From the NCBI GenBank assembly GCA_029959545.1, contig JASCPH010000010.1, positions 1 through 64,000 of the forward strand: DNA of 64,000 nt, read 5' to 3'. The notes under the pieces were generated by a model that did not search any database, was not told the DNA's origin, and worked only from the letters and a program-made list of their open reading frames with translations. Below, in pieces: positions 1-64,000 of the stretch. Each line of letters begins with the position of its first letter. Within the stretch, counting starts at the first letter, position 1. The DNA is from Microbacteriaceae bacterium PS02066 (GTDB taxonomy: Bacteria > Actinomycetota > Actinomycetes > Actinomycetales > Microbacteriaceae). The translations under genes were made by a program, and so were the position numbers.

Positions 1-29
1 CCGCCACACCCACCCGAAAGGACACCGCA

Positions 30-1040
30 ATGCGGCTTCGCCCCCTTCTCACCGCGGCCGTCGCCGCGACGGCCGCGCTCGCACTGGCCGGTTGCTCCGG
101 TACCGCCGATGCCACGTCGTCCTCCGCCGCATCCGATCACGTGATCCGCGTCGGGGCCCTCACCCCCGGCAACGCGAACGACGGCGCCTTCAACCAGGCG
201 CTGGCCGACGCCCTCGCCAAGCTCCAGGACGAAGGCCTCATCACGTACGAGCTGCGCGAGCAGATGGCCGACCCTGCCACCAGCGAACCGGTCGTGGCCG
301 ACTTCGCCAGCCAGGGTTTCGACCTGGTCATCGGGCACGGCATCGAGCTCGGCGACGCGATCTTCTCCGTCGCCAAGGACTTCCCCGACACCCACTTCAC
401 CGCCTCGGGCGGCGCCGACATCCTCGACAAGTACACCGACAACGTCGAGACCTGGACCTACAGCACGCCCGAGGTCGGATACCTCTCCGGTTACATCGCG
501 GGTCTCACCCAGGCATCGCCGATCGGACGCGTGGAGAGCCTGGAGCTTGACTTCGTGAAGGCGACGGACTCCTTCTTCCAGCAGGGAGCCCTCGCGGCCA
601 ATCCGTCGGCCGAGCTGCTCCCGGTCGTCTACGCCGGAAGCTTCGACGACGCCGAGGCCGCCGCATCCGCGACCACGGGTCTCATCGGCCAGGGCGCGAA
701 GCTCGTCTACACGACCGGCGACGGCATCGCCGCCGGTGTCGGTGCCGCAGCGTCCAAGGCGGGCGTCCTCTCGGTGGGTGTCTCCCCCGCCGCCGGCGCC
801 GAGGCGCTCAAGACCAACGTGTCCACGGTCGATCTCGACATGTACCCGATCGTCAAGGCCTGGGTCGAAGAGGTCGCCGACGAGAAGTTCGGCGGCAAGG
901 GCGTCACCTCGACCCTCGAGAACGGCGGCCTGACCTACCAGGAGATCAACAGCGTCGACGGTGCCGTGCCGGCCGACGTCGCCTCGAAGGTCGACGAGCT
1001 GATCGCGGGTCTCAAAGACGGAAGTGTCACCATCTCCTGA
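30..1040 (+). CDS. BMP-family nucleoside-type ABC transporter substrate-binding lipoprotein
   Basis: Extracellular solute-binding lipoprotein of the BmpA/Med family (336 aa), whose characterised members bind nucleosides. The N-terminus is a lipoprotein signal with lipobox ALAGC (Cys at about residue 22) and a Ser/Thr/Ala-rich linker. The mature part has the periplasmic-binding-protein fold features of the family: an early stretch resembling NDGAFNQA, a GHGIELGDA segment, and a C-terminal EINSVDG-type region. A GAAAGGA ribosome site lies 8 nt before the ATG. It is the first gene of an ABC operon and its stop overlaps the ATPase start (TGATG). The adenine-deaminase-like gene in the same operon supports a purine or purine nucleoside as ligand; that is inference. 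Confidence 0.9.
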   Translation: MRLRPLLTAAVAATAALALAGCSGTADATSSSAASDHVIRVGALTPGNANDGAFNQALADALAKLQDEGLITYELREQMADPATSEPVVADFASQGFDLVIGHGIELGDAIFSVAKDFPDTHFTASGGADILDKYTDNVETWTYSTPEVGYLSGYIAGLTQASPIGRVESLELDFVKATDSFFQQGALAANPSAELLPVVYAGSFDDAEAAASATTGLIGQGAKLVYTTGDGIAAGVGAAASKAGVLSVGVSPAAGAEALKTNVSTVDLDMYPIVKAWVEEVADEKFGGKGVTSTLENGGLTYQEINSVDGAVPADVASKVDELIAGLKDGSVTIS

Positions 1041-2569
1041 TGACCACCCCCACCCCCGGGACCGACCGGGCGCTCGTCGCCCGGTCGGTCTCCGAGAGCT
1101 TCGGCGCCGTCCACGCCCTGGACGCCGTCGACTTCGCCGTGCGCGCCGGAACCGTGCACGCGCTCGTCGGCGAGAACGGCGCAGGCAAGTCGACGCTCGC
1201 CAAGATCCTCGCCGGCATCGAGTCCGCGGATGCGGGCACGATGACGCTCGACGGAATCTCCTACGCGCCCCGCGACCGCGCCGCCGGCAAGGCGCGTGGA
1301 GTGAACATGGTCCCGCAGCAGCTGAGCCTGGTGGGCGAGTTGAGTCTCGTGGAGAACCTCCTGCTCGTCGGCTCGAGGCGCATCACCCGTCGCGGCGCCG
1401 CGCGGGCGGTCCTCGCCGACACCCTCGAGCGCGCCGGTGTGAGCGTCGAGCTCGACGTTCCGACCGCCAGACTGAGCCAAGCGCACCGCCAGCTCGGCGA
1501 GATCGTCGTCGCCCTCGCCGAGGGCGCGACGACCCTCATCCTGGACGAGCCCACCGCCAGCCTCGGCCCCCGCGAAGTGGGCGGCCTGTTCGAACACCTG
1601 CGCACGCTCTGCACTTTGGGTACGGCGATCGTGCTCATCACGCACCGCCTCGAGGAGGTGCGTGCGGTCGCCGACGAAGTGACGGTCCTGTCGCACGGAC
1701 GCCGCGTGCACCACGGCCCCGCGCGCGGTCTCTCCGCCGCCGAGGTCGCGAGACTCATGGTCGGCGACCTCGAAGAGCCCGCCCCGCGCACGCACCGGGT
1801 CCCGGGCGAGACGGTGCTGGCGGTGCACGACGTCCACGCCTCGTCCGAGACGGATGCGGCGCTGACGGATGTGTCGCTCGAGCTCCGCGCCGGAGAGATC
1901 GTCGGCATCGCGGGCGTCGCCGGCAGCGGACAGAACACACTCATCGACGTGCTCGCAGGGCTGCGGGCACCGACATCCGGATCCCTCGTGTTCGCGGGTC
2001 GCACGGCGCCCTCCGCCGTCGAGCTGCTGCGCGGGGGCGTGGCGTGGATCCCCGAGGAGCGCAGCGACGCGCTCGTTCCCGCACTCTCCCTCGGCGACAC
2101 GCTGGGGCTCTACGACGCAGCGCGCGGAGCCGGCACCGACCGCCGCACCCGCGGCACGGCCCGGGCCTCGGCCGGCGAGCGCCTCACCGCGTTCGATGTG
2201 CGCCCCGCCGTCGCGACGCTCGCCGCCGGCGGCCTGTCCGGCGGCAACCAGCAGAAGCTTCTGGCCGCGCGCGAGCTCGGTCATGTCTGGCCCGGGGGCG
2301 CGCCGCGCGTCGTCCTCGCCTACGGGCCGACCCAGGGGCTGGACCTGCGGGCGGCTCAGGCCATCCGCGACCGGCTCGTCCAGGCTGCCGAGGCGGGGGC
2401 GGCCGTCGCCGTCGCCTCCCACGATCTCGACGAGATCCGCGGTCTCGCCGACCGCATCGTCGTCGTCTTCGACGGACGCATCGTCGCCGACCTACCCGCA
2501 CAGGTGGCGACCACCGCCCGCATCGGCGCCGCGATGGCAGGAATCGACCCCGCAGAGGAGCCCTCATGA
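1040..2569 (+). CDS. Double-domain ABC transporter ATP-binding protein (nucleoside/sugar type)
   Basis: Energises uptake with the two permeases downstream; a 509-aa RbsA/YufO-like protein with two tandem nucleotide-binding domains. NBD1 has Walker A GENGAGKST and Walker B TLILDEPTASL, but a degenerate signature LSQAHRQ instead of LSxGxxQ. NBD2 has the family-typical degenerate Walker A (AGSGQNT), an intact LSGGNQQK signature and a Walker B-like segment ending GPTQGLD. Start ATG overlaps the stop of the binding protein; its own stop overlaps the next gene by ATGA. The asymmetric pair of sites, one degenerate per half, is normal for the family in NBD2, but the altered NBD1 signature is less usual. 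Confidence 0.9.
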   Translation: MTTPTPGTDRALVARSVSESFGAVHALDAVDFAVRAGTVHALVGENGAGKSTLAKILAGIESADAGTMTLDGISYAPRDRAAGKARGVNMVPQQLSLVGELSLVENLLLVGSRRITRRGAARAVLADTLERAGVSVELDVPTARLSQAHRQLGEIVVALAEGATTLILDEPTASLGPREVGGLFEHLRTLCTLGTAIVLITHRLEEVRAVADEVTVLSHGRRVHHGPARGLSAAEVARLMVGDLEEPAPRTHRVPGETVLAVHDVHASSETDAALTDVSLELRAGEIVGIAGVAGSGQNTLIDVLAGLRAPTSGSLVFAGRTAPSAVELLRGGVAWIPEERSDALVPALSLGDTLGLYDAARGAGTDRRTRGTARASAGERLTAFDVRPAVATLAAGGLSGGNQQKLLAARELGHVWPGGAPRVVLAYGPTQGLDLRAAQAIRDRLVQAAEAGAAVAVASHDLDEIRGLADRIVVVFDGRIVADLPAQVATTARIGAAMAGIDPAEEPS

Positions 2570-4374
2570 CCGACTTCACCGACCTGCTGCCGACGACCGA
2601 GGAGCTCGTGCACCTGCGCGCCGTCGCGGCGGGGCACGCGGCGCCCGACCTGATCGTGCGCGGCGGACTCGTGCAGTCTCCCGGAACCGAGGAGTGGCTC
2701 GAGCGTGACGTGCTCATCGCGGGACGGCACATCGCGACGCTGACGCCCTGGAACCACGTCCCGACGGTGGGCATCGAGATCGACGCACGCGGATGCCACG
2801 TCGTGCCGGGCTTCATCGACACCCACCTGCACGTCGAGTACACGAACCTGACGCCCGGCGAGCTCGCCCGTCTCTCGGTCGCCCGCGGCACGACGACCGT
2901 GCTCACCGACCCGAACGGCGCGGCGAACGTCTGGGGAGCGCGCGGGATGGATCTGGCGCTGTCCACGACGACGCCGCTGCACGTGTTCCAGCAGGTCTCG
3001 CCGACCACCCCGACCTCGTTCGCGCTCGAGCGCGGCGGCGCCGTCATCGAAGAAGAGGTCGTCCGCGCGCGCCTGCACGACGACAACACCGCGACGCTCG
3101 GCGAATCCAACCCGTTCGACTACGGCGAGCTCTCCACCGGCCGGTTCCGCGAGGCGCTCGTGGCCGGTCGTCGACTCACCGGTCACACGGCGGCGCAGAC
3201 CCACGAGTCGCTCTGGGGCTACCTGGCGGCCGGCATCAGCGACGACCACAACGCCTCGACCGTCGACGAGGTGCTGGAGCGCACGCGCCTCGGTGCGATG
3301 ATCACGGTCATGGGATCGTCGCTGGCCGACAACACCGTTCCCCTCTTCGCCGACCTCGACGCGATCGAGCCGGCGCTGCGCCACCTGAGCTTCTGCGCCG
3401 ACGACAAGCACGCGCTCGACCTGCACACGCAGGGCCACATCGACCACCATGTGCGCCAGGCGATCCGTTTCGGCATCGATCCGCAGCTCGCGTACCGCAT
3501 GGCGACCACGCAGCCCGCGCACTACTACCGCCTCGACCAGGCGCTCGGCCTGCTCGCCCCCTCCCGTCTCGCGGACCTGCAGGTCATCCGCGACCTCGCC
3601 GAGGTGCGGCCGGAAGCCGTGATCGTCGCAGGGCGCCTCGTCGCCAAGGACGGCGTGGCCCTCTTCGAGAACACCGACGTGCTGCCCGACTGGGCGCGCG
3701 ACACCGTGCACCTGCCGGAGCAGCTCCCGGCGGATCTGCTCACCGTCGCGGCCCCCGAGGGCGCCACGCGGGTGCGCGTGCGCGCGATGGAGATGTACAA
3801 CGGCTACTTCAAGCGCGAGTTCACCGCATCCCTTCCGGTCGTGGACGGCCAGGTCGCCTCCGACCCCTCGCAGGACGTGCTGAAGATCTCGGTCATCGAC
3901 CGCCACCATGGCGAGGCGCTGGCGGGCCGCGGGTTCGTGAAGGGCTTCGGCCTCGGCCGCGGCGCGATCGCGATCACGATGAACTGCCCGAACATGAACA
4001 TCGCGGTCGTGGGCGCCGACGACGACGACATGCGTCTCGCTGTCGCCGAGCTCGGGCGCATGGGGGGCGGGTTCGTGACGGTCGCCGACGGCGAAGTCCT
4101 CGCCCGCGTCGCGCTGCCCGTGGGCGGCATGATGAGCGACGCCCCGTTCGAAGAGACCGCCGCGGCCCTCGCGGCCGGGCATGCGGCGACCCACGAGCTG
4201 GGCTGCACGATCACCTCGCCGTACATCATCCTTTCGTTCGTCGGGCTGTACGTGGTCCCCGACCTCGGCCTGACCGAACTCGGCCTGATCGACGCGGCGA
4301 CGCAGCAGTTCGTCGACGTGCTCGTCCCGGGCCCCGTCGACGCCTGCGGCCACGACCCCGAGGAGCACGTGTGA
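2566..4374 (+). CDS. Adenine deaminase-family amidohydrolase (divergent)
   Basis: Predicted metal-dependent amidohydrolase of the adenine deaminase family (602 aa, near the usual 550-600); the family converts adenine to hypoxanthine and ammonia. N-terminal metal motif DTHLH, GES (Glu ligand), TGH, SDDHN and ADDKH appear in the expected order, followed by GHIDHHVRQAIRFG and a C-terminal half with the family's MNCPNMN and GGGFV segments. It departs from classical Ade: the DPHE motif reads DPNG and the GEMMNF segment reads GESNPF, so a different or broader substrate is possible. The start was placed at ATG 2566 because it gives an ATGA overlap with the ATPase gene; an open frame upstream is only a shadow. 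It is translationally coupled inside a nucleoside-type ABC operon, suggesting it processes the imported compound. Confidence 0.78.
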   Translation: MTDFTDLLPTTEELVHLRAVAAGHAAPDLIVRGGLVQSPGTEEWLERDVLIAGRHIATLTPWNHVPTVGIEIDARGCHVVPGFIDTHLHVEYTNLTPGELARLSVARGTTTVLTDPNGAANVWGARGMDLALSTTTPLHVFQQVSPTTPTSFALERGGAVIEEEVVRARLHDDNTATLGESNPFDYGELSTGRFREALVAGRRLTGHTAAQTHESLWGYLAAGISDDHNASTVDEVLERTRLGAMITVMGSSLADNTVPLFADLDAIEPALRHLSFCADDKHALDLHTQGHIDHHVRQAIRFGIDPQLAYRMATTQPAHYYRLDQALGLLAPSRLADLQVIRDLAEVRPEAVIVAGRLVAKDGVALFENTDVLPDWARDTVHLPEQLPADLLTVAAPEGATRVRVRAMEMYNGYFKREFTASLPVVDGQVASDPSQDVLKISVIDRHHGEALAGRGFVKGFGLGRGAIAITMNCPNMNIAVVGADDDDMRLAVAELGRMGGGFVTVADGEVLARVALPVGGMMSDAPFEETAAALAAGHAATHELGCTITSPYIILSFVGLYVVPDLGLTELGLIDAATQQFVDVLVPGPVDACGHDPEEHV

Positions 4375-5543
4375 TCCGTTCCTCCCGGATGCGATCCGTC
4401 GCCCTCACCGGCGGCGTGGTCGCCGCGGTCGTTCTGGTGGCGATCGCACTCATCGTCTTCGCCGGCGCGGACCCGCTCACGGGGCTGCGCGGGCTCGTGG
4501 AGGGCGTCTCCAGCTCGCCGTACCGCGTGGGCGAGCTGCTCGTGGGAGCGGCTCCCGTGGCGATCGTCGCGCTGACGCTGATCCCCGCGCTCCGGGCGGG
4601 CGTGTTCTCGGTCGGCGCCGAGGGCCAGGTCACGATGGGCGCGATCTTCGCCACCGCCGCCATCCTGTGGGTGCGCGATGTGACGGCGGATGCAGCCCCC
4701 GCCATCCTCTACGCGCTGGTCGGGTTCGTCGCCGGCGCCGTCGGCGGGGCGGCTTTCGCTCTGGTGCCCGCCTGGCTCGCGGTGCGCTGGCGGGTCAACG
4801 TGATCCTCTCGACCCTGCTCCTGAACTACGTCGCCACGGGCTTCCTCGGCTGGACGCTGCGCACCTGGCTCGCCAGCGGCGAGGCGACGGCGACACCGCA
4901 AAGCGAGCGGCTGCCCGACGCGGCGGCACTTCCCGCTCTCATCCCCGGCACCCGCGCGCACGTCGGCATCCTGCTCGTCGTCGTTGCCGTGGTGCTGTTC
5001 GAGTGGTGGCGCCGCTCGCGGCAGGCGACCCGCGTCGCCGTCTTCGCGGAGCGCCCCGCGCTCGCGCTGCGCCTGGGCGCGACCAGGCAGCGCACCCTCT
5101 ACGGCAGCATGCTCGTCTCCGGCGCGGGCGCCGGCGTCGTCGGATGGCTGCAGATCGCGGGCGTCAACGAGCGACTGCTGGGCTCGGTCTCGGGCGGCGT
5201 CGGGTTCTCGGGTCTCGCCGTGGCCCTGCTCGGCGGCCTGCTTCCCGCCGGCATCGCCGTCGCGGCCGTCTTCTTCTCCGCCCTCACGGTCGGCGCGGTC
5301 GGGATGCAGTCGGCGACCGGAACGATCCCGTCGTCCATCGCGGAGGTCATCAAGGGCGTGCTGCTGCTGGGCGTCGCGGTGATCGCCGCGTCGCGGCCGG
5401 GGCTGGTCGCCCCCGCGCATCCGGGACCGGCTCCGGCGCCCGACGACGGCGCGTTCTCCGCTGAGGAGATCACGGATGCGGCGGCCGCATCCGGTGAACC
5501 GGTCGTCGAGCCGGAGATCACCGCAGAGGAGGGCACCCGATGA
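4371..5543 (+). CDS. ABC transporter permease (BMP/nucleoside type), first subunit
   Basis: Membrane subunit of the importer (390 aa), resembling YufP/BPL_transp_2 permeases. The hydrophobic N-terminal segment (about residues 9-32) is followed by a series of membrane spans and the family segment LRAGVFSVGAEGQVTMGAI, then LSTLLLNYVATGFLG. The C-terminus is an acidic, Ala/Pro-rich cytoplasmic tail of about 60 residues without homology I recognise. Start taken as GTG 4371, giving a GTGA overlap with the stop of the deaminase gene; longer open frames upstream are antisense-like shadows. Stop overlaps the second permease start by ATGA. Confidence 0.88.
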   Translation: MIRSSRMRSVALTGGVVAAVVLVAIALIVFAGADPLTGLRGLVEGVSSSPYRVGELLVGAAPVAIVALTLIPALRAGVFSVGAEGQVTMGAIFATAAILWVRDVTADAAPAILYALVGFVAGAVGGAAFALVPAWLAVRWRVNVILSTLLLNYVATGFLGWTLRTWLASGEATATPQSERLPDAAALPALIPGTRAHVGILLVVVAVVLFEWWRRSRQATRVAVFAERPALALRLGATRQRTLYGSMLVSGAGAGVVGWLQIAGVNERLLGSVSGGVGFSGLAVALLGGLLPAGIAVAAVFFSALTVGAVGMQSATGTIPSSIAEVIKGVLLLGVAVIAASRPGLVAPAHPGPAPAPDDGAFSAEEITDAAAASGEPVVEPEITAEEGTR

Positions 5544-6454
5544 CCATCGCACTCTGGGCGTCGATCCTGGCCGGCGCCATCGCCCTGGCCGCCCCGCTCG
5601 TGATCGCGGGGATCGGCGAGGGCTTCGTCGAACGCGCGGGACGACTCAACCTCGGCATCGAGGGCATGATGATCCTCGGCGCCTTCACCGCCATCTATGT
5701 CGGCAGCTCGTTCGGCCCCTGGCTCGGTCTCGTCGCCGGCGCCGTCGTCGGCATCGCCCTGGCGCTTCTCATGAACCTGCTGGTCTACACGCTCAAGGCG
5801 AACGAGATCGTCGTCGGCCTCGCGATCACCATGCTGGGCCTCGGACTGTCGACCTACCTGTTCCAGCTCTGGATCCCCGCCGGCCGGACGAACGCGAGCG
5901 TTCCGACGATCGCCCCGATCGACCTCGGCCTGCTCACCGACATCCCGCTCATCGGACCTGCGTTGTTTGGTCAGAGCCCACTCGTGTACGCGACGCTCGT
6001 GCTGCTGGCCGCGGCCTGGCTCGTGATGCGCTTCACCCGCTTCGGTCTTCAGGTGCGCGCCACAGGCTCGGCCCCCGCATCCGCGGCCCTGCGCGGCGTG
6101 CGCCCGCGGAGCGTCGGAGCACGGGCGCTGCTCATCGGCGGTGCGACGGCCGGCCTCGCCGGCGCGGTGATCGCCGTCGGGACGATCGGCTCGTTCACAC
6201 CCAACATGACGGCGGGACGTGGCTACATCGTGCTCGCGATCGTGATCATGGGTCGGATGAACCCGATCGGCATCGCGCTGGGCGCCCTGCTGTTCGGCTT
6301 CCTCCAGAGCTTCTCGTTGCTCTCGCAGTCGACCAGCGTCCAGCTTCCCAGCGAGCTCTACACGGCTCTGCCGTACCTTGTGACCCTCGTCGTGCTCGTG
6401 CTCACCTCCCGCGCCCAGCTGCGCCGCCAGCTGTCCGTCCTCCGTCTGTCCTGA
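5540..6454 (+). CDS. ABC transporter permease (BMP/nucleoside type), second subunit
   Basis: Second membrane subunit (304 aa), YufQ-like. It carries the typical GRLNLGIEGMMILGAF segment near residue 35, a long hydrophobic central region, NEIVVGLAITMLGLGLS, and a late MGRMNPIGIALGALLFG loop. Eight or more membrane spans are likely. It overlaps the first permease by 4 nt, so both are translationally coupled and should form a heterodimer. A GAAAGGA ribosome site just beyond its stop begins the next gene 17 nt downstream, which probably shares the transcript. Confidence 0.88.
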   Translation: MTIALWASILAGAIALAAPLVIAGIGEGFVERAGRLNLGIEGMMILGAFTAIYVGSSFGPWLGLVAGAVVGIALALLMNLLVYTLKANEIVVGLAITMLGLGLSTYLFQLWIPAGRTNASVPTIAPIDLGLLTDIPLIGPALFGQSPLVYATLVLLAAAWLVMRFTRFGLQVRATGSAPASAALRGVRPRSVGARALLIGGATAGLAGAVIAVGTIGSFTPNMTAGRGYIVLAIVIMGRMNPIGIALGALLFGFLQSFSLLSQSTSVQLPSELYTALPYLVTLVVLVLTSRAQLRRQLSVLRLS

Positions 6455-6471
6455 CCCGAAAGGACCCGTCC

Positions 6472-7584
6472 ATGCTCACCCGCCCGTCCCCCGTCGCCCC
6501 TCCCGCCGACGAGCAGCACTGGGTCGACACCGCCCGCGAGCTCGCCGCCGACTTCGCCGCGACCGTGGCCGCCGACGACGCCGAGGCGCGCCTGCCCATC
6601 GAGCACCTGCGGGCCCTCGCGGCCTCGGGGCTGGATGCCGCGTTCCTGCCGCGCGAGCACGGCGGAGAGGCGCTGTCGTACGCCACCCTCGGTGCCGTGG
6701 TGCAAACGCTCGCCGCGGCTCATCCGGCCGTGGCCACCGTGTGGCTCATGCACCTCGGAGCGGCGCACGCGCTCGTGACGCTGTCGTCCGACGAACAGGC
6801 GGCCTTCTTCGCTTCCGAGCTGAAGGCGGGCAAGCGGTTCGCGAACGCCCTGAGCGAGCCCGCCGGCGGCAATCACTTCCTGGCGTCCCAGCAGGATGCG
6901 GATGCGGTCGGCGAGAACTGGTCGCTGACCGGCCGCAAGCTCTTCGTCTCGGGTTCCGAGGCGGCCGACCACCTGTTCCTGAACGCCCGGATCGACGGCG
7001 CACCCGCCTTCTTCGGCGTCACGATCGACGACACCGTCTCGTTCCCGCCGATCGAGGAGACGATGGGGATGCGGGCGACCCGCAGCCGCACGATCCTCTT
7101 CGAGGGCACGCCCCTGCTGCGCTCCCGGCTGACGGGACCGCCCGCCCCCGAGTACGCGAACCTCATCACGGTCGGCTTCGCGTTCCTCTCGCTCGGCATC
7201 GCCGCATCCGCGATCGACGCGATCGCCCAGACCGCGGGCAAGGTGCGCGGCGGCACGAGCCTCGCCGAGGCCACCTGGGTCCGCCAGGAGACCGGCATGG
7301 CGTGGGCGGAGCTCACGGCGGCGACGCTCATGGCCGAGCGCACCGCCTGGCTCGCCGACCAGCGCTCGCCCGAGGCGATGCCCGCGGCGACCGAGACGAA
7401 GATGCTGGCCAACGAGGTCGCCAAGCGCACGGCTGCCCTCGCGGTCCGTATCGGCGGCGGCGGCGGGTTCCTCGTCTCCTCGCCGATCCAGCGCATCTTC
7501 CGCGACGCGCAGGCGGGCGCCCTCATGGCCTACTCCGTTCCGTTCAGCTCCGAACTCGTCGGAGGCTGGGTGCTGAGCGGGTGA
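6472..7584 (+). CDS. Acyl-CoA dehydrogenase-family flavoprotein
   Basis: Predicted FAD-dependent dehydrogenase or monooxygenase of the acyl-CoA dehydrogenase superfamily (370 aa). N-terminal helical part includes LPREHGGEALSYATLGAVV, the middle beta domain has ALSEPAGGNHFL and WSLTGRKLFVSGSEAA, and the C-terminal helical bundle ends near RIFRDAQAGALMAYS. I do not see a convincing catalytic glutamate, and DszC/FMNH2-monooxygenase-like members share this outline, so substrate cannot be stated. Start ATG 6472 has a GAAAGGA site 8 nt upstream. It follows the ABC operon by 17 nt and is closed by a strong hairpin, so it is likely the last gene of that operon. Confidence 0.75.
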   Translation: MLTRPSPVAPPADEQHWVDTARELAADFAATVAADDAEARLPIEHLRALAASGLDAAFLPREHGGEALSYATLGAVVQTLAAAHPAVATVWLMHLGAAHALVTLSSDEQAAFFASELKAGKRFANALSEPAGGNHFLASQQDADAVGENWSLTGRKLFVSGSEAADHLFLNARIDGAPAFFGVTIDDTVSFPPIEETMGMRATRSRTILFEGTPLLRSRLTGPPAPEYANLITVGFAFLSLGIAASAIDAIAQTAGKVRGGTSLAEATWVRQETGMAWAELTAATLMAERTAWLADQRSPEAMPAATETKMLANEVAKRTAALAVRIGGGGGFLVSSPIQRIFRDAQAGALMAYSVPFSSELVGGWVLSG

Positions 7585-7585
7585 G

Positions 7586-7632
7586 ACCCCCGGGTGCCGC
7601 CTTCGCTCTGCGAAGCGGTGCCCGGGTCGGGG
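7586..7632 (+). terminator. Hairpin closing the ABC transporter operon
   Basis: A long GC-rich inverted repeat begins directly after the acyl-CoA dehydrogenase stop: about 7588-7606 pairs with 7610-7627 (core CTTCG/CGAAG flanked by CCCGGG/CCCGGG arms). There is no clear T-run, so termination efficiency is uncertain. Confidence 0.6.
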
Positions 7633-7755
7633 TGCGTGGCGGCGATGTTCCGCCCGAGGCACGCCGAGGACCCCCCTCCTCGACGTTCCCGGCGGCCGCC
7701 GCCACGCATCCTTATGTTCGGCGTCCGGCCGTCTCACCGTGAGCCCGGCCATGGA

Positions 7756-7761
7756 TACGCT
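7756..7761 (+). promoter_or_regulatory. -10 box TACGCT, leaderless start
   Basis: TACGCT lies exactly 6 nt before ATG 7768, the spacing found at many starts in this window. It argues for a leaderless transcript and for the second of two tandem ATGs as the start. Confidence 0.6.
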
Positions 7762-7767
7762 GGAATG

Positions 7768-8640
7768 ATGAGCCTCATCGATCCCCGCGAGAAGGAAGCC
7801 CGTCGCACGGAGAAGTATCGGGGGAGCACGACGGCTCTGATCGCGACGCTCGTGTTCGGTGTCGCCTCGCTGGCGACGACCGCCGTCATCGGCTTCGGCA
7901 TCGGCGGCTTCGTCGATCAGTTCCGTGTGATGAGTCTCAACAGCGTCTTCAGCACGTGGGACACCCCCATCCCCGTCTGGCTGCGCGGCTGGTCGCTGCC
8001 GATCGGCATCGTCGCCACGATCATCATGGTCGGTGGCTACAGCACCTGGAACCACCGCTACTCCGGGCGCACCGACGGCTACGCGTTCCTCGGCCCTCTG
8101 CCCATCGTGCTGGCCGGTCTCACCCTCGGCTCCTGGTACGCCACCACGCTGTGGACCGCGCCGGACGCGGTGGGCATCGCGATCGACCCCACGTTCGGGC
8201 AGAACGAGAGCTGGGATGCGGGCGCATGGATCATGTACGCCGCGCAGTGGTGGCTGCCGGGCATCTTCGCGCTTCTGACGCTGCTGACCCTGCTCGGCCG
8301 CCTGGGCGCCCAGAAGCGCCGCCGCCTGAACCACGAACTCGCCACGCGTCTGCTCCTCAGCGGCGCGAAGGTCGAGGCGGAGGTCACGGACGCCCCGCTT
8401 CGCGAGCCGAACTCGTCCCGGATGATGGCGGAGGTCACGCTGCGTTTCGAGGACACCGAGGGCACGAGCCGCTGGGTGAAGACCATCGTCGTCGTGCCGA
8501 CGAAGCAGTTCCCCACGACCGGCTCGCGCCGCCCCCTGCTCTTCGATCCGGCGGATGCAGGCAACGTCCAGCGCATCCTCTTCTCGCCGACGGGCGGCAC
8601 CAAGCCCGGCGACTTCGTCTCCGTCTCCGCGGCCGACTGA
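7768..8640 (+). CDS. Membrane protein of unknown function
   Basis: A 290-aa protein I do not recognise. It has about four hydrophobic segments: near residues 20-48, 70-90, 110-130 and 155-175, the last ending at a LGRLGAQKRRRLNHELA basic stretch. The remaining third is soluble and hydrophilic, with a beta-rich pattern (AEVTLRFEDTEG) and a DPADAGNVQRILF segment that resembles DUF3592-like extracellular or cytosolic domains seen in other membrane proteins. The start is set by a leaderless -10 box 6 nt upstream. It stands alone between the ABC operon terminator and radA, with its own promoter. Confidence 0.7.
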   Translation: MSLIDPREKEARRTEKYRGSTTALIATLVFGVASLATTAVIGFGIGGFVDQFRVMSLNSVFSTWDTPIPVWLRGWSLPIGIVATIIMVGGYSTWNHRYSGRTDGYAFLGPLPIVLAGLTLGSWYATTLWTAPDAVGIAIDPTFGQNESWDAGAWIMYAAQWWLPGIFALLTLLTLLGRLGAQKRRRLNHELATRLLLSGAKVEAEVTDAPLREPNSSRMMAEVTLRFEDTEGTSRWVKTIVVVPTKQFPTTGSRRPLLFDPADAGNVQRILFSPTGGTKPGDFVSVSAAD

Positions 8641-8675
8641 CCCGGCCCCGCGCCGGGGGTGTCGGATGCGGCGCG

Positions 8676-8681
8676 TAGCCT
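8676..8681 (+). promoter_or_regulatory. -10 box TAGCCT, leaderless start of radA
   Basis: TAGCCT precedes ATG 8688 by exactly 6 nt; no ribosome-binding site is present between them. Confidence 0.65.
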
Positions 8682-8687
8682 GAGACC

Positions 8688-10037
8688 ATGGCCACCCGTC
8701 GCCCCGCCCCTGCGCCCTTCCGCTGCACCGAATGCGGGTGGACGACGGCGAAGTGGGCCGGTCGCTGCGGCGAATGCCAGCAGTGGGGAACCGTCGTCGA
8801 GGCGGCGCAGCCGACGGGTGTGATGCGCTCGCTCACGCCTGTGAGCCCCACCGCCGCGCGCGCTGCCCGGCCGATCACCGAGCTCACGACCGCGGAGTCC
8901 CCGCGGCGCGCGAGCGGCGTGGCCGAGTTCGACCGGGTGCTGGGCGGCGGCATCGTGCCGGGTGCTGCGATCCTGCTCTCGGGAGAGCCCGGCGTGGGCA
9001 AGTCGACCCTGCTGCTCGAGGTCGCGGCGCGCGCGGCGCGCGACGGACACCGGGTGCTCTACGTGAGCGCGGAGGAGTCGACCGCGCAGGTGCGCCTGCG
9101 CGCGGAGCGCACGGGTGCGCTGCACGACGAGCTGTACCTCGCGAGCGAGACCGACCTCGCCACCCTCATCGGCCACATCGACGACGTCGAGCCGTCGCTG
9201 CTCATCGTCGACAGCGTGCAAACGGTCTCCTCCTCGCTCAGCGAGGGCCTCGCGGGTCATCCCAGCCAGGTACGCGAGGTCGCGGCGACCCTCATCCGCA
9301 TCGCCAAGGAGCGCGCCCTGCCGGTGCTCATCGTCGGTCACGTCACGAAAGACGGTTCGATCGCCGGCCCTCGCCTGCTCGAGCACCTCGTCGACGTGGT
9401 CTGCCACTTCGAGGGCGACCGGCAGACCTCGCTGCGGTTCGTCCGCGCGCTCAAGAACCGCTTCGGCCCCACCGACGAGGTCGGCTGCTTCGAGATGACC
9501 GGCGACGGCATCAGCGAGGTCCCGGATCCCTCGGGCCTGTTCCTCAGCAAGGGCGCTCCGGTGAGCGGCACGTGCGTCACGGTCGCCCTCGAGGGGCGCC
9601 GCGCGCTGCCGGTCGAGATCCAGGCGCTCGTCGTGGCCGCATCCGGACCCAACCCGCGCCGCGTCGTGAACGGCGTCGAATCGTCACGGGTGGCGATGAT
9701 CCTCGCCGTGCTCGAGCGCCGCACCGGACTGCGGGTCGGCGAGCGCGACATCTACGTCTCGACCGTCGGCGGCTTGAAGATCACCGAGCCCGCCACCGAC
9801 CTGGCGATCGCCCTCGCCATCGCCAGCGCCGCGACCGACCGGCCCGTGGGTCACCAGGTCGCCGCGATCGGCGAGCTGAGCCTCACCGGCGAGGTGCGTC
9901 CGGTGGCCCAGCTCGCCCAGCGCCGCACCGAGGCCGGTCGCCTCGGCTACACGACGGTCATCGACTCGGGCGCGAAGGATCTGCTCTCCGCCCTCGGCCG
10001 GGTGCACATCCCCACCCCCGCCGCCTCCGGTCGCTGA
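8688..10037 (+). CDS. radA: DNA repair protein RadA
   Basis: RecA-like branch-migration helicase that helps process recombination intermediates (449 aa, normal length). Order of domains: a C4 zinc finger within the first 35 residues (CTEC...CGEC), a RecA-type ATPase with Walker A GEPGVGKST near residue 100, the RadA-specific KNRFG motif in the middle (LKNRFGPTDEVGCF), and a C-terminal Lon-protease-like domain including LPVEIQALV and VSTVGGLKITEPATDLAIALAI. Transcribed alone from a leaderless promoter; the downstream 200 bp are rich in palindromes. Confidence 0.97.
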   Translation: MATRRPAPAPFRCTECGWTTAKWAGRCGECQQWGTVVEAAQPTGVMRSLTPVSPTAARAARPITELTTAESPRRASGVAEFDRVLGGGIVPGAAILLSGEPGVGKSTLLLEVAARAARDGHRVLYVSAEESTAQVRLRAERTGALHDELYLASETDLATLIGHIDDVEPSLLIVDSVQTVSSSLSEGLAGHPSQVREVAATLIRIAKERALPVLIVGHVTKDGSIAGPRLLEHLVDVVCHFEGDRQTSLRFVRALKNRFGPTDEVGCFEMTGDGISEVPDPSGLFLSKGAPVSGTCVTVALEGRRALPVEIQALVVAASGPNPRRVVNGVESSRVAMILAVLERRTGLRVGERDIYVSTVGGLKITEPATDLAIALAIASAATDRPVGHQVAAIGELSLTGEVRPVAQLAQRRTEAGRLGYTTVIDSGAKDLLSALGRVHIPTPAASGR

Positions 10038-10077
10038 CCCCGCGCTGCTCCGCCGGCACACGTTTCCCGTCCCCCGA

Positions 10078-10159
10078 ACTGCGTCGCAGTTGCGCAACTG
10101 CCACACTTTTCCGCATCCGCTACAGAGGTTCACTGGCGCATCTGCGCAGAAGTGTGGCA
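10078..10159. repeat. Nested palindromes downstream of radA
   Basis: Three inverted repeats lie in 82 bp: a perfect hairpin AACTGCG/CGCAGTT at 10078-10092, the 14-bp palindrome CAGTTGCGCAACTG at 10087-10100, and 10-bp arms TGCCACACTT (10099-10108) and AAGTGTGGCA (10150-10159) separated by 41 nt. They sit between the radA stop and the end of the convergent gene. They may act as a bidirectional terminator or be a repetitive element. Confidence 0.6.
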
Positions 10160-10243
10160 CTCATCGGGGCCGCGAGTCGGTGCGGCGCTCGCGGGCCAGG
10201 ACCTCACCGCGCCTGGTGACGCGCGAAGGCCCCGCCCGGGGAC

Positions 10244-10657
10244 TCAGACCTCGAGCGCGGCCAGGAGGTCGCCGGGAGTGGCCTGCAGCGGATGCGGTCC
10301 CGCGATGTCGAAGAACACGGTCGTGATCTCCTCGCGGTGCACGCTCAAGAAGCTCCGCAGCCAGTCGGGCCCCTGCAACCCGACCGTGGGCGGCAGCGTC
10401 TCGGGCTTGTGGGCGGCATCGCTGAACAGGAGCAGCGCCACCTGCCCGGTGTTGGGGTCCCGGTAGGTCCAGACCTCGCCGGCGTCCAGCGGGTTGTCGC
10501 TCTCACCGGTGCGCATGAGGGGGACGACCGTGGGCCCGTGCCGCAGCGCGAACGCCACGGCAGCCATGTCCTGCGTCTGCAGCGCATCGGTCAGCGCGGT
10601 GTTGCGGAACTCCAGCGGAGGCTGCTGCTTCTTCCCGCGTTTCTGCTTACCGGCCAT
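10244..10657 (-). CDS. Conserved hypothetical protein, SseB-like
   Basis: A 137-aa cytosolic protein with a very basic, Lys/Gln-rich N-terminus (first 14 residues) followed by a compact domain. The stretch with ALRHGPTVVPLMRT, a central GQVALLLFSDAAHKP and a C-terminal HPLQATPGDLLAALE resembles the SseB N-terminal domain; function is unknown. Start ATG 10657 lies 6 nt downstream of a TACGCT -10 box. It is convergent with radA. Confidence 0.65.
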   Translation of the reverse strand: MAGKQKRGKKQQPPLEFRNTALTDALQTQDMAAVAFALRHGPTVVPLMRTGESDNPLDAGEVWTYRDPNTGQVALLLFSDAAHKPETLPPTVGLQGPDWLRSFLSVHREEITTVFFDIAGPHPLQATPGDLLAALEV

Positions 10658-10663
10658 CCCCCC

Positions 10664-10669
10664 AGCGTA
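10664..10669 (-). promoter_or_regulatory. -10 box TACGCT, leaderless start
   Basis: On the minus strand TACGCT is followed by six G residues and then the ATG at 10657; the same 6-nt spacing as at radA. Confidence 0.6.
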
Positions 10670-10681
10670 TCCGCCGCGTCG

Positions 10682-11161
10682 TCAGCGAAGCGGCATCCGC
10701 AGGCACACGAGACGCGCCCTCGTCTCCCATGACGCAACCTCGACGAACCCGCGGCTCCGGTACAGCCCGAGCGCATCGTGTCGCCAGTCCCACACCGACA
10801 GACGCAGGGATGCGGCCCCCGCCGCCGTCGCGCGTCGCGCCGCCTCGGCGATGAGCGCTGCGCCTGCTCCCGCCCCGCGCGCGGCGGAGTCGACCCACAG
10901 TCGCTTGACCTCCGCATCCGCTCCGTCCACGCGCACGACGACCATCCCGACGATCCGGCGATCGCGCTCGGCGAGCAGGACATCCGCGCCCGGGAAGGCC
11001 GCGGCGTCGGTCTCCGCAGCGTAGGCAGGAGCGAGCGGCCCGAACTCCTGCAGATCGTGCGCAACCTTCTCCGCCTCCGTGTGCTCGTGGTACGCGCGCA
11101 GGAGTTCGGACACCGCCGCGGCGTCGCCGGCGGAGGCAATGCGGACCACGGCACGACTCAC
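10682..11161 (-). CDS. GNAT family N-acetyltransferase
   Basis: Predicted acetyl-CoA-dependent acetyltransferase (159 aa). The GNAT fold is visible: beta strands around VLLAERDRRIVGMVVVRVD, the acetyl-CoA pyrophosphate loop motif RGAGAGAALIAEA (a variant of Q/RxxGxG/A), and a C-terminal ALGLYRSRGFVEV that matches the usual alpha4-beta6 end. Substrate unknown. GTG 11161 was chosen because a TGGAAT -10-like box lies 6 nt upstream; GTG 11149 in the same frame is an alternative with better ribosome-site spacing. Divergent from another GNAT gene 39 bp away. Confidence 0.8.
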   Translation of the reverse strand: MSRAVVRIASAGDAAAVSELLRAYHEHTEAEKVAHDLQEFGPLAPAYAAETDAAAFPGADVLLAERDRRIVGMVVVRVDGADAEVKRLWVDSAARGAGAGAALIAEAARRATAAGAASLRLSVWDWRHDALGLYRSRGFVEVASWETRARLVCLRMPLR

Positions 11162-11188
11162 CTCCCCATTCCACACCCGCCGGCACGG

Positions 11189-11194
11189 GAGAAT
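11189..11194 (+). promoter_or_regulatory. -10-like box GAGAAT, leaderless start
   Basis: GAGAAT lies 6 nt before ATG 11201. First base is off consensus, so the call rests mainly on spacing. Confidence 0.4.
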
Positions 11195-11200
11195 GGACGG

Positions 11201-11647
11201 ATGACCTGGAGCCTGCGTCCGAGTTCCCCCGACGACGCGGCGTGGATCGCGGAGCTTCGCGCGGAGGTCATGCGGCCCGATCTCGAACGGCTCGGGCGAT
11301 ACGACCCGGTCCACGTGCGCCAGCGCTTCCTCAGGGCGTTCGACCCGGCTCTCACCCGCGTGATCGTCGTCGACGGTGCGGATGCCGGAAGCATCGCCGT
11401 GCGGCCCGCATCCGACGGCGTCTGGGTCGAGCACTTCTACCTCGCCACCGCCCACCAGGGTCGTGGAATCGGTTCCCGGGTGCTCTCGCTCGTGCTCGAA
11501 GAGCACGCCGGCGAGGCACCGCTGCGGCTCAACGTGCTGCAGGGATCGCCCGCCCGGCGGCTGTACGAGCGGCACGGCTTCGTGCTGTACCACGAAGACG
11601 ACGTCGACGCATTCCTGCAACGGGAGCCGGCCGCGCCGCTACCGTGA
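11201..11647 (+). CDS. GNAT family N-acetyltransferase
   Basis: Acetyltransferase of unknown substrate (148 aa). Motif A reads LATAHQGRGIGSRVLSLVL, with the acetyl-CoA-binding QGRGIG loop, and the C-terminus has SPARRLYERHGFVLYHED, the typical GNAT ending. N-terminal half includes a segment PVHVRQRFLRAFDP common in this subgroup of Gram-positive GNATs. It is divergently paired with the other GNAT gene and lies 4 nt before the next start. Confidence 0.82.
   Translation: MTWSLRPSSPDDAAWIAELRAEVMRPDLERLGRYDPVHVRQRFLRAFDPALTRVIVVDGADAGSIAVRPASDGVWVEHFYLATAHQGRGIGSRVLSLVLEEHAGEAPLRLNVLQGSPARRLYERHGFVLYHEDDVDAFLQREPAAPLP
11640..11645 (+). promoter_or_regulatory. -10 box TACCGT, leaderless start
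   Basis: TACCGT sits at the very end of the GNAT gene, 6 nt before ATG 11652. It suggests that the esterase remnant could still be transcribed separately. Confidence 0.4.
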
Positions 11648-11651
11648 CCGC

Positions 11652-12020
11652 ATGAACCGCGATCGCATCATCGGCGTCGTCCCCTACGTCGGCGGACGGA
11701 TGCGGCGATGGGCGCAGCTCGTGTTCCGCGTCGGCGGCTCGTCCCTCTCCGCGCCCGAGACCGCCGCATACTTCGCCCGCCGCAACGGCATCACCTCGCC
11801 CCCGACCTCGCGAGCGGATGCGGGACCCCATCCCGACGGCGCGCGCGTCGAGCGCACCGACTGGCGCGAAGCGAGCCACCCGCCCGTCATGTTCGTCACC
11901 GTGCACGGCGGCGGCCACACCGTTCCCGGACCCCAGCCCGGACCGCGCCTGATCGGCCGCACGGCCACGAACATCTCGCTCGCCGACCTCGCCGCCGAGA
12001 CGTTCGGGCTGGGCCGCTAG
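11652..12020 (+). pseudogene. C-terminal remnant of a PHB-depolymerase-family (LpqC-like) esterase
   Basis: The 122 aa match only the last third of a polyhydroxybutyrate-depolymerase/feruloyl-esterase-type alpha/beta hydrolase. VVPYVGG is the segment following the catalytic Asp, AYFARRNGITSPPTS corresponds to the usual helix and CT-x-PT loop, and VHGGGHTVPG carries the catalytic His. The nucleophile serine region (GxSxG) and everything before it are absent, and no second piece is visible upstream, where a complete GNAT gene ends 4 nt away. An intact start codon with leaderless promoter means a short product could still be made. Its TAG stop and the stop of the convergent gene share the palindrome CTAG. 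Confidence 0.6.
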
Positions 12021-12673
12021 TTCAACAGGAACTGCGCCGACTGCGCGGAGGGGATACCGCCGATCGACACCGCCAGGTGGTACGAGGCGCCGCCGCCCGG
12101 CGCCTTGGGCCGGTTCGCGTTCTGGCAGGTGTCGACCGCGGACCTCGTCCGATCCCACGTGATGGGGGTCGCGCTCGTCACTTCCTGGCCCGCCGCGAGG
12201 GTCACGACCATGTCGCTGGGCTCGCTCTGGCAGTCGGTCGAGCGCCACCAGGTGTCTTCTCCTGAGGTGATCGTGAAGGTCTGGCTCGTCGTGCCGACGT
12301 TGATCGTGCAGTCCGCGGCCGAGGTGTTCGTGAGCCGGATCGACAGCTGCGGGTTCTCGTCCGCCGCGTACGTCGACTTGTTAATCAGGGCCTCCACGCG
12401 CGCGTCGTCCTTCGTGCACGTCGGAGTGCCAGCATCCGTCGCCGCGTCCGCGGGCGCGTCGGTTGCCGGGGCGTCGGTTGCGGCCGGCGTCGAGGCGTCG
12501 GGCGACGCGGCGGGCGTGGATGCGGCCGGCGCGGGCGCAGCGGCGGAGTTCCACGGCTGAGCGATGAACAGCCACACCAGACCGACCACGACCAGCAGAC
12601 CGATCAGCGCGACGAGGCGGCGACGGCGGTATACGGCCCTCGACGGGCGACGACGCGGGGTGGGAGAGCTCAC
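12017..12673 (-). CDS. Membrane-anchored DUF4232-like extracytoplasmic protein
   Basis: A 218-aa protein with a basic cytosolic N-terminus (about 23 residues), one membrane span (LVALIGLLVVVGLVWLFIA), a long Ala/Pro/Thr/Asp-rich linker (residues 45-85) and an extracellular domain. That domain has four cysteines (in CTKDD, DCTIN, DCQSE and DTCQN) and a pattern SIRLTNTSAADC like the DUF4232 or other immunoglobulin-like actinobacterial surface domains. Function unknown. GTG start is supported by a TAGCCT box 6 nt upstream. Confidence 0.7.
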   Translation of the reverse strand: MSSPTPRRRPSRAVYRRRRLVALIGLLVVVGLVWLFIAQPWNSAAAPAPAASTPAASPDASTPAATDAPATDAPADAATDAGTPTCTKDDARVEALINKSTYAADENPQLSIRLTNTSAADCTINVGTTSQTFTITSGEDTWWRSTDCQSEPSDMVVTLAAGQEVTSATPITWDRTRSAVDTCQNANRPKAPGGGASYHLAVSIGGIPSAQSAQFLLN

Positions 12674-12679
12674 GTATCC

Positions 12680-12685
12680 AGGCTA
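12680..12685 (-). promoter_or_regulatory. -10 box TAGCCT, leaderless start
   Basis: TAGCCT on the minus strand is 6 nt before GTG 12673. Confidence 0.6.
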
Positions 12686-12730
12686 CGTCGCACCCGGCGT
12701 CCCGCCCCTACGGCTCTCCGCGCGCGAACC

Positions 12731-13234
12731 TCAGAGCTGCTTGAGCATCCTCGTGTTGCCGAGGGTGTTGGGCTTCACGTGCGCGAGGTCGAGGAACTCG
12801 GCGATGCCCTCGTCGGGGCTGCGCACCAGCTGCGAGTAGACGTCCGGGTCGACGACGTGCTCGCCGATCGGCGCGAAGCCGCGCCGCGTGAAGAAGTCCA
12901 CCTCGAACGTGAGGCAGAACAGACGCGAGAGCCCGAGCGTGCGCGCCTGCTCCTCGAGACCTTCCACGAGCGCCCGCCCGACACCGCGGTGCAGCCAGGC
13001 GTCGTCGACGATCAGCGTGCGGATCTCACCCAGGTCGTCCCACATGACGTGGAGCGCGCCGCATCCGATCAACTCGCCGTTCGCATCCTCGGCGACCAGG
13101 AACTGCTGCACCGCCTCGTAGAGCACGACGATGTCCTTGCCGAGCAGGATGCGGCGCTGCACGTACGGCTCCAGCATCCGGTGGATCGCACGCACATCTG
13201 CCGTCCGCGCCGGCCGCACGGTGAACTCGCTCAC
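12731..13234 (-). CDS. Amino-acid N-acetyltransferase, short ArgA type
   Basis: Stand-alone GNAT-domain N-acetylglutamate synthase-like enzyme (167 aa), expected to start arginine biosynthesis by acetylating glutamate. Family traits: the N-terminal RPARTADVRAIHRMLEPYV, the loop LHRGVGRALVEGLEEQA (acetyl-CoA binding), and the diagnostic LFCLTFEVDFFTRRGFAPI toward the C-terminus. The same short enzyme is the usual ArgA of actinobacteria. GTG start is set by a TAGGGT box 6 nt upstream. It stands just beyond the clpC terminator, on the same strand. Confidence 0.88.
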   Translation of the reverse strand: MSEFTVRPARTADVRAIHRMLEPYVQRRILLGKDIVVLYEAVQQFLVAEDANGELIGCGALHVMWDDLGEIRTLIVDDAWLHRGVGRALVEGLEEQARTLGLSRLFCLTFEVDFFTRRGFAPIGEHVVDPDVYSQLVRSPDEGIAEFLDLAHVKPNTLGNTRMLKQL

Positions 13235-13240
13235 GGTGCA

Positions 13241-13246
13241 ACCCTA
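13241..13246 (-). promoter_or_regulatory. -10 box TAGGGT, leaderless start
   Basis: TAGGGT on the minus strand is 6 nt before GTG 13234 of the ArgA-type gene. Confidence 0.6.
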
Positions 13247-13268
13247 CGCCGGGATGCGGCACGAACGC

Positions 13269-13303
13269 CGAAGGGCCAGATGCGGTGTGCATCCGGCCCT
13301 TCG
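13269..13303 (-). terminator. Terminator after clpC
   Basis: Arms CGAAGGGCCAGATGC (13269-13283) and GCATCCGGCCCTTCG (13289-13303) pair with one mismatch around a 5-nt loop. It follows the clpC stop by 13 nt; no strong T-run. Confidence 0.75.
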
Positions 13304-13316
13304 TGCGTATGGCGTG

Positions 13317-15842
<2,526 letters not shown>

Positions 15843-15991
15843 CGCGGCTACTCCTCCGGCGCCAGATGACGCCAACATCGGGCGCACCCTCCGGCGCGCT
15901 GTACATCGAGGCTAACCAGCGCACGGATGCGGCAAGCCCGTGTTCGCCGTGGGCGCACCGCATCAGCCGCTTGCGGCCGCATCCGTCATGC

Positions 15992-16026
15992 CATATCGTT
16001 TTTCGATAACAACGATATTCGATATG
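15992..16026 (+). promoter_or_regulatory. AT-rich operator with repeated CGATA units
   Basis: In otherwise very GC-rich DNA, CATATCG (15992-15998) and CGATATG (16020-16026) form an inverted repeat, with an inner TATCG/CGATA pair and CGATA repeated at 16004, 16013 and 16020. It lies 14 nt before the DUF2975 start and is a good candidate operator for the XRE regulator encoded next. Confidence 0.55.
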
Positions 16027-16040
16027 CCAGGGAGGACCCC

Positions 16041-16661
16041 ATGACCACCCCCACCCAAGCCCGTGTGCTGCGCGGCAGCGACATCGCCGCGATGTGGATC
16101 TTCGTCGGCGCCGGGATCGCGGTCGTCGGTGTCACGCTCTTCTTCGCGATCGGGCGGATCGTCGACGCACTCAGCGGCAAGGCACTTCGCGTGGAGGCGC
16201 TCTTCTCCGACATCACGGTCACCGCTCCGATCGGCCCGGACGGGGCGATGCGCGACGTCGTGCTCGAGCGAGGGTGGATCACCCCGAACAGCCTCTCGGT
16301 CGCAGGCACGGGCGCGCTGGTGATCCAGCAGCTCGTGCTCGCCGCATCCGTCACCGCGGTCGTCGTGTGCCTGCTGCTGGTGACGCTGTCGGTCATGCGG
16401 GGGCGCGTCTTCAACGGTCGCAACACGGTGCTCGTCGTAGCCGCGGGCGCGTCGGGGCTCGCCGGAATGTTCGGAGTCCCGTTCTTCGGCAACATGGTCG
16501 CCAACGATGCCTTCCGCGACATCTCGCAGGGCACGTTCGACAACCCCGTCATGAGCGTGGACCTGCCGCCGGTCATCCTCGCCGCCTTCATCGTCGCGAT
16601 GGCCAGCACCGTGTTCACAGTCGGCGACCGGCTGCAGCGCGACACCGAGGGCCTGGTATGA
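16041..16661 (+). CDS. DUF2975-like membrane protein
   Basis: A 206-aa integral membrane protein with four predicted spans: about residues 15-38, 97-120, 131-150 and 173-195. Layout and its partner match the DUF2975/XRE gene pairs known from Gram-positive bacteria, whose function is unknown. The start ATG has a GGGAGG site 6 nt upstream. Its stop overlaps the regulator start by 4 nt, so the two are co-translated. An AT-rich palindromic site directly upstream suggests autoregulation by that partner. Confidence 0.72.
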   Translation: MTTPTQARVLRGSDIAAMWIFVGAGIAVVGVTLFFAIGRIVDALSGKALRVEALFSDITVTAPIGPDGAMRDVVLERGWITPNSLSVAGTGALVIQQLVLAASVTAVVVCLLLVTLSVMRGRVFNGRNTVLVVAAGASGLAGMFGVPFFGNMVANDAFRDISQGTFDNPVMSVDLPPVILAAFIVAMASTVFTVGDRLQRDTEGLV

Positions 16662-16888
16662 GCCCCGCCGAGGACGACGGCCCCAGCGGCGTCCACTGCC
16701 GGCTCGATGAGCTGCTGACCGAGCGCGGGATGACGCTCGCGGAGCTGTCCCGCACCGTAGGGGTCTCGGTGGTCAACCTGTCGGTGCTGAAGAACGACCG
16801 AGCCCGCGCCATCAGGTACTCGACGCTGTCGGCGATCTGCCGCGCCCTCGACTGCGAGATCGGCGACCTCCTCGTCCGCCAGGACTGA
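16658..16888 (+). CDS. XRE/Cro-family helix-turn-helix regulator
   Basis: A small DNA-binding protein (76 aa). The HTH is clear: LDELLTERGMTLAELSRTVG, then VSVVNLSVLKNDRARAI and STLSAICRALDCEIGDLLV, the short YozG-like form. It is translationally coupled to the DUF2975 membrane gene; in such pairs the regulator is thought to control the operon. The repeated CGATA palindrome at 15992-16026 is its most likely target. Confidence 0.88.
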   Translation: MSPAEDDGPSGVHCRLDELLTERGMTLAELSRTVGVSVVNLSVLKNDRARAIRYSTLSAICRALDCEIGDLLVRQD

Positions 16889-16965
16889 CCCCGCCGTCTC
16901 GCTGCGTCGCCTCCGGCAGCGCGTTCTTGGGTCCACGGGCGCGCCTGGGGTCCGCCCCCCTTCCT

Positions 16966-17011
16966 TCCCCTGTCACAGATCGACGCCTACGCCCAGATCT
17001 GTGACAGGGGA
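16966..17011. repeat. Palindromic repeat, copy 1
   Basis: Perfect 16-bp arms TCCCCTGTCACAGATC and GATCTGTGACAGGGGA around a 14-nt loop. Same core (CCTGTCACAGATC) as three other copies at 17027, 18155 and 18218. Confidence 0.9.
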
Positions 17012-17026
17012 ACGAGGCATCTTGCT

Positions 17027-17076
17027 GCTCGCCTGTCACAGATCGACGCGAACGCCTAGATCTGGGACAGGCGAGC
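17027..17076. repeat. Palindromic repeat, copy 2
   Basis: Arms GCTCGCCTGTCACAGATC and GATCTGGGACAGGCGAGC, one mismatch, 14-nt loop. Lies 16 bp after copy 1 and ends 20 bp before the stop of the DUF559-type gene. Confidence 0.9.
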
Positions 17077-17096
17077 ACGACCGCCGCGGCGTGGCA

Positions 17097-18041
17097 TCAC
17101 CATCGGGACGCGAGCGCACGACGGGCGCGTGCGATGAAGCGACCGGACTGCTCGAAGACATCCTGCTTCGTTGCCCGGATGACGAGCCACCCGGCCGCGG
17201 CGAGACGCTCATAACGCTCGATGTCCAACGCCCACTGACGCGGGTCACGCAGGTGGTGCTCACCCTCGTACTCGAACGCGATGCGACGCTCCGGATACGC
17301 GAGGTCGACGCACGCGACGTACTCGCCTGCCACAAAAACGTCGACATTCAGATCCGGCTCGGGCAGTCCTGCATCGACGATCGTGAGCCGGAGCCACGTC
17401 TCCGGTCGCGACCCCGATCTGGCACGCAGACGTGGGAGCGCCTCCCGGAGACGCGCCACCCCGACCCTCCGTCCCGCATCCACTGCTCGGGTCAGCTCAG
17501 CAATCGACGCCAGCGGCTCGAGCCGCCAGTCGCGCAGGACCGCGTCACCGACGGCCACCACGTCGTACGGATGGCGGAGGGATGCGGCCAGCATCGCCCA
17601 GGTCGTCGCCGGGGAGGTGAGATGCAGACCCGTTTCGCGATGCTGGACCACCGAGGTGAGGTCGGGGACCGCCTGATGACCGGCCACGCCGCGTCCCCGC
17701 GGAGGACGCCGCGGAGCCAAGACACCCACGTGTACCTCGTCATCGCGAACCAGGCGCGGCGGCAACGGCAGCCCGAGGAGGACCGCCGCCGTTGCGTGGG
17801 TGAAGAACTCATGTGCGCCCATCTGAGTGGCGAAATCCAAGGCTCGCCCGATGTGGCGGGCCTCATGGACGCCGAGCAGACCCCCGCGCCATTGCGCGGG
17901 GAGCTCACGCTCCTTCGCGCGCACCCCGTGGAACGGTCGCAGCAGATCGGCCGCGCGTAGCGTCGCCTCGGAAACACCGAGCTTCCGTGCGGCACCCACA
18001 CGAAATGCGGGTCCGAGATCGTGGGGGATGCCTCCTGACAC
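17097..18041 (-). CDS. DUF559/Vsr-like endonuclease-domain protein
   Basis: A 314-aa protein of an actinobacterial family often labelled AbiEi-like or endonuclease-domain protein. The N-terminal part looks like a winged-helix type region (LGVSEATLRAADLLRPFHGVR), the middle is variable, and the C-terminal 100 residues form a DUF559/Vsr-like PD-(D/E)XK region: ACVDLAYPERRIAFEYEGEH supplies the D and ExE-type acidic residues, and WLVIRATKQDVF follows. The biological role is unproven. GTG start chosen because it gives the family N-terminus. Two palindromic repeats flank the gene on each side (16966-17076 and 18155-18268), suggesting it sits in a repeat-associated or mobile segment. Confidence 0.7.
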   Translation of the reverse strand: MSGGIPHDLGPAFRVGAARKLGVSEATLRAADLLRPFHGVRAKERELPAQWRGGLLGVHEARHIGRALDFATQMGAHEFFTHATAAVLLGLPLPPRLVRDDEVHVGVLAPRRPPRGRGVAGHQAVPDLTSVVQHRETGLHLTSPATTWAMLAASLRHPYDVVAVGDAVLRDWRLEPLASIAELTRAVDAGRRVGVARLREALPRLRARSGSRPETWLRLTIVDAGLPEPDLNVDVFVAGEYVACVDLAYPERRIAFEYEGEHHLRDPRQWALDIERYERLAAAGWLVIRATKQDVFEQSGRFIARARRALASRW

Positions 18042-18154
18042 GGCTCCACACTGGATGCACGCCGGACCGACGGCAGATCATCCCCACCTGGACACGCCGC
18101 AACGAGCCCGTGTGGAGAAACGTTCCCGCGCCGCACAGCGTCCGATCCCCCGCC

Positions 18155-18204
18155 GCTCGCCTGTCACAGATCGAGCCGAAGCGATCTGTCTGTGACAGGT
18201 GAGC
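18155..18204. repeat. Palindromic repeat, copy 3
   Basis: Left arm GCTCGCCTGTCACAGATCG pairs with a right arm ending CTGTGACAGGTGAGC; the right arm carries a small insertion (CGATCTGTCTGTGACAGG). Upstream of the DUF559-type gene. Confidence 0.85.
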
Positions 18205-18217
18205 ATCCGGACCAGCC

Positions 18218-18268
18218 GCTCGCCTGTCCCAGATCGAGCCGATTTCGTCGATCTGGGACAGGCGAAGC
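18218..18268. repeat. Palindromic repeat, copy 4
   Basis: Arms GCTCGCCTGTCCCAGATCGA and TCGATCTGGGACAGGCGAAG, nearly perfect. Lies 13 bp after copy 3. CAC is changed to CCC in the left arm with the matching change in the right arm, a compensatory pattern that preserves the stem. Confidence 0.88.
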
Positions 18269-18300
18269 AACTGACGTCCGACGGCATCAGCGAGGACCGG

Positions 18301-18999
18301 TCAGAGGACGGGGACGCGGGTGTTCTCGAACGTGTCGCCCACCAGCACCAGCTCGACGCCGGCCTGCTCGGTCACAACCCCGGCGGAGCCGATCAGCGCG
18401 CGCGGGGCCATGTCCATCGTGCAGGCACGATCCGCGGACGGCGTCTGGAAGGTCACGGTGATCTCCGCGTCCGCCGTCTTCTCGATCGTGTCCACGACGG
18501 GCGCACAGGAGGAGGAACCCCACGTCACGAGCGCGAATCCACCCGAGGTGAGCCATCCCGCGCTCGGCAGGAAGTCGGTCTGGGTGCCGGGCCCTGCGAG
18601 CCCCTCCGCCCCGGGCAGCTCGATACTGCCGGACGCGTTGCCGAACGTCACATCCACACGCGTCGCCTGCGCGGGATCGACGCCCTCAGGCACGCCCACG
18701 AGCGTGACGCGCTGAGCGATGTCGGCGGTGCAGGGTCGGTCGGCGTCGGTGGCGGGGTCGGCCAGCGTCACCGAGACGACGCCGTCGGTGAGAACGGCCT
18801 CCTCGGCGACCGGCACGCAGGTGGAGCTGCCCTCGGTCACGACCGCGATCATCCGGCCACCGTCGACCCACCCCGCATCCAGCTGCAGGTCGGCGACGGC
18901 CGACTCGCCGGGCGCGGGTTCGCCGACGCATCCGGTGAGCACGCCGGCGGCGATCAGCAACGAGCCGGTCACGGTGAGCAGGGTCGTGGTGCGGCGCAT
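18301..18999 (-). CDS. Lipoprotein of unknown function
   Basis: A 232-aa secreted lipoprotein: basic N-terminus, hydrophobic segment and lipobox LTGC with the modified Cys at about residue 24. The mature part seems to be two homologous halves of about 100 residues. Each has an LDAGWVDGG/LPSAGWLTSGG-like start, a STCVPV/SSCAPV cysteine motif and a late second cysteine (RPCTAD/RACTMD), so an internal duplication with one disulfide per repeat is likely. Ligand and function unknown. A GGGAGCC ribosome site precedes the ATG. Confidence 0.78.
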   Translation of the reverse strand: MRRTTTLLTVTGSLLIAAGVLTGCVGEPAPGESAVADLQLDAGWVDGGRMIAVVTEGSSTCVPVAEEAVLTDGVVSVTLADPATDADRPCTADIAQRVTLVGVPEGVDPAQATRVDVTFGNASGSIELPGAEGLAGPGTQTDFLPSAGWLTSGGFALVTWGSSSCAPVVDTIEKTADAEITVTFQTPSADRACTMDMAPRALIGSAGVVTEQAGVELVLVGDTFENTRVPVL

Positions 19000-19114
19000 G
19001 ACGGCTCCCTCGGAGATCTGCGGATGCGGCCGCGACGCGGCCTCCGGCTCTCATCCTGTCCGAGTGGTCTGCGCATCACCGGAAAGCCCGGTAACGGGCC
19101 GGTCACGATCGCCG

Positions 19115-20584
19115 CTACTGCAGGGCGGACGTCAACCGGGCGAGGTTGTCGAGCACTGTCGAGCGCAGGGGCTGGCGCAGCCACTCCTCGAGGGTGAGCT
19201 CGCGGCTGAGACTGCGGTAGTGGTCCTCGACCTGCCGCATCTCGTCCACGAACTCCTCGCCCCGCACGAGCATCGAGATCTCCAGGTTGAGACCGAACGA
19301 GCGCATGTCCATGTTGCTCGATCCGATGACCGCGACCTCGTCGTCGATCGTCATGGCCTTGGTGTGCAGGATGTAGGGCTTGCGGTACATCCAGATGCGC
19401 ACGCCCGCGCGCAGCAGCGCCTCGTAGTAGCTGCGCTGAGCGTGGTAGACAATCGCCTGGTCGCCCTCTTCGGAGACGAAGAGCTCGACCTCGACACCGC
19501 GGTGGCACGCGGTCGTGATGGCGATGAGGATGGACTCGTCCGGCACGAAGTACGGGCTGACGAGGATGATCCGCTCCTGCGCGGCGTACATGAGCCCGAG
19601 GAAGAGGCGCAGGTTGTTCTCGAACTCGAATCCCGGACCGCTCGGCACGATCTGACAATCGAGATCACCGGTGGCCTGGCGCAGGTCGAACACGTCGACC
19701 TCCTCCGTCAACAGTTCGTCGGTCTCGCTGTACCAGTCGGAGAGGAAGACGGCGTTGACACTGCCGACGACGGGCCCTTCGAGGCGAACCATGAGGTCGA
19801 CCCAGTGCAGACCGCGACGGATGTTCTTGCGCAGGTTGTACGTCGAATCGGTGACGTTCTGCGAACCCATGAACGAGATGTCGCCGTCGATGACGAGAAG
19901 CTTGCGGTGGTTGCGCAGGTCTGGGCGCTGATACTTGCCGCGCAGCGGTTGCACGGGCAGCATCAGGTGCCACTGAGCCCCCATCGCATCCAGGCGCTTC
20001 AGCGTGCGCCGGTAGAACGGTTTGCCCCGGTTGGCCCAGTGATCCAGCAGCACGCGTACGGTGACGCCCCGCCCGCGGACCTCCTCGAGCGCGCGGAAGA
20101 AGTTGTCGGTCGAGGCATCCGATTGGAGGATGTAGAACTCGACGTGCACGTAACGCCGGGCGCTGCGGATCGCGTCGGCCATCGCGTCGAGGCTCTCCTG
20201 GTAGTCGGCGATCAGGTGCGCCTCGTTGTCACCGGAGAGCGGCATGGCCCCGAGGTTGGTGTTCAGTCGCACGAGCGAGGTGAACCAGCCCGGCGCGCCG
20301 GGACGCAGCGTGCCGTGGTCGAGTCCCGCCGTGGCCTGCTGGATGTACTCGTTGATCGCGCGCTGCTTCCGCCGGCGCTTGCGCGGCAGCCGCGGCGTGC
20401 CGATCACCAGGAACAGCACGACCCCGATCACGGGGATGAAGTAGATCGCGAGCAACCAGGCCATCGCCGCCGTGGGGCGTCGATTACGGGGGACAATGAT
20501 GATCGCGGCGATGCGGATCACGACATCGAAGACGAAGACGGCGATCAGCCACCACGATCCGAGATCGATGTCGATGTTGATCAT
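19115..20584 (-). CDS. cls: Cardiolipin synthase-type phospholipase D protein
   Basis: Membrane phosphatidyltransferase that joins phosphatidylglycerol units into cardiolipin (489 aa, usual size). Two N-terminal membrane spans of the PLDN domain (about residues 10-30 and 38-60) precede two PLD active sites: HRKLLVIDGD with SQNV and HTKAMTIDDE with SSNMD, both full HxKxxxxD motifs. Stand-alone gene; a small membrane protein gene lies 67 bp upstream on the same strand. Confidence 0.92.
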   Translation of the reverse strand: MINIDIDLGSWWLIAVFVFDVVIRIAAIIIVPRNRRPTAAMAWLLAIYFIPVIGVVLFLVIGTPRLPRKRRRKQRAINEYIQQATAGLDHGTLRPGAPGWFTSLVRLNTNLGAMPLSGDNEAHLIADYQESLDAMADAIRSARRYVHVEFYILQSDASTDNFFRALEEVRGRGVTVRVLLDHWANRGKPFYRRTLKRLDAMGAQWHLMLPVQPLRGKYQRPDLRNHRKLLVIDGDISFMGSQNVTDSTYNLRKNIRRGLHWVDLMVRLEGPVVGSVNAVFLSDWYSETDELLTEEVDVFDLRQATGDLDCQIVPSGPGFEFENNLRLFLGLMYAAQERIILVSPYFVPDESILIAITTACHRGVEVELFVSEEGDQAIVYHAQRSYYEALLRAGVRIWMYRKPYILHTKAMTIDDEVAVIGSSNMDMRSFGLNLEISMLVRGEEFVDEMRQVEDHYRSLSRELTLEEWLRQPLRSTVLDNLARLTSALQ

Positions 20585-20651
20585 GCCGTCTCCCCCGCCC
20601 GCATCCTGCTCAGCGTACTGGCAGGACGCAGGATGGCCGCGTGGTGGACGC

Positions 20652-20834
20652 TCAGTGGTCGGAGGCGACCGGGGGCAGGCCGCGCTTGGCGCGTTCCTCG
20701 GCCTCGATCTCCGAGTACACGCGCCGCTCGGTGCGGTCCATGCGCAGAATCGAACGCACGATGAAGAAGAACGTCGCCGTCACGACGATGGTCGGCAGAA
20801 TCGACCACAGCGCCGCGACCCAGATGTTCTCCAC
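20652..20834 (-). CDS. Small single-span membrane protein
   Basis: A 60-aa protein with one N-terminal membrane span (residues 3-28) and a charged cytosolic tail (RTERRVYSEIEAEERAKRG), an arrangement shared with many small actinobacterial membrane proteins of unknown role. The start GTG 20834 is supported by a TACCAT box 6 nt upstream. No function can be assigned. Confidence 0.65.
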   Translation of the reverse strand: MENIWVAALWSILPTIVVTATFFFIVRSILRMDRTERRVYSEIEAEERAKRGLPPVASDH

Positions 20835-20840
20835 GCCTCC

Positions 20841-20846
20841 ATGGTA
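20841..20846 (-). promoter_or_regulatory. -10 box TACCAT, leaderless start
   Basis: Minus-strand TACCAT is 6 nt before GTG 20834 of the 60-aa membrane protein. Confidence 0.5.
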
Positions 20847-20933
20847 CGCGACGGCTTCTCCACACCGGCCAGGCCCCGGCGCGGCGGCCTGTGGGTTCGG
20901 CTCCCGCCTGCCACGAGCGCGCAGCCTCGACGC

Positions 20934-22028
20934 ATGACCACGATCATCAAGGCCCGGGATGCGGCCGACTTCCTCTCTCTCATTCCACGGCTGCTCGGCT
21001 ACGAGCCGCGACGCAGCATGGTGCTGATCCCCTTCAGCGCGGGGCGCACCGGCGGCGGACTGCGCGTCGATCTGCCGCCCGCGGCGGCCGACACGGATGC
21101 GGTGGCCTCGACCCTCATCGGCTTCGCCTGCCGAGTCGAGCACACCGACGCCTACGCCGTGCTCGTGTACGACGACGCCGATGCCGTGACGCATGCCGAG
21201 CTGATCGCGGCACTGGAGGTCAGGGCGCAGGCGTGCGGGCTGCGCCGCATCGACGCGCTGCACATCTCTTCGGGGCGCTGGCGCTCGTACCTCGATCCCG
21301 CTCTCGGCGGAGAGATCGCGGCGGATGCGGATGCGGGCGCGCACCGCCCCGCCGCCGACCAGGGCGCCGGAGCCTCGCTGCCGCACGTCGACCTCGCGCG
21401 GAGCGAGCGGGTCGGTCGGGCGCTGTCGGAATGCGCCCGCGCGCTGGAGTGGGTGCTGCACGGGTCGCGTCCGGCGGACGCCCGCATCCATCCCGGTGCT
21501 CTCGTCGCATCGCTCGCTCTCGAGGACCTGCCAGCGTTCTTCGAGACCTGGATCCAGCCAGGCGGCGCGACTGGCTCGGAGCACGCAGACGTGCAGGATC
21601 TCGCGCTGCTGATCTGGTGCCTCGCGCGTCCCGCGCTCCGCGACATTGCGCTGGCGACATGGGTGCGCGGCGTCGAAGGCGGGGACGCCGCCCTCACCGC
21701 CCAGCAGGAGTGGGAGGCCGGTGTCGCGTACCCGGACGAGCTGGGTGCGTGGATGATGGGCGAGGGTCCCCGCCCCGACGTCGATCGCCTCACGGGCGCC
21801 CTCGAGGTCTGCCGGCTCGCGGCCGCATCCGCTCCCGCCGCGTATCGACCGGGGGTCCTGGCGGCGAGCGCCTGGCTCTCCTGGGCTCTCGGGCGCTCCA
21901 CCCACGCCGCGCGCTACTGCGAACAGGCACTCGCGATCGACGCGGAGCACGGCCTGTCGCTCATCGTGCTGTCGATGGTCGACGCAGGCCATCTACCCGA
22001 TTGGGCGTTCCGGGCTCAGCCCGGCTGA
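20934..22028 (+). CDS. DUF4192 family protein
   Basis: An actinobacterial protein of unknown function (364 aa). The N-terminus (IKARDAADFLSLIPRLLGYEPRRSMVLIPF) is the recognisable beginning of DUF4192, and the tail contains TPR-like helices (AAYRPGVLAASAWLSWALGRS, CEQALAIDAEHGLSLIVLSM). A CAGCCT -10-like box is 6 nt before ATG 20934. It is convergent with lysS, the two stops being separated by one base. Confidence 0.82.
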   Translation: MTTIIKARDAADFLSLIPRLLGYEPRRSMVLIPFSAGRTGGGLRVDLPPAAADTDAVASTLIGFACRVEHTDAYAVLVYDDADAVTHAELIAALEVRAQACGLRRIDALHISSGRWRSYLDPALGGEIAADADAGAHRPAADQGAGASLPHVDLARSERVGRALSECARALEWVLHGSRPADARIHPGALVASLALEDLPAFFETWIQPGGATGSEHADVQDLALLIWCLARPALRDIALATWVRGVEGGDAALTAQQEWEAGVAYPDELGAWMMGEGPRPDVDRLTGALEVCRLAAASAPAAYRPGVLAASAWLSWALGRSTHAARYCEQALAIDAEHGLSLIVLSMVDAGHLPDWAFRAQPG

Positions 22029-22029
22029 C

Positions 22030-23592
22030 TCACTTGACGAGCGGGAAGAGGATGGTCTCGCGGATACCGAGGCCGGTCACGGCCATCAGCAGTCGGTCGA
22101 TGCCCATGCCCATGCCGCCCATGGGGGGCATGCCGTGCTCCATCGCCCGCAGGAACTCCTCGTCGATGCGCATGGCCTCATCGTCGCCGCGCGCGGCGAG
22201 CTTCGCCTGCTCAACGAAGCGCTCGCGCTGGATGACCGGGTCGATGAGCTCGGAGTACCCGGTGGCGAGCTCGAAGCCGCGCACGTAGAGGTCCCACTTC
22301 TCGACGACGCCCGGGATCGAGCGGTGCTCGCGCACGAGCGGACTGGTGTCGAGCGGGAAGTCCATGACGAACGTCGGGCGCACCAGGTGCGTCTTGACGA
22401 AGTGCTCCCACAGCTCTTCCACGTACTTGCCGTGGGTCGCGTGCGGCGGCTCATCGACGCCCGCGACCTCGGCGATGCGGGCAAGCTCGGCGACCGGCGT
22501 CTGCGGGGTGATGGGCTCGGCGTCGATCTCGGATGCGGCGAGCGCGTCGTTGAGCGAGTCGTACATCGAGATGCGGTCCCAATTGCCGCCGAGGTCGTAC
22601 TCGGTGCCGTCGGCCCACGTCACGACGTGACCGGCCTCGGGGCGTCCGGCGAGACGGTTCGTGGCCGCGGCGGCGTTCTGGATGAGCTCCTGGGTGAGGT
22701 CGGCGATGCCGTTGTAGTCGCTGTACGACTCATAGGCCTCGAGCATGGCGAACTCCGGGCTGTGGGTCGAGTCGGCGCCCTCGTTGCGGAAGTTGCGGTT
22801 GATCTCGAACACCCGGTCGAGCCCGCCGACGACGGCGCGCTTGAGGAACAGCTCGGGGGCGATGCGCAGGTACAGCTCGGTGTCGAAGGCGTTGGAGTGC
22901 GTGACGAACGGACGCGCCGACGCGCCACCGTGCTGCACCTGCAGCATCGGCGTCTCGACCTCGATGAAGTCGTGGCCGGCGAAGGTCTCGCGCAGGCTCG
23001 CGTTGACCGCGGCGCGAGTGCGCACGGTCGCGCGGGCCTGGTCGCGCACGATGAGATCGAGGAAGCGCGAGCGCACGCGCGTCTCCTCGTTCAGCTCGGA
23101 GTGGAGGTTCGGCAGCGGCAGCAGCGCCTTCGAGGCGATCTGCCAGTCCTCGACCATGATCGAGAGCTCACCGCGGCGGCTGGAGATGACCTGCCCGCGC
23201 ACGAACACGTGGTCGCCGAGGTCGACGAGCTCCTTCCAGCGCTGCAGCGACTCCTCGCCGACGGCAGCGAGCGACACCATGGCCTGGATGCGGCTGCCGT
23301 CGCCCGACTGCAACGACGCGAAGCAGAGCTTGCCGGTGTTGCGGCTGAAGACGACGCGGCCGGCGACGCCCGCGATGACGCCGGTCTCCTCACCCGCCTC
23401 CAGGCTCGCGAAACGCTCCCGCAGCGCGGGAATGGTGTCGGTGACGGCGACGGCGACGGGATAGGCGCCGCCCGCCGCATCCGTCCGCTCCGCGATGAGT
23501 CGCTCGCGCTTGGCCAGTCGCACCGCCTTCTGCTCGAAGACGTCCTCTTCGGGGGTCTCGGCGGGCGCGGCGTTCTCGGGCTGAGAGATCAT
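22030..23592 (-). CDS. lysS: Lysyl-tRNA synthetase, class II
   Basis: Charges tRNA-Lys (520 aa). The N-terminal OB-fold anticodon-binding domain spans about residues 75-190; the catalytic domain has motif 2 [20 protein letters not shown] and motif 3 [15 protein letters not shown]. An N-terminal extension of about 20 acidic residues is common in actinobacteria. ATG has a GGAG ribosome site, and a TAGACT -10 box is visible about 30 nt upstream, so it is also transcribed independently of the fol cluster. Confidence 0.97.
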
Positions 23593-23665
23593 CGTGGGGG
23601 CTCCTCGGAAGTCGCCGTCAAGTCTATCCGCGGCGCCCGGTGCGCCCGGTTGCCTCCGGAGGGGC

Positions 23666-24514
23666 TCAGCGAACGAAGATCTCGGCGTTGTCGACGAAAC
23701 GGTGACCGCCGACGGTCGCCGCGATCAAGGCCAGCGCGGGCCCCTGATGGCCCTCGTCGACGGGCAGGAACGTCGCCGGGTCGACGACGTTGAGGTACTC
23801 GAGCCGGATGCGGGACTCGCCCATGAGCGCGCTCTGCGCCGCCGCGATGCACGCGTCGACGTCGCGGTCGGCGTTGGATGCCGCGGCCTCGAGCGCCCGC
23901 GGCAGCAGCGCCGCCGCAGCGCGGTCGGCGGCGTCGAGGGTCGCGAGCCGCGTCGAGATCGGCACACCGTCGTCGCTGCGCACCGTCTCCGCCTCGACGA
24001 TCTCGACGTCGAAGAAGAGGTCGCGCACCATCCGGCGCACGAGGAACACGCGCTGGCGGTCCCGCTCGCCGTAGACGGCGACGTCGGGCCGCACGAGATT
24101 CAGCAGCTGCGCCTCGACCGTCAGGAGCCCATCGAAGTAGAACGGGCGCACCCGACCCTCGTAGCGCAGGCCCAGATCGCCCGCGCTCACCTTGGTCGTG
24201 GCCTTGCCCGCGGGCAGGAGCTCGTCCGCATCCGGAGCGAACACGAGGTCGACGCCGAGGCGTTCGAGCAGCGCGGCATCCGCGTCGGGGGTGCGCGGAT
24301 AGGCCTCGTACTCGGCGTGCGTGGCGAAGCGCAGGGGGTTCACGAAGGAGGAGACGACCACGATTCCGGCGCTCTCGCGTGCGGTGCGGATGAGGTCGGT
24401 GTGGCCGTCGTGCAGCGCACCGATCGTCGAGACGAGTGCGACACGCGTGCCCTGGGGAGCCGCGGCTCTGGCGTCTGCCAGTCGGGTGCGCAGCTCCGCG
24501 ATGGTGCGGATCAT
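23666..24514 (-). CDS. PanC-like (pantoate--beta-alanine ligase family) protein with altered active site
   Basis: A 282-aa member of the pantothenate synthetase family by fold, length and synteny. It keeps the nucleotide-binding HDGH (His35, His38) and NPLRF/AYPRT segments. However, residues that bind pantoate or ATP in characterised PanC are changed: the Gln of NPxQF is Arg62, the Lys and second Gln of the G-E-K-D-x-Q-Q motif are Arg151 and Arg155, the His of the RPxHF motif is Tyr126, and SSRN reads STRL (187-190). It may therefore act on another carboxylate or have lost ligase activity. It is translationally coupled (ATGA) to the DUF2520 gene, as panC is in mycobacteria, but no panD follows. 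Confidence 0.75.
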   Translation of the reverse strand: MIRTIAELRTRLADARAAAPQGTRVALVSTIGALHDGHTDLIRTARESAGIVVVSSFVNPLRFATHAEYEAYPRTPDADAALLERLGVDLVFAPDADELLPAGKATTKVSAGDLGLRYEGRVRPFYFDGLLTVEAQLLNLVRPDVAVYGERDRQRVFLVRRMVRDLFFDVEIVEAETVRSDDGVPISTRLATLDAADRAAAALLPRALEAAASNADRDVDACIAAAQSALMGESRIRLEYLNVVDPATFLPVDEGHQGPALALIAATVGGHRFVDNAEIFVR

Positions 24515-25218
24515 CCGTCGATCGTATCGCCCACGGGTCCGCGCGGATCCGCGCGTGTCAGGGCATGGTCGACCGTAGAGCGCACGAGGGCCGAGAGGTA
24601 CCCGCCCGGGTTCTCGACGCCGATGCCCGCGAGCAGCCCCGTCGCCTGCTGCACGATCACGCGGGAGAACTCCGTCGCGGTCGCGATCGCCTCCGCGTAG
24701 GCGGGGCGGTCGGCCTCGGCGATGACCACGGGCTCGCAGCCGATCTCGACGGCGAGCGCCTGCGCGATCGGCAGCACCGCGGCGGGCGCCGTGACGGCCG
24801 CGTAGGAGGCGGCGAGCTGGCGCAGGTCGATCGTGGTGCCCGTGAAGGTGATGGCCGGATGCACCGCCAGGCCGATCGCGCCGAGTCGCTGAGCGGGTGC
24901 CAGCACCTCGGTGCCGTACCCCGGGTCGGTGTGCAGCACGAGCTGCCCCGGCTGCCAGCCACCGAGATCGGCAAGACCTGCGACGAGGGAGGGGAGCTCG
25001 TCGTGCGGGACGGCGAGCACCACGAGCTCGCTGCGCCGAAGGATCTCGGCCGCATCCAGCACCGGCACTCCGGGCAGGATCGCCTCCACGCGGTCCTGAT
25101 CGCTGCCCGCGGTGATGCCGATGAGCGCATGCCCCGCCCCGCCGAGAGCGGCCGCCATGATGGGTCCCACCCGGCCCGCACCGATCACTCCGACGCCCAG
25201 ACGGCCGTCACGCCTCAT
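24511..25218 (-). CDS. DUF2520/Rossmann-fold oxidoreductase-like protein
   Basis: A 235-aa protein with an N-terminal NAD(P)-binding GVGVIGAGRVGP loop and a C-terminal helical domain (EADRPAYAEAIATATEFSRVI) typical of DUF2520 proteins, which resemble pyrroline-5-carboxylate and ketopantoate reductases. Substrate unknown; its fixed position next to panC suggests a role near pantothenate or a related acid. Start ATG 25218 has a GGAGGAG site and overlaps the stop of the PH-domain gene. Confidence 0.82.
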   Translation of the reverse strand: MRRDGRLGVGVIGAGRVGPIMAAALGGAGHALIGITAGSDQDRVEAILPGVPVLDAAEILRRSELVVLAVPHDELPSLVAGLADLGGWQPGQLVLHTDPGYGTEVLAPAQRLGAIGLAVHPAITFTGTTIDLRQLAASYAAVTAPAAVLPIAQALAVEIGCEPVVIAEADRPAYAEAIATATEFSRVIVQQATGLLAGIGVENPGGYLSALVRSTVDHALTRADPRGPVGDTIDG

Positions 25219-26813
25219 CCGTTCTCCTCCTCGTCTCGTTCCTCGCCGCGCGCGAGGGTCGTGGTGTCCTCGACGAACCACCGGTGCGATCTGTCACTAC
25301 GGGCCGCCGTCACCGCTCGGCGCGCCACGTCTTCGAACATCCCGCGCGCAGCCCCGACATCGATACCGCCGAGGCTCGTGTCCACCGCTCCGGCGACGGT
25401 GTGCGCACGGGCCGAGGCCACGCGAAACGCGCGGTCGATGGGCCCCTGCTGCAGCGCGATGGACTGCAGCCTGGCGAGCGGTACCACGACGAGCGAACGC
25501 CAGAATCTGCCGCGCCGCAGAAACAGCGCCTCATCCGTGAGCGCGAAGCCGTTGCGTCGCCATGACACGGGCCGCAGGATGCGGGCGCGGCGCGGCGTGG
25601 TCGTGAAGGCGGGGTCGCCGTCGGCGCCGAGCAGACCGCGGTCGAACAGGAGCGCGCGTTCGGCGTCGTCGAGCCAGGGCAGCAGCAACGCGACGACCCG
25701 CTCCGCATCCTCGCGGGTGCCGACCGGCAGCACGCGGGTGAACGCCTCCGCCGCCTCCTGGCCCGCGCGCGAGCCGGACAGACGGTTGACCGTGATCGTC
25801 CACCATCCCGCGGGGCGCCAGAGGATCGGCTGGTGCACCCGCACGGCGTGCACGCGGCCCGGAGGGAGGATCTCGGTGACGGTCGTGAGGATGCCGAACA
25901 CGATGCGCACGCCGTGGTCGGTCGGCGCGATCGCGTAGCGGAGGGCCCTCACCGTTCCCCGGCCCACGTAGGTCGCGAACCCGATCATCGTGGGGAGGAT
26001 GGCGAACACGAGCCATCCGGGCCCTGTCACCGCCCAGACGACGAGCGCGATCATGACCGCCAACACCACGACGGTCGAGTCGCGCAGGAGCATGGAGCCG
26101 ATGACCCGCCCTGCCGGGATGCGGACGACGGATGCGGGTTCCACCTCGGGCTCGTCGGTTCCCGCCACGAGCGAGTCCATCGCCTGCGAGGCGGTCTGCA
26201 CGGCCGCCGAGCGCCACGACGCCGCCGCGCCGGCACCGCTCGCACGGCTCTCGCCGAGCGTGCGGCCGGAGGCGAGACGCAGGATGTCGGCGCGCACCTG
26301 TTCCGCGTTCGAGGTCGAAAGGTACTCGAGGCGCACGTTCGCGTCGAGGCCTGCACCGACGACCTCGAGCTTGGCGAGACCGAGCAGGCGCGCCACGAGA
26401 GGACGCGTGAGGTTCACGCCCTGCACACGGTCGAGAGGTGCCCGACGATTGGTGCGGAAGACGACACCCGAGCGCACCTCGACATCGTCGCCCGTGATGC
26501 GGAAGGTGTGGAAGCGCCACGACATCCAGAACACGAGGATGAGGGCGACGACCACGAGCAGCACGACGCCCAGCGCGAGCGGCACCAGGTCGTGACCGAG
26601 CACGTAGTCCACCGGGTCGCCGGGAACGGGGCCCGAGAAGCCGGGCGCCAGCCAGGGGGCGAAGATCTCGATCAACCGGTCGCGCAGGTTGGCCACGACG
26701 AAACCGAGCACGACGACGAGGAACAGTCCGCCGCGAAGCAGGGGGGTCAGCGGGTGCAGCCGATGCCACTCGCCGTCGCTCAGCGCGGAACGACCCGCAT
26801 CCGGTTCGGTCAC
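25215..26813 (-). CDS. Bacterial PH-domain membrane protein, large (YdbT-like)
   Basis: A 532-aa membrane protein with bacterial pleckstrin-homology (DUF304) domains. Spans are visible near residues 28-47, 70-90 and paired near 225-265. The first PH domain carries FRITGDDVEVRSGVVFRTN and LDRVQGVNL, the last has FALTDEALFLRRGRFW and LARLQSIALQQGPIDRAF. YdbS/YdbT pairs are linked to membrane stress or resistance in Bacillus. GTG 26813 gives a GTGA overlap with the smaller PH gene; the pair is one translational unit. Confidence 0.85.
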   Translation of the reverse strand: MTEPDAGRSALSDGEWHRLHPLTPLLRGGLFLVVVLGFVVANLRDRLIEIFAPWLAPGFSGPVPGDPVDYVLGHDLVPLALGVVLLVVVALILVFWMSWRFHTFRITGDDVEVRSGVVFRTNRRAPLDRVQGVNLTRPLVARLLGLAKLEVVGAGLDANVRLEYLSTSNAEQVRADILRLASGRTLGESRASGAGAAASWRSAAVQTASQAMDSLVAGTDEPEVEPASVVRIPAGRVIGSMLLRDSTVVVLAVMIALVVWAVTGPGWLVFAILPTMIGFATYVGRGTVRALRYAIAPTDHGVRIVFGILTTVTEILPPGRVHAVRVHQPILWRPAGWWTITVNRLSGSRAGQEAAEAFTRVLPVGTREDAERVVALLLPWLDDAERALLFDRGLLGADGDPAFTTTPRRARILRPVSWRRNGFALTDEALFLRRGRFWRSLVVVPLARLQSIALQQGPIDRAFRVASARAHTVAGAVDTSLGGIDVGAARGMFEDVARRAVTAARSDRSHRWFVEDTTTLARGEERDEEENG

Positions 26814-27394
26814 AGTCCCGTCCGCCGGGATTCCGCGACCGCGATGAGCACGTCGCGCAGCTTCTCGGCGGCGTCCTGGGTGAGCCCCGGGATCACGACG
26901 GCGGATGCGGCGGCCGCGGTCACGAGCTTGAGCTGCGCGATGCCGAATGCCCGGTCGAGCGGGCCGTGCGTGATGTCCACGAGCTGCATACGGCCGTAGG
27001 GGACGGCGACGACGCGCTGGAAGAGGATGCCGCGGCGCAGCACGAGGTCGTTCTCGCGCAGCCGGTAGCCGAACGAGCGGATCTGACGCGGGGTCAGGAT
27101 GAGGGTGATGGCCAGCACGACCAGCAGCACGCCCGCGGGGATCCACACCCAGCCGGTGCCGGTGACCGCCGCGATGACGGGCGCCGCCACCGCCACGAGC
27201 ACGAACGCCGCCGTGAGCGAGATCAGCTGCACGGTGCGATACGCGCGGGCGAGCTGGTGCCAGGAGCCGTCGCGCACGAAGAGTCCCTCACGACGGGACT
27301 CGAGCAGCTCCTCGAAGGTCCCCGCATCCAGCACCGCCTCGTCAGAGGTGGGAGAGGGTGTCGCCTCCGGGGCTCCCGGCGTCGGGTTCGTCAT
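26810..27394 (-). CDS. Bacterial PH-domain membrane protein, small (YdbS-like)
   Basis: A 194-aa partner of the large PH-domain protein. The N-terminal 55 residues are Pro/Thr/acidic and cytosolic; two membrane spans lie near residues 58-100; the PH domain follows with YRLRENDLVLRRGILFQRVV and YGRMQLVDITHGPLDRAFG. Overlaps the DUF3180 gene by 53 nt in another frame and the large PH gene by 4 nt. Confidence 0.85.
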   Translation of the reverse strand: MTNPTPGAPEATPSPTSDEAVLDAGTFEELLESRREGLFVRDGSWHQLARAYRTVQLISLTAAFVLVAVAAPVIAAVTGTGWVWIPAGVLLVVLAITLILTPRQIRSFGYRLRENDLVLRRGILFQRVVAVPYGRMQLVDITHGPLDRAFGIAQLKLVTAAAASAVVIPGLTQDAAEKLRDVLIAVAESRRTGL

Positions 27395-27833
27395 CGTCGT
27401 CCTTCCGGATCGTGCACAGACTCTCGGCCACCAAAGCGGCCGCGACGAGGAAGACGCAGGCCACGATCGTCGCGATCAGGGTGCTGAACGAGCCTACCGA
27501 GGGGATCACGGGCCGCGTCAGCAGGAAGACGGAGAGCCCGATCGCGATGCCGCCCATGGCCGCCCCGACGATGCTCGCGGCTTTGGCGAGCATCGCGATG
27601 CGCACGGCGCGGAACGGATCGACCGGGCCGGCCGAGCGTCCGCGCGTCGCGCGCCGCACCCCGATGCCCAGCACCAACACGAGGGCGCCGAGCAGCGCCA
27701 ACAGGATCGGCAGCGTGAGAACGGGGGTGAACGTCGCCTGACCGGATGCGGTCAGCACCTGGTCGATGAGGAATCCGACGCCGGCGCCCAGCACGACGGC
27801 GATCGCGAGGGATGCGGGCGAGGTGCGCTTCAT
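27342..27833 (-). CDS. DUF3180 membrane protein
   Basis: A 163-aa four-span membrane protein of unknown function. Position between folK and the panC/DUF2520 genes is the standard actinobacterial location of DUF3180. Spans fall near residues 8-26, 37-60, 83-108 and 116-142. It overlaps folK by 4 nt upstream and the small PH gene by 53 nt downstream. Confidence 0.85.
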   Translation of the reverse strand: MKRTSPASLAIAVVLGAGVGFLIDQVLTASGQATFTPVLTLPILLALLGALVLVLGIGVRRATRGRSAGPVDPFRAVRIAMLAKAASIVGAAMGGIAIGLSVFLLTRPVIPSVGSFSTLIATIVACVFLVAAALVAESLCTIRKDDDDEPDAGSPGGDTLSHL

Positions 27834-28354
27834 GAGAGGGCCTCGAGAAGGTCGGCGACGCGGCCGGCGCCTGGGAGCACCGCGTCGGCGTCGAGGGCGA
27901 GCCAGGGCCGCAGGACGAAGTCGCGCTCGGCGGCCCGCGGATGCGGCAGCGTCAGCGTCGCCGTCTCCGAGCGCACATCGCCGTGGGCGATGAGGTCGAG
28001 ATCGAGCGTGCGATCGCCCCAGCGCTCGCGGCGGCGCCTGCCGTGGTCGGCCTCGATGCGGTGGAGGAACTCGAGCAGCACCGACGGGGCGAGGCGGGTG
28101 TCCACGAGCGCGACGGTGTTGAGATAGCGCGGGGCATCGGGGTCGGGCCCGTCCAGTCGCACCGCGACCGTCTCCATGACGGGCGCGACGCGCACGTTCG
28201 CCGTCAGCGGCAGACGCGCGAGATCGGTCGCCGCCTCGTCCAGCAGAGCGCCGCGGTCGCCGAGGTTGGAGCCCATCGCGATCACCGCGGTGACGGATGC
28301 GGCCTCCACCGGCGTCGACGAGCCGTCGAATCCCTGGGCGAGCCGGCGGTTCAT
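27830..28354 (-). CDS. folK: 2-amino-4-hydroxy-6-hydroxymethyldihydropteridine diphosphokinase
   Basis: Pyrophosphorylates 6-hydroxymethyl-dihydropterin for folate synthesis (174 aa). Signature sequences: AIAMGSNLGDRGA, the RYLNTVALVDT strand, RWGDRTLDLDLIAHGD (Mg and ATP ligands) and LPHPRAAERDFVLRPW. About 20 extra residues precede the core. Coupled by 4-nt overlaps to folB and DUF3180. Confidence 0.95.
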   Translation of the reverse strand: MNRRLAQGFDGSSTPVEAASVTAVIAMGSNLGDRGALLDEAATDLARLPLTANVRVAPVMETVAVRLDGPDPDAPRYLNTVALVDTRLAPSVLLEFLHRIEADHGRRRRERWGDRTLDLDLIAHGDVRSETATLTLPHPRAAERDFVLRPWLALDADAVLPGAGRVADLLEALS

Positions 28355-28722
28355 CGCTCCCCCCGGGCGCGCACGATCGTCACGGCTGCATCGGCGAAGG
28401 GCACCGTGATGGGCGCCTGCGGCTTGTGCACCGTGACCGTGACCTCGTCGACGAGCGGCCGCTCCAGTACGACGACGGCGATGCGGGCGGCGAGCGTCTC
28501 GATGAGATCGACCGGCTCACCCGTGACGACGGCCACGACCTCCTCCGCGATCTCGCCGTAGTGCACCGTGTCGGCGACGTCGTCGCTCACGGCGGCCGGG
28601 GCGAGGTCGAGGCGCATCGTGACGTCGACGATGAACTCCTGCCCGTCGCGCTTCTCATCGGGGTAGACGCCGTGGAAGCCGAGGGCGCGCAGGCCCGTGA
28701 GGGTGATCGTGTCGCGGCTCAT
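28351..28722 (-). CDS. folB: Dihydroneopterin aldolase
   Basis: Converts dihydroneopterin to 6-hydroxymethyl-dihydropterin and glycolaldehyde (123 aa). Conserved GLRALGFHGVYPDEKRDGQ with the FHG/E-type active site, DTVHYGEIAEEV and VTVHKPQAPI are all present. ATG 28722 gives an ATGA overlap with folP; the longer open frame upstream is a shadow of folP. Confidence 0.95.
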   Translation of the reverse strand: MSRDTITLTGLRALGFHGVYPDEKRDGQEFIVDVTMRLDLAPAAVSDDVADTVHYGEIAEEVVAVVTGEPVDLIETLAARIAVVVLERPLVDEVTVTVHKPQAPITVPFADAAVTIVRARGER

Positions 28723-29522
28723 CCTGCTCCTCCCGAGCGCCATGCCTCCGCGATCGCGAGGGCGTCGGCGGTGGCCTGCACATCGTGCACGCGCACGCCC
28801 CACGCCCCGGCGTGAGCGGCCAGGGCGCTGGTGACGGCGGTGGCCCGGTCGCGGCGGGCGAGGTCGTCCGTGCCGAGCGTCTCTCCGAGGAATCGCTTTC
28901 GGCTCGTGCCCACGAGCACGCGCGGACCGATCCCGACCACCTGAGGCAGCGCCCGCAGCATCTCCCAGTTCTGCGTGCCGCGCTTGGCGAAACCGACGCC
29001 GGGATCGAGCACCAGACGAGAGGGCGGGATGCCGGCGGATGCGGCGGCCTCCATCCGTGCGATGAGCTCTCCGGTCACCTCGCGGGCCAGGTCTCGATAC
29101 TGCGCCGGGGCGTACATGTCGTCGGAGTGCCCTCGCCAATGGCCGAGCACGATGTCGACGTTCGCGTCGGCGGCCACATCCAGGATCGAGGGATCGGACA
29201 GTCCACCCGAGACGTCGTTGATGATGCGCGCACCCGCGGCCACCGCGGCGGCGGCGGTCGCGGCGTTCATCGTGTCGACGCTGACCATGACCCCGGCCTC
29301 GGTGAGAGCGTGGACGACCGGCAGGATGCGCTCCTGCTCGACCTCGACGCCGACGCGCTCCGCGCCGGGCCGGGTGGACTCGCCGCCCACGTCGATGATC
29401 TGGGCGCCCTCGCCGACCAGGCGCAGCGCGTGGCGCACCGCCTCCTCGTGCGCGAGGAAACGGCCCCCGTCGCTGAAGGAGTCGGGCGTCACGTTGACGA
29501 TGCCCATGATGAGACAGCTCAT
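28719..29522 (-). CDS. folP: Dihydropteroate synthase
   Basis: Condenses the pterin diphosphate with p-aminobenzoate; the sulfonamide target (267 aa). MGIVNVTPDSFSDGG, IIDVGGESTRPGAE, VSVDTMNA, IINDVSGG, DPGVGFAKRG and LVGTSRKRFLGE follow in the right order, a complete active site. ATG 29522 was chosen by the family start and the ATGA overlap with folE. Confidence 0.97.
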   Translation of the reverse strand: MSCLIMGIVNVTPDSFSDGGRFLAHEEAVRHALRLVGEGAQIIDVGGESTRPGAERVGVEVEQERILPVVHALTEAGVMVSVDTMNAATAAAAVAAGARIINDVSGGLSDPSILDVAADANVDIVLGHWRGHSDDMYAPAQYRDLAREVTGELIARMEAAASAGIPPSRLVLDPGVGFAKRGTQNWEMLRALPQVVGIGPRVLVGTSRKRFLGETLGTDDLARRDRATAVTSALAAHAGAWGVRVHDVQATADALAIAEAWRSGGAG

Positions 29523-30109
29523 GAGGCTCCTCCTGCGATCAGCGCGATGAGTTCGGCACGCGCCGCGGGCTCGGCGAACTCGCCGCGGGCGGCGATGGTC
29601 ACCGTGGTCGCGTCGACCTGGCGTCCGCCGCGCATCGTGACGCACTCGTGCGACGCATCCAGCACGACGAGCACCCCGCGCGCATCCAACCCGTGGGCGA
29701 TCGCGTCAGCGATCTGTTCACCCAGACGCTCCTGCACCTGCGGGCGGGAGGCGAGGATGTCGACGACCCGCGGCAGCGCCCCGAGCCCGACCACGCGCTC
29801 GGCGGGCAGGTAGGCGAGGTGCGCCTTGCCCGCGAAGGGCAGGAGGTGGTGCTCGCACACCGAGCGGAAGCGCACGTCGCGCAGCACGACCGGTCCCGAG
29901 GGGAGCGTCTCGGGCGCCGGTCCCTGCGCCACCGAGATGGTGTGCGAGAGCGGCTCGGATGCGTCCTCACCGACGCCGGCGAAGAAGTCGGCATACAGCT
30001 CTGCCACGCGGTGCGGGGTCTGCTTCAACCCGGGGCGGTCGGGATCCTCCCCGATCGCCTCGAGCAGCTGGCGGACGAGGTCCGCGACGCGAGGGCGGTC
30101 GACGGCCAC
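29519..30109 (-). CDS. folE: GTP cyclohydrolase I
   Basis: First enzyme of the folate pathway, GTP to dihydroneopterin triphosphate (196 aa). Zinc ligands sit in FRSVCEHHLLPF and HECVTMRGG, with GLGALPRVVDILASRPQVQE between. GTG 30109, 7 nt after the ftsH stop, gives a normal N-terminus; a longer in-frame extension into ftsH is not family-like. Transcribed with ftsH and the rest of the fol genes. Confidence 0.95.
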   Translation of the reverse strand: MAVDRPRVADLVRQLLEAIGEDPDRPGLKQTPHRVAELYADFFAGVGEDASEPLSHTISVAQGPAPETLPSGPVVLRDVRFRSVCEHHLLPFAGKAHLAYLPAERVVGLGALPRVVDILASRPQVQERLGEQIADAIAHGLDARGVLVVLDASHECVTMRGGRQVDATTVTIAARGEFAEPAARAELIALIAGGAS

Positions 30110-30116
30110 GACGGCC

Positions 30117-32123
<2,007 letters not shown>

Positions 32124-32249
32124 TTCGCGGGGAGACCCCGGCCCTTTCGTCGACGTACCGCCTCCCGACGGTCGTTTCAGGGTAGCGCGGGCTCTCTATG
32201 CCGGGTCTGTGCATTCGCCCACGGCGTACAGGGCGCGCACTCCCCGCGA

Positions 32250-32801
<552 letters not shown>

Positions 32802-32807
32802 GCGTCG

Positions 32808-32813
32808 AGTCTA
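32808..32813 (-). promoter_or_regulatory. -10 box TAGACT, leaderless start of hpt
   Basis: Minus-strand TAGACT lies 6 nt before ATG 32801. Confidence 0.6.
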
Positions 32814-32850
32814 GGCGGCGGCACCGGCGGCGCCCTGTGCGCGGGCCGGG

Positions 32851-33843
32851 TCAGGTCGGTGCACTGAAGACGATCCGGCCGCCGACGCGGACCGCGCGGC
32901 AGGCGGGCAGGTCGATGGGGCCCTGGCCGCGCCAGTCGGTGACCAGCCGCTCGACCTCCTGCGTCTGGCGGTGCGTGAGGGAGACGTGGAACTCACTGGC
33001 GACGACGTGACGCAGGATGCGGGTGCGCAGCGCCGCCGGGTTGGCGGCCAGGGCGGCGACCGAGACGGCGATCCCCGCCTCGGCGGGCTCGACGATGTCT
33101 TCGATGGTCTCGTCGATCATCTCGGCGAAGGCCGCCGCATCCGCTCGCAGCTGCTCGGCGGTGCGGGCGAGGGCTTCGGCGATGCCGGGTCCGAGCTCCC
33201 GCTCGAGCACCGGCAGCACCCGCTGACGCACCCGCACGCGGGTGAAGGCGGGATCGTCGTTGTGAGGGTCGTGCCAGGGCTCGAGCTCCACGGCGGCGCA
33301 CGCGGCGAGCGTCGTGGCGCGCGAAACGCCCAGCAGCGGTCGGAGCCACGTGAGACCGGCGTCGTCCAGGCGCTCCGGGGCCATCCCGCCGAGGCTCGTC
33401 GCTCCCGAGCCCCGGGCGAGTCCGAGCAGCACGGTCTCGGCCTGATCGTCGAGCGTGTGCGCGAGCAGCACCGCAGACGCGCCGAGACGCGCGGCGGCCT
33501 CCGCGAGCGCCGCGCGACGGGCGTTGCGGGCAGCGGCTTCCAGTCCCTCGCCCGCCGCCGACACCTCGACGCGTACGACCTCGGCGGCGAGCCCGAGGCC
33601 GTGGGCGAGGTCGGCGGCGCGTGCGGCGACCTCATCCGATCCGTCCTGAAGTCCGTGATCGACCGTCACCGTGATCGCGCGCACGTCGAGCGCAACGGCT
33701 TCGAAGGCGACGGCGGCGGCGAGCGCCAGGGAGTCCGCACCGCCCGAGAGTCCGATGACGATGGCCTGTCCCCGCCGGGGTTCGAGCACCGCGCGAACGG
33801 CGCGGCGCACCTCGGCGGTAGCGGGGTCGAGTCCGGGTCGCAT
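32851..33843 (-). CDS. tilS: tRNA(Ile)-lysidine synthase
   Basis: Modifies cytidine 34 of tRNA-Ile(CAU) to lysidine (330 aa, the short actinobacterial form). N-type ATP pyrophosphatase loop VIGLSGGADSLAL, HTLDDQAETVLLGLARGSG and EPWHDPHNDDPAFTRVRVR are diagnostic. A TAGCGT box 6 nt before ATG 33843 gives a leaderless start. Divergent from ppa. Confidence 0.95.
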   Translation of the reverse strand: MRPGLDPATAEVRRAVRAVLEPRRGQAIVIGLSGGADSLALAAAVAFEAVALDVRAITVTVDHGLQDGSDEVAARAADLAHGLGLAAEVVRVEVSAAGEGLEAAARNARRAALAEAAARLGASAVLLAHTLDDQAETVLLGLARGSGATSLGGMAPERLDDAGLTWLRPLLGVSRATTLAACAAVELEPWHDPHNDDPAFTRVRVRQRVLPVLERELGPGIAEALARTAEQLRADAAAFAEMIDETIEDIVEPAEAGIAVSVAALAANPAALRTRILRHVVASEFHVSLTHRQTQEVERLVTDWRGQGPIDLPACRAVRVGGRIVFSAPT

Positions 33844-33849
33844 CCCACC

Positions 33850-33855
33850 ACGCTA
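33850..33855 (-). promoter_or_regulatory. -10 box TAGCGT, leaderless start of tilS
   Basis: Minus-strand TAGCGT is 6 nt before ATG 33843. Confidence 0.6.
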
Positions 33856-33979
33856 CTGGCGCCGGTCGCGGCGGTTCGGCCGACACCGCTCAGCCGGAAG
33901 GCGCATCCGCATCCGCTCGGCGCCGCTTTCCGCGGGTTCTGGCTGAGCCCTGCCCGCGGAAGGCGCGAGACGGGCCGAC

Positions 33980-33985
33980 TAGGCT
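33980..33985 (+). promoter_or_regulatory. -10 box TAGGCT of ppa
   Basis: TAGGCT lies 38 nt before ATG 34024. Unlike neighbouring genes this transcript has a leader containing an AAGGAG ribosome site (34011-34016). Confidence 0.6.
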
Positions 33986-34023
33986 GTGTGGCGAATCCGC
34001 TGAACTTCCGAAGGAGCACAGGA

Positions 34024-34557
34024 ATGGGCGCATACGACGCCGTCATCGAGATCCCGCGCGGCAGCCGCGTGAAGTACGAGGTCGACCACGGCACGGGCCG
34101 GGTCTTCCTGGACCGCGTTCTGTTCACGCCCATGGGCTACCCCAGCAACTACGGCTTCTTCGAGAACACGCTGGGTGAAGACGGCGACCCGCTCGACGTG
34201 CTCGTGCTGCTCGACCGCGACATCTACCCCGGCGTGCTCGCGAAGGTGCGCCCGGTCGCCGTGCTGAAGATGAGCGACGAGGCCGGCGGCGACGACAAGG
34301 TCGTGGCTGTGCTGGCGAAGGACCCGCGCTGGGCCCACATCCAGGACGTCGACGACATCGACGAGTGGACCAAGGGCGAGATCGGCCACTTCTTCGAGCA
34401 CTATAAGGACCTCGAGCCGGGCAAGTGGGTCAAGGTCGACGAGTGGGCCGGCGCCGCCGAGGCCGAGCGTCTCGTCGCCGAGGCGTTCGAGCGCTTCGAG
34501 GAGCACGAGGGTCAGACCAAGACGCAGGGTGAGGGCGAAGCACCCAACTCCCTCTGA
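34024..34557 (+). CDS. ppa: Inorganic pyrophosphatase
   Basis: Soluble family I pyrophosphatase hydrolysing PPi (177 aa). EIPRGSRVKYEVD, MGYPSNYGF and the metal-binding DGDPLDVLVLLD signature are present, followed by KDPRWAHIQDVDDI and FFEHYKDLEPGKWVKVDEW. Good AAGGAG ribosome site 7 nt before the ATG. Followed by a strong terminator. Confidence 0.97.
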   Translation: MGAYDAVIEIPRGSRVKYEVDHGTGRVFLDRVLFTPMGYPSNYGFFENTLGEDGDPLDVLVLLDRDIYPGVLAKVRPVAVLKMSDEAGGDDKVVAVLAKDPRWAHIQDVDDIDEWTKGEIGHFFEHYKDLEPGKWVKVDEWAGAAEAERLVAEAFERFEEHEGQTKTQGEGEAPNSL

Positions 34558-34570
34558 GACCACTCAGACG

Positions 34571-34612
34571 AAGAGAGCGGATGCGGCACCGGCCGCATCC
34601 GCTCTCTTTCTG
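34571..34612 (+). terminator. Bidirectional terminator between ppa and the M23 gene
   Basis: Perfect arms AGAGAGCGGATGCGG (34572-34586) and CCGCATCCGCTCTCT (34593-34607) followed by TTCTGTCTT. The stem contains the GGATGCGG octamer that is frequent across the backbone. Confidence 0.88.
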
Positions 34613-34624
34613 TCTTGGGCTGAA

Positions 34625-36001
34625 TCAGAAGTAGATGCCGCGAGCCGCCATGAAGTTGCGCGGGTTGACGGTGCCGCTGGGCGTGTAGACCTCGAAGTGG
34701 AGGTGGCAGCCGAACGAGTTGCCGGTGTTGCCGACGCCGGCGATGACCTGACCTGCGTTGACCCACTGTCCGCGCGACACGTAGATCCCGCCGTTGGAGA
34801 TGTGCGCGTAGCCGGTGCCGATGCCGCCACCGTGGTCGATGCGGATGTAGTTGCCGTACCCGCCGTTGTAGCCGGCGTAAGTCACGGTGCCGGAGGACGC
34901 AGCGTAGATGTTGCCCCAGCATCCGGCGCCGAAGTCGGTGCCGTAGTGGGTGCTGCTGGCGCAGTAGCTCGGGCCGCACTGCGAGTAGCGGGGGCCGTAC
35001 TCGGACGTGATGCTGCCGCCCGCGGGACGCACCCAGCCTGAACCACTGCCGCCGCCACCGCCGCCACTGCTGCTGCCGCCGCCGCCGGGGTTGTTCTTCG
35101 CCGCCTCTTCTGCCGCACGCCGAGCGGCCTCTTCGGCGGCCTTTCGGGCTTCCTCTTCACGGCGCTTCTGTTCGGCGACACCGGCCTGGTAGTCGGCGAC
35201 GGTCTTCGCAGTCGTGTCCTTGAGTGCGGCCAGCTGCGCCTGCAGCGTGCCGAGGTTCTGGTTCTGCGCGTCGAGGGCGGCCTGCGCGGCATCCGCTGCG
35301 GCCTGTGCCTCCTGCATGGCCTGCTCGGCGGCCTGCTGCAGCTTGTCGCGCTCGTCGCGGGCTGTCGTCGCCTGATCGGTCAGTGACTGTGCGGCGTTAC
35401 GCGCGGAGACGGCGGCCGCGTAGACATCCTGGTTGCGCTCGAGCAGCTTGTCCATCGTGCCGAGGCGGGCGAGCAGGTCGTCGGCGCCGGCTGCGGAGCC
35501 CGCGAAAAAGAGCTGCAGCGAGGTGTCGTCACCACCGGCCTTGTAGAGCTGGCTGGCGACGCGACCGGCCTTGTTCGCCGCCTCCGTCGCGGCGGCGGCT
35601 TGGGCGTCGGCCTGCGACTGCAGGTTGTCGGCACGCGCAGCGGCATCGAAGTACGCCTGCTGTGCGGTGAAGTACTCCTGGGACTTCTGGTCGGCGATCG
35701 CCTGCTTGGCGGCGACGTCGGCCTGCAACTGCGCGATGAGCGTTTCGATGCGCTGGATCTCGGCGCCCTTGGCGGCCTCGTTGTTCTTCGCGCGCTGCAC
35801 GTCGTCCCACGAGGGGTAGCCCTCGATCGCGAACGCACGAGGCTGGAGCGGGCCGGCCAGCGCAGCGAGCCCGACGACGCCGAGAGCACCGGCGCCGAGA
35901 GCGAAGCGGCGGGTCATCGTGGGCCAGAGGGCGCGCTTCTCTTGGGCGGTGGGGCCGCAGCCGCAGTCCTCTTCCGCTCCGGACAGATCTTCGGCAGACA
36001 C
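34625..36001 (-). CDS. Tat-exported coiled-coil M23 (LytM) endopeptidase-like protein
   Basis: A 458-aa envelope protein of the EnvC/LytM type. N-terminus has EDCGCGPT, then a twin-arginine signal (TRRFALGAGALG with a long hydrophobic run to about residue 55). Residues 60-290 form a long coiled coil rich in Ala, Gln and Lys; a Gly/Ser linker follows; the C-terminal 125 residues are an M23 domain with HYGTDFGAG and HLHFEVYTP (zinc ligands). A close paralogue lies in the island at 49339-50745. Acts on or regulates peptidoglycan hydrolysis. GTG start 36001. Stands immediately left of the tRNA cluster. Confidence 0.88.
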   Translation of the reverse strand: MSAEDLSGAEEDCGCGPTAQEKRALWPTMTRRFALGAGALGVVGLAALAGPLQPRAFAIEGYPSWDDVQRAKNNEAAKGAEIQRIETLIAQLQADVAAKQAIADQKSQEYFTAQQAYFDAAARADNLQSQADAQAAAATEAANKAGRVASQLYKAGGDDTSLQLFFAGSAAGADDLLARLGTMDKLLERNQDVYAAAVSARNAAQSLTDQATTARDERDKLQQAAEQAMQEAQAAADAAQAALDAQNQNLGTLQAQLAALKDTTAKTVADYQAGVAEQKRREEEARKAAEEAARRAAEEAAKNNPGGGGSSSGGGGGGSGSGWVRPAGGSITSEYGPRYSQCGPSYCASSTHYGTDFGAGCWGNIYAASSGTVTYAGYNGGYGNYIRIDHGGGIGTGYAHISNGGIYVSRGQWVNAGQVIAGVGNTGNSFGCHLHFEVYTPSGTVNPRNFMAARGIYF

Positions 36002-36160
36002 AACAGCCCCTCATTCACCGGCGCAACACGGACAACACTAACAACATCAGTCACATCCGCAACGGCTTCATCGAGCGCAGGATGCTGGTGGTCCCGCGCC
36101 ATCCTCTCCCCTGATCGACGACCCGCCGGGCAGCGACGCGCGCGGGCGTTCGGACTCGAT

Positions 36161-36189
36161 TTCGCATTTGCCGGAACCTCGCCTATGCT
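36161..36189 (+). promoter_or_regulatory. Putative tRNA-Glu promoter
   Basis: TTCGCA (36161-36166) and TATGCT (36184-36189) are 17 nt apart, ending 36 nt before the tRNA-Glu gene. The 224-bp gap before it holds no gene that I can support. Confidence 0.45.
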
Positions 36190-36225
36190 TGCTCTTCGGT
36201 AAGCGTGAGCCCGAAGGGTTCATCC

Positions 36226-36298
36226 GGCCCCATCGTTTAGCGGCCTAGGACGCCGCCCTTTCACGGCGGTAGCACGGGTTCGAATCCCGTTGGGGTCA
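36226..36298 (+). tRNA. tRNA-Glu (TTC)
   Basis: 73 nt cloverleaf; anticodon loop CTTTCAC gives anticodon TTC, T loop GGTTCGAATCC, acceptor GGCCCCA pairs with TGGGGTC (one G-U). CCA not encoded. Confidence 0.95.
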
Positions 36299-36325
36299 CA
36301 CAACCGAATACAATTAAACAAGCAT

Positions 36326-36399
36326 GGCCCTGTAGCGCAGTTGGTTAGCGTGCCGCCCTGTCACGGCGGAGGTCGCGGGTTCAAGTCCCGTCAGGGTCG
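36326..36399 (+). tRNA. tRNA-Asp (GTC)
   Basis: 74 nt cloverleaf; anticodon loop CTGTCAC gives GTC, discriminator G as expected for Asp, acceptor GGCCCTG pairs with CAGGGTC. 27 bp after tRNA-Glu, probably co-transcribed. Confidence 0.95.
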
Positions 36400-36410
36400 C
36401 TCTGAGCGAC

Positions 36411-36437
36411 GGGCCCTTCTCGAAGGGCCTTTCGTTT
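36411..36437 (+). terminator. Terminator after tRNA-Asp
   Basis: GGCCCTTC (36412-36419) and GAAGGGCC (36422-36429) followed by TTTCGTTT, a typical intrinsic terminator. Confidence 0.8.
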
Positions 36438-36480
36438 AGGACGCGGCATCGCGTCGCCTCGCGCGATACGGATGCTGCGG

Positions 36481-36553
36481 GGCTCTGTAGCTCAGTTGGT
36501 AGAGCGCACGACTGAAAATCGTGAGGTCACGGGATCGACGCCCGTCGGAGCCA
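36481..36553 (+). tRNA. tRNA-Phe (GAA)
   Basis: 73 nt cloverleaf; anticodon loop CTGAAAA gives GAA, acceptor GGCTCTG pairs with CGGAGCC, discriminator A. The T-arm reads ACGGGATCGACGCCCGT rather than the more usual GGTTCGA, but pairs fully. The foreign-looking metal block begins about 270 bp beyond it, so it is a candidate island insertion site. Confidence 0.93.
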
Positions 36554-36558
36554 CTGGG

Positions 36559-36592
36559 ACCCTCGTGTGGCTTCTACGCACGGGGGTTTCTT
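36559..36592 (+). terminator. Terminator after tRNA-Phe
   Basis: ACCCTCGTG (36559-36567) pairs with CACGGGGGT (36579-36587) with one G-U pair, then TTCTTGT. Confidence 0.7.
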
Positions 36593-36597
36593 GTATC

Positions 36598-36819
36598 CCC
36601 CGGTCAGGGCGCGTTTCGAGCGGCTTTGATCTGTTTGCGAACCCGAATCGCTAGCACGACATACCCAGTCGAAGACCACACGTTCGCCAGGTTGGGCCGG
36701 TCTTGGGCCGGTTCACCCGGAATATCGTCCGCGCAATGGGTCAGGCTCCGACCGAGGATCAGGAGTTCGGGCGTCTCATCATCGGCTCCATTCGCTCGCG
36801 TGGCACACGCGCATCGCAG
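36598..36819. other. Gene-free junction between tRNA-Phe and the metal island
   Basis: 222 bp without a supportable gene. It contains a short tandem TTGGGCCGG duplication near 36692-36711 and no recognisable attachment core; a copy of the tRNA-Phe 3' end was looked for in the rest of the window and not seen. Confidence 0.5.
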
Positions 36820-38925
36820 TCAGGCATGGGCGTGTTCGGGCTCGCGAGCGGGTATCGCGGCCAATTGCCGGAGTGCAGCGGGGCGACGGGCGGCGCGGAC
36901 GCCGTTGAGGATGACGACAACCTCGGCGATCTCGTGCATCAGGACCACGCCGGCGAGCCCGAGCACGCCGAACAGCGCGAGCGGGAACAGCACGACGATG
37001 ATCGCCAGCGCCAGACCGATGTTGGCGGTCATGATCCGCCGGCCGCGGCGGGCGTGGGCGAGGGCGCCGGGGATGAGGCGGAGGTCGTGGCCGGTGAAGG
37101 CGACGTCGGCGGACTCGATCGCCGCCGCGGATCCCTTCACGCCCATCGCGATCCCGACCGTCGCGGTCGCCAGAGCGGGGGCGTCGTTGATCCCATCGCC
37201 CACCATCGCGGTCGGCCGCTGCGTAACGAGCGCCTCGATCGCAGCGGCCTTGTCGGCGGGGAGTTGTTCGGCACGGACATCGGTGATGCCGGCCTCTTGG
37301 GCGATGGCGTGGGCGGTGCGGGTGTTGTCGCCTGTGAGCATGATCGTCTCGATGCCCTGCGCTTGCAGCATCCGCACGGTCTCAGCCGATTCCGGGCGCA
37401 GCTCGTCGCGCACCCCGATCAGCCCGGCGATCTTCCGGTCCGCCTCGACCACGACGACCGTCATCCCCTGCTCGGCCATCGACTCCGCGGTAGTCCGCTG
37501 GGCACCGGGATCGAGCCAGCGGACGTTTCCGACCCGGATCGACCGTCCGTCAATGGTTCCGGTGATGCCGTGCCCGGCGTCCTCGACCACATCGCTGGCG
37601 GGACGCACGCCGGACGCCGCCTTGGTGATCGCGGCGGCAAGAGGGTGTGTGCTGGTCGCTTCCACCGCCGCAGCCCACGCGAGCAGGTCGTCGCGGTTGA
37701 CGCCCGATGCGGGTTGCACATCAACGACGGTGGGCTCGTTGCGGGTGAGGGTGCCGGTCTTGTCGAGGGCGACGGCGCGGATCGTGCCGAGCTGCTCGAA
37801 CGCCTCACCCGACTTGATCACGACGCCGAACTTCGACGCCGCGCCGATCGCGCTGATCACCGTCACCGGGACAGCGATCGCCAGCGCGCACGGGGACGCC
37901 GCGACGAGCACGACGAGGGCACGTTCGATCCAGGTCCACGGGTCGCCGACCAGCAGCCCGAACAGCGCGACAAGGGCCGCGGCAATCAGGACAGCAGGGA
38001 CGAGGGGGCGAGCGATCCGGTCGGCCAGGCGTGCCCTCTCGCCCTTACGGGCGTGGGCCTGCTCCACCAGGGCGACGATCTGTGTGAGGGAGTTGTCGCG
38101 GCCGTCCGCGGTCGCCTCGATCCGCAGGGTCGCGGACCCGTTCACCGACCCGGCGGCGACCGGGTCACCGGGGCCGACCTCGACCGGGATGGACTCGCCC
38201 GTGATCGCCGACGTGTCCAGGCTCGACCTGCCCTCGACGACCACGCCGTCGGTGGCGACGCGGTCGCCGGCGCCGACGACGAGGATGTCCAGTTCACGCA
38301 CGTCGGCGGCGGGGATCGTGACGTCGCCAGTCAGGCGGGAGACGCGAACGGTGTCGGGGATGAGGGACAGTAGGGCGCGCAGGCCCTCCTTGGCGCGGTC
38401 CATCGCCCGGTCCTCGAGCGCCTCGGCGAGGGAGAAAAGGAACGCCAGCGTCGCCGCCTCCCCGACATGCCCGAGCAGCACGGCGCCGATCGCGGCAATT
38501 GTCATCAGCAGCCCGACCCCGAGCCGGCCCCGGATCAGGCGGCGGATCGCGCCGGGAACGAAAGTGTAGGCTCCGGCGAGCAGCGCCGCCCACTGCAACA
38601 CCAGCGCGGGGATGTCCAGACCAGTCCACTCGAACGTGTACCCGGCGAGGAGGAACACCCCGGACAGTGCGGAGGGAAGCAGGGCGAGGTCGCGCCACCA
38701 GAGCGGGCGGACCTCCGGCTCCTCGTCCGCCGCAGCGGTGGTGGTGGTGAGGTCGGGTCCACAGCAGGCATCGCCCGCCTCGTGCGCCGCGCGTGGCGCC
38801 GTGGTCTTGGAGGAGGGTTCCGGGGCGCAGCAGGCGTCACCGGTCGCGAGCGGCCGGGACAATTCGATTCGCCGGATCGTGGCGGGCTTGCGCGGCTCAT
38901 CGGGGCCGCAGCACTCTTCGCTCAC
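36820..38925 (-). CDS. cadA: CadA-type heavy-metal P1B ATPase with Cys-Cys N-terminus
   Basis: Metal-exporting P-type ATPase (701 aa), most likely Cd/Zn/Pb given its CmtR-like regulator. P-ATPase motifs: TGESIP, the SPC translocation motif in the membrane, DKTGTLT phosphorylation site, THPLAAAI (HP motif) and GDGINDAPAL. No classical HMA domain; instead three CC pairs (5-6, 32-33, 54-55) lie in a 70-residue N-terminal tail ahead of the first span. The tail ends are poor in other signals and the C-terminus is HAHA. Last gene of a four-gene operon, overlapping the EQxCC gene by 4 nt. Confidence 0.9.
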   Translation of the reverse strand: MSEECCGPDEPRKPATIRRIELSRPLATGDACCAPEPSSKTTAPRAAHEAGDACCGPDLTTTTAAADEEPEVRPLWWRDLALLPSALSGVFLLAGYTFEWTGLDIPALVLQWAALLAGAYTFVPGAIRRLIRGRLGVGLLMTIAAIGAVLLGHVGEAATLAFLFSLAEALEDRAMDRAKEGLRALLSLIPDTVRVSRLTGDVTIPAADVRELDILVVGAGDRVATDGVVVEGRSSLDTSAITGESIPVEVGPGDPVAAGSVNGSATLRIEATADGRDNSLTQIVALVEQAHARKGERARLADRIARPLVPAVLIAAALVALFGLLVGDPWTWIERALVVLVAASPCALAIAVPVTVISAIGAASKFGVVIKSGEAFEQLGTIRAVALDKTGTLTRNEPTVVDVQPASGVNRDDLLAWAAAVEATSTHPLAAAITKAASGVRPASDVVEDAGHGITGTIDGRSIRVGNVRWLDPGAQRTTAESMAEQGMTVVVVEADRKIAGLIGVRDELRPESAETVRMLQAQGIETIMLTGDNTRTAHAIAQEAGITDVRAEQLPADKAAAIEALVTQRPTAMVGDGINDAPALATATVGIAMGVKGSAAAIESADVAFTGHDLRLIPGALAHARRGRRIMTANIGLALAIIVVLFPLALFGVLGLAGVVLMHEIAEVVVILNGVRAARRPAALRQLAAIPAREPEHAHA

Positions 38926-39266
38926 TGCTCGCGCTCCTTCGTTGCGGGGGTGGGCGTCTGCTCGAGGAACGTGAGCGCAGCCAGTGCGTCATCGGTGCCG
39001 GTCACGGTCAGGCGCAGGTCGGGGTGAGTCGTGTCGATCGTCCAAGTCGCGAACGCACAGCAGGACTGCTCGGTGCGGACCAGCTCCGTCAGCCGGGCGG
39101 TCGCGTCGTCGATCTTCGGGTAGTGGAAGGTGGTCTGGCCGGCCGCCCTGTCGAGGTCGAGGAGGTAATCGTCGTTGAACTCCTGCCACGCGGCCAGCTG
39201 TGCAGCGCCAGCGCCGGGCGTCAGCGTGCAAGCCACCGGCAGCAAGTCACGGTCGACGAGGCTCAT
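38922..39266 (-). CDS. Small conserved protein with EQxCC motif in Cd/As operon
   Basis: A 114-aa cytosolic protein with three cysteines: Cys13 (PVACTLTPG) and a Cys69-Cys70 pair inside RTEQSCCAFATW. I recognise it as a recurrent companion of actinobacterial metal-resistance operons but know no assigned function; the cysteine arrangement would suit metal or metalloid binding or transfer. It is coupled on both sides by ATGA overlaps, to the CmtR-like gene upstream and cadA downstream. Confidence 0.75.
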   Translation of the reverse strand: MSLVDRDLLPVACTLTPGAGAAQLAAWQEFNDDYLLDLDRAAGQTTFHYPKIDDATARLTELVRTEQSCCAFATWTIDTTHPDLRLTVTGTDDALAALTFLEQTPTPATKEREQ

Positions 39267-39613
39267 GCGCAGCACTCACACTGATCATCCATGCACGGGG
39301 CGCCCTCGTCGACGGCGACGACCGCGTCGAGCAACTGGCGCAGCCCCTGGGTCAGATGCGGGTCGGCGATCTCATACCGGGTGCGTCGCCCCTCCGGAGT
39401 CGCGACGATCAGCCCGCAGCCACGCAGGCACGTCAAGTGATTCGAGACGTTCGTCCGCGTCAGCTTGAGATCCCGCGCGAGCTCGGCCGGGTAACCAGGA
39501 GCATCCAACAGTGTGAGGAGGATCCGGGAACGGGTCGGGTCGGCCATCGCCCGACCCAAACGGTTCATCACATCGAGACGAGAAGCAAGAGTCAGCACAC
39601 GCTGACTATACAT
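39263..39613 (-). CDS. cmtR: CmtR-like Cd(II)/Pb(II)-sensing ArsR/SmtB repressor
   Basis: Winged-helix metal sensor (116 aa). Its sequence follows mycobacterial CmtR closely: LGRAMADPTRSRILLTLLD, TRTNVSNHLTCLRGCGLIVA, with the sensing pair Cys62 and Cys66 of TCLRGCG in the recognition-helix region and the distal Cys107 (PCMDD). Three further C-terminal cysteines (112, 114, 115) are extra. Metal binding should release the operon promoter. It overlaps the ACR3/BASS gene by 8 nt and the EQxCC gene by 4 nt. Confidence 0.88.
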   Translation of the reverse strand: MYSQRVLTLASRLDVMNRLGRAMADPTRSRILLTLLDAPGYPAELARDLKLTRTNVSNHLTCLRGCGLIVATPEGRRTRYEIADPHLTQGLRQLLDAVVAVDEGAPCMDDQCECCA

Positions 39614-40664
39614 TCTCCGCTGTACTAATGCGAGCGCGGATCAGTCGCGGAACCACGGCGACCATAACCACCATCGCGACGAGCTCCACCAACGTCTGGG
39701 TCACTACAACCAGCGGTGTCAGGGCGAAAGATGCCGGCAGCGCGAGAGCAAGTGGCAGCACGACCAGCGAGTTACGGGTGGCCCCACTGAACGTGACAGC
39801 CCGCCGGCTAGGAACGTCCAAGCGTGCGGCACGCCCGAGGAGAGCACCGAGTGGCGCCACGACCAGGACGAAGACGACGAACACGGGAACCGCGATCAGC
39901 AGCTGCCCGAAAGCGCCACTCACCCCGAACACCTGCGAACCGACCACCACGGCGAGAGTCAGCATCATCAGCGGCACCATCGCCGCCAGCACCACACCCT
40001 CGATCGCACGGCCGGCACGGAACCGTTTCGCCAGCAGCTGCGTGGCGGCGGCGAGAACGAGCGGCAGCACGATCAACAACAAGAACGCCTCCACGAACGG
40101 ATGCGGGTCGAACGCCCCCACAACCTCCGCTCCAGCCATCAGCCACAGGTACACCGGCAGCAACAGGATCTGCAGAAGCATCAGCAGCGGCGTGGCAGCA
40201 AGCAGCCGCGCACGCGCACCCCCTGCCAAGCCGGTGAACACGATCACGTAGTCCACACACGGCGTCAGCAGCACGAACAACACCCCGACAAGCACCGCCT
40301 GATCAGGGGCCACCACGCGACTCAACCCGAACACGGCCACCGGGACGACAACGAAGTTCAGGACGAGGACGACACCCAGGAATCGCCAATCCGTGAAGGC
40401 CCGGCCGATCGCCGTGAACGGCACCCCAAGGAATGTTGCGTACAGCAACAACCCGAGCACGGGATTGATCGTCGACTCGAGCGGATCCGCCAGCGCCGGC
40501 ACGAGTAGACCGACCGCCGCACCCACGGCGATCGCTCCGAGGTAGAGCACCACCTGATGCCGCTCCCACCACTCCACAGCTGCGCCCACGAGCACAAGCC
40601 TGTCGGGTGTAGCCCGCCCCGCCCTAATCGAGTGAGCAAGTGACACACCTTCGTCTCCGACCAT
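39606..40664 (-). CDS. ACR3/BASS-family permease (probable arsenic efflux)
   Basis: A ten-span membrane transporter of the bile acid/ACR3 superfamily (352 aa). Family features: NPVLGLLLYATFLGVPF near the first third, the conserved LTPCVDYVIVFTGLAGGAR containing the intramembrane Cys, and SGATRNSLVVLPLALALP late. Members in metal operons expel arsenite. ATG 40664 is preferred to ATG 40688, which lies in the centre of the operator palindrome. First gene of the operon with cmtR, EQxCC and cadA; promoter shared with the divergent arsR gene. Confidence 0.78.
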   Translation of the reverse strand: MVGDEGVSLAHSIRAGRATPDRLVLVGAAVEWWERHQVVLYLGAIAVGAAVGLLVPALADPLESTINPVLGLLLYATFLGVPFTAIGRAFTDWRFLGVVLVLNFVVVPVAVFGLSRVVAPDQAVLVGVLFVLLTPCVDYVIVFTGLAGGARARLLAATPLLMLLQILLLPVYLWLMAGAEVVGAFDPHPFVEAFLLLIVLPLVLAAATQLLAKRFRAGRAIEGVVLAAMVPLMMLTLAVVVGSQVFGVSGAFGQLLIAVPVFVVFVLVVAPLGALLGRAARLDVPSRRAVTFSGATRNSLVVLPLALALPASFALTPLVVVTQTLVELVAMVVMVAVVPRLIRARISTAENV

Positions 40665-40668
40665 TTGT

Positions 40669-40700
40669 TTTAGTATCTGCGTATGCATGCAGATACTAAA
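40669..40700. promoter_or_regulatory. Palindromic operator with divergent -10 boxes
   Basis: Perfect 12-bp arms TTTAGTATCTGC (40669-40680) and GCAGATACTAAA (40689-40700) around GTATGCAT. Each arm carries a TAGTAT -10 box, one per strand. On the plus strand TAGTAT is 6 nt before ATG 40683, which lies inside the palindrome. A bound ArsR dimer would block both transcripts at the start site. Confidence 0.8.
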
Positions 40701-41054
40701 TGTTCACTTGCCCCCAGCAGCAACTATGTCGAGCTGGCAGTAGAAGTGTTCTCTATGCTCGCGGACGCGACGCGGGTGCGGATCATCCTCGCCTTGCGCG
40801 CCGGGGAGTTGCCGGTGAACGCTCTCGCGGAGTCGGTGGGAAAGTCGCCGGCGGCGGTGTCGCAGCATTTGGCGAAGCTGCGACTGGCGCGGATTGTGCT
40901 CACTCGGCAGGAGGGCACGAAGGTGTTCTATCGGCTGGCGAACGAGCATGCCCGGCAGCTGGTGGCGGATGCGATCTTCCAGGCCGAGCACTCGCTGGGC
41001 ACCGATCCCGCCCACCACCGCGGCACCCACCCGACTCCGGAGGAGACGCGCTGA
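40683..41054 (+). CDS. ArsR/SmtB-family metal-responsive repressor
   Basis: A 123-aa winged-helix sensor. N-terminus HADTKCSL has Cys7, the DNA-binding part has VNALAESVGKSPAAVSQHLAKLRLA, and the helix-5 region is a modified CzrA site: Asn87, His89, Gln100, His103, followed by a His-rich tail (HH at 111-112, His116). The combination suggests a metal set different from the NmtR-type protein at 42349. Leaderless start in the operator palindrome. Overlaps the MFS gene (TGATG). Confidence 0.85.
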   Translation: MHADTKCSLAPSSNYVELAVEVFSMLADATRVRIILALRAGELPVNALAESVGKSPAAVSQHLAKLRLARIVLTRQEGTKVFYRLANEHARQLVADAIFQAEHSLGTDPAHHRGTHPTPEETR

Positions 41055-42319
41055 TGCTGCGGGTGCTGCGCAACAGCACCTACGCGAAGCTGTTCTCCGC
41101 GCAGGTGATCGCCCTGCTCGGCACCGGGCTGCTCACCGTCGCGCTCGGGCTACTGGCGTTCGACATCGCCGGCGGCGCTGCCGGGTCTGTGCTGGGCACC
41201 GCCTTGACAATCAAGATGATCGCCTACGTCGGCGTCGCTCCGCTCATTGCCGCGGCCGTGGACCGGCTGCCGAAGAAGGCTGTCCTGGTCACCGCCGACG
41301 TGGTGCGGTTGGTGCTCGCCCTCTCGCTGCCGTTCGTGACGAATGTGTGGCAGATCTATCTGCTGGTGTTCATCCTGCAGTCCGCGTCGGCCACGTTCAC
41401 CCCCGCGTTCCAGTCCCTCATCCCCGCCGTGCTGCCTGACCCCCGCGACTACACGCGCGCCCTGTCGCTGTCCCGCTTGGCCTACGACCTCGAGTCGCTG
41501 CTGAGCCCGACCATCGCCGCCGCCCTGCTGACCGTCGTCAGCTACAACAACCTCTTCGTCGGAACCGCGATCGGCTTCGCCGTCTCCGCGACCCTCGTTC
41601 TCGCATCCCAACCGCCGTCCCGCCCCGGCGAGGAGAGTGGGCTGACCTTCTGGCAACGGCTGCCTCTCGGAGTGAAGGTGTTCACCCGAACCAGGACGCT
41701 GCGGTTCCTGCTGTTGACAAACGTGGTTGTCGCCGCCGGGACCGCGATCGTGCTGGTCAACTCCGTCGTCTACACCAAGGGCCTGTTCGAGCTCGACGAC
41801 ACCGCGCTGGCGATCACCCTCGCCTGCTACGGCGCCGGCTCCCTTCTGGTCTCGCTCAACGTCCCCTGGATCGTGGACCGGATCGGCGTAGTGCGCACGA
41901 TGGTCGCAGGCACCATCGTCATCACCTCCGGACTGATTGCCGCGGTGATCGTCACCGCCGTCGACACGGCGTCAGGCACTAGGTGGGGATGGCTGCTGGC
42001 GACCTGGGTGCTCCTGGGTATGGGCACGTCGCTCGTGAACACCCCGTCGTCGCGGCTGCTCGCCGACGCGTCGACGCCGGCGAACCGGAACCTCGTCTAC
42101 ACGGCGCAGTTCGCGCTGTCCCACGTCTGCTTCCTGATCACCTATCCGATCGCCGGGTGGATCGGCGCGGTCAGCCTCGCTGCCGCCGCGGTGCTCCTGG
42201 CCATTGCCGCCGTCGCGGCCGCTGCGGCGACCGGATACGCCGTCATGCAACGGCTGCGGACCGCCAGCGACGAACACTCTCCGGCCACAACAGTGCCCGT
42301 CGATGCGAACGCGGAATAA
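41054..42319 (+). CDS. MFS transporter (metal-operon efflux pump)
   Basis: A 421-aa major facilitator with about twelve spans, of the DHA3-like group (NSTYAKLFSAQVIALLGTGL at the start, AAAVDRLPKKAVLVTADVVR as the loop 2-3 motif). Such MFS genes next to ArsR regulators are recurrent in actinobacterial cadmium/zinc loci; the substrate is not proved. Coupled to arsR by 1-nt overlap of stop and start. Stops 29 bp before the convergent second arsR. Confidence 0.83.
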   Translation: MLRVLRNSTYAKLFSAQVIALLGTGLLTVALGLLAFDIAGGAAGSVLGTALTIKMIAYVGVAPLIAAAVDRLPKKAVLVTADVVRLVLALSLPFVTNVWQIYLLVFILQSASATFTPAFQSLIPAVLPDPRDYTRALSLSRLAYDLESLLSPTIAAALLTVVSYNNLFVGTAIGFAVSATLVLASQPPSRPGEESGLTFWQRLPLGVKVFTRTRTLRFLLLTNVVVAAGTAIVLVNSVVYTKGLFELDDTALAITLACYGAGSLLVSLNVPWIVDRIGVVRTMVAGTIVITSGLIAAVIVTAVDTASGTRWGWLLATWVLLGMGTSLVNTPSSRLLADASTPANRNLVYTAQFALSHVCFLITYPIAGWIGAVSLAAAAVLLAIAAVAAAAATGYAVMQRLRTASDEHSPATTVPVDANAE

Positions 42320-42348
42320 CCCTCGCCCATCGGGAAGCTCCGGCAGCG

Positions 42349-42690
42349 TCACCCTCCGCCGGGCAGATGCTCGAGATGCCCGATGGCTTCCTCGAGCAGT
42401 TCGGAGACATGGTCGTCGAAGAGCGAGTAGTGGATGTGCCGGCCGTCGCGCGTGCCGATGACCAGGCTCAGATGCCGCAGTAGCCGCAGATGGTTCGATG
42501 TGGTCGTCTGTCCGATGTGCAGCTGTTCGCTGAGGTCGGTCACGGTGCTCGGCTGAACACTCAGCGCGCTCAGAATGCGCAGCCGCACAGGTGACGCCAG
42601 CGCCTGCATGATCTCGGCGAGACGCTCAGCATCCGCCACGGACAGGGAGCCTGCTTCCCGACGCGTCTCAGTACCGACCATGCTCACCAT
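42349..42690 (-). CDS. NmtR/CzrA-type ArsR repressor
   Basis: A 113-aa metal sensor. It keeps the full helix-5 site of CzrA/NmtR: Asp92, His94, His105 and His108 in FDDHVSELLEEAIGHLEHL. The HTH is TVTDLSEQLHIGQTTTSNHLRLL. Zn, Co or Ni are the expected effectors. ATG 42690 has a GGAGGG site. Divergent from the P-type ATPase, which it should regulate through the 69-bp intergenic region. Confidence 0.87.
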   Translation of the reverse strand: MVSMVGTETRREAGSLSVADAERLAEIMQALASPVRLRILSALSVQPSTVTDLSEQLHIGQTTTSNHLRLLRHLSLVIGTRDGRHIHYSLFDDHVSELLEEAIGHLEHLPGGG

Positions 42691-42759
42691 TGTGCCCTCC
42701 GATCACGATAATCATTCACAACTACAACATATCATGATCTTGTGATGTATCCTGGTCGC
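42691..42759. promoter_or_regulatory. Divergent AT-rich control region, arsR/P-ATPase
   Basis: 69 bp, much more AT-rich than flanks. Imperfect inverted repeats are visible (ACATATCA and TGATGTAT at 42727-42750; GATCA and TGATC further out). A TATCCT -10 box at 42748-42753 is 6 nt before ATG 42760, so the ATPase mRNA is probably leaderless and the operator overlaps its promoter. Confidence 0.65.
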
Positions 42760-44796
42760 ATGACTGCTTCTTCCCCGACGACTGCCGCGCCCGCTGCGGA
42801 GACGCACGACCATTCCCACGGTTCGGCCCGGTGGGAGCTGTGGTTCGCGATCGCCGCGGGCGTGACCTACGCCGGGGGGATGATCGCCGAGTTCGCGTTG
42901 GGGCTGCCGATGGTCGGGTGGCCGTTGGTGTTCTTCCTCGCCACCTACTTCTTCGGTGGGTTCTTCACGTTCCGCACCGCGATCGCTTCGACGATGCGAG
43001 GGAAGTTCGAGGTCGACTTCCTCATGCTGGTGGCCGCGATCGGCGCCGCCCTCATCGGCCGGTGGGCGGAGGGGGCGGTGCTGCTGTTCCTGTTCAGCCT
43101 CGGCCACGCGCTCGAGGAGTACGCCCTCAGCCGTGCCAGCAAGTCCATCGAATCGCTCGCCGAGCTCGCTCCCCGCAGCGCCCTGGTGCGCCGCGGCGGG
43201 GACGAGCCGGTGGAGGTGCCGGTGGAGGAGATCGTCGTCGGGGACATCGTCGTCATCCGCCCGAACTCCCGCATTCCCTCAGACGGGTTCGTGATCTCCG
43301 GGGTGTCCGCGGTGGATCAGTCCGCGGTCACCGGGGAGTCGATCCCGGTGGAGAAGGAGCCGGTGGCCGACCCGGAGCGGGCGATGCGCACCGTCGACAC
43401 CCTGCCCGCCGCGAACCGTGTGTTCGCCGGCACCGTGAACGGGTCCGGCGTGCTCGAGGTCGAGGTCACCGCGACCTCCGCGGACTCGACGCTCAGCAAG
43501 GTCGTCGAGCTCGTCCGCTCCGCCGACCAGGCCGCCTCCCCCACACAGCAGTTCATCGACCGGTTCCAGCGTTGGTACGTGCCCGCCGTGATCCTCGGGG
43601 TCGCCGGTACGCTCCTGATCTCCTGGCTCGCGTTCGCGCAACCGTTCCCCGACGCGTTCTACCTCGCCATGACGGTGCTCGTCGCCGCCAGCCCCTGCGC
43701 TCTCGCAATCGCAACCCCGGCCGCCGTGCTGGCGGGTGTGGCCCGTGCTGCGCGTGCCGGCGTGCTCGTCAAGGGCGGCGCCCCGCTCGAGACGCTCGGA
43801 CGGGTCAAGGCGATGGCGTTCGACAAGACCGGCACCCTGACCTGGGGTGCCCCCCGGGTGACGTCCGTCACGCCTGCTGGCGACGTTCCCGAGTCCGAGC
43901 TGATCCGCACTCTGGTTGCCGTTGAAGCGCTCAGCGATCACCCTCTGGCCGAGGCGATCGTCCGCGACCTCGAACCTCGTGTCCCCCAGACCGAGCGCCT
44001 CACCGCGACGGACCTGAACGCGGTCGTCGGGCGTGGCGTCACGGCGACGATCGACGGCGAGCGGGTCGATGTCGGCAACCTGCGCATGTTCGACGAGCAG
44101 CAGCTCACGCTCACCGGCACGCTCGCCGACGCGTACACGCAGGCGCGGGACTCCGGGCAGACGCTGATGATCGTGCGCCGTGGCGACCGGTTCCTCGGCA
44201 TCGTCGGCGTGATGGATGCCTCCCGCGCGGAATCCGCCCAGGTGCTCAGTGCACTCCGGGGCGCGAACGTGGGGCAGCTCGTGATGATCTCCGGCGACAA
44301 CCAGCGCGTCGCCGACGCGGTCGGCCGGGAAGTCGGCGTCGACACCGCGATCGGCGAGCTGCTCCCCGAGGACAAAGTCGCTCAGATCACCCGCCTCGCC
44401 GAAACCCACCGTCCGATCGCGATGGTCGGCGACGGCGTCAACGACGCCCCCGCGATGGCGCGCGCCGACGTCGGCATCGCGATGGGCGCCGCCGGCTCCA
44501 CCGTCGCGTTGGAGACCTGCGACATCGCGCTGATGAGCGACGATCTCGGTCGCGTCCCGTTCGCGGTACGGCTCAGCCGCGCCACCAGCCGCATCATCCG
44601 GCAGAACCTCATCGCCAGCCTCGCGATCGTCGCGTTCCTCATCCTCGCCACCTTCCTCGGCCTGAACATCGGCGCGGTCGTGCTCATCCACGAAGGCTCC
44701 ACCCTGGTCGTCGTCGGCAACGCACTCCGCCTGCTCAACTTCGAGCGCGGCAAAGAGCATCACGGTATCGACCACGAAGACAGGCCCACCGCTTGA
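42760..44796 (+). CDS. Heavy-metal P1B-type ATPase (ZntA/CzcP-like)
   Basis: Second metal-exporting ATPase (678 aa). A short His-rich N-terminus (HDHSH) replaces HMA domains. Core motifs: TGESIP, SPC in LVAASPCALAIATPAAV, DKTGTLT, SDHPLAEAI and GDGVNDAPAM. The CzrA-type partner regulator suggests Zn, Co or Ni. ATG 42760 chosen over GTG 42742 because the latter lies before the -10 box; 6-nt spacing fits a leaderless transcript. Stands convergent to the DUF4307 gene. Confidence 0.9.
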   Translation: MTASSPTTAAPAAETHDHSHGSARWELWFAIAAGVTYAGGMIAEFALGLPMVGWPLVFFLATYFFGGFFTFRTAIASTMRGKFEVDFLMLVAAIGAALIGRWAEGAVLLFLFSLGHALEEYALSRASKSIESLAELAPRSALVRRGGDEPVEVPVEEIVVGDIVVIRPNSRIPSDGFVISGVSAVDQSAVTGESIPVEKEPVADPERAMRTVDTLPAANRVFAGTVNGSGVLEVEVTATSADSTLSKVVELVRSADQAASPTQQFIDRFQRWYVPAVILGVAGTLLISWLAFAQPFPDAFYLAMTVLVAASPCALAIATPAAVLAGVARAARAGVLVKGGAPLETLGRVKAMAFDKTGTLTWGAPRVTSVTPAGDVPESELIRTLVAVEALSDHPLAEAIVRDLEPRVPQTERLTATDLNAVVGRGVTATIDGERVDVGNLRMFDEQQLTLTGTLADAYTQARDSGQTLMIVRRGDRFLGIVGVMDASRAESAQVLSALRGANVGQLVMISGDNQRVADAVGREVGVDTAIGELLPEDKVAQITRLAETHRPIAMVGDGVNDAPAMARADVGIAMGAAGSTVALETCDIALMSDDLGRVPFAVRLSRATSRIIRQNLIASLAIVAFLILATFLGLNIGAVVLIHEGSTLVVVGNALRLLNFERGKEHHGIDHEDRPTA

Positions 44797-44835
44797 GAGA
44801 CTCAGCCGGCGCAGGCGGCGGCCTCCTTTGCGCTG

Positions 44836-45231
44836 CTATGTGGCCCAGCAGGATTGCACGGTGCCGGTCGTTGCCTGCGCGACGGTCGGGATGGTCTCCA
44901 CGAGTGCTCGTGTGATCGCCTCGGACGCGGGGTACTCGATGACACGCCAACCGACGATGCCGAAGTCCTCGTCGAGGGCCTGCACCGCGCATGCGAACGA
45001 CGTCCCAGCGGGCGGGGTGGCTTGGAAGGATACGGTCACGGTGCGCGCATCGACCAGCTCGTATCCGGTCTCGTCGAATCCGACGTCGTCGAGCGAGTTC
45101 GAGACAGTCAGCCACGAAAGCCCGGCGACAGACAGGATTGCCGCCGTCGCGACGGTGACCCAGAACACGCGGCGGCGGATGGGCCGCGGTCCCCGACCGT
45201 AGCGGTCGGCGAGCTCCTCTTTCGTCGTCAC
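44836..45231 (-). CDS. DUF4307 family membrane protein
   Basis: A 131-aa actinobacterial protein of unknown function: cytosolic DRYGRGPRPIRRR, one membrane span (about residues 22-42) and an extracellular beta domain with two cysteines (ACAVQ and the C-terminal SCWAT). GTG 45231 is preceded by TAGGGC at 7 nt. Directly downstream of the CopD/CtaG gene on the same strand. DUF4307 normally belongs to the backbone, so its place at the island's end of this operon is noteworthy. Confidence 0.75.
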   Translation of the reverse strand: MTTKEELADRYGRGPRPIRRRVFWVTVATAAILSVAGLSWLTVSNSLDDVGFDETGYELVDARTVTVSFQATPPAGTSFACAVQALDEDFGIVGWRVIEYPASEAITRALVETIPTVAQATTGTVQSCWAT

Positions 45232-45241
45232 GTAGTGCGCC

Positions 45242-47221
45242 CTATCTGCGGCTGCGAGCATCGCGGTCGGCGAGCTCGGTGAGGCGTGCGTTGTAGGCCT
45301 CGAGCTCGGCTTCGCCGGTGCGGTCGGCGTGCCGGTCTCGGCGCTTGGTCTCGCGGGCGTCGCTGCGACTCCACTGAATCGCGACCGTGATCGCGAGGAT
45401 CAGGGTGGGGATCTCACCGATCGACCACGCGATACCGCCGCCGGTGTACTGATCCTCGAGCGGTGTGGCACCCCAGGTGCGGCCCATCGACCCGAACCAG
45501 TCGGCGACCATCAGCCCCGACTGCATCATGATGGCGATGCCGAAGAACGCGTGCATCGCCATCACGCCGATGAGCAGCAGCAGCCTGCCGGCGTAGGGAA
45601 GCCGCCACGGCACCGGGTCGATGCCGATCAGGGAGAGCGCGAACAGGTAGCCGGTGATGAGGAAGTGCGCGATCATCCACTGGTGACCGAGGTGGTCGTA
45701 CAGCGACCAGCGGAACAGGTCCGTGTAGTAGAACACCCACAGTGAGCCGATGAACAGGGCGGCCGCGACGAACGGGTTCGTCAGGATGCGGGCGACGGGC
45801 GAATGCACCGCCCACAGGATCCACTCCCGCCCGCCGCGGGTGCCGTCGTCGCGTTTGCGGATCGCCCGGGCGGCGAGGGCCACCGGGGCGCCGGCGACCA
45901 GCAGCACCGGGATCGCCATCGTGAGCAGCATGTGCCCCACCATGTGCATGCTGAACAGGTAGTCCTGGTAGACGTTGACGACTCCGCCGGTGACCCAGAC
46001 CAGCAGCACCATGCCGGCGACCCACATGATCGTGCGATACACAGGCCACGCGTCGCCGCGGCGGCGCAGCCGCCACACCCCGGCGAGGTAGAAGAAGATC
46101 GCGAACCCGGCGAGCACCGCCCACAACATGTCCACATTCCACGCGGTGACCCACCGTTCGATCGTGAGCTCCGGGGGCAGCGGGGCACCGGTCAGGCGCT
46201 CTGCCGGCGAGGGGATCTCGGGAAGCGGGGCCGGGTTCGGTGGCGGGGTGCGGGCCAGCGCTGCGGCGGCGCCGCTGGCCACACCCATCAGTGCCAGCTC
46301 GAACGCGATGAGCATCCAGAAAGGGCGGGATGCTGCGTCGGAGCTGCGCATCCTGCCGATCAGGCGGGTGCGGTACCACGCCCCGAAGAGGCCGAGACCG
46401 ACGAGCGCGACGACCTTGACGCCCAGAATCGCGCCATAGGGCGAGAGCAGATCGGACCACTCCTGCAGGCCGATCGCCGCGCGCACCGTGCCGGACACGG
46501 CGACGAGCACGAACGCGGCCAGAGCGATGCTCGAGTAGCGGGCGACGACATCGGGGATGCGGCGACGATCGAGGACTGGACGGACGGCGATGAGCAGCAG
46601 GAGCCCGCCGAGCCACACCGCGGCGCCGATGATGTGCAGGATGAGCGCCATCATCGCCTCGTGGTGGAAGGCGTCATCGCCGGAGTGCCCCTGCGTGCCC
46701 ATCGGCACGAGCGATGCCACCGCCACCAGGGTGACCAGAAGCGTCCCGACCCAGGACCGCACGGCGAATGTCAGGACGGTGAGGGCGGCGCCGGCGACCG
46801 TCGTGATCAGCCATGTCCTGCCGACCTCGAGCTCGACGAGGAACCGGCCGAGCTGGGCACCGAACTGGGGGCCTGCGTCGATGGCCGGGTTGAACACGCT
46901 GAGAAACGTGAGGAACCCGGTCGCGCCCGCGGCCACGGTGAACAGGGCGGCAGAGATCGACGCGGTATCGAGGGCGACGTCGAACTCGCGCTCACCGGAC
47001 CGCAGCGTGAACAAGGCGGTCACGAGCACACCGACCATGCCCGCGGCGGCGAGATTCACGACCAGTTTCGTGACCGGAAGCCCCCAGCGCACAACAGGGC
47101 CGGCGTCGCCGAGTGGGATCTGCGCAGCACCCCCACCGAACCACAACGCCCCGACCAAGGCGATGAGTGCGACCCCGCCGAGGATCGCAGGCCCTGCGAC
47201 CCGCAAGACGCGAGGAGTCAT
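45242..47221 (-). CDS. CopD-CtaG fusion membrane protein
   Basis: A 659-aa membrane protein with two modules. The N-terminal half (about residues 1-320) is CopD-like, with eight spans and GTQGHSGDDAFHHEAMMALILH (metal-binding-type histidines). The C-terminal half is caa3_CtaG, a cytochrome oxidase copper assembly factor, with FSMHMVGHMLLTMAIPVLLV and FGIAIMMQ. Actinobacteria encode such fusions for copper acquisition toward cytochrome oxidase. Long soluble C-terminus of charged residues. Ends 10 bp before DUF4307. Confidence 0.88.
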   Translation of the reverse strand: MTPRVLRVAGPAILGGVALIALVGALWFGGGAAQIPLGDAGPVVRWGLPVTKLVVNLAAAGMVGVLVTALFTLRSGEREFDVALDTASISAALFTVAAGATGFLTFLSVFNPAIDAGPQFGAQLGRFLVELEVGRTWLITTVAGAALTVLTFAVRSWVGTLLVTLVAVASLVPMGTQGHSGDDAFHHEAMMALILHIIGAAVWLGGLLLLIAVRPVLDRRRIPDVVARYSSIALAAFVLVAVSGTVRAAIGLQEWSDLLSPYGAILGVKVVALVGLGLFGAWYRTRLIGRMRSSDAASRPFWMLIAFELALMGVASGAAAALARTPPPNPAPLPEIPSPAERLTGAPLPPELTIERWVTAWNVDMLWAVLAGFAIFFYLAGVWRLRRRGDAWPVYRTIMWVAGMVLLVWVTGGVVNVYQDYLFSMHMVGHMLLTMAIPVLLVAGAPVALAARAIRKRDDGTRGGREWILWAVHSPVARILTNPFVAAALFIGSLWVFYYTDLFRWSLYDHLGHQWMIAHFLITGYLFALSLIGIDPVPWRLPYAGRLLLLIGVMAMHAFFGIAIMMQSGLMVADWFGSMGRTWGATPLEDQYTGGGIAWSIGEIPTLILAITVAIQWSRSDARETKRRDRHADRTGEAELEAYNARLTELADRDARSRR

Positions 47222-47341
47222 TCCTGTCGCGGTCGGAGTGACCGCTGTCCGCGTTCAGTGGCATCCGCACGCGTGGTGGCGGGAATCGGGGTCATGTGCG
47301 TGCTTTCAGTTCGGGCAAGAGGGCGGAGCAGGGGTGCGGGG

Positions 47342-48358
47342 TCAGGTGAGCCCGGAGTAGGAGTGCAGGCCCTGGAAGAACATGTTCACGATCGTGAAGT
47401 TGAACAGCACCGCGACGAACCCGATGATGGACAGCCAGGCGGAGCGGGTACCGCGCCAGCCGCGGGTCGCGCGGGCGTGGATGTAGCCGGCGTAGAGCAC
47501 CCAGATCACGAACGTCCACACCTCCTTGACATCGAAGCCCCAGTAGCGACCCCAGGAGTCGTTGGCCCAGATCGCGCCGGCGATCAGGGTGAACGTCCAG
47601 AACACGAACCCCACGATCGCGAACCGGTACGCGAGGGACTCGAGCACGTCGGCGGTGGGCAGAGTGCGCAGGAACCCGGGACCGGCTGCGCGGGCAGTGT
47701 CCGAGGATGCTCTGGCGCGGCGCTCCCGGCGGGTCTGCAGGAGCTGAGTGATGGAGATGCCGCAGGCGATTGCGAACAAGGCGGTGGCCAGGGAGGCGAC
47801 GAAGACGTGGATGACCAGCCACACGCTCTTGAGCGGATCCATCAGCGGAACGACCTCGACGTAGAATGAGATCGTCGCGCCACCCAGCAGCAGCACCACC
47901 ATGCCGATCAGGAACGCACCGAGGAAGCGGAGGTCGTAGCGGCGCAGCACCAGCAGGTAGACGGCGACGATCAGGACAGTGCCGGTCAGCGCGAACTCAT
48001 ACATGTTCGCCCACGGCACCCGCTCCGCGGCGATGCCGCGCAGGATGGTGCCGGCCAGGTGGAACAGGAACGCGAGGACCGTCAGCGACGTCCCGATCCG
48101 CGCCCACAGTAGCCGTTGCCGCTGCGCGGGCGGCGTGCGAACACTGTCCACCGACCCACTCTGGCCGTTGTCCGTCTGCTGGCCCGCCCGTGCGGTAGCG
48201 CCGGCCAGGGCCGGCTCCCGCTGCGGGACGCTGGCGGGGACGGAGCGCCCGGCCAGGTCGATGGTGTACGCGATGAACGCGAGCAGGTAGGTGGCGATCG
48301 CCGTCCACACCAGCAGCAGTGAGATGCCGTCGAGGGAGAGTGCGTCGGTTCCGGTCAT
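47342..48358 (-). CDS. ccsB: Cytochrome c biogenesis protein CcsB/ResC
   Basis: System II haem export/ligation partner of ResB (338 aa). Multi-span membrane protein with the haem-binding WWD-like segment GRYWGFDVKEVWTFVIWVLYA near residue 265 and histidines in membrane-proximal loops (VIHVFVAS, YIHARA). ATG 48358 starts at MTGTDALSLDG, a normal family N-terminus; the longer frame is a shadow. Separated from resB by ctaG, lnt and two M23 genes, an unusual order. Confidence 0.88.
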   Translation of the reverse strand: MTGTDALSLDGISLLLVWTAIATYLLAFIAYTIDLAGRSVPASVPQREPALAGATARAGQQTDNGQSGSVDSVRTPPAQRQRLLWARIGTSLTVLAFLFHLAGTILRGIAAERVPWANMYEFALTGTVLIVAVYLLVLRRYDLRFLGAFLIGMVVLLLGGATISFYVEVVPLMDPLKSVWLVIHVFVASLATALFAIACGISITQLLQTRRERRARASSDTARAAGPGFLRTLPTADVLESLAYRFAIVGFVFWTFTLIAGAIWANDSWGRYWGFDVKEVWTFVIWVLYAGYIHARATRGWRGTRSAWLSIIGFVAVLFNFTIVNMFFQGLHSYSGLT

Positions 48359-48438
48359 GGCAGGGTCGTCCTCTTCGTCGTTTCGGTCAGGGGGTGCCCG
48401 CGAGCGGGGTGGCGCGGTAGATCGGTGCGGCACATGGG

Positions 48439-49317
48439 TCAGCCCGCATTCGCTTCCAGCCAGGCCAGCGAGTCCACGGCGGTTCCGTCGAGGTAGACCT
48501 CGAAGTGCAGATGGTTCGCGGTGGAGCGTCCCGTGCTGCCGACGAGTCCGACCAGCTGCCCGGCCGTGACGGTCTGCCCGGCGGCGACCTGCCGGCTTCC
48601 GGTCTGCATGTGCGGGTACACCGTGCTCACCTGTCGCCCGTTCAGCACGGACTCCACCACGACGGTCACCCCGTAGCCGCCGTAGCTGTCCTGCGAGATC
48701 CGCACGACGCCGTCGACGGACGCGTAGACGGGGGTTCCGCCGGCAGCGACCATGTCGGTGCCCATATGCGCGCCGCCTCGAGCACCGAAGCGATCGGTCA
48801 CGGTGAACGGACCGCCCACCGGCCACCGCACGGCTCCACTGCCTTGGGGCACGATGCTGTAGTCGAAGGGCGCCGAGGCGACTTGTGCGGAGGCGCGGGC
48901 ACGTTCTGCGGCTGCTTCTGCCGCCTTCTTCTGGTCGATCTCCGCCTGGGTGGTGGCCGAGTAGCTCTCCCGTGTGAGCTGCGTCCCCGTCGCGTCAGAG
49001 GCGACGATCAAGGATTGCGCGTCCTCGGACGCGACTTGCTGCAGTGTCGGGATCTCGAGGTCCGCCGGCTGCCAGGCGGCATACGCGGGGAGGGCGAAGG
49101 TGGCGATCAGGCCGGTGACCACCGTCAGGACCGCCAGGGAGCGCACTGGGCGCAGCGCGATTACCCGACCACGGGCGGGTGGTGATGCGGGCGGGCGCCG
49201 TGGGGGGCGGGTGGTGATGCTGGTGGCTGGCGGGGTTGCGGCGCGGCGGAGGCTGCGGCGCGTGGGGGGCGTCTGGGGCTGGTCGCCGCCGCCGGGTGGG
49301 GTGGTCTGGTCAGTCAT
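48439..49317 (-). CDS. M23 family metallopeptidase, short form
   Basis: A 292-aa protein with a Pro/Thr/Arg-rich cytosolic N-terminus (about 55 residues), one membrane span (about 60-80), a helical Ala/Gln region and a C-terminal M23 domain: GAHMGTDMVAAGGTPVYA, YPHMQTGS and NHLHFEVYLDG hold the zinc and catalytic histidines. Resembles RpfB-associated actinobacterial M23 proteins in layout. 21 bp downstream of the other M23 gene, co-transcribed. Confidence 0.85.
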   Translation of the reverse strand: MTDQTTPPGGGDQPQTPPTRRSLRRAATPPATSITTRPPRRPPASPPARGRVIALRPVRSLAVLTVVTGLIATFALPAYAAWQPADLEIPTLQQVASEDAQSLIVASDATGTQLTRESYSATTQAEIDQKKAAEAAAERARASAQVASAPFDYSIVPQGSGAVRWPVGGPFTVTDRFGARGGAHMGTDMVAAGGTPVYASVDGVVRISQDSYGGYGVTVVVESVLNGRQVSTVYPHMQTGSRQVAAGQTVTAGQLVGLVGSTGRSTANHLHFEVYLDGTAVDSLAWLEANAG

Positions 49318-49338
49318 GATGTCCTGGTTCGTTTCGGG

Positions 49339-50745
49339 TCAGATGGACACGCCGCGGGCGGCGAGGAAGGTGATGGGGTTGACCGGGGAGCCGTTCACGT
49401 AGGCCTCGAAGTGCAGGTTGCAGCCGAACGCGTTGCCGGTGTTGCCTTCGCTGCCGATCAGGTCGCCGGCGTTCACCCGTTGGCCGTATCCGACGTAGAA
49501 GCCGCCGGGGCGGATGTGGGCGTATCCGGTGCCGATCCCGCCGCCGTGGTCGATCTTGATGTAGTTGCCGTAGCCGCCGTTGTACCCGGCGTAGACGACG
49601 GTGCCGGCGGATGCGGCGTAGATCCCCGCGCCGCATCCGCCGCTGAGGTCGACGCCGTAGTGGTAGCTGGTCGAGCAGTACCCGTTGCCACACTGGGAGC
49701 TGCGCGGCCCGAACCCCGAGGTGCGGTGCCCGGAGGTCGGCCGTGCCCACCCGGAGCTGACCACACCCCCACCACCACCTCCCGAGGCGGCGAGCCGTTC
49801 CGCTTCGGCGCGCTCCGCCGCTCGCCGCTGCTCCTCGGCGATGCGGGCAGCCTCCACCCCGGCCTGATAGTCCGCGATGGTCTTCGCGGTGGTGTCCTCG
49901 AGGGCGGCGAGCTGGGCCTGCAGCTCGCCGAGGTGGAGGGTCTGCGCGTCCAGCGCGGCCTGCGCAGCATCGGCGGCCTGCTGCGACTCGAGCATCTTCT
50001 GCTCGGCGACCTGCTGCAGCCGGTCGCGCTCATCCCGGGCCACCACCGCCTGATCGGTCAGGCTCTGCGCGGCATCGCGGGCGGTGAGCGCCGCAGCGTA
50101 GACGGCCTGGTTGCGTTCCAGCAGCTTGTCCATCACTCCCAGCCGGGACAGGAGATCGTCCGCGGTCGCGGCCGAGCCGGAGAGGAACAGCTCGAGGGAG
50201 GTGGTGTCGCCCCCGTCGCGGTACAGCTGCGCGGCGATGCGGCCGGCCTTGTTCGCCGCGTCGGTCGCGTTCTGCGCTTCCAGGTCGGCTTGGGACTGCA
50301 ACGTGTCGGCGCGGATGGATGCGTCGAAGTACTCCTGCTGGGCGGTGTAGAACGCGCCGGCGGCCTGCTCGGCGGCGGTGCGGGTGCGCGCCACCTCGCC
50401 GGTAAGACTTTGGATGAGGCCCTGGATCCGCTGCACCTCGGCAGCTTTGGTGGCCTCGTTCGCTTTCGCGGCCTGCACGTCCTCCCAGGACGGATAGGTC
50501 GCCGCGAACGCTGCCGGCAGCAGCGGGCCGGCAACCAGGACGGCGGCCGCGCTCAATGTTCCCGCCGTCAGCAGAGTGCGCCGGCTCACCCCGGCCCGGA
50601 ATGCGCGGCTCTCCGCGGGCGTGGGCGCGCACCCGCACTCCTCCGCCGTCAGGTCACTGGGAAGGGTGAGATCGCTGCCCGTCGCCAGCGTTCGCAGCGA
50701 ACCGGCAAGTCGGCCTCCGGCAGGCCTCATCCGTGGCGTGTTCAT
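49339..50745 (-). CDS. Tat-exported coiled-coil M23 protein, island paralogue
   Basis: A 468-aa paralogue of the chromosomal protein at 34625-36001. Same layout: EECGCAPTPAESRAF near residue 35, twin-arginine signal SRRTLLTAG, coiled coil (about 80-310), Gly-rich linker, M23 domain with HYGVDLSGG and NLHFEAYVNG. The shared YPSWEDVQ-A-K start of the coiled coil and the whole C-terminal domain show duplication. ATG 50745 gives an ATGA overlap with lnt, which couples it to lipoprotein maturation genes. Confidence 0.87.
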   Translation of the reverse strand: MNTPRMRPAGGRLAGSLRTLATGSDLTLPSDLTAEECGCAPTPAESRAFRAGVSRRTLLTAGTLSAAAVLVAGPLLPAAFAATYPSWEDVQAAKANEATKAAEVQRIQGLIQSLTGEVARTRTAAEQAAGAFYTAQQEYFDASIRADTLQSQADLEAQNATDAANKAGRIAAQLYRDGGDTTSLELFLSGSAATADDLLSRLGVMDKLLERNQAVYAAALTARDAAQSLTDQAVVARDERDRLQQVAEQKMLESQQAADAAQAALDAQTLHLGELQAQLAALEDTTAKTIADYQAGVEAARIAEEQRRAAERAEAERLAASGGGGGGVVSSGWARPTSGHRTSGFGPRSSQCGNGYCSTSYHYGVDLSGGCGAGIYAASAGTVVYAGYNGGYGNYIKIDHGGGIGTGYAHIRPGGFYVGYGQRVNAGDLIGSEGNTGNAFGCNLHFEAYVNGSPVNPITFLAARGVSI

Positions 50746-52349
50746 GGGTGCCTCCCCGGATCAGTCGAACGATCTGCGGCGGCCGCACGCGTGCGGGCAC
50801 GGTGGGAGAATCCCGTCGCGGTGAGAGCGCCGGCGGCAGCGAGGACGATGAGTGCGGTGAGCCAGGGACCGAGGATCACCGCCGGGGTGAGTCCGGTGCG
50901 CAGCGGGACGGTGCTGATCGACGCGTCAGCGGTATCGACGCCAATGCTGTCGACGGTGGTGCCGTCCGGGGCGATGACCTGGCTGGTGCCCACCGTGGAG
51001 ACGTTGACGACCGCGCGGCCGGTTTCGATGGCGCGCATCCGGGCGAACGCGAGCTGCTGCAGGTTCTCGTCGGTGCCGCGGAAGTCGGCGTTGTTGGTCT
51101 GGAACACGAACACCTCTGCGCCGGCGCGGGCGCCGTCCCAGATCACGGCGTCGTAGATCACGTCGAAGCAGATCGCCAACCCTACCCCGACGTCGCCGAC
51201 CTGCACGATGGGCGGGTTGGTGCCCGGGGTGTACTCGCGTTGGATCAGTCCGACCAGGTCGGGGACGATCAGCTCGTAGAACCACCGGTCCGGCACGTAC
51301 TCCCCGAACGGGACCGGGTTGACCTTGTCGTGCCACTGCCGGCCCGTGGGATCCGCGGTCCACAGCAGGGACGTGTTGAAGACATCGTCGCCGCGGGTGG
51401 TGGCGGCGTTCATCAGCAACGGCGCCCCGGCCGAGCGCACGACCCGGTCCAACGCCTCGGCGGCGGCGGGATCACTGAGCGGGTCGGCGTCGACGCCGCC
51501 CTCCGGCCAGGCCAGCAGATCCATCGGCTGCCCGTACAGCGGCACCGTGGCGGCGGTCTGCGCGGCCAGGACGTCGCCGGGCGCCTTGTCGTCGAAGTAC
51601 CCGGTGGGGCCGTTGCCCTGCACCCATCCCACGCGGAACTCCCCGGCCGGCGCGGTGGGGAACTGCGGCGCTATCACCAGGAGAGCAGCGACGCTCACGG
51701 CAGGATGCAACCCGAGCATGAACCGGATGCCGCCGGCGCGGATCCACTGCACCACAGAGGCGCACACCACGACGATCAGCAGCGACAGGCCGGTCACGCT
51801 CGTCCACGACACGACCTCCGCGAGCGGCCCACCCACCTGGGTCATCCCGAGGCGCGCCCACGGGAACCCGGAGTACGGCCACGCACCCATCACCACCTCA
51901 CGGGCCGTCCACAGAACCGCGATCAGCGGAGGCACCGCGAGCAGCTGCACGAGGCCGCGGGCCGGATAGCGGGCGGTCCACCGGTAGGCAAGCGCGATCG
52001 GCACCGCGCCCGCGCCGAACAGGACCGCTTCCAGCCCGGCGAGGGCAAGCCACGGCACCGGGCCGAGGAACTCCCCCACCCACACCAGATGGGTCGTGTA
52101 GAACACGGCGCCGAAGACAGTGCCGACCAGCAGCGCCCCGCCGATGCTGCGGCCGATCAGGGCCACCAGGGCGACCGTGACACTCACGAACGTCAACGGC
52201 CACCACCCCACCGGTGCGGAGGCGAGATCCAGCAGTAGGCCGGCGGCCGCGGATGCCAGCACCGCCGCCCACACCGGCAGCGACCATGCCGCCACGGTGC
52301 GGCGCGGCGTCTCCTGCTCCGGGGCGGGGGTCGGCAAAGGCGTGCGCAT
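50742..52349 (-). CDS. lnt: Apolipoprotein N-acyltransferase
   Basis: Adds the third acyl chain to lipoproteins (535 aa). Six or more N-terminal spans are followed by a nitrilase-type domain: the catalytic Glu is in LLAWPEGGVD, the Lys in DKVNPVPFGEYVP, the Cys in LAICFDVIYD, and FQTNNADFRGTDENLQQ is family-typical. A C-terminal span and basic tail finish it. Lies 3 bp after ctaG. Together with lspA in the same block it provides island-encoded lipoprotein processing. Confidence 0.92.
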   Translation of the reverse strand: MRTPLPTPAPEQETPRRTVAAWSLPVWAAVLASAAAGLLLDLASAPVGWWPLTFVSVTVALVALIGRSIGGALLVGTVFGAVFYTTHLVWVGEFLGPVPWLALAGLEAVLFGAGAVPIALAYRWTARYPARGLVQLLAVPPLIAVLWTAREVVMGAWPYSGFPWARLGMTQVGGPLAEVVSWTSVTGLSLLIVVVCASVVQWIRAGGIRFMLGLHPAVSVAALLVIAPQFPTAPAGEFRVGWVQGNGPTGYFDDKAPGDVLAAQTAATVPLYGQPMDLLAWPEGGVDADPLSDPAAAEALDRVVRSAGAPLLMNAATTRGDDVFNTSLLWTADPTGRQWHDKVNPVPFGEYVPDRWFYELIVPDLVGLIQREYTPGTNPPIVQVGDVGVGLAICFDVIYDAVIWDGARAGAEVFVFQTNNADFRGTDENLQQLAFARMRAIETGRAVVNVSTVGTSQVIAPDGTTVDSIGVDTADASISTVPLRTGLTPAVILGPWLTALIVLAAAGALTATGFSHRARTRAAAADRSTDPGRHP

Positions 52350-52352
52350 CGG

Positions 52353-53294
52353 TCAGGTGTCTTTCTGGTGGAGTCGGGTGAGGTAGTCGTTGTACGCGTC
52401 GAGCTCAGGGTCGCCGTGTGCGTCGGCGCGACGGTCGGCGGCGACAGCTTGGGCGGTGTCATCGCGGAACCAGCGGTGCATGACGTAGATGAGCATCAGC
52501 AGGGTGGGGGCCTCGCCGTAGGACCAGGCCAGCCCGCCGGCGAGGCCCTGGTCTTCGATCGGGTCGATCCCCAGCGCGCTCGTCGGGCCGCCGAACCCGT
52601 CGATGAGGGTGGTGGTGGCCATCATCAGGAAAACGCCGAAGAAGGCGTGCAGGGCGGCCTCGGCGAACACGTCCAGGGCGCGGCCGCCGTGACTCATCCG
52701 CACCGGCAGCGGGTCCGACGACAGGATCGGGATGGTGAACAGCATCCCGGCGACCAGGAACCCGACCTCGAGGAGGGTATGGCCGGTGACGGTGGACAGG
52801 ATCGGGTCGGCGAAGTTCGCCAGGTACAGACCGTAGAACGCGGCCAGGTATAGCGGCACCGCCAGCCACGGGCTGAGAAGCCACCGTGCGGTGCGACTGC
52901 GCAGCCCGGCATGCGCGGCGCGGAGCACCAGGAGACCTGGGCCGTGGTGCGGGGTGGCGCGTAGCAGCAGGGTGCCGGGAGAGCCGAGGACCAGCAGCGG
53001 CGGGATCGCCATCATCAGGGTGAGCTGCTGGAACATGAACACCGAGAACAGGGCGTACCCGTAGCTCTCCACCGCCAGGCCGGTGACCGCGGCGAGGGCG
53101 ACGCAGCCGAGCAGGAAGCTGATCGTCCGCCACACCGGCCAGCCGCGGCCGCGGACCCACATCCGGATCGCACCGGCCAGGTAGGCGACCGCGAGGAGTC
53201 CCGCGAGGAGCGGTAGCACCGGAGCCGGAAGTGGGGCCGGGGTGAGGAACCCGCCGAGGGTCGGCGGGGCGTCCGGGATCCACACGGTCGTCAC
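52353..53294 (-). CDS. CtaG-type cytochrome oxidase assembly factor
   Basis: A 313-aa caa3_CtaG family membrane protein, without the CopD half present in the other CtaG. Spans fill the sequence, with ALFSVFMFQQLTLMMAIPPLLVLG and HAFFGVFLMMATTTLIDGFGG, the same signature positions as the fusion protein. GTG 53294 makes a GTGA overlap with resB. Shares C-terminal sequence DPELDAYNDYLTRL with the fusion protein's ELEAYNARLTEL. Confidence 0.87.
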   Translation of the reverse strand: MTTVWIPDAPPTLGGFLTPAPLPAPVLPLLAGLLAVAYLAGAIRMWVRGRGWPVWRTISFLLGCVALAAVTGLAVESYGYALFSVFMFQQLTLMMAIPPLLVLGSPGTLLLRATPHHGPGLLVLRAAHAGLRSRTARWLLSPWLAVPLYLAAFYGLYLANFADPILSTVTGHTLLEVGFLVAGMLFTIPILSSDPLPVRMSHGGRALDVFAEAALHAFFGVFLMMATTTLIDGFGGPTSALGIDPIEDQGLAGGLAWSYGEAPTLLMLIYVMHRWFRDDTAQAVAADRRADAHGDPELDAYNDYLTRLHQKDT

Positions 53295-54979
53295 GGCGTG
53301 TCCTTCGCCTGCTGGTCTACGCCGAGGGCGCGCGCGTGGCGGGTCGCGAACTCGTCGACGGCGCGCGCCAAAGCGGGGTCTTCGCCGCGGGCCAGTCCCG
53401 CGTACTCGACGTGCACACCATCCGGGGTGGTGCGGGCTTTCACCCAGAGCCGGCGGCGGGGCACGAACAGGCCGGCGAACAGGCCGAGGGTGGCGAGCAC
53501 GGAGAACGCGAGCACCCAGCCGCTGCTGGGGTCGCGTTGGATCTGCAGCGACGCGAACCGCTTCACCGGTTCCTCCGCCGTGACCTCCTCCCACGTAATC
53601 GTGCCCCACCCGTTCGGCAGGTCGACGGTGGCGCCGGGGGTGAGCTCAAGGGAGTCGGCGGCGGTGTCGCCGCCGGTGTGCTGGGTGAGACCGTCGACCT
53701 CGAGCGTGTACACCGACCTCGGAGTGCCGTCGTCGATGCCGAGATCCCCGCTGAACACGTTGAGAGTCAGCACCGGGTTGACCACGTCCGGGTAGACGGA
53801 GGTGAACGCGCCGGAGGGCAGCACCCCCTGGGTGGGGTAGAAGAACCCGACCAGCCCGACCTGTTCGGGCAGCCCGTCCGGGATCTTGATGATCCCCAGC
53901 GAGGTCATGTTGGAGTCCTGCGGCAGGAACGGCTGCGACTCGCTGTACACCACCTCGCCGGCGGCGTCGCGGATCGTGAGGGTGGGGGCGTAGCCGTTGC
54001 CGAGGAGGTAGATGCGGTCGCCGTCGACGGTGATCGGGTAGTTCACGATCACGCTCTGCGCCCGGTCGTCCTGCCCGGGCTGGCGGATCGTGATGTCGGC
54101 GGAGAAGTCGCCGGCCTGCCCTGCGCCAGGGGTGCCGGGCAGCCGGTAGGAGACCTGGAAGTCGTCGAGGGTGAGCGAGTAGGGGGCAAGGCCCGTGCCG
54201 TCGACGAACCGGCCGGGGTTGAACGAGGAGTAGTCGCTGAGCGCGTTCACGAACGTGGTGCCCTCCACCAACACCCGCTGCCCGGTGTACGCGAACGACC
54301 CGCCGATCGCGACCGAGACGAGCACGCCGACGAGGGCGACGTGGAAGATCAGGTTGCCGGTCTCGCGCAGGTAGCCGCGCTCGGCCGACACCGACGCGGC
54401 TCCGCGGGTGTCGTAGCGCTCCACCCGGTACCCGGCCTTGCGCAGCTGCTCTGCGGCAACGTCGATCGCGTGCGCGGCCGGGTCGGTCTGCCCTTCCTCT
54501 TTCGGCAAGGTCAGTTCCCGGTATTCCGAGAGCCGCGACAGCCGGGCCGGGGTGCGCGGCGGGCGGGAGCGGAGCGCCTTGTAGTGGTGCTTAGCGCGCG
54601 GGATCACGCAGCCGATCAGGGAGGTGAACAGCAGCAGATAGATCGCGGAGAACCACGGCGACAGGTACACGTCGAACAGGCCGACCGCATCCGCCAGCGG
54701 GAACACGTCGGGGTTGTCCCGCTCCCACTGGATGACGCCGTTGGGGTCGGCGCTGCGCTGCGGGAACAGGGACCCGGGCACGGCGGCGATCGCGAGGAAC
54801 AGCAGCAGGACCAGCGCGGTGCGCATGCTGGTCAGTTGCCGCCATGCCCACCGCAACCATCCCGTGATGCCCAGCGTCGGCTGGGTGATCTCGGTCGCGG
54901 ATTCGCTGTCGGCGTGGTCGCCGGGGCGCAGCGGGTCGGCGGTGACGTCGGTGCCGGTGTCAGAGCGGGAGGGGGACAT
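53291..54979 (-). CDS. resB: Cytochrome c biogenesis protein ResB
   Basis: System II cytochrome c synthase component (562 aa). Membrane spans near residues 42-62 and 93-112, another near 210, a large extracytoplasmic domain (about 235-480) and a last span near 490. NLIFHVALVGVLVSVAIGG and the N-terminal WRQLTSMRTALVLLLFLAIAA are characteristic. Overlaps ctaG by 4 nt and ccdA by 20 nt, so all are one transcript. Confidence 0.92.
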   Translation of the reverse strand: MSPSRSDTGTDVTADPLRPGDHADSESATEITQPTLGITGWLRWAWRQLTSMRTALVLLLFLAIAAVPGSLFPQRSADPNGVIQWERDNPDVFPLADAVGLFDVYLSPWFSAIYLLLFTSLIGCVIPRAKHHYKALRSRPPRTPARLSRLSEYRELTLPKEEGQTDPAAHAIDVAAEQLRKAGYRVERYDTRGAASVSAERGYLRETGNLIFHVALVGVLVSVAIGGSFAYTGQRVLVEGTTFVNALSDYSSFNPGRFVDGTGLAPYSLTLDDFQVSYRLPGTPGAGQAGDFSADITIRQPGQDDRAQSVIVNYPITVDGDRIYLLGNGYAPTLTIRDAAGEVVYSESQPFLPQDSNMTSLGIIKIPDGLPEQVGLVGFFYPTQGVLPSGAFTSVYPDVVNPVLTLNVFSGDLGIDDGTPRSVYTLEVDGLTQHTGGDTAADSLELTPGATVDLPNGWGTITWEEVTAEEPVKRFASLQIQRDPSSGWVLAFSVLATLGLFAGLFVPRRRLWVKARTTPDGVHVEYAGLARGEDPALARAVDEFATRHARALGVDQQAKDTP

Positions 54980-55727
54980 TGATCACCACCTGTTGCAGCT
55001 GCGACATCAGCGCCGTCCACAGCCCGGTCACCATCAGCAGGCCGAGGGCGATGAGCATGGCCCCGCCGATGATGTTCAGGGCGCGGATGTGGCGACGCAG
55101 GAACGTCACGGATCGGGACGCCCACCCCCATCCGGCCGCGAGGATCAGGAACGGGATGCCCAGGCCCAGCGAGTACGCGAGCCCGAGCAGGCCCGCGCGG
55201 GCGGGGTCGCCGAGGTTCCACGACATGGAGATGATCGCCGCGAGCGTCGGACCGATACAGGGGGTCCAGCCGACGCCGAGCGCGAACCCGAGAAGCGGCG
55301 CCCCGATCAGCCCGGCCCTGCCCTGGGCGCGGGGGCGGAGTGTGCGCTGCGCGATGCCGAAGAACCCGAGGAACACCAGGCCCAGGGCGATGATGACGAC
55401 CCCGAAGACGCGAGTGAGCACATTGGCGTATTGCAGCAGCAGGTACCCGAAGGTGCCGCCGAGGATCGTGACGGCGACGAACACCACGGTGAACCCGGCG
55501 ATGAACAGTGTCACGCCCAGCAGCAGCCGAGCGCGCTCCGCCGTCACCGTGCGCCCCCCGTCCACCGTGGGGGCCGCGGTCGTCGTGGTGGTGCTGCCGA
55601 GGTAGCCGAGGTAGCCGGGCACCAGCGGCAACACGCACGGGGACACGAACGACACCAGCCCGGCGAGGATCGCGACCGGGATCGCTACCCACAGGGCGCC
55701 GTCGACGATCACCGCTCCCGGATTCAC
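54960..55727 (-). CDS. ccdA: Thiol-disulfide transmembrane reductase CcdA
   Basis: Passes electrons from cytosolic thioredoxin to extracytoplasmic TlpA-type proteins (255 aa). The two redox Cys are in FVSPCVLPLVPGYLGYL (first span) and GVGWTPCIGPTLA (fourth span). About six spans. GTG 55727 gives a GTGA overlap with the TlpA gene, whose product is its natural electron acceptor. Confidence 0.94.
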   Translation of the reverse strand: MNPGAVIVDGALWVAIPVAILAGLVSFVSPCVLPLVPGYLGYLGSTTTTTAAPTVDGGRTVTAERARLLLGVTLFIAGFTVVFVAVTILGGTFGYLLLQYANVLTRVFGVVIIALGLVFLGFFGIAQRTLRPRAQGRAGLIGAPLLGFALGVGWTPCIGPTLAAIISMSWNLGDPARAGLLGLAYSLGLGIPFLILAAGWGWASRSVTFLRRHIRALNIIGGAMLIALGLLMVTGLWTALMSQLQQVVINVPLPL

Positions 55728-56323
55728 GAGCTGCCCTCGGCGAGGGTGTCGGCGACCAGGGTGGACAGGATCGACGCGCTGGCCAGCTGCCCGATGATCC
55801 GAGCGGCGACCCGCCCCTCCTGGTCGATGACCAGGGTGGTCGGGGTGGCCTGGATCGGGGTGACCTGCGCGAACGCGAGCTTGACCCGTCCGTCGTTCAC
55901 GTCGATCACGCTCGGGTAGGTGACGTTGTTGTCTCTCGCGAACGACAGTGCGGTGGCGGGCTGGTCGTAGGTGTTCACCCCGAGGAACGCGACGCCCTGG
56001 TCCTGGTAGTCCTGCCAGACCTCCTCGAGCAGGGGCGCTTCGACGATGCACGGCCCGCAGGCGGCGTACCAGAAGTTCACCACCAGCACTCCGCCGCGGT
56101 AGTCGTCACTGGACACCGTCTCGCCGGTCTCGGTGACGCCCTCGAACGCCACCGGCTCCCCGCGGTCGGGCTCCGGGATCTCGACGATCTGGAAGTCGCC
56201 GGCGATGTAGCCCTTCTCGTTTCCGTCCCGGTACTGCTGCGCGAGCGAGTCGCTGGACGTGCACCCGGCCAGCAGCAGCGCTGCGACCAGCGTCATGGCG
56301 GCAAGGACGCGGCGGCGGATCAT
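55724..56323 (-). CDS. TlpA/ResA-type thioredoxin-fold lipoprotein
   Basis: Extracytoplasmic thiol reductase (199 aa) expected to keep apocytochrome c cysteines reduced. Lipobox LLAGC (Cys at residue 21), redox motif CGPC in VNFWYAACGPCIVEAP, and the cis-Pro segment QATPTTLVID. Its lipid anchor makes it a client of the lspA and lnt products encoded in the same block. ATG 56323 overlaps the stop of the small membrane gene. Confidence 0.92.
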   Translation of the reverse strand: MIRRRVLAAMTLVAALLLAGCTSSDSLAQQYRDGNEKGYIAGDFQIVEIPEPDRGEPVAFEGVTETGETVSSDDYRGGVLVVNFWYAACGPCIVEAPLLEEVWQDYQDQGVAFLGVNTYDQPATALSFARDNNVTYPSVIDVNDGRVKLAFAQVTPIQATPTTLVIDQEGRVAARIIGQLASASILSTLVADTLAEGSS

Positions 56324-56655
56324 GCGCGCTTGACTTTGATCAGGGCGCCGGCGATCAGGAACACGACCGCGGCGACCGGCTGTGCGGCCGTCCACACCGG
56401 GCCGGTGAACGGGAACGGGAACACCGGGTTCCAGATCACGGCGATCACGACGAATACCGGCAGCCACCACCACTGCCGCGCCTGGATCGCGAACCACCCC
56501 ACGATGACCGCGAAGATCGCGGCGACGAACAGCACAACGGTGAACCAGTCCCCGCCCATCAGTACCGGCGCGAGGAACAATACCGCCGCCGCGAGCAGCC
56601 CCGGTGCGAACGCGTTGCGCTGGTATACGGACGGGGTCCGCTGCTTCGCCATCAT
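56320..56655 (-). CDS. Small four-span membrane protein
   Basis: A 111-aa hydrophobic protein (spans near residues 16-33, 38-58, 62-80 and 90-107), DUF6804-like in general appearance. The motif QARQWWWLPVFVVIAVIWNPV is striking for four clustered Trp/aromatic residues. Function unknown. Translationally coupled to lspA upstream (ATGA) and tlpA downstream. Confidence 0.7.
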   Translation of the reverse strand: MMAKQRTPSVYQRNAFAPGLLAAAVLFLAPVLMGGDWFTVVLFVAAIFAVIVGWFAIQARQWWWLPVFVVIAVIWNPVFPFPFTGPVWTAAQPVAAVVFLIAGALIKVKRA

Positions 56656-57185
56656 GACCCGCTCACCACGGAGCCCGTCGCAGGCGCCGCGCTGTCCGCG
56701 CTGGCGCGGGAGCGGCGGTGTCGGGTCCACAGGCTCAGGCCGAGGACGATGACGCCGGCGCCGAGGGCGACGTCGGCGAGGTTGCCGATGAACAGGTTCC
56801 CGTAGGCGAGGAAGTCGGTGACGTGCCCGACCCCGAACCCAGGGGGGGAGAACAGCCGGTCGATCAGGTTCCCGATCGCGCCTCCGAGGATCAGGCCGAT
56901 CCCCAGCGCCCACCCTCCGGTCCGCGCCCGCGCGGCGGCGACGACCAGCAGCACCACGGCACCGACCCCGAGGAGAGTGAGCAGCCCGGTGACCCCGGCG
57001 CCGAGGGAGAGGATCGCGCCGGGGTTGAACGCGAGTTGCAGCCCGAGCAGATCCCCCAGCAGCGGGATCCGCTCCTCCTGACTCAACCCGCCCAGTGCGG
57101 CCGCCTTCGTCGCCTGGTCGACCAGGACCACCACAGCGGCGGCCAGGCACGCGACCGCGAACCGCCGGGTCTGCTCACGAACCAT
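56652..57185 (-). CDS. lspA: Lipoprotein signal peptidase (signal peptidase II)
   Basis: Aspartic membrane protease cutting lipoprotein signals (177 aa). Four spans; catalytic Asp residues are in GNLIDRLF and GNLADVALG, with the LAFNPGAILSLG segment. The variation FNPGA instead of the usual NxGAAF is typical of actinobacterial secondary LspA copies, in my recollection. Encoded with lnt and a lipoprotein client in one block, so the island brings its own processing enzymes. Confidence 0.9.
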   Translation of the reverse strand: MVREQTRRFAVACLAAAVVVLVDQATKAAALGGLSQEERIPLLGDLLGLQLAFNPGAILSLGAGVTGLLTLLGVGAVVLLVVAAARARTGGWALGIGLILGGAIGNLIDRLFSPPGFGVGHVTDFLAYGNLFIGNLADVALGAGVIVLGLSLWTRHRRSRASADSAAPATGSVVSGS

Positions 57186-57262
57186 CAGCGGCTCCTCGTG
57201 CGTTCGCGGGGGCCGCTGATACGCCGGCCATCAGACCGGCGATCAGGAAGAGACCTTTGGTG

Positions 57263-57538
57263 TCAGAAGTCGAAGAGGTCACCGAGGAACCCTTCCTTCC
57301 GCCGACGCCCGGAGCGACCGTGATGATCCCTGTCACGGTCAGAACGGTGGTCGCCCTCCCGCGGAGAGGGGGCGGTGCTGGTTTGCCGGCCGCCGCCGGC
57401 GAGGTCGGCGGCACGGTCGAGGATCTTGTCGAGCTCGCCACGGTCCAGCCACACGCCCCGGCACTGCGGGCAGTAGTCGATCTCGACCCCGGAGCGTTCC
57501 GTGATCAGCAGGGCGGTCCCGTCGACCGGACATTTCAT
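57263..57538 (-). CDS. zf-TFIIB zinc-ribbon protein
   Basis: A 91-aa cytosolic protein. An N-terminal zinc ribbon has CPVDG at the start and CPQCRGVWLDRGELDKIL, the TFIIB-type zinc-finger domain found in many small bacterial proteins of unknown role. The second half is a basic, Asp/Arg/His-rich linker with a short GFLGDLFDF amphipathic end resembling other members. Coupled by ATGA to copC upstream; 77 bp before lspA. Confidence 0.82.
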   Translation of the reverse strand: MKCPVDGTALLITERSGVEIDYCPQCRGVWLDRGELDKILDRAADLAGGGRQTSTAPSPREGDHRSDRDRDHHGRSGRRRKEGFLGDLFDF

Positions 57539-58251
57539 GAGGGGTTCTCCTTCTGTTGCTGGTCGTCGGCGGGTCCGCCATCCGCGGCGGCCGCGGCTGC
57601 GGCTGATCGGTCGCGGCGACGACGCTCTCTGGCCACCATAAGCACGACCACCAGCACGCCGCCCAGCACGATCACGCCGCTGGCGACGGCCAAGATCGGC
57701 AGAAGCTCCCCACCCCCGGAGGGCTCACCGTGACCGGGGTTCCCGGTGGTGTCGGTGGACGTCGGAGACGGGTCGGGTGTCTGCTCCTCGGTCGCTTCGG
57801 GGGTGGGGGCGCTGGTGGGGACGGTGATCGCTTCGACGGTGTACTGGTACTCGTTGCTGATCGGGTGCCCGTCGCTGGAGACGACCCGCCATCGCACCGT
57901 GTGCACGCCCGCCTGACCGGGTGTCACCGCCTGGGTGACCGTGGTCGCGTCGATGACCGGGTCCCCCGATGCGATGTTCTGCCCGTCCGGGGCGACCACC
58001 TCGATGATCACGGCGCTGAAATCGGTGAGGATCTCGCCGCTGAACGTCAGCGAGATCTCCTCCGGGACCATGCTGACCGTGGATCCGGCTTCCGGGGAGG
58101 AGGAGACGATCTCATCGTGCGCGGCTGCGGGCGCCGCGGGGGCGAACAGGAGCCCGGCGGCCAGCAGCAGCGTCGTCAGAGCGGGCAGGAGGAAGACGCG
58201 TCTCCGTGAGCCGGATCGGTGCGGGTGTTCGTGGTCGGTGACGGTGGTCAA
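57535..58251 (-). CDS. CopC-domain copper-binding protein, membrane-anchored
   Basis: Exported copper protein (238 aa): signal peptide ending AAA-HDEIVSS, so the N-terminal His after cleavage can bind Cu; a CopC beta-sandwich (LTFSGEILTDFSAVIIEV, VRWRVVSSDGHPISNEYQY with a second His); a Thr/Pro/Glu linker; and a C-terminal membrane span with basic tail. Expected to hand copper to CopD/CtaG proteins of this block. 13 bp after the FAD oxidoreductase gene. Confidence 0.88.
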   Translation of the reverse strand: MTTVTDHEHPHRSGSRRRVFLLPALTTLLLAAGLLFAPAAPAAAHDEIVSSSPEAGSTVSMVPEEISLTFSGEILTDFSAVIIEVVAPDGQNIASGDPVIDATTVTQAVTPGQAGVHTVRWRVVSSDGHPISNEYQYTVEAITVPTSAPTPEATEEQTPDPSPTSTDTTGNPGHGEPSGGGELLPILAVASGVIVLGGVLVVVLMVARERRRRDRSAAAAAAADGGPADDQQQKENPS

Positions 58252-58264
58252 GGCGGTGGTCCTT

Positions 58265-59284
58265 TCAGGGCCGGTTGATGATGTGCTGGGCGATCGTCGT
58301 CGCGTCTTTCCACACCCCGGCGAGGGTGTCGGAGCCGCGGCCGCCGTACTGCGGCATCCCCGCTACGAACAGCCCGGGCAGCCCGGTCAGGGTGCGCCGC
58401 GGCCGGTCGACACGGGCCGGTTCCGGGAGCCAGTCGTCGCCTGGGGTGTAGCCGGTGGCGAGGATCACCGAGCGGGGGGATGCCTGCGTACCGTCAGCGA
58501 AGGTCACCACGTCGCCGGTAGCGTCCTCCACCGCAGCTGCGATCGTGACCCCGGCGCGGCGCAGCTGCTCATAGCTGTCGCCGAAGACCGGCTCGGGGCG
58601 ACGCTCCCGGGAGAACAGCGGCACCCTCTCCCCTGCCGCGGCGGGATAGCTCATCGCGGGGCGATGTTGCCGCCGAGTTCTCACGGACAGTGTCACGGTG
58701 TGCGACGCGGACAGTTCGCGGGCCAGCTGTGCACCGCTGTTCCCGCCGCCCACAACCAGCACGTCCCCGGTGGGGATCTGCCTCGGGTACAGGTACTCGC
58801 TGCTGTGCAGCACCACCCCGGGCACCGTCAGCAGAGACGCCCACTCCGGAAGCCGCGGGTGCGCGGCCGCGCCAGTCGCGCAGATCACGTTGCGGGTCTG
58901 CACCTCCCCTGCCGTCGTCGACAGCAGCAGAGTCGAGCCGTTCCCGCGGTGCTCCACCCCGGTCGCCTGGATGCCCCAGACCGTCTCCACGCCCAGCCCG
59001 GCTTCCACGAAGGTGAGGTAGTCGGCCATCTCGTCCACTCGCGGATGCCGGCGCTGGTCGCCCAGCAGCCGCCGCGGAGACAGCGCGCTATGCCGTGCGT
59101 CGCTGAGAAGCTCCATCGAATGCCACCGTGAGGACCAGGAACGCTGCCCCGTGCTGGCGGCGTCGATCACCACGAACTCGTGCTGCGGCCGCAGCCCTTC
59201 CGCGCTCAGAGCCGCGGCAACCGCGAGCCCGGACTGCCCGGCGCCGACGATGATCGCCCGCCGATGCGTCAAACCCGCCCGCAT
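58265..59284 (-). CDS. FAD/NAD(P)-dependent oxidoreductase (FMO/TrxB-like)
   Basis: A 339-aa flavoprotein with two Rossmann motifs, IIVGAGQSGLAVA (FAD) and VLVVGGGNSGAQLA (NAD(P)H), and the ATGYTPGDDWLPE segment typical of flavin monooxygenase-like or YpdA-like reductases. No CxxC pair is seen, so it is not a classical thioredoxin reductase. Translationally coupled to the DsbA-like gene (TGATG), which suggests a thiol or metalloid redox role; substrate unknown. Confidence 0.78.
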   Translation of the reverse strand: MRAGLTHRRAIIVGAGQSGLAVAAALSAEGLRPQHEFVVIDAASTGQRSWSSRWHSMELLSDARHSALSPRRLLGDQRRHPRVDEMADYLTFVEAGLGVETVWGIQATGVEHRGNGSTLLLSTTAGEVQTRNVICATGAAAHPRLPEWASLLTVPGVVLHSSEYLYPRQIPTGDVLVVGGGNSGAQLARELSASHTVTLSVRTRRQHRPAMSYPAAAGERVPLFSRERRPEPVFGDSYEQLRRAGVTIAAAVEDATGDVVTFADGTQASPRSVILATGYTPGDDWLPEPARVDRPRRTLTGLPGLFVAGMPQYGGRGSDTLAGVWKDATTIAQHIINRP

Positions 59285-59952
59285 CACTGGCCACCGTTCA
59301 CCGCAGCCTGGATGGCGTTCTCGAGGTCGTCCCATTCCTGCAGCTCGAGCAGTTCACCGTCGAGGAAGAACGTCGGGGTGCTGCTCACGCCAAGCGCCTG
59401 GCCCTCTTCGAAGTCCAGTTCCACCCGCTCCGTCGTGGCCGGGTCCGCCACGGCGGCGTCATAGGCGGCCATGTCCAGACCGATCTCTTCCGCGAAGCCA
59501 CGGAACAGGTCGGCGCGAGACTCCTGCGCCTCACCCCACTCCGCCTGCGTCTCGAACAGCCGGACATACATGTCCTCGAACCGGTCCTGCTGCGCGGCCG
59601 CTTCCGCTGCGACCGCCGCGTTCTTGGAGTTGAAATGGCCCGGCAGCGGGAAGTAGCGGACCACATATGTGATCTCCCCCGCGAACTGCTCCCGCAGATC
59701 CTCCACGATCGGGAAGAACGCGCCACACGCCTCGCACTCGAAGTCGAGGAACTCGACCAGGGTGACAGCGCCCTCCCCGCCGTCGTCGAGGACATGCGAG
59801 CTCTCCCGCACCACCTGCGGGGATGCGTCACCGCCCCCAGATGAAGGTGGAGCTGTCTGGCTCTGATTGACAAGGACGTAGATCAACGCGGCGACCACCA
59901 TCACCACCACAACGGCAATGGTGACGAGTGTCGCCTTCACAGGGGTTTTCAT
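59284..59952 (-). CDS. DsbA-family membrane-anchored thioredoxin-fold protein
   Basis: A 222-aa thiol oxidoreductase facing outside: membrane span near residues 7-28, a Ser/Gly linker, then a DsbA fold with redox motif CEAC in FLDFECEACGAFFP, an inserted helical domain and the cis-Pro loop VSSTPTFFLDG. Probably forms or isomerises disulfides in exported proteins, complementing the reducing CcdA/TlpA pair. ATG 59952 has a GGAGT site. Confidence 0.88.
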   Translation of the reverse strand: MKTPVKATLVTIAVVVVMVVAALIYVLVNQSQTAPPSSGGGDASPQVVRESSHVLDDGGEGAVTLVEFLDFECEACGAFFPIVEDLREQFAGEITYVVRYFPLPGHFNSKNAAVAAEAAAQQDRFEDMYVRLFETQAEWGEAQESRADLFRGFAEEIGLDMAAYDAAVADPATTERVELDFEEGQALGVSSTPTFFLDGELLELQEWDDLENAIQAAVNGGQ

Positions 59953-59988
59953 CGGGTACTCCAAACCAAGACACGGCACAGGACAGAA

Positions 59989-60007
59989 CCCGGGCACGCA
60001 GCCCGGG
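59989..60007 (-). terminator. Terminator after the DUF6153-like gene
   Basis: Arms CCCGGGC (59989-59995) and GCCCGGG (60001-60007) around a 5-nt loop; on the minus strand followed by TTCTGT. Separates the copC/ccd operon from the upstream gene. Confidence 0.6.
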
Positions 60008-60042
60008 ACGAAGCGCCACCCGGAAGGGCGGCGTGCCAGATG

Positions 60043-60495
60043 TCAGGTTCGGGAAAGACCCAACTGCGTCAGCGAGAAGACGATCGGGTGAGCACGGGCG
60101 GCCGGCGCCGGAAGCAGCGAAGGCATGCGTGGTCCGTCACCGAGAACCGGAGGCATCCGCCGACGCCACAATCCCCGCAGCACCACCATGAACGTCAGCC
60201 CGCACAACACGCCCAACATGCACAGCGCAGCGCCCACCAACGCGTTCGGCCCAGAAGCGACACCACCGGCGACCGCCTCATGCTCAGCCGGTGCATCAGC
60301 CACGGGTCCGACATGCGGGTCCATCAACCCAGAAATCACCAGCGGGACAGGAGTCGAACCGTCCGCCTCTGTGTGACCCGTCGCTGCCAGACCCAGCATC
60401 AGCAACAACGCCAAACCGACGCTGGTAATGAGCCTCATTATCAACAGCTGCTCATTCAGCGTCACGGAGCGCGGAGTCCGGGCCGAAGAGACCAT
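60043..60495 (-). CDS. Small exported membrane protein in copper block (possibly DUF6153)
   Basis: A 150-aa protein with two membrane segments: an N-terminal signal-like one (ITSVGLALLLMLGLAATG) and another near residues 85-105 with GAALCMLGVLCGLTFMVVL. The exposed stretch between has several His and acidic residues (LMDPHVGPVADAPAEHEAV), possibly metal-related. Function unknown. TAGGCT box 7 nt before ATG 60495. A shorter form starting at residue 20 (MRLITSV) is possible. Confidence 0.55.
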   Translation of the reverse strand: MVSSARTPRSVTLNEQLLIMRLITSVGLALLLMLGLAATGHTEADGSTPVPLVISGLMDPHVGPVADAPAEHEAVAGGVASGPNALVGAALCMLGVLCGLTFMVVLRGLWRRRMPPVLGDGPRMPSLLPAPAARAHPIVFSLTQLGLSRT

Positions 60496-60502
60496 CGCCA
60501 AC

Positions 60503-60508
60503 AGCCTA
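60503..60508 (-). promoter_or_regulatory. -10 box TAGGCT
   Basis: Minus-strand TAGGCT 7 nt before ATG 60495. Confidence 0.5.
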
Positions 60509-60660
60509 CCGTGTGCAAATTAGAGAGCCTGACCCGTTTCCCGAACGACAACCCTAGGCCTTGAAGAGAGTGCGTCGTCGAGTTCTTCGACAACGCCGAA
60601 GGTTAATAGCGGTCACTCGTTCCGGGCGATGCATGCTCGTGCAGCCGCGAGAACGTCGCG

Positions 60661-60729
60661 ATCGCCCGACACCGCAGCGCTGCGACAACTCGCCACTGCG
60701 CCCGCTCGCGAGCCCGCTCACGCCTGACC
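60661..60729 (+). pseudogene. Possible remnant of a CadA-type ATPase C-terminus
   Basis: In one frame this stretch reads AALRQLATAPAREPAHA and a stop, closely resembling the last residues of the CadA at 36820 (AALRQLAAIPAREPEHAHA). The DNA shares the run CCCGCTCGCGAGCCCG. Nothing before about 60660 matches. The remaining 60502-60836 region has no gene that I can support. Confidence 0.4.
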
Positions 60730-60836
60730 GACCCCTCGCCCGCGGCGTGATCGTGCCGCCTGACTTGGAGCCGGGACCATCCTCAGCAAGCATTCGTCAC
60801 TGAGCACTTGGGACGAGCCGCAGGGTCGCTGCTGAC

Positions 60837-61067
60837 TTACTGAGTTGCGAGCAGGATGGCGGTATAATCCCCCTCCGTGAGTAGATCCAGCGACATGTAT
60901 GCGAACTCGACCGCGTCGAAGCTGTTCGGCACCATCTGCCAGTCATCTTCGAGTCCGGTCGTCTTGTACTGCGGTTCGTATCTCCATGTCTTGAGAATCC
61001 GAACCAGCTCGTCGTGATCGATCTCCCCGCGCTGCGCCCGTCTCACGATGTCCATCGCAGTCTCCAT
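60837..61067 (-). CDS. Small hypothetical protein downstream of the phosphoesterase
   Basis: A 76-aa acidic protein without membrane segments or cysteines. Helix-rich start IVRRAQRGEIDHDELVRILKTW, then an aromatic-rich middle and NSFDAVEFAYMSLDLLTEGDYTAI. No family recognised. AAGGGGA ribosome site before the ATG. Located 81 bp downstream of the phosphoesterase gene on the same strand, so could be a third member of that unit. Confidence 0.55.
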   Translation of the reverse strand: METAMDIVRRAQRGEIDHDELVRILKTWRYEPQYKTTGLEDDWQMVPNSFDAVEFAYMSLDLLTEGDYTAILLATQ

Positions 61068-61148
61068 AACCGTCCCCTTTCATTGCACAAACGCGCACGG
61101 AGCGCGGACACTCCCCATGGCAACAGTCGCCGCGTGGGCCACCGTTGC

Positions 61149-61970
61149 TCAAGTCATTCCGCCCTCTAACTCGATCTTGAGAGCGTCTATGACGTCGGAT
61201 TCACGTCCGAGCACAAGAAGATCGATCGGTCGTGCGCCATCGAGGTTCGCGTTGTGCCCGCGAAGCCATGCCTGCGCAGCACTCGGGACGTACAGCCGAT
61301 CGAGAAGGCCAGCTATCTCGACAGACACGGGCGCATCACGCCGCATATCGGAAAGGCTCCCGAGCCATCGATCAATCACATCAAAGGGCACAGGTCGAAA
61401 GTCGAAGGCGTCCACGCCGACGTGGAACTCGTGCGAACCGTGGGGTCCGAACCCCCTGTCGTGCGTGTGACCGTGGACCAGCGGCACGCCACTGTCATTT
61501 GGACGGCGGGAACTGTGTCGCTCTACTCCGGTCGAGTCGCCCACGAATGGATAATGCGATGCGAGCAGACGACGGCCGTGCCGGTGCCCGTCAAGAACCT
61601 CAGACAAAACCGTCCACCCTGCATCCTCGTAGATCGGCCGGAACCTCTCGATTGCTCGGTTCGACTGAGTCGCCGGCGAGACGCGGTCGTGATTGCCGGG
61701 GACGAGCAGGCGCCTGCCGTTGAGGCGCGATGTCAGCCCAACGCTCTGCTCGATCGGACCGAGAGCGAGGTCGCCGAGATGCAGCACGGTGTCGTCGGGA
61801 CCCACGAGATCGTTCCAGCGCTCGACCATGACGGCGTTCATCTCATCAACTGAATCGAAGGGCCGGTCAGCCAGCTCGCTTATGCGAGCGTGCCCGAAGT
61901 GATGATCACTCGTCACGAAGTCGATGGCATCGAAGTCGAAACCCATCGCCTCAGGTCGTTCGTCAGTCAT
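61149..61970 (-). CDS. Metallophosphoesterase fused to an MbcA/ParS/Xre (DUF2384)-like domain
   Basis: A 273-aa two-domain protein. Residues 15-200 are a phage-type calcineurin-like phosphoesterase with all metal motifs: SDHHFGH (21-27), GDL (66-68), GNHD (92-95), SHYP with His139, and GHTH (167-170). The last 50 residues, AQAWLRGHNANLDGARPID onward, match the C-terminal toxin-binding domain of MbcA/ParS/Xre antitoxins in the WL-x-N-x-L-x-G-x-RPIDLL pattern. I know no described system with this fusion. ATGA overlap with the PD-(D/E)XK-like gene upstream makes them one translational unit. Confidence 0.75.
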   Translation of the reverse strand: MTDERPEAMGFDFDAIDFVTSDHHFGHARISELADRPFDSVDEMNAVMVERWNDLVGPDDTVLHLGDLALGPIEQSVGLTSRLNGRRLLVPGNHDRVSPATQSNRAIERFRPIYEDAGWTVLSEVLDGHRHGRRLLASHYPFVGDSTGVERHSSRRPNDSGVPLVHGHTHDRGFGPHGSHEFHVGVDAFDFRPVPFDVIDRWLGSLSDMRRDAPVSVEIAGLLDRLYVPSAAQAWLRGHNANLDGARPIDLLVLGRESDVIDALKIELEGGMT

Positions 61971-62926
61971 CCCCGCTGTCCCTTCCGCTCACCGCGAGTC
62001 TCCCCGCTGAGCAGGTACCTGATCCGCGCCCGTTCCTCCTCGATGTCCACAGACCGGCACGCGATTCGCTCGATGAAGTCGACGAGGCCCCACCTTGTCA
62101 GGTGCCCGTAGCGTGACGAGTAGATCCCGAGGCGTGTGATCCCATACTCGTCGTCGAGGTCGAACAGGGCGTAGCCGAGCATCTGGTAGACGTCCACGTT
62201 ACGTAGATCATCGTGACACCGCTTTGTTCGCGCATTCCGCTCCCCGATTCGCGTCTTCAGATCGAGCAAGCAGCCGGACGCGATCAAGTCGGCATCGGCT
62301 TTGCAGAAGGCTGAGCCGGCGAATGTCGGCCCGAGATCGAACGGGCCGTTCAGGGCGGGCAGCAATCTCGATTCCGCCAGCGCCATCAAATCCCCCAGTT
62401 CTCGAGAGGCATCGTTGGGCACGACGGCGAGCAAGCCGTCGACGTCCATCTCGCCGTCCGTGAGGAACGCCTGAAGAGGCGAGCCTGCTGTGAGGCCGAC
62501 TCGATAGACCTCAGTGAAGAGCGCAATGGCCCAGCAGCTCGCGTGCAAGTCGTTCCACGAGTGTTCGGTTGCAGCGAGCTGAGCCCTTCGGATCACAGCG
62601 TCGACGCCAGCGAGAATCTCGGGACGAGTCGTGAATGCGCTGCGGGCAACGTCGGCGTCGTACATCGGGTCGAGACGGAATCGAATCGCAAAGTCGAACG
62701 CCGCACCGAGGGTGCCAGCGTTCACCCCAGTCCAATCGATCAGCATCGGTCCGGCTGCGACTCGGTAGTCGCGCTGCAGCCCACGCAGATCCTTCACCAG
62801 TGAATCGAAGTACTTGCGGAGCGGAGATTGCTTGTCTTTGATCTCGTACGTAAGGCTCGAGAACACATAGTCGTTGGAGTGCGTGGGCTCTTCCGATGAG
62901 AAGCCCGGAAGCATGAAGTCTGGCAT
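61967..62926 (-). CDS. PD-(D/E)XK-like putative nuclease
   Basis: A 319-aa protein. The putative catalytic core is in the C-terminal third: KADADLIASGCLLDLKTRIG gives Asp211/Asp213 and the Asp222-x-Lys224 pair, followed by VYQMLGYALFD (Gln248), the order seen in PD-(D/E)XK nucleases. N-terminal 200 residues are helical without recognised domain. ATG 62926 chosen because a TAGGAC box lies 7 nt upstream and the longer frame has no family-like sequence. Coupled to the phosphoesterase fusion; next to an integrase. Confidence 0.6.
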   Translation of the reverse strand: MPDFMLPGFSSEEPTHSNDYVFSSLTYEIKDKQSPLRKYFDSLVKDLRGLQRDYRVAAGPMLIDWTGVNAGTLGAAFDFAIRFRLDPMYDADVARSAFTTRPEILAGVDAVIRRAQLAATEHSWNDLHASCWAIALFTEVYRVGLTAGSPLQAFLTDGEMDVDGLLAVVPNDASRELGDLMALAESRLLPALNGPFDLGPTFAGSAFCKADADLIASGCLLDLKTRIGERNARTKRCHDDLRNVDVYQMLGYALFDLDDEYGITRLGIYSSRYGHLTRWGLVDFIERIACRSVDIEEERARIRYLLSGETRGERKGQRG

Positions 62927-63012
62927 CGCCGTCGTCCTAACCGGACCCCGATCTGAAGCCCTACTTGCATGGGCCTGGGTTTCGCTCCTTCGCGGACACG
63001 GGAGTTTCGTGT

Positions 63013-63210
63013 TCATGGCCATCGCTTGAAGACGTCGTCGAACGCATCGACGTGCGCGAGCGAGCGCTCGATGTGCGCCAGTTCGTGCTCATCCGCGAAC
63101 TCGTCGGCGTTGCGATCGAGCAGATTGCGATGTTCCCCGAGAGCATTGACGAGGATCGCGTGGCACTCGGGGTTGGCGAGCAGTTCGTCGAGTTCGTGGT
63201 GAACGTCCAT
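63013..63210 (-). CDS. Small hypothetical protein coupled to integrase
   Basis: A 65-aa acidic, His-rich helical protein (LDELLANPECHAILVNALGE, HELAHIERSLAHVDAFDDVF). No HTH visible, so not an obvious excisionase. ATG 63210 overlaps the integrase stop (TGATG); GTG 63213 is an alternative. Confidence 0.55.
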   Translation of the reverse strand: MDVHHELDELLANPECHAILVNALGEHRNLLDRNADEFADEHELAHIERSLAHVDAFDDVFKRWP

Positions 63211-64000
63211 CACTCCCCCTCACCGAAGAGCGAGTCGATCGCAGCTGCCGCGCGGCGGGCGACATCGGAGCGGGCGCGGCTATAGCGCTCCGTCATTTGC
63301 ATACTGGAGTGTCCGAGCACGGCCTGGACGTCGTTGGCCGAGGCGCCCGCGTCGAAGAGCATCGTGGCGAGCGTGTGGCGCAAGTCGTGGAGTCGCAGAT
63401 CGTCGCGGTGCAGCTTCGCGCGGAGCGTCTTCCAGTCGATCGCGCGACGCACGTTCGATGCGTTGATCCGGCCGCCGCGAGGCCCCGTGAAGACGAGCTC
63501 TCCGCGATGCTTGCCGGTCATTGCGTCTGTCAGCGGCGCGACGAGTGGCGTCGGGATCGGCACGTCTCGCTCCTTATGGCTCTTCGGCGTCAGCTCGACT
63601 CCGCGACCGTCCGCGCCGATGCTGAATGCCCGGCGGACGTGGATCGTCCGATGCGCAAGATCGACGTCTTCGATGCGCAATGCCGTCGCCTCATTTGCGC
63701 GCATTCCGGTGTAGACGAGAGCGGCGATGTAGCGCCGATAGTGCGCATCATCGATCGCTGCAAGCAGCATCGGCACCTCCGCGGCCGTGAGCGCTCGCGA
63801 GCGCAGACTCGTCGCCGAATCCGACTTCGGTCGGCGCGCGAGACGTGCCTGATTCAGCGGCACGACGCGCGCACGCACAGCCCCGTCGAGCAGACGGCTC
63901 AGCACCGAGAGCGCGTCGATCCGCGTGGAGGTGCTCCCCTCCCATCCGGCGATCGCTTCCTCTATGAGGCCGGCCGTGAGCTTCTCGACCTTGACGTGTC
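63210..64000 (-). CDS. Tyrosine recombinase/integrase, 5' end beyond the window
   Basis: Phage-type site-specific integrase, partial: 263 codons are inside the window and the frame continues through its right edge. Core-binding domain residues precede a catalytic domain with ARG-I in YTGMRANEATALRIEDV, a Lys in SHKERDVPIP, HDLRHTLATMLF (His and Arg), LGHSSMQMTERYSRAR (His and nucleophile Tyr). Complete catalytic set R-K-H-R-H-Y, so likely active. It marks the right part of the window as a mobile element. Confidence 0.92.
   Translation of the reverse strand, partial: HVKVEKLTAGLIEEAIAGWEGSTSTRIDALSVLSRLLDGAVRARVVPLNQARLARRPKSDSATSLRSRALTAAEVPMLLAAIDDAHYRRYIAALVYTGMRANEATALRIEDVDLAHRTIHVRRAFSIGADGRGVELTPKSHKERDVPIPTPLVAPLTDAMTGKHRGELVFTGPRGGRINASNVRRAIDWKTLRAKLHRDDLRLHDLRHTLATMLFDAGASANDVQAVLGHSSMQMTERYSRARSDVARRAAAAIDSLFGEGE

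Follow-up and report, generated by a model that had tools for sequence, protein, structure and literature searches.

What does an antitoxin domain do at the end of a phosphoesterase when no toxin gene lies beside it? The window analysed here, a stretch of 64,000 nucleotides from Microbacteriaceae bacterium PS02066 (G000 in our genome set), contains a gene, P0001, that joins a metallophosphoesterase (MPE) core to a DUF2384 (Xre/MbcA/ParS) tail and overlaps a second gene, P0002. Until now DUF2384 has been regarded as the component of a single toxin-antitoxin family that binds RES. The first-pass annotation of this DNA saw in the two genes a two-gene unit next to an integrase, in which the antitoxin domain might restrain the adjacent nuclease-like protein, and it proposed a profile search, structure predictions and a neighbourhood survey of homologues. 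Its description held for the DUF2384 tail, the nuclease-like partner, the lack of RES, the integrase and the defence neighbours; its two-gene unit with a restrained nuclease did not. The recurring feature is the MPE-DUF2384 link and not the P0001-P0002 pair. The features of the locus are as follows.

60518..60836, no strand: zone where the insertion ends, from comparison with the G706 chromosome
60837..61067, minus strand: d76, a 76-aa ORF on the downstream side of the fusion, with homologues directly after the MPE in G973, G814, G806 and G733
61149..61970, minus strand: P0001 fusion gene, MPE core (residues ~10-205) and DUF2384 tail (~206-273), from domain matches and alignment
61149..61355, minus strand: DUF2384 (Xre/MbcA/ParS_C) tail including the stop codon, with WLxGxNxxLxGxRPID and a terminal GG conserved, from profile, alignment and selection
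61356..61970, minus strand: calcineurin-like MPE core of P0001, from phrog_547 and structure; nearest solved structure 1xm7 (Aquifex aq_1665)
61967..62926, minus strand: P0002, RecB/Cas4-like PD-(D/E)XK protein with a helical N-terminal half, from family motif and AF2 model
62171..62296, minus strand: catalytic motif region of P0002, residues 211-252 (D211, D213, D222, K224, Q248, Y252), from family alignment
63013..63213, minus strand: 66-aa ORF, overlapping with the stop of the integrase gene; related elements have homologues at the same place
63210..63998, minus strand: tyrosine integrase (PF00589, E 8e-29), 333 aa in full, its gene reaching position 64211 of contig C11

The fusion protein and its DUF2384 tail

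Both genes have the coordinates and strand that the first-pass annotation gave them and overlap by 4 nt (ATGA, 61967-61970). The MPE core carries all four motifs that had been read from the sequence (SDHHFGH, GDL, GNHD and GHTH). Residues 17-201 match the phrog_547 phosphoesterase profile with an E value of 9.5e-40, a Mycobacterium phage MPE is 37% identical to P0001, and Pfam Metallophos_2 gives a sub-threshold score (21.7 vs 27 bits). The AF2 model, with pLDDT mostly above 90 in the core, aligned in a structure comparison with 1xm7 at a Z score of 18.8 and an rmsd of 2.6 over 169 aligned residues, and P0001 shows both the metal-binding motifs and the predicted fold of a phage-type calcineurin-like MPE. 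The VIA structure list for P0001 contained no DUF2384 structure and its rows were filled by MPEs; it is therefore uninformative on the tail, which is modelled with low confidence (pLDDT 44-63).

By sequence similarity the last ~65 residues of P0001 are a DUF2384 (Xre/MbcA/ParS) toxin-binding domain. PF09722 scores 20.8 bits (E 3.9e-4) with the whole protein and 22.5 bits (E 1.2e-4) with the tail alone, for a curated cut-off of 24.5. We consider the assignment secure despite these sub-threshold scores because residues 201-271 are 45% identical over 75 aa to an Xre antitoxin from Microbacterium sp. No. 7, because 10/10 aligned tail relatives match PF09722 (best 1e-9), and because ParS (6d0h) and MbcA (6fkg) are the best two of the four matches, all weak (E 0.028 and 0.029 for these two), of a tail-relatives profile against the PDB. 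The proposed profile search thus found the DUF2384 similarity, and the antitoxin-like region placed at residues 225-273 proved correct as a region but starts earlier, at about residue 201 in the antitoxin alignment. The gene of that antitoxin lies on a plasmid and overlaps a RES toxin gene. P0001 ends one or two residues past a GG common to both proteins, and W, L, N, L, G, R, P, D, V, A, G and G are common to ten tail relatives; signature residues and terminal GG are conserved in RES-linked and MPE-linked copies alike.

A tblastn search of plasmids with the tail matched 12 records. Nine carry the annotation Xre/MbcA/ParS toxin-binding or MbcA/ParS/Xre antitoxin protein, one is labelled helix-turn-helix and one is unannotated; the best was a hypothetical protein from Microbacterium sp. 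No. 7. In all three plasmid loci inspected (3 of the 12 matches, the best one included) a RES gene directly follows the tail relative. The AT66 query gave nothing useful against viral_contigs. Comparison of this genome with G853 gave a pS of 0.667 and a pN of 0.235 for the DUF2384 part (0.693 and 0.197 for the MPE core), and the tail is under purifying selection.

The neighbouring nuclease-like gene

P0002 itself matched nothing in Pfam, NCBIfam or PADLOC. Its family has, by homology, the motif GxDxDxI...(D/E)xK...QxxGY, with D211, D213, D222, K224, Q248 and Y252 invariant in a 17-row alignment of P0002 relatives (A6), and P0002 shows the RecB-type signature D...(D/E)xK plus QxxxY; the nuclease-like D-x-D...DLK...Q core seen at first is indeed part of it. 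The AF2 model (pLDDT 80.7) aligned with MGME1 (Z 8.9, rmsd 4.6 over 162), AddAB (8.3) and RecB (8.2), scores near the tool's "middling" level, and nearly all top rows belonged to the RecB-type clan (MGME1, AddAB, RecB, Dna2, AdnA, ACE1). The structure prediction proposed for the partner accordingly gave a RecB-type PD-(D/E)XK fold, while plain Foldseek was weak, with 0 matches at E<=0.001 and Dna2 as the best (E 0.11), and the top matches of a profile of P0002 relatives against the PDB were irrelevant. Because of the invariant motif residues and the structural alignment to RecB-type nucleases we assign P0002 as a predicted RecB-type PD-(D/E)XK protein.

Some relatives of P0002 stand alone, and others form the C-terminal part of UvrD-like helicases. 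Of the 22 loci from a genome_contigs scan, 19 share a single frame with such a helicase, and an MPE match occurs in none of the 22. Among plasmids 54 records matched P0002, 43 of them from Streptomyces, and no phage record did; single-sequence searches with P0001 and P0002 against viral_contigs and with P0002 against genome_contigs gave nothing useful. The PADLOC model RTasPDDEXK matched 8 of 11 P0002-family members (best 1.5e-9).

The neighbourhood survey covered 58 loci with P0002 relatives, or 46 distinct places once 12 re-fetches had been removed by a hand-made list, several of them with only ~1.5 kb of flank. An MPE was present in two, this locus and G748, where it is a fragment, and the other 44 had none. 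P0002 relatives directly follow a related integrase in G606, G775 and G724 with no MPE match, and in three related MPE/DUF2384 elements the slot of P0002 is filled by an X208-family gene, unrelated to P0002 by BLAST. X208 has no Pfam family over the cut-off (only DUF2797, E 0.3) and no PADLOC match; by eye we take its product to be GIY-YIG-type-nuclease-like and DUF7662-like. With both genes in only 2/46 places, P0001 and P0002 as a conserved pair are ruled out, and P0002 looks like an exchangeable neighbour rather than a dedicated partner of the fusion. These findings speak against the two-gene unit and lend no support to an antitoxin domain restraining the adjacent nuclease: homologues of the two genes are found apart, and what the survey did find to recur is the association of MPE with DUF2384.

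Recurrence of the MPE-DUF2384 link

The P0001 tail was searched against 366 genomes of the genus, and 18 had a match at E<=0.01. In 9/18 the DUF2384 is fused to an MPE or lies within ~1 kb of one (gaps up to 1.0 kb). Fusions occur in three species, represented by this genome, G853 and G1030, the latter two at 65% full-length identity to P0001, which overturns the idea of a fusion unique to this genome. G973 has a separate DUF2384 gene just upstream of the MPE and overlapping it, whose frame stays open past the GG and for ~40 codons within the MPE gene. In G814, G806 and G733 HTH1 plus DUF2384 is divergent from hyp132-MPE-d76, and in G958 and G998 the DUF2384 lies 0.4 kb from the MPE. Xre-RES pairs account for 4/18 genomes (G967, G1000, G804 and G316; near-identical in the first three), G695 has its DUF2384 beside neither MPE nor RES, and the other four (G859, G1003, G846 and G879) are weak, unclassified matches. 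G804 carries genes that match both plasmids of Microbacterium sp. No. 7 at 98.9-100% identity, and the genus of these genomes is therefore probably Microbacterium. By our own arithmetic an MPE and a DUF2384 would lie within 2 kb by chance at ~1e-4 to 1e-3 per locus, random placement being too easy a null for two island genes.

MPEs were found in 33/217 genomes of the genus, at 46 places. Most have other tails or none, with no DUF2384 seen nearby, and the domain is therefore not needed for MPE function in general; close MPEs carry at least two other tail types, and several unrelated helical tails occur in the genus. Viral relatives gave a DUF2384 match in 0/79 loci with an MPE ORF (the best 80 of at least 535 loci). 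No MPE-DUF2384 fusion was named in the literature among the matches listed. On a tree of 25 MPE cores (27 rows with two long outgroup rows), picked for context and not at random, the DUF2384 link changes state four times. That all linked MPEs form one clade is rejected with p 7.6e-5; since a single clade of the three fused MPEs is rejected only marginally (p 0.037), the fusion may have had a single origin followed by core exchange.

The mobile element

The near-identical chromosome of G706 (96%) matches this one continuously up to 60517, and because the match stops there the integrase-P0002-P0001-d76 block is an accessory insertion. A further 113-base match (76%) to G706 lies at 60672-60774 in the other orientation. 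The integrase match to PF00589 agrees with the mobile context proposed at first. Beyond the integrase, at 64287-65693 of the contig and on the opposite strand, lies a gene that is transposase-like by eye.

The relatives of this element are more complete. In G973 the order is RepSA, integrase (94% identical to that of this element), 66-aa ORF (82%), X, DUF2384, MPE (79%) and d76 (78%), with a tRNA-Phe 1.8 kb beyond the cargo. G853 and G1030 have RepSA, integrase, 66-aa ORF, X and an MPE-DUF2384 fusion, then a tRNA-Phe 2-3 kb on. G782 and G755 have integrase, 66-aa ORF and an MPE without DUF2384, a tRNA-Phe 0.3-0.5 kb on, and no X seen. Homologues of the 66-aa ORF outside G973 are 48% (G782), 40% (G1030), 37.5% (G853) and 36% (G755) identical. 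In the relatives the cargo is followed after 0.3-2.9 kb by a tRNA gene, which is tRNA-Phe in G853, G782, G755, G724, G825, G1030 and G973 and tRNA-Met in G775 and G606. RepSA (PF20199, E 1.5e-147) stands beside the integrase in G853, G782, G775, G825, G1030 and G973, with none seen in the fetched stretches of G755 and G724, and FtsK_SpoIIIE is found in the relatives too. From this gene content the related elements look like pSAM2-like AICEs (actinomycete integrative and conjugative elements).

RepSA (query L208) gave 0 matches in the genome of the window, and positions 58000-65925 of the contig contain no tRNA and no copy of a tRNA-Phe end, which rules out insertion of this copy at tRNA-Phe. 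Because the genome has no RepSA and the site no tRNA, the best reading of the window's copy is a displaced integrase-end piece of a pSAM2-like AICE with its cargo genes intact.

Defence genes and the absence of RES

Close MPEs, among them the second copy that this genome carries (C102), lie just upstream of Hma-type helicase genes; those of a Microbacterium plasmid match HmaA with E 0 and HmaB with E 1.2e-271. The name Hma comes from PMC8565338, and a link of Hma to BREX-related systems from PMC12839542. A defence-gene scan of some MPE loci found a UzuA match (5e-87) and a uracil-DNA-glycosylase-like gene in the G853 element, restriction genes in the G806 island, a TniQ match in G958 and an AIPR gene adjoining the G755 integrase; the G806 island also has TniA/TniB/TniQ-like genes by eye. 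For several relatives, then, the defence-island context suspected at first is real (Hma, UzuA, restriction genes, AIPR).

The lack of RES, also noted at first, extends beyond the window. PF08808 found 0 RES genes in this genome. Three RES proteins, compared with the window by tblastn, matched it at no better than chance level (best E 0.13), which rules out a decayed RES gene beside the fusion. RES genes were found in 0/5 tested carrier genomes, G806 among them being 88% complete; G1030, G973, G958 and G998, represented by fetched stretches, stand outside this count. None of the fetched loci has both an MPE and a RES66 match.

Discussion

Our preferred reading, which we put forward tentatively, is a re-use of DUF2384 in which, independently of RES, it serves an element-borne MPE as a regulatory, docking or restraining tail. 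We favour it because the domain is kept with its GG, the HTH is replaced by an MPE, RES occurs in 0/5 carriers, and a toxic mycobacteriophage MPE with phosphodiesterase activity is reported in PMC12287305. The integrase end of a pSAM2-like AICE would carry as its cargo the integrase, the 66-aa ORF, an exchangeable slot (here P0002), MPE-DUF2384 and d76. The toxin-binding domain of an Xre antitoxin would, probably on more than one occasion, have been co-opted to work with an MPE instead of RES, the MPE replacing the HTH domain and leaving the C-terminal end of DUF2384 free as in antitoxins. Most likely the domain would dock its C-terminal helix on the enzyme and so regulate or restrain the putative phosphodiesterase or nuclease, in cis in the fusion and in trans where the genes are separate, and the outcome would be a mobile defence or stability cargo, in which the neighbouring nuclease would work within the same block and not as a dedicated partner.

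Several observations weigh against this reading. Most MPEs of the genus have no DUF2384, and the low confidence of the modelled tail leaves the DUF2384-MPE contact putative. The G973 frame runs on into the MPE gene, and a free C-terminus therefore does not fit there. The link in G814, G806, G733, G958 and G998 may be shared residence in defence islands, and the element of the window is incomplete. A wider proposal, which we hold to be possible rather than probable, is that DUF2384 has a second, RES-independent enzyme partner, and that mobile MPE-DUF2384 modules, fused or neighbouring, may be toxin-antitoxin-like or self-restrained anti-phage effectors of AICEs and defence islands in actinobacteria, a swappable neighbour (here a nuclease) being the second effector.

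The best surviving alternative, in our view unlikely, is an orphan antitoxin with an anti-addiction role: the tail would neutralise RES toxins in trans, for instance those of competing plasmids, and protect the AICE or its host, while the MPE might also destroy ADP-ribose-1''-phosphate. In its favour are the tail relatives found directly beside RES genes on actinobacterial plasmids, the signature residues and GG kept in both kinds of copy, and the near-identical Xre-RES pair within the same genus (G967, G1000, G804); RES products are stated in PMC11535050. The absence of RES from the tested carriers counts against it, although a targeted RES need not be resident, and it leaves the repeated link to MPEs in particular unexplained; ADP-ribose-phosphate as a substrate is pure conjecture.

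That the tail binds or restrains the adjacent nuclease in a two-gene defence or addiction unit now appears improbable. The 4-nt overlap of P0001 and P0002 implies coupled translation, the DUF2384 gene of G973 overlaps the X208-family gene in the same slot by 4 nt as well, the slot before DUF2384 is filled in 4/4 integrase-linked loci (G000, G853, G1030, G973), and no slot gene was seen in G782 and G755, both without DUF2384. However, P0002 and X208 show no match to one another, and a single DUF2384 surface would therefore need to accommodate two unrelated proteins; to the many places where P0002 relatives have no MPE must be added G814, G806, G733, G958 and G998, which have DUF2384 and MPE and no P0002- or X208-like gene.

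We give only a slim chance to a role in element biology, with MPE and tail as an accessory factor of integrase control and not a defence effector. Seven genomes (G000, G853, G782, G755, G825, G973, G1030) have an MPE close to a related integrase, and Bxb1 gp47, itself an MPE, is a recombination directionality factor according to PMC12287305. Yet close MPEs are also found where this integrase is absent, either upstream of Hma systems or in the neighbourhood of Tni-type transposition genes. The integrases here are moreover of the tyrosine type, whereas that of Bxb1 is a serine integrase. Neutral capture, in which an MPE gained the 3' end of an antitoxin gene by recombination and kept it as a tolerated helical extension, is equally hard to credit: it would suit the other tail types on close MPEs and an antitoxin alignment that starts at an RW(L/I) common to both parents, but the tail is conserved between species with pN well below pS, the fusion occurs in three species, and six further genomes have the domain as a separate, linked gene.

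If the preferred reading of DUF2384 as an MPE tail is true, the repeated link without RES would make this domain a more general enzyme-docking module, and annotating such proteins as RES antitoxins could mislead. Tails of the P0001 type would also offer a handle on the role of the abundant element- and phage-borne MPEs, as they should lead to a partner or regulator.

Comparison with known systems

The window's copy has an integrase in common with pSAM2-like AICEs; in its relatives the resemblance extends to RepSA, an FtsK-like gene and, past the cargo, a tRNA gene (tRNA-Phe or tRNA-Met), and the window's copy lacks both the RepSA and the tRNA at its site. P0002 has motif and predicted fold in common with MGME1, AddA, RecB, AdnA, Cas4 and ACE1. 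Its gene has no helicase, unlike the 19/22 genome_contigs relatives that are C-terminal parts of UvrD-like helicases, and RTasPDDEXK, the reverse-transcriptase-associated nuclease (DRT) of PADLOC, is matched by most of the family tested and not by P0002 itself. Phage MPEs of phrog_547 and those of cluster A mycobacteriophages (A10ZJ24 Gp48, Bxb1 gp47, D29 Gp66) have the same MPE motifs as P0001, which matches phrog_547; unlike P0001, its viral MPE relatives have no DUF2384 tail in the 79 loci above.

The antitoxins of Xre-RES, MbcTA and ParST carry the same C-terminal DUF2384 signature residues and terminal GG as P0001. Xre-RES antitoxins have an N-terminal HTH and adjoin a RES gene, whereas P0001 has an MPE in place of the HTH and no RES gene in its window or genome. 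In NatR-NatT, as described in PMC11535050, the C-terminal helix of the antitoxin enters the active-site cavity of the RES toxin.

Metallophosphoesterase copies and related elements

The genome that carries P0001, the metallophosphoesterase (MPE)-DUF2384 fusion, holds further MPE copies, and unusual reading frames occur in related elements of two other genomes, G724 and G973.

C102 38921-39526 (L023): second MPE, with a helical tail that differs from that of P0001
C103 12677-13301 (L024): third MPE copy
L215 5919-7421 (G724): single open frame with an FtsK-like N-terminus and an integrase C-terminus
L255 7711-8049 (G973): DUF2384 frame

The third copy is apparently frame-broken: one half of it aligns in a different frame from the other. 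The second is followed downstream by an Hma-type helicase gene and preceded by recombinase, NYN and HTH genes, a block that is also present on two Microbacterium plasmids. The N-terminus of the joined G724 frame was judged FtsK-like by eye from its resemblance to L214, and the frame reads as if the intervening DNA had been lost by deletion. In G973 the DUF2384 frame extends into the MPE gene for some 40 codons, out of frame with it, possibly through a frameshift or a lost stop.

Surroundings in and just beyond the window

36226-36554: tRNA-Glu/Asp/Phe cluster
64287-65693 of contig C11 (L022 6288-7694): gene adjoining the integrase, transposase-like by eye

The tRNA-Phe of this cluster is identical (74/74 bases) to the one adjoining the related element in G782. 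The putative transposase gene lies just outside the window, close to the contig end.

Nuclease domains of the P0002 family

L031 5679-9032 (G316): protein of about 1100 aa with an N-terminal nuclease domain like that of P0002, the RecB-type PD-(D/E)XK protein

This protein looks repeat-rich by eye, and long frames similar to it occur in G818, G817, G875 and G827. Streptomyces plasmid records also carry P0002-family nuclease domains, often as the C-terminal part of UvrD-like helicases; several of these matches are located 2.7-5.2 kb in from the start of their record. One of the plasmid records, L040, is linear.
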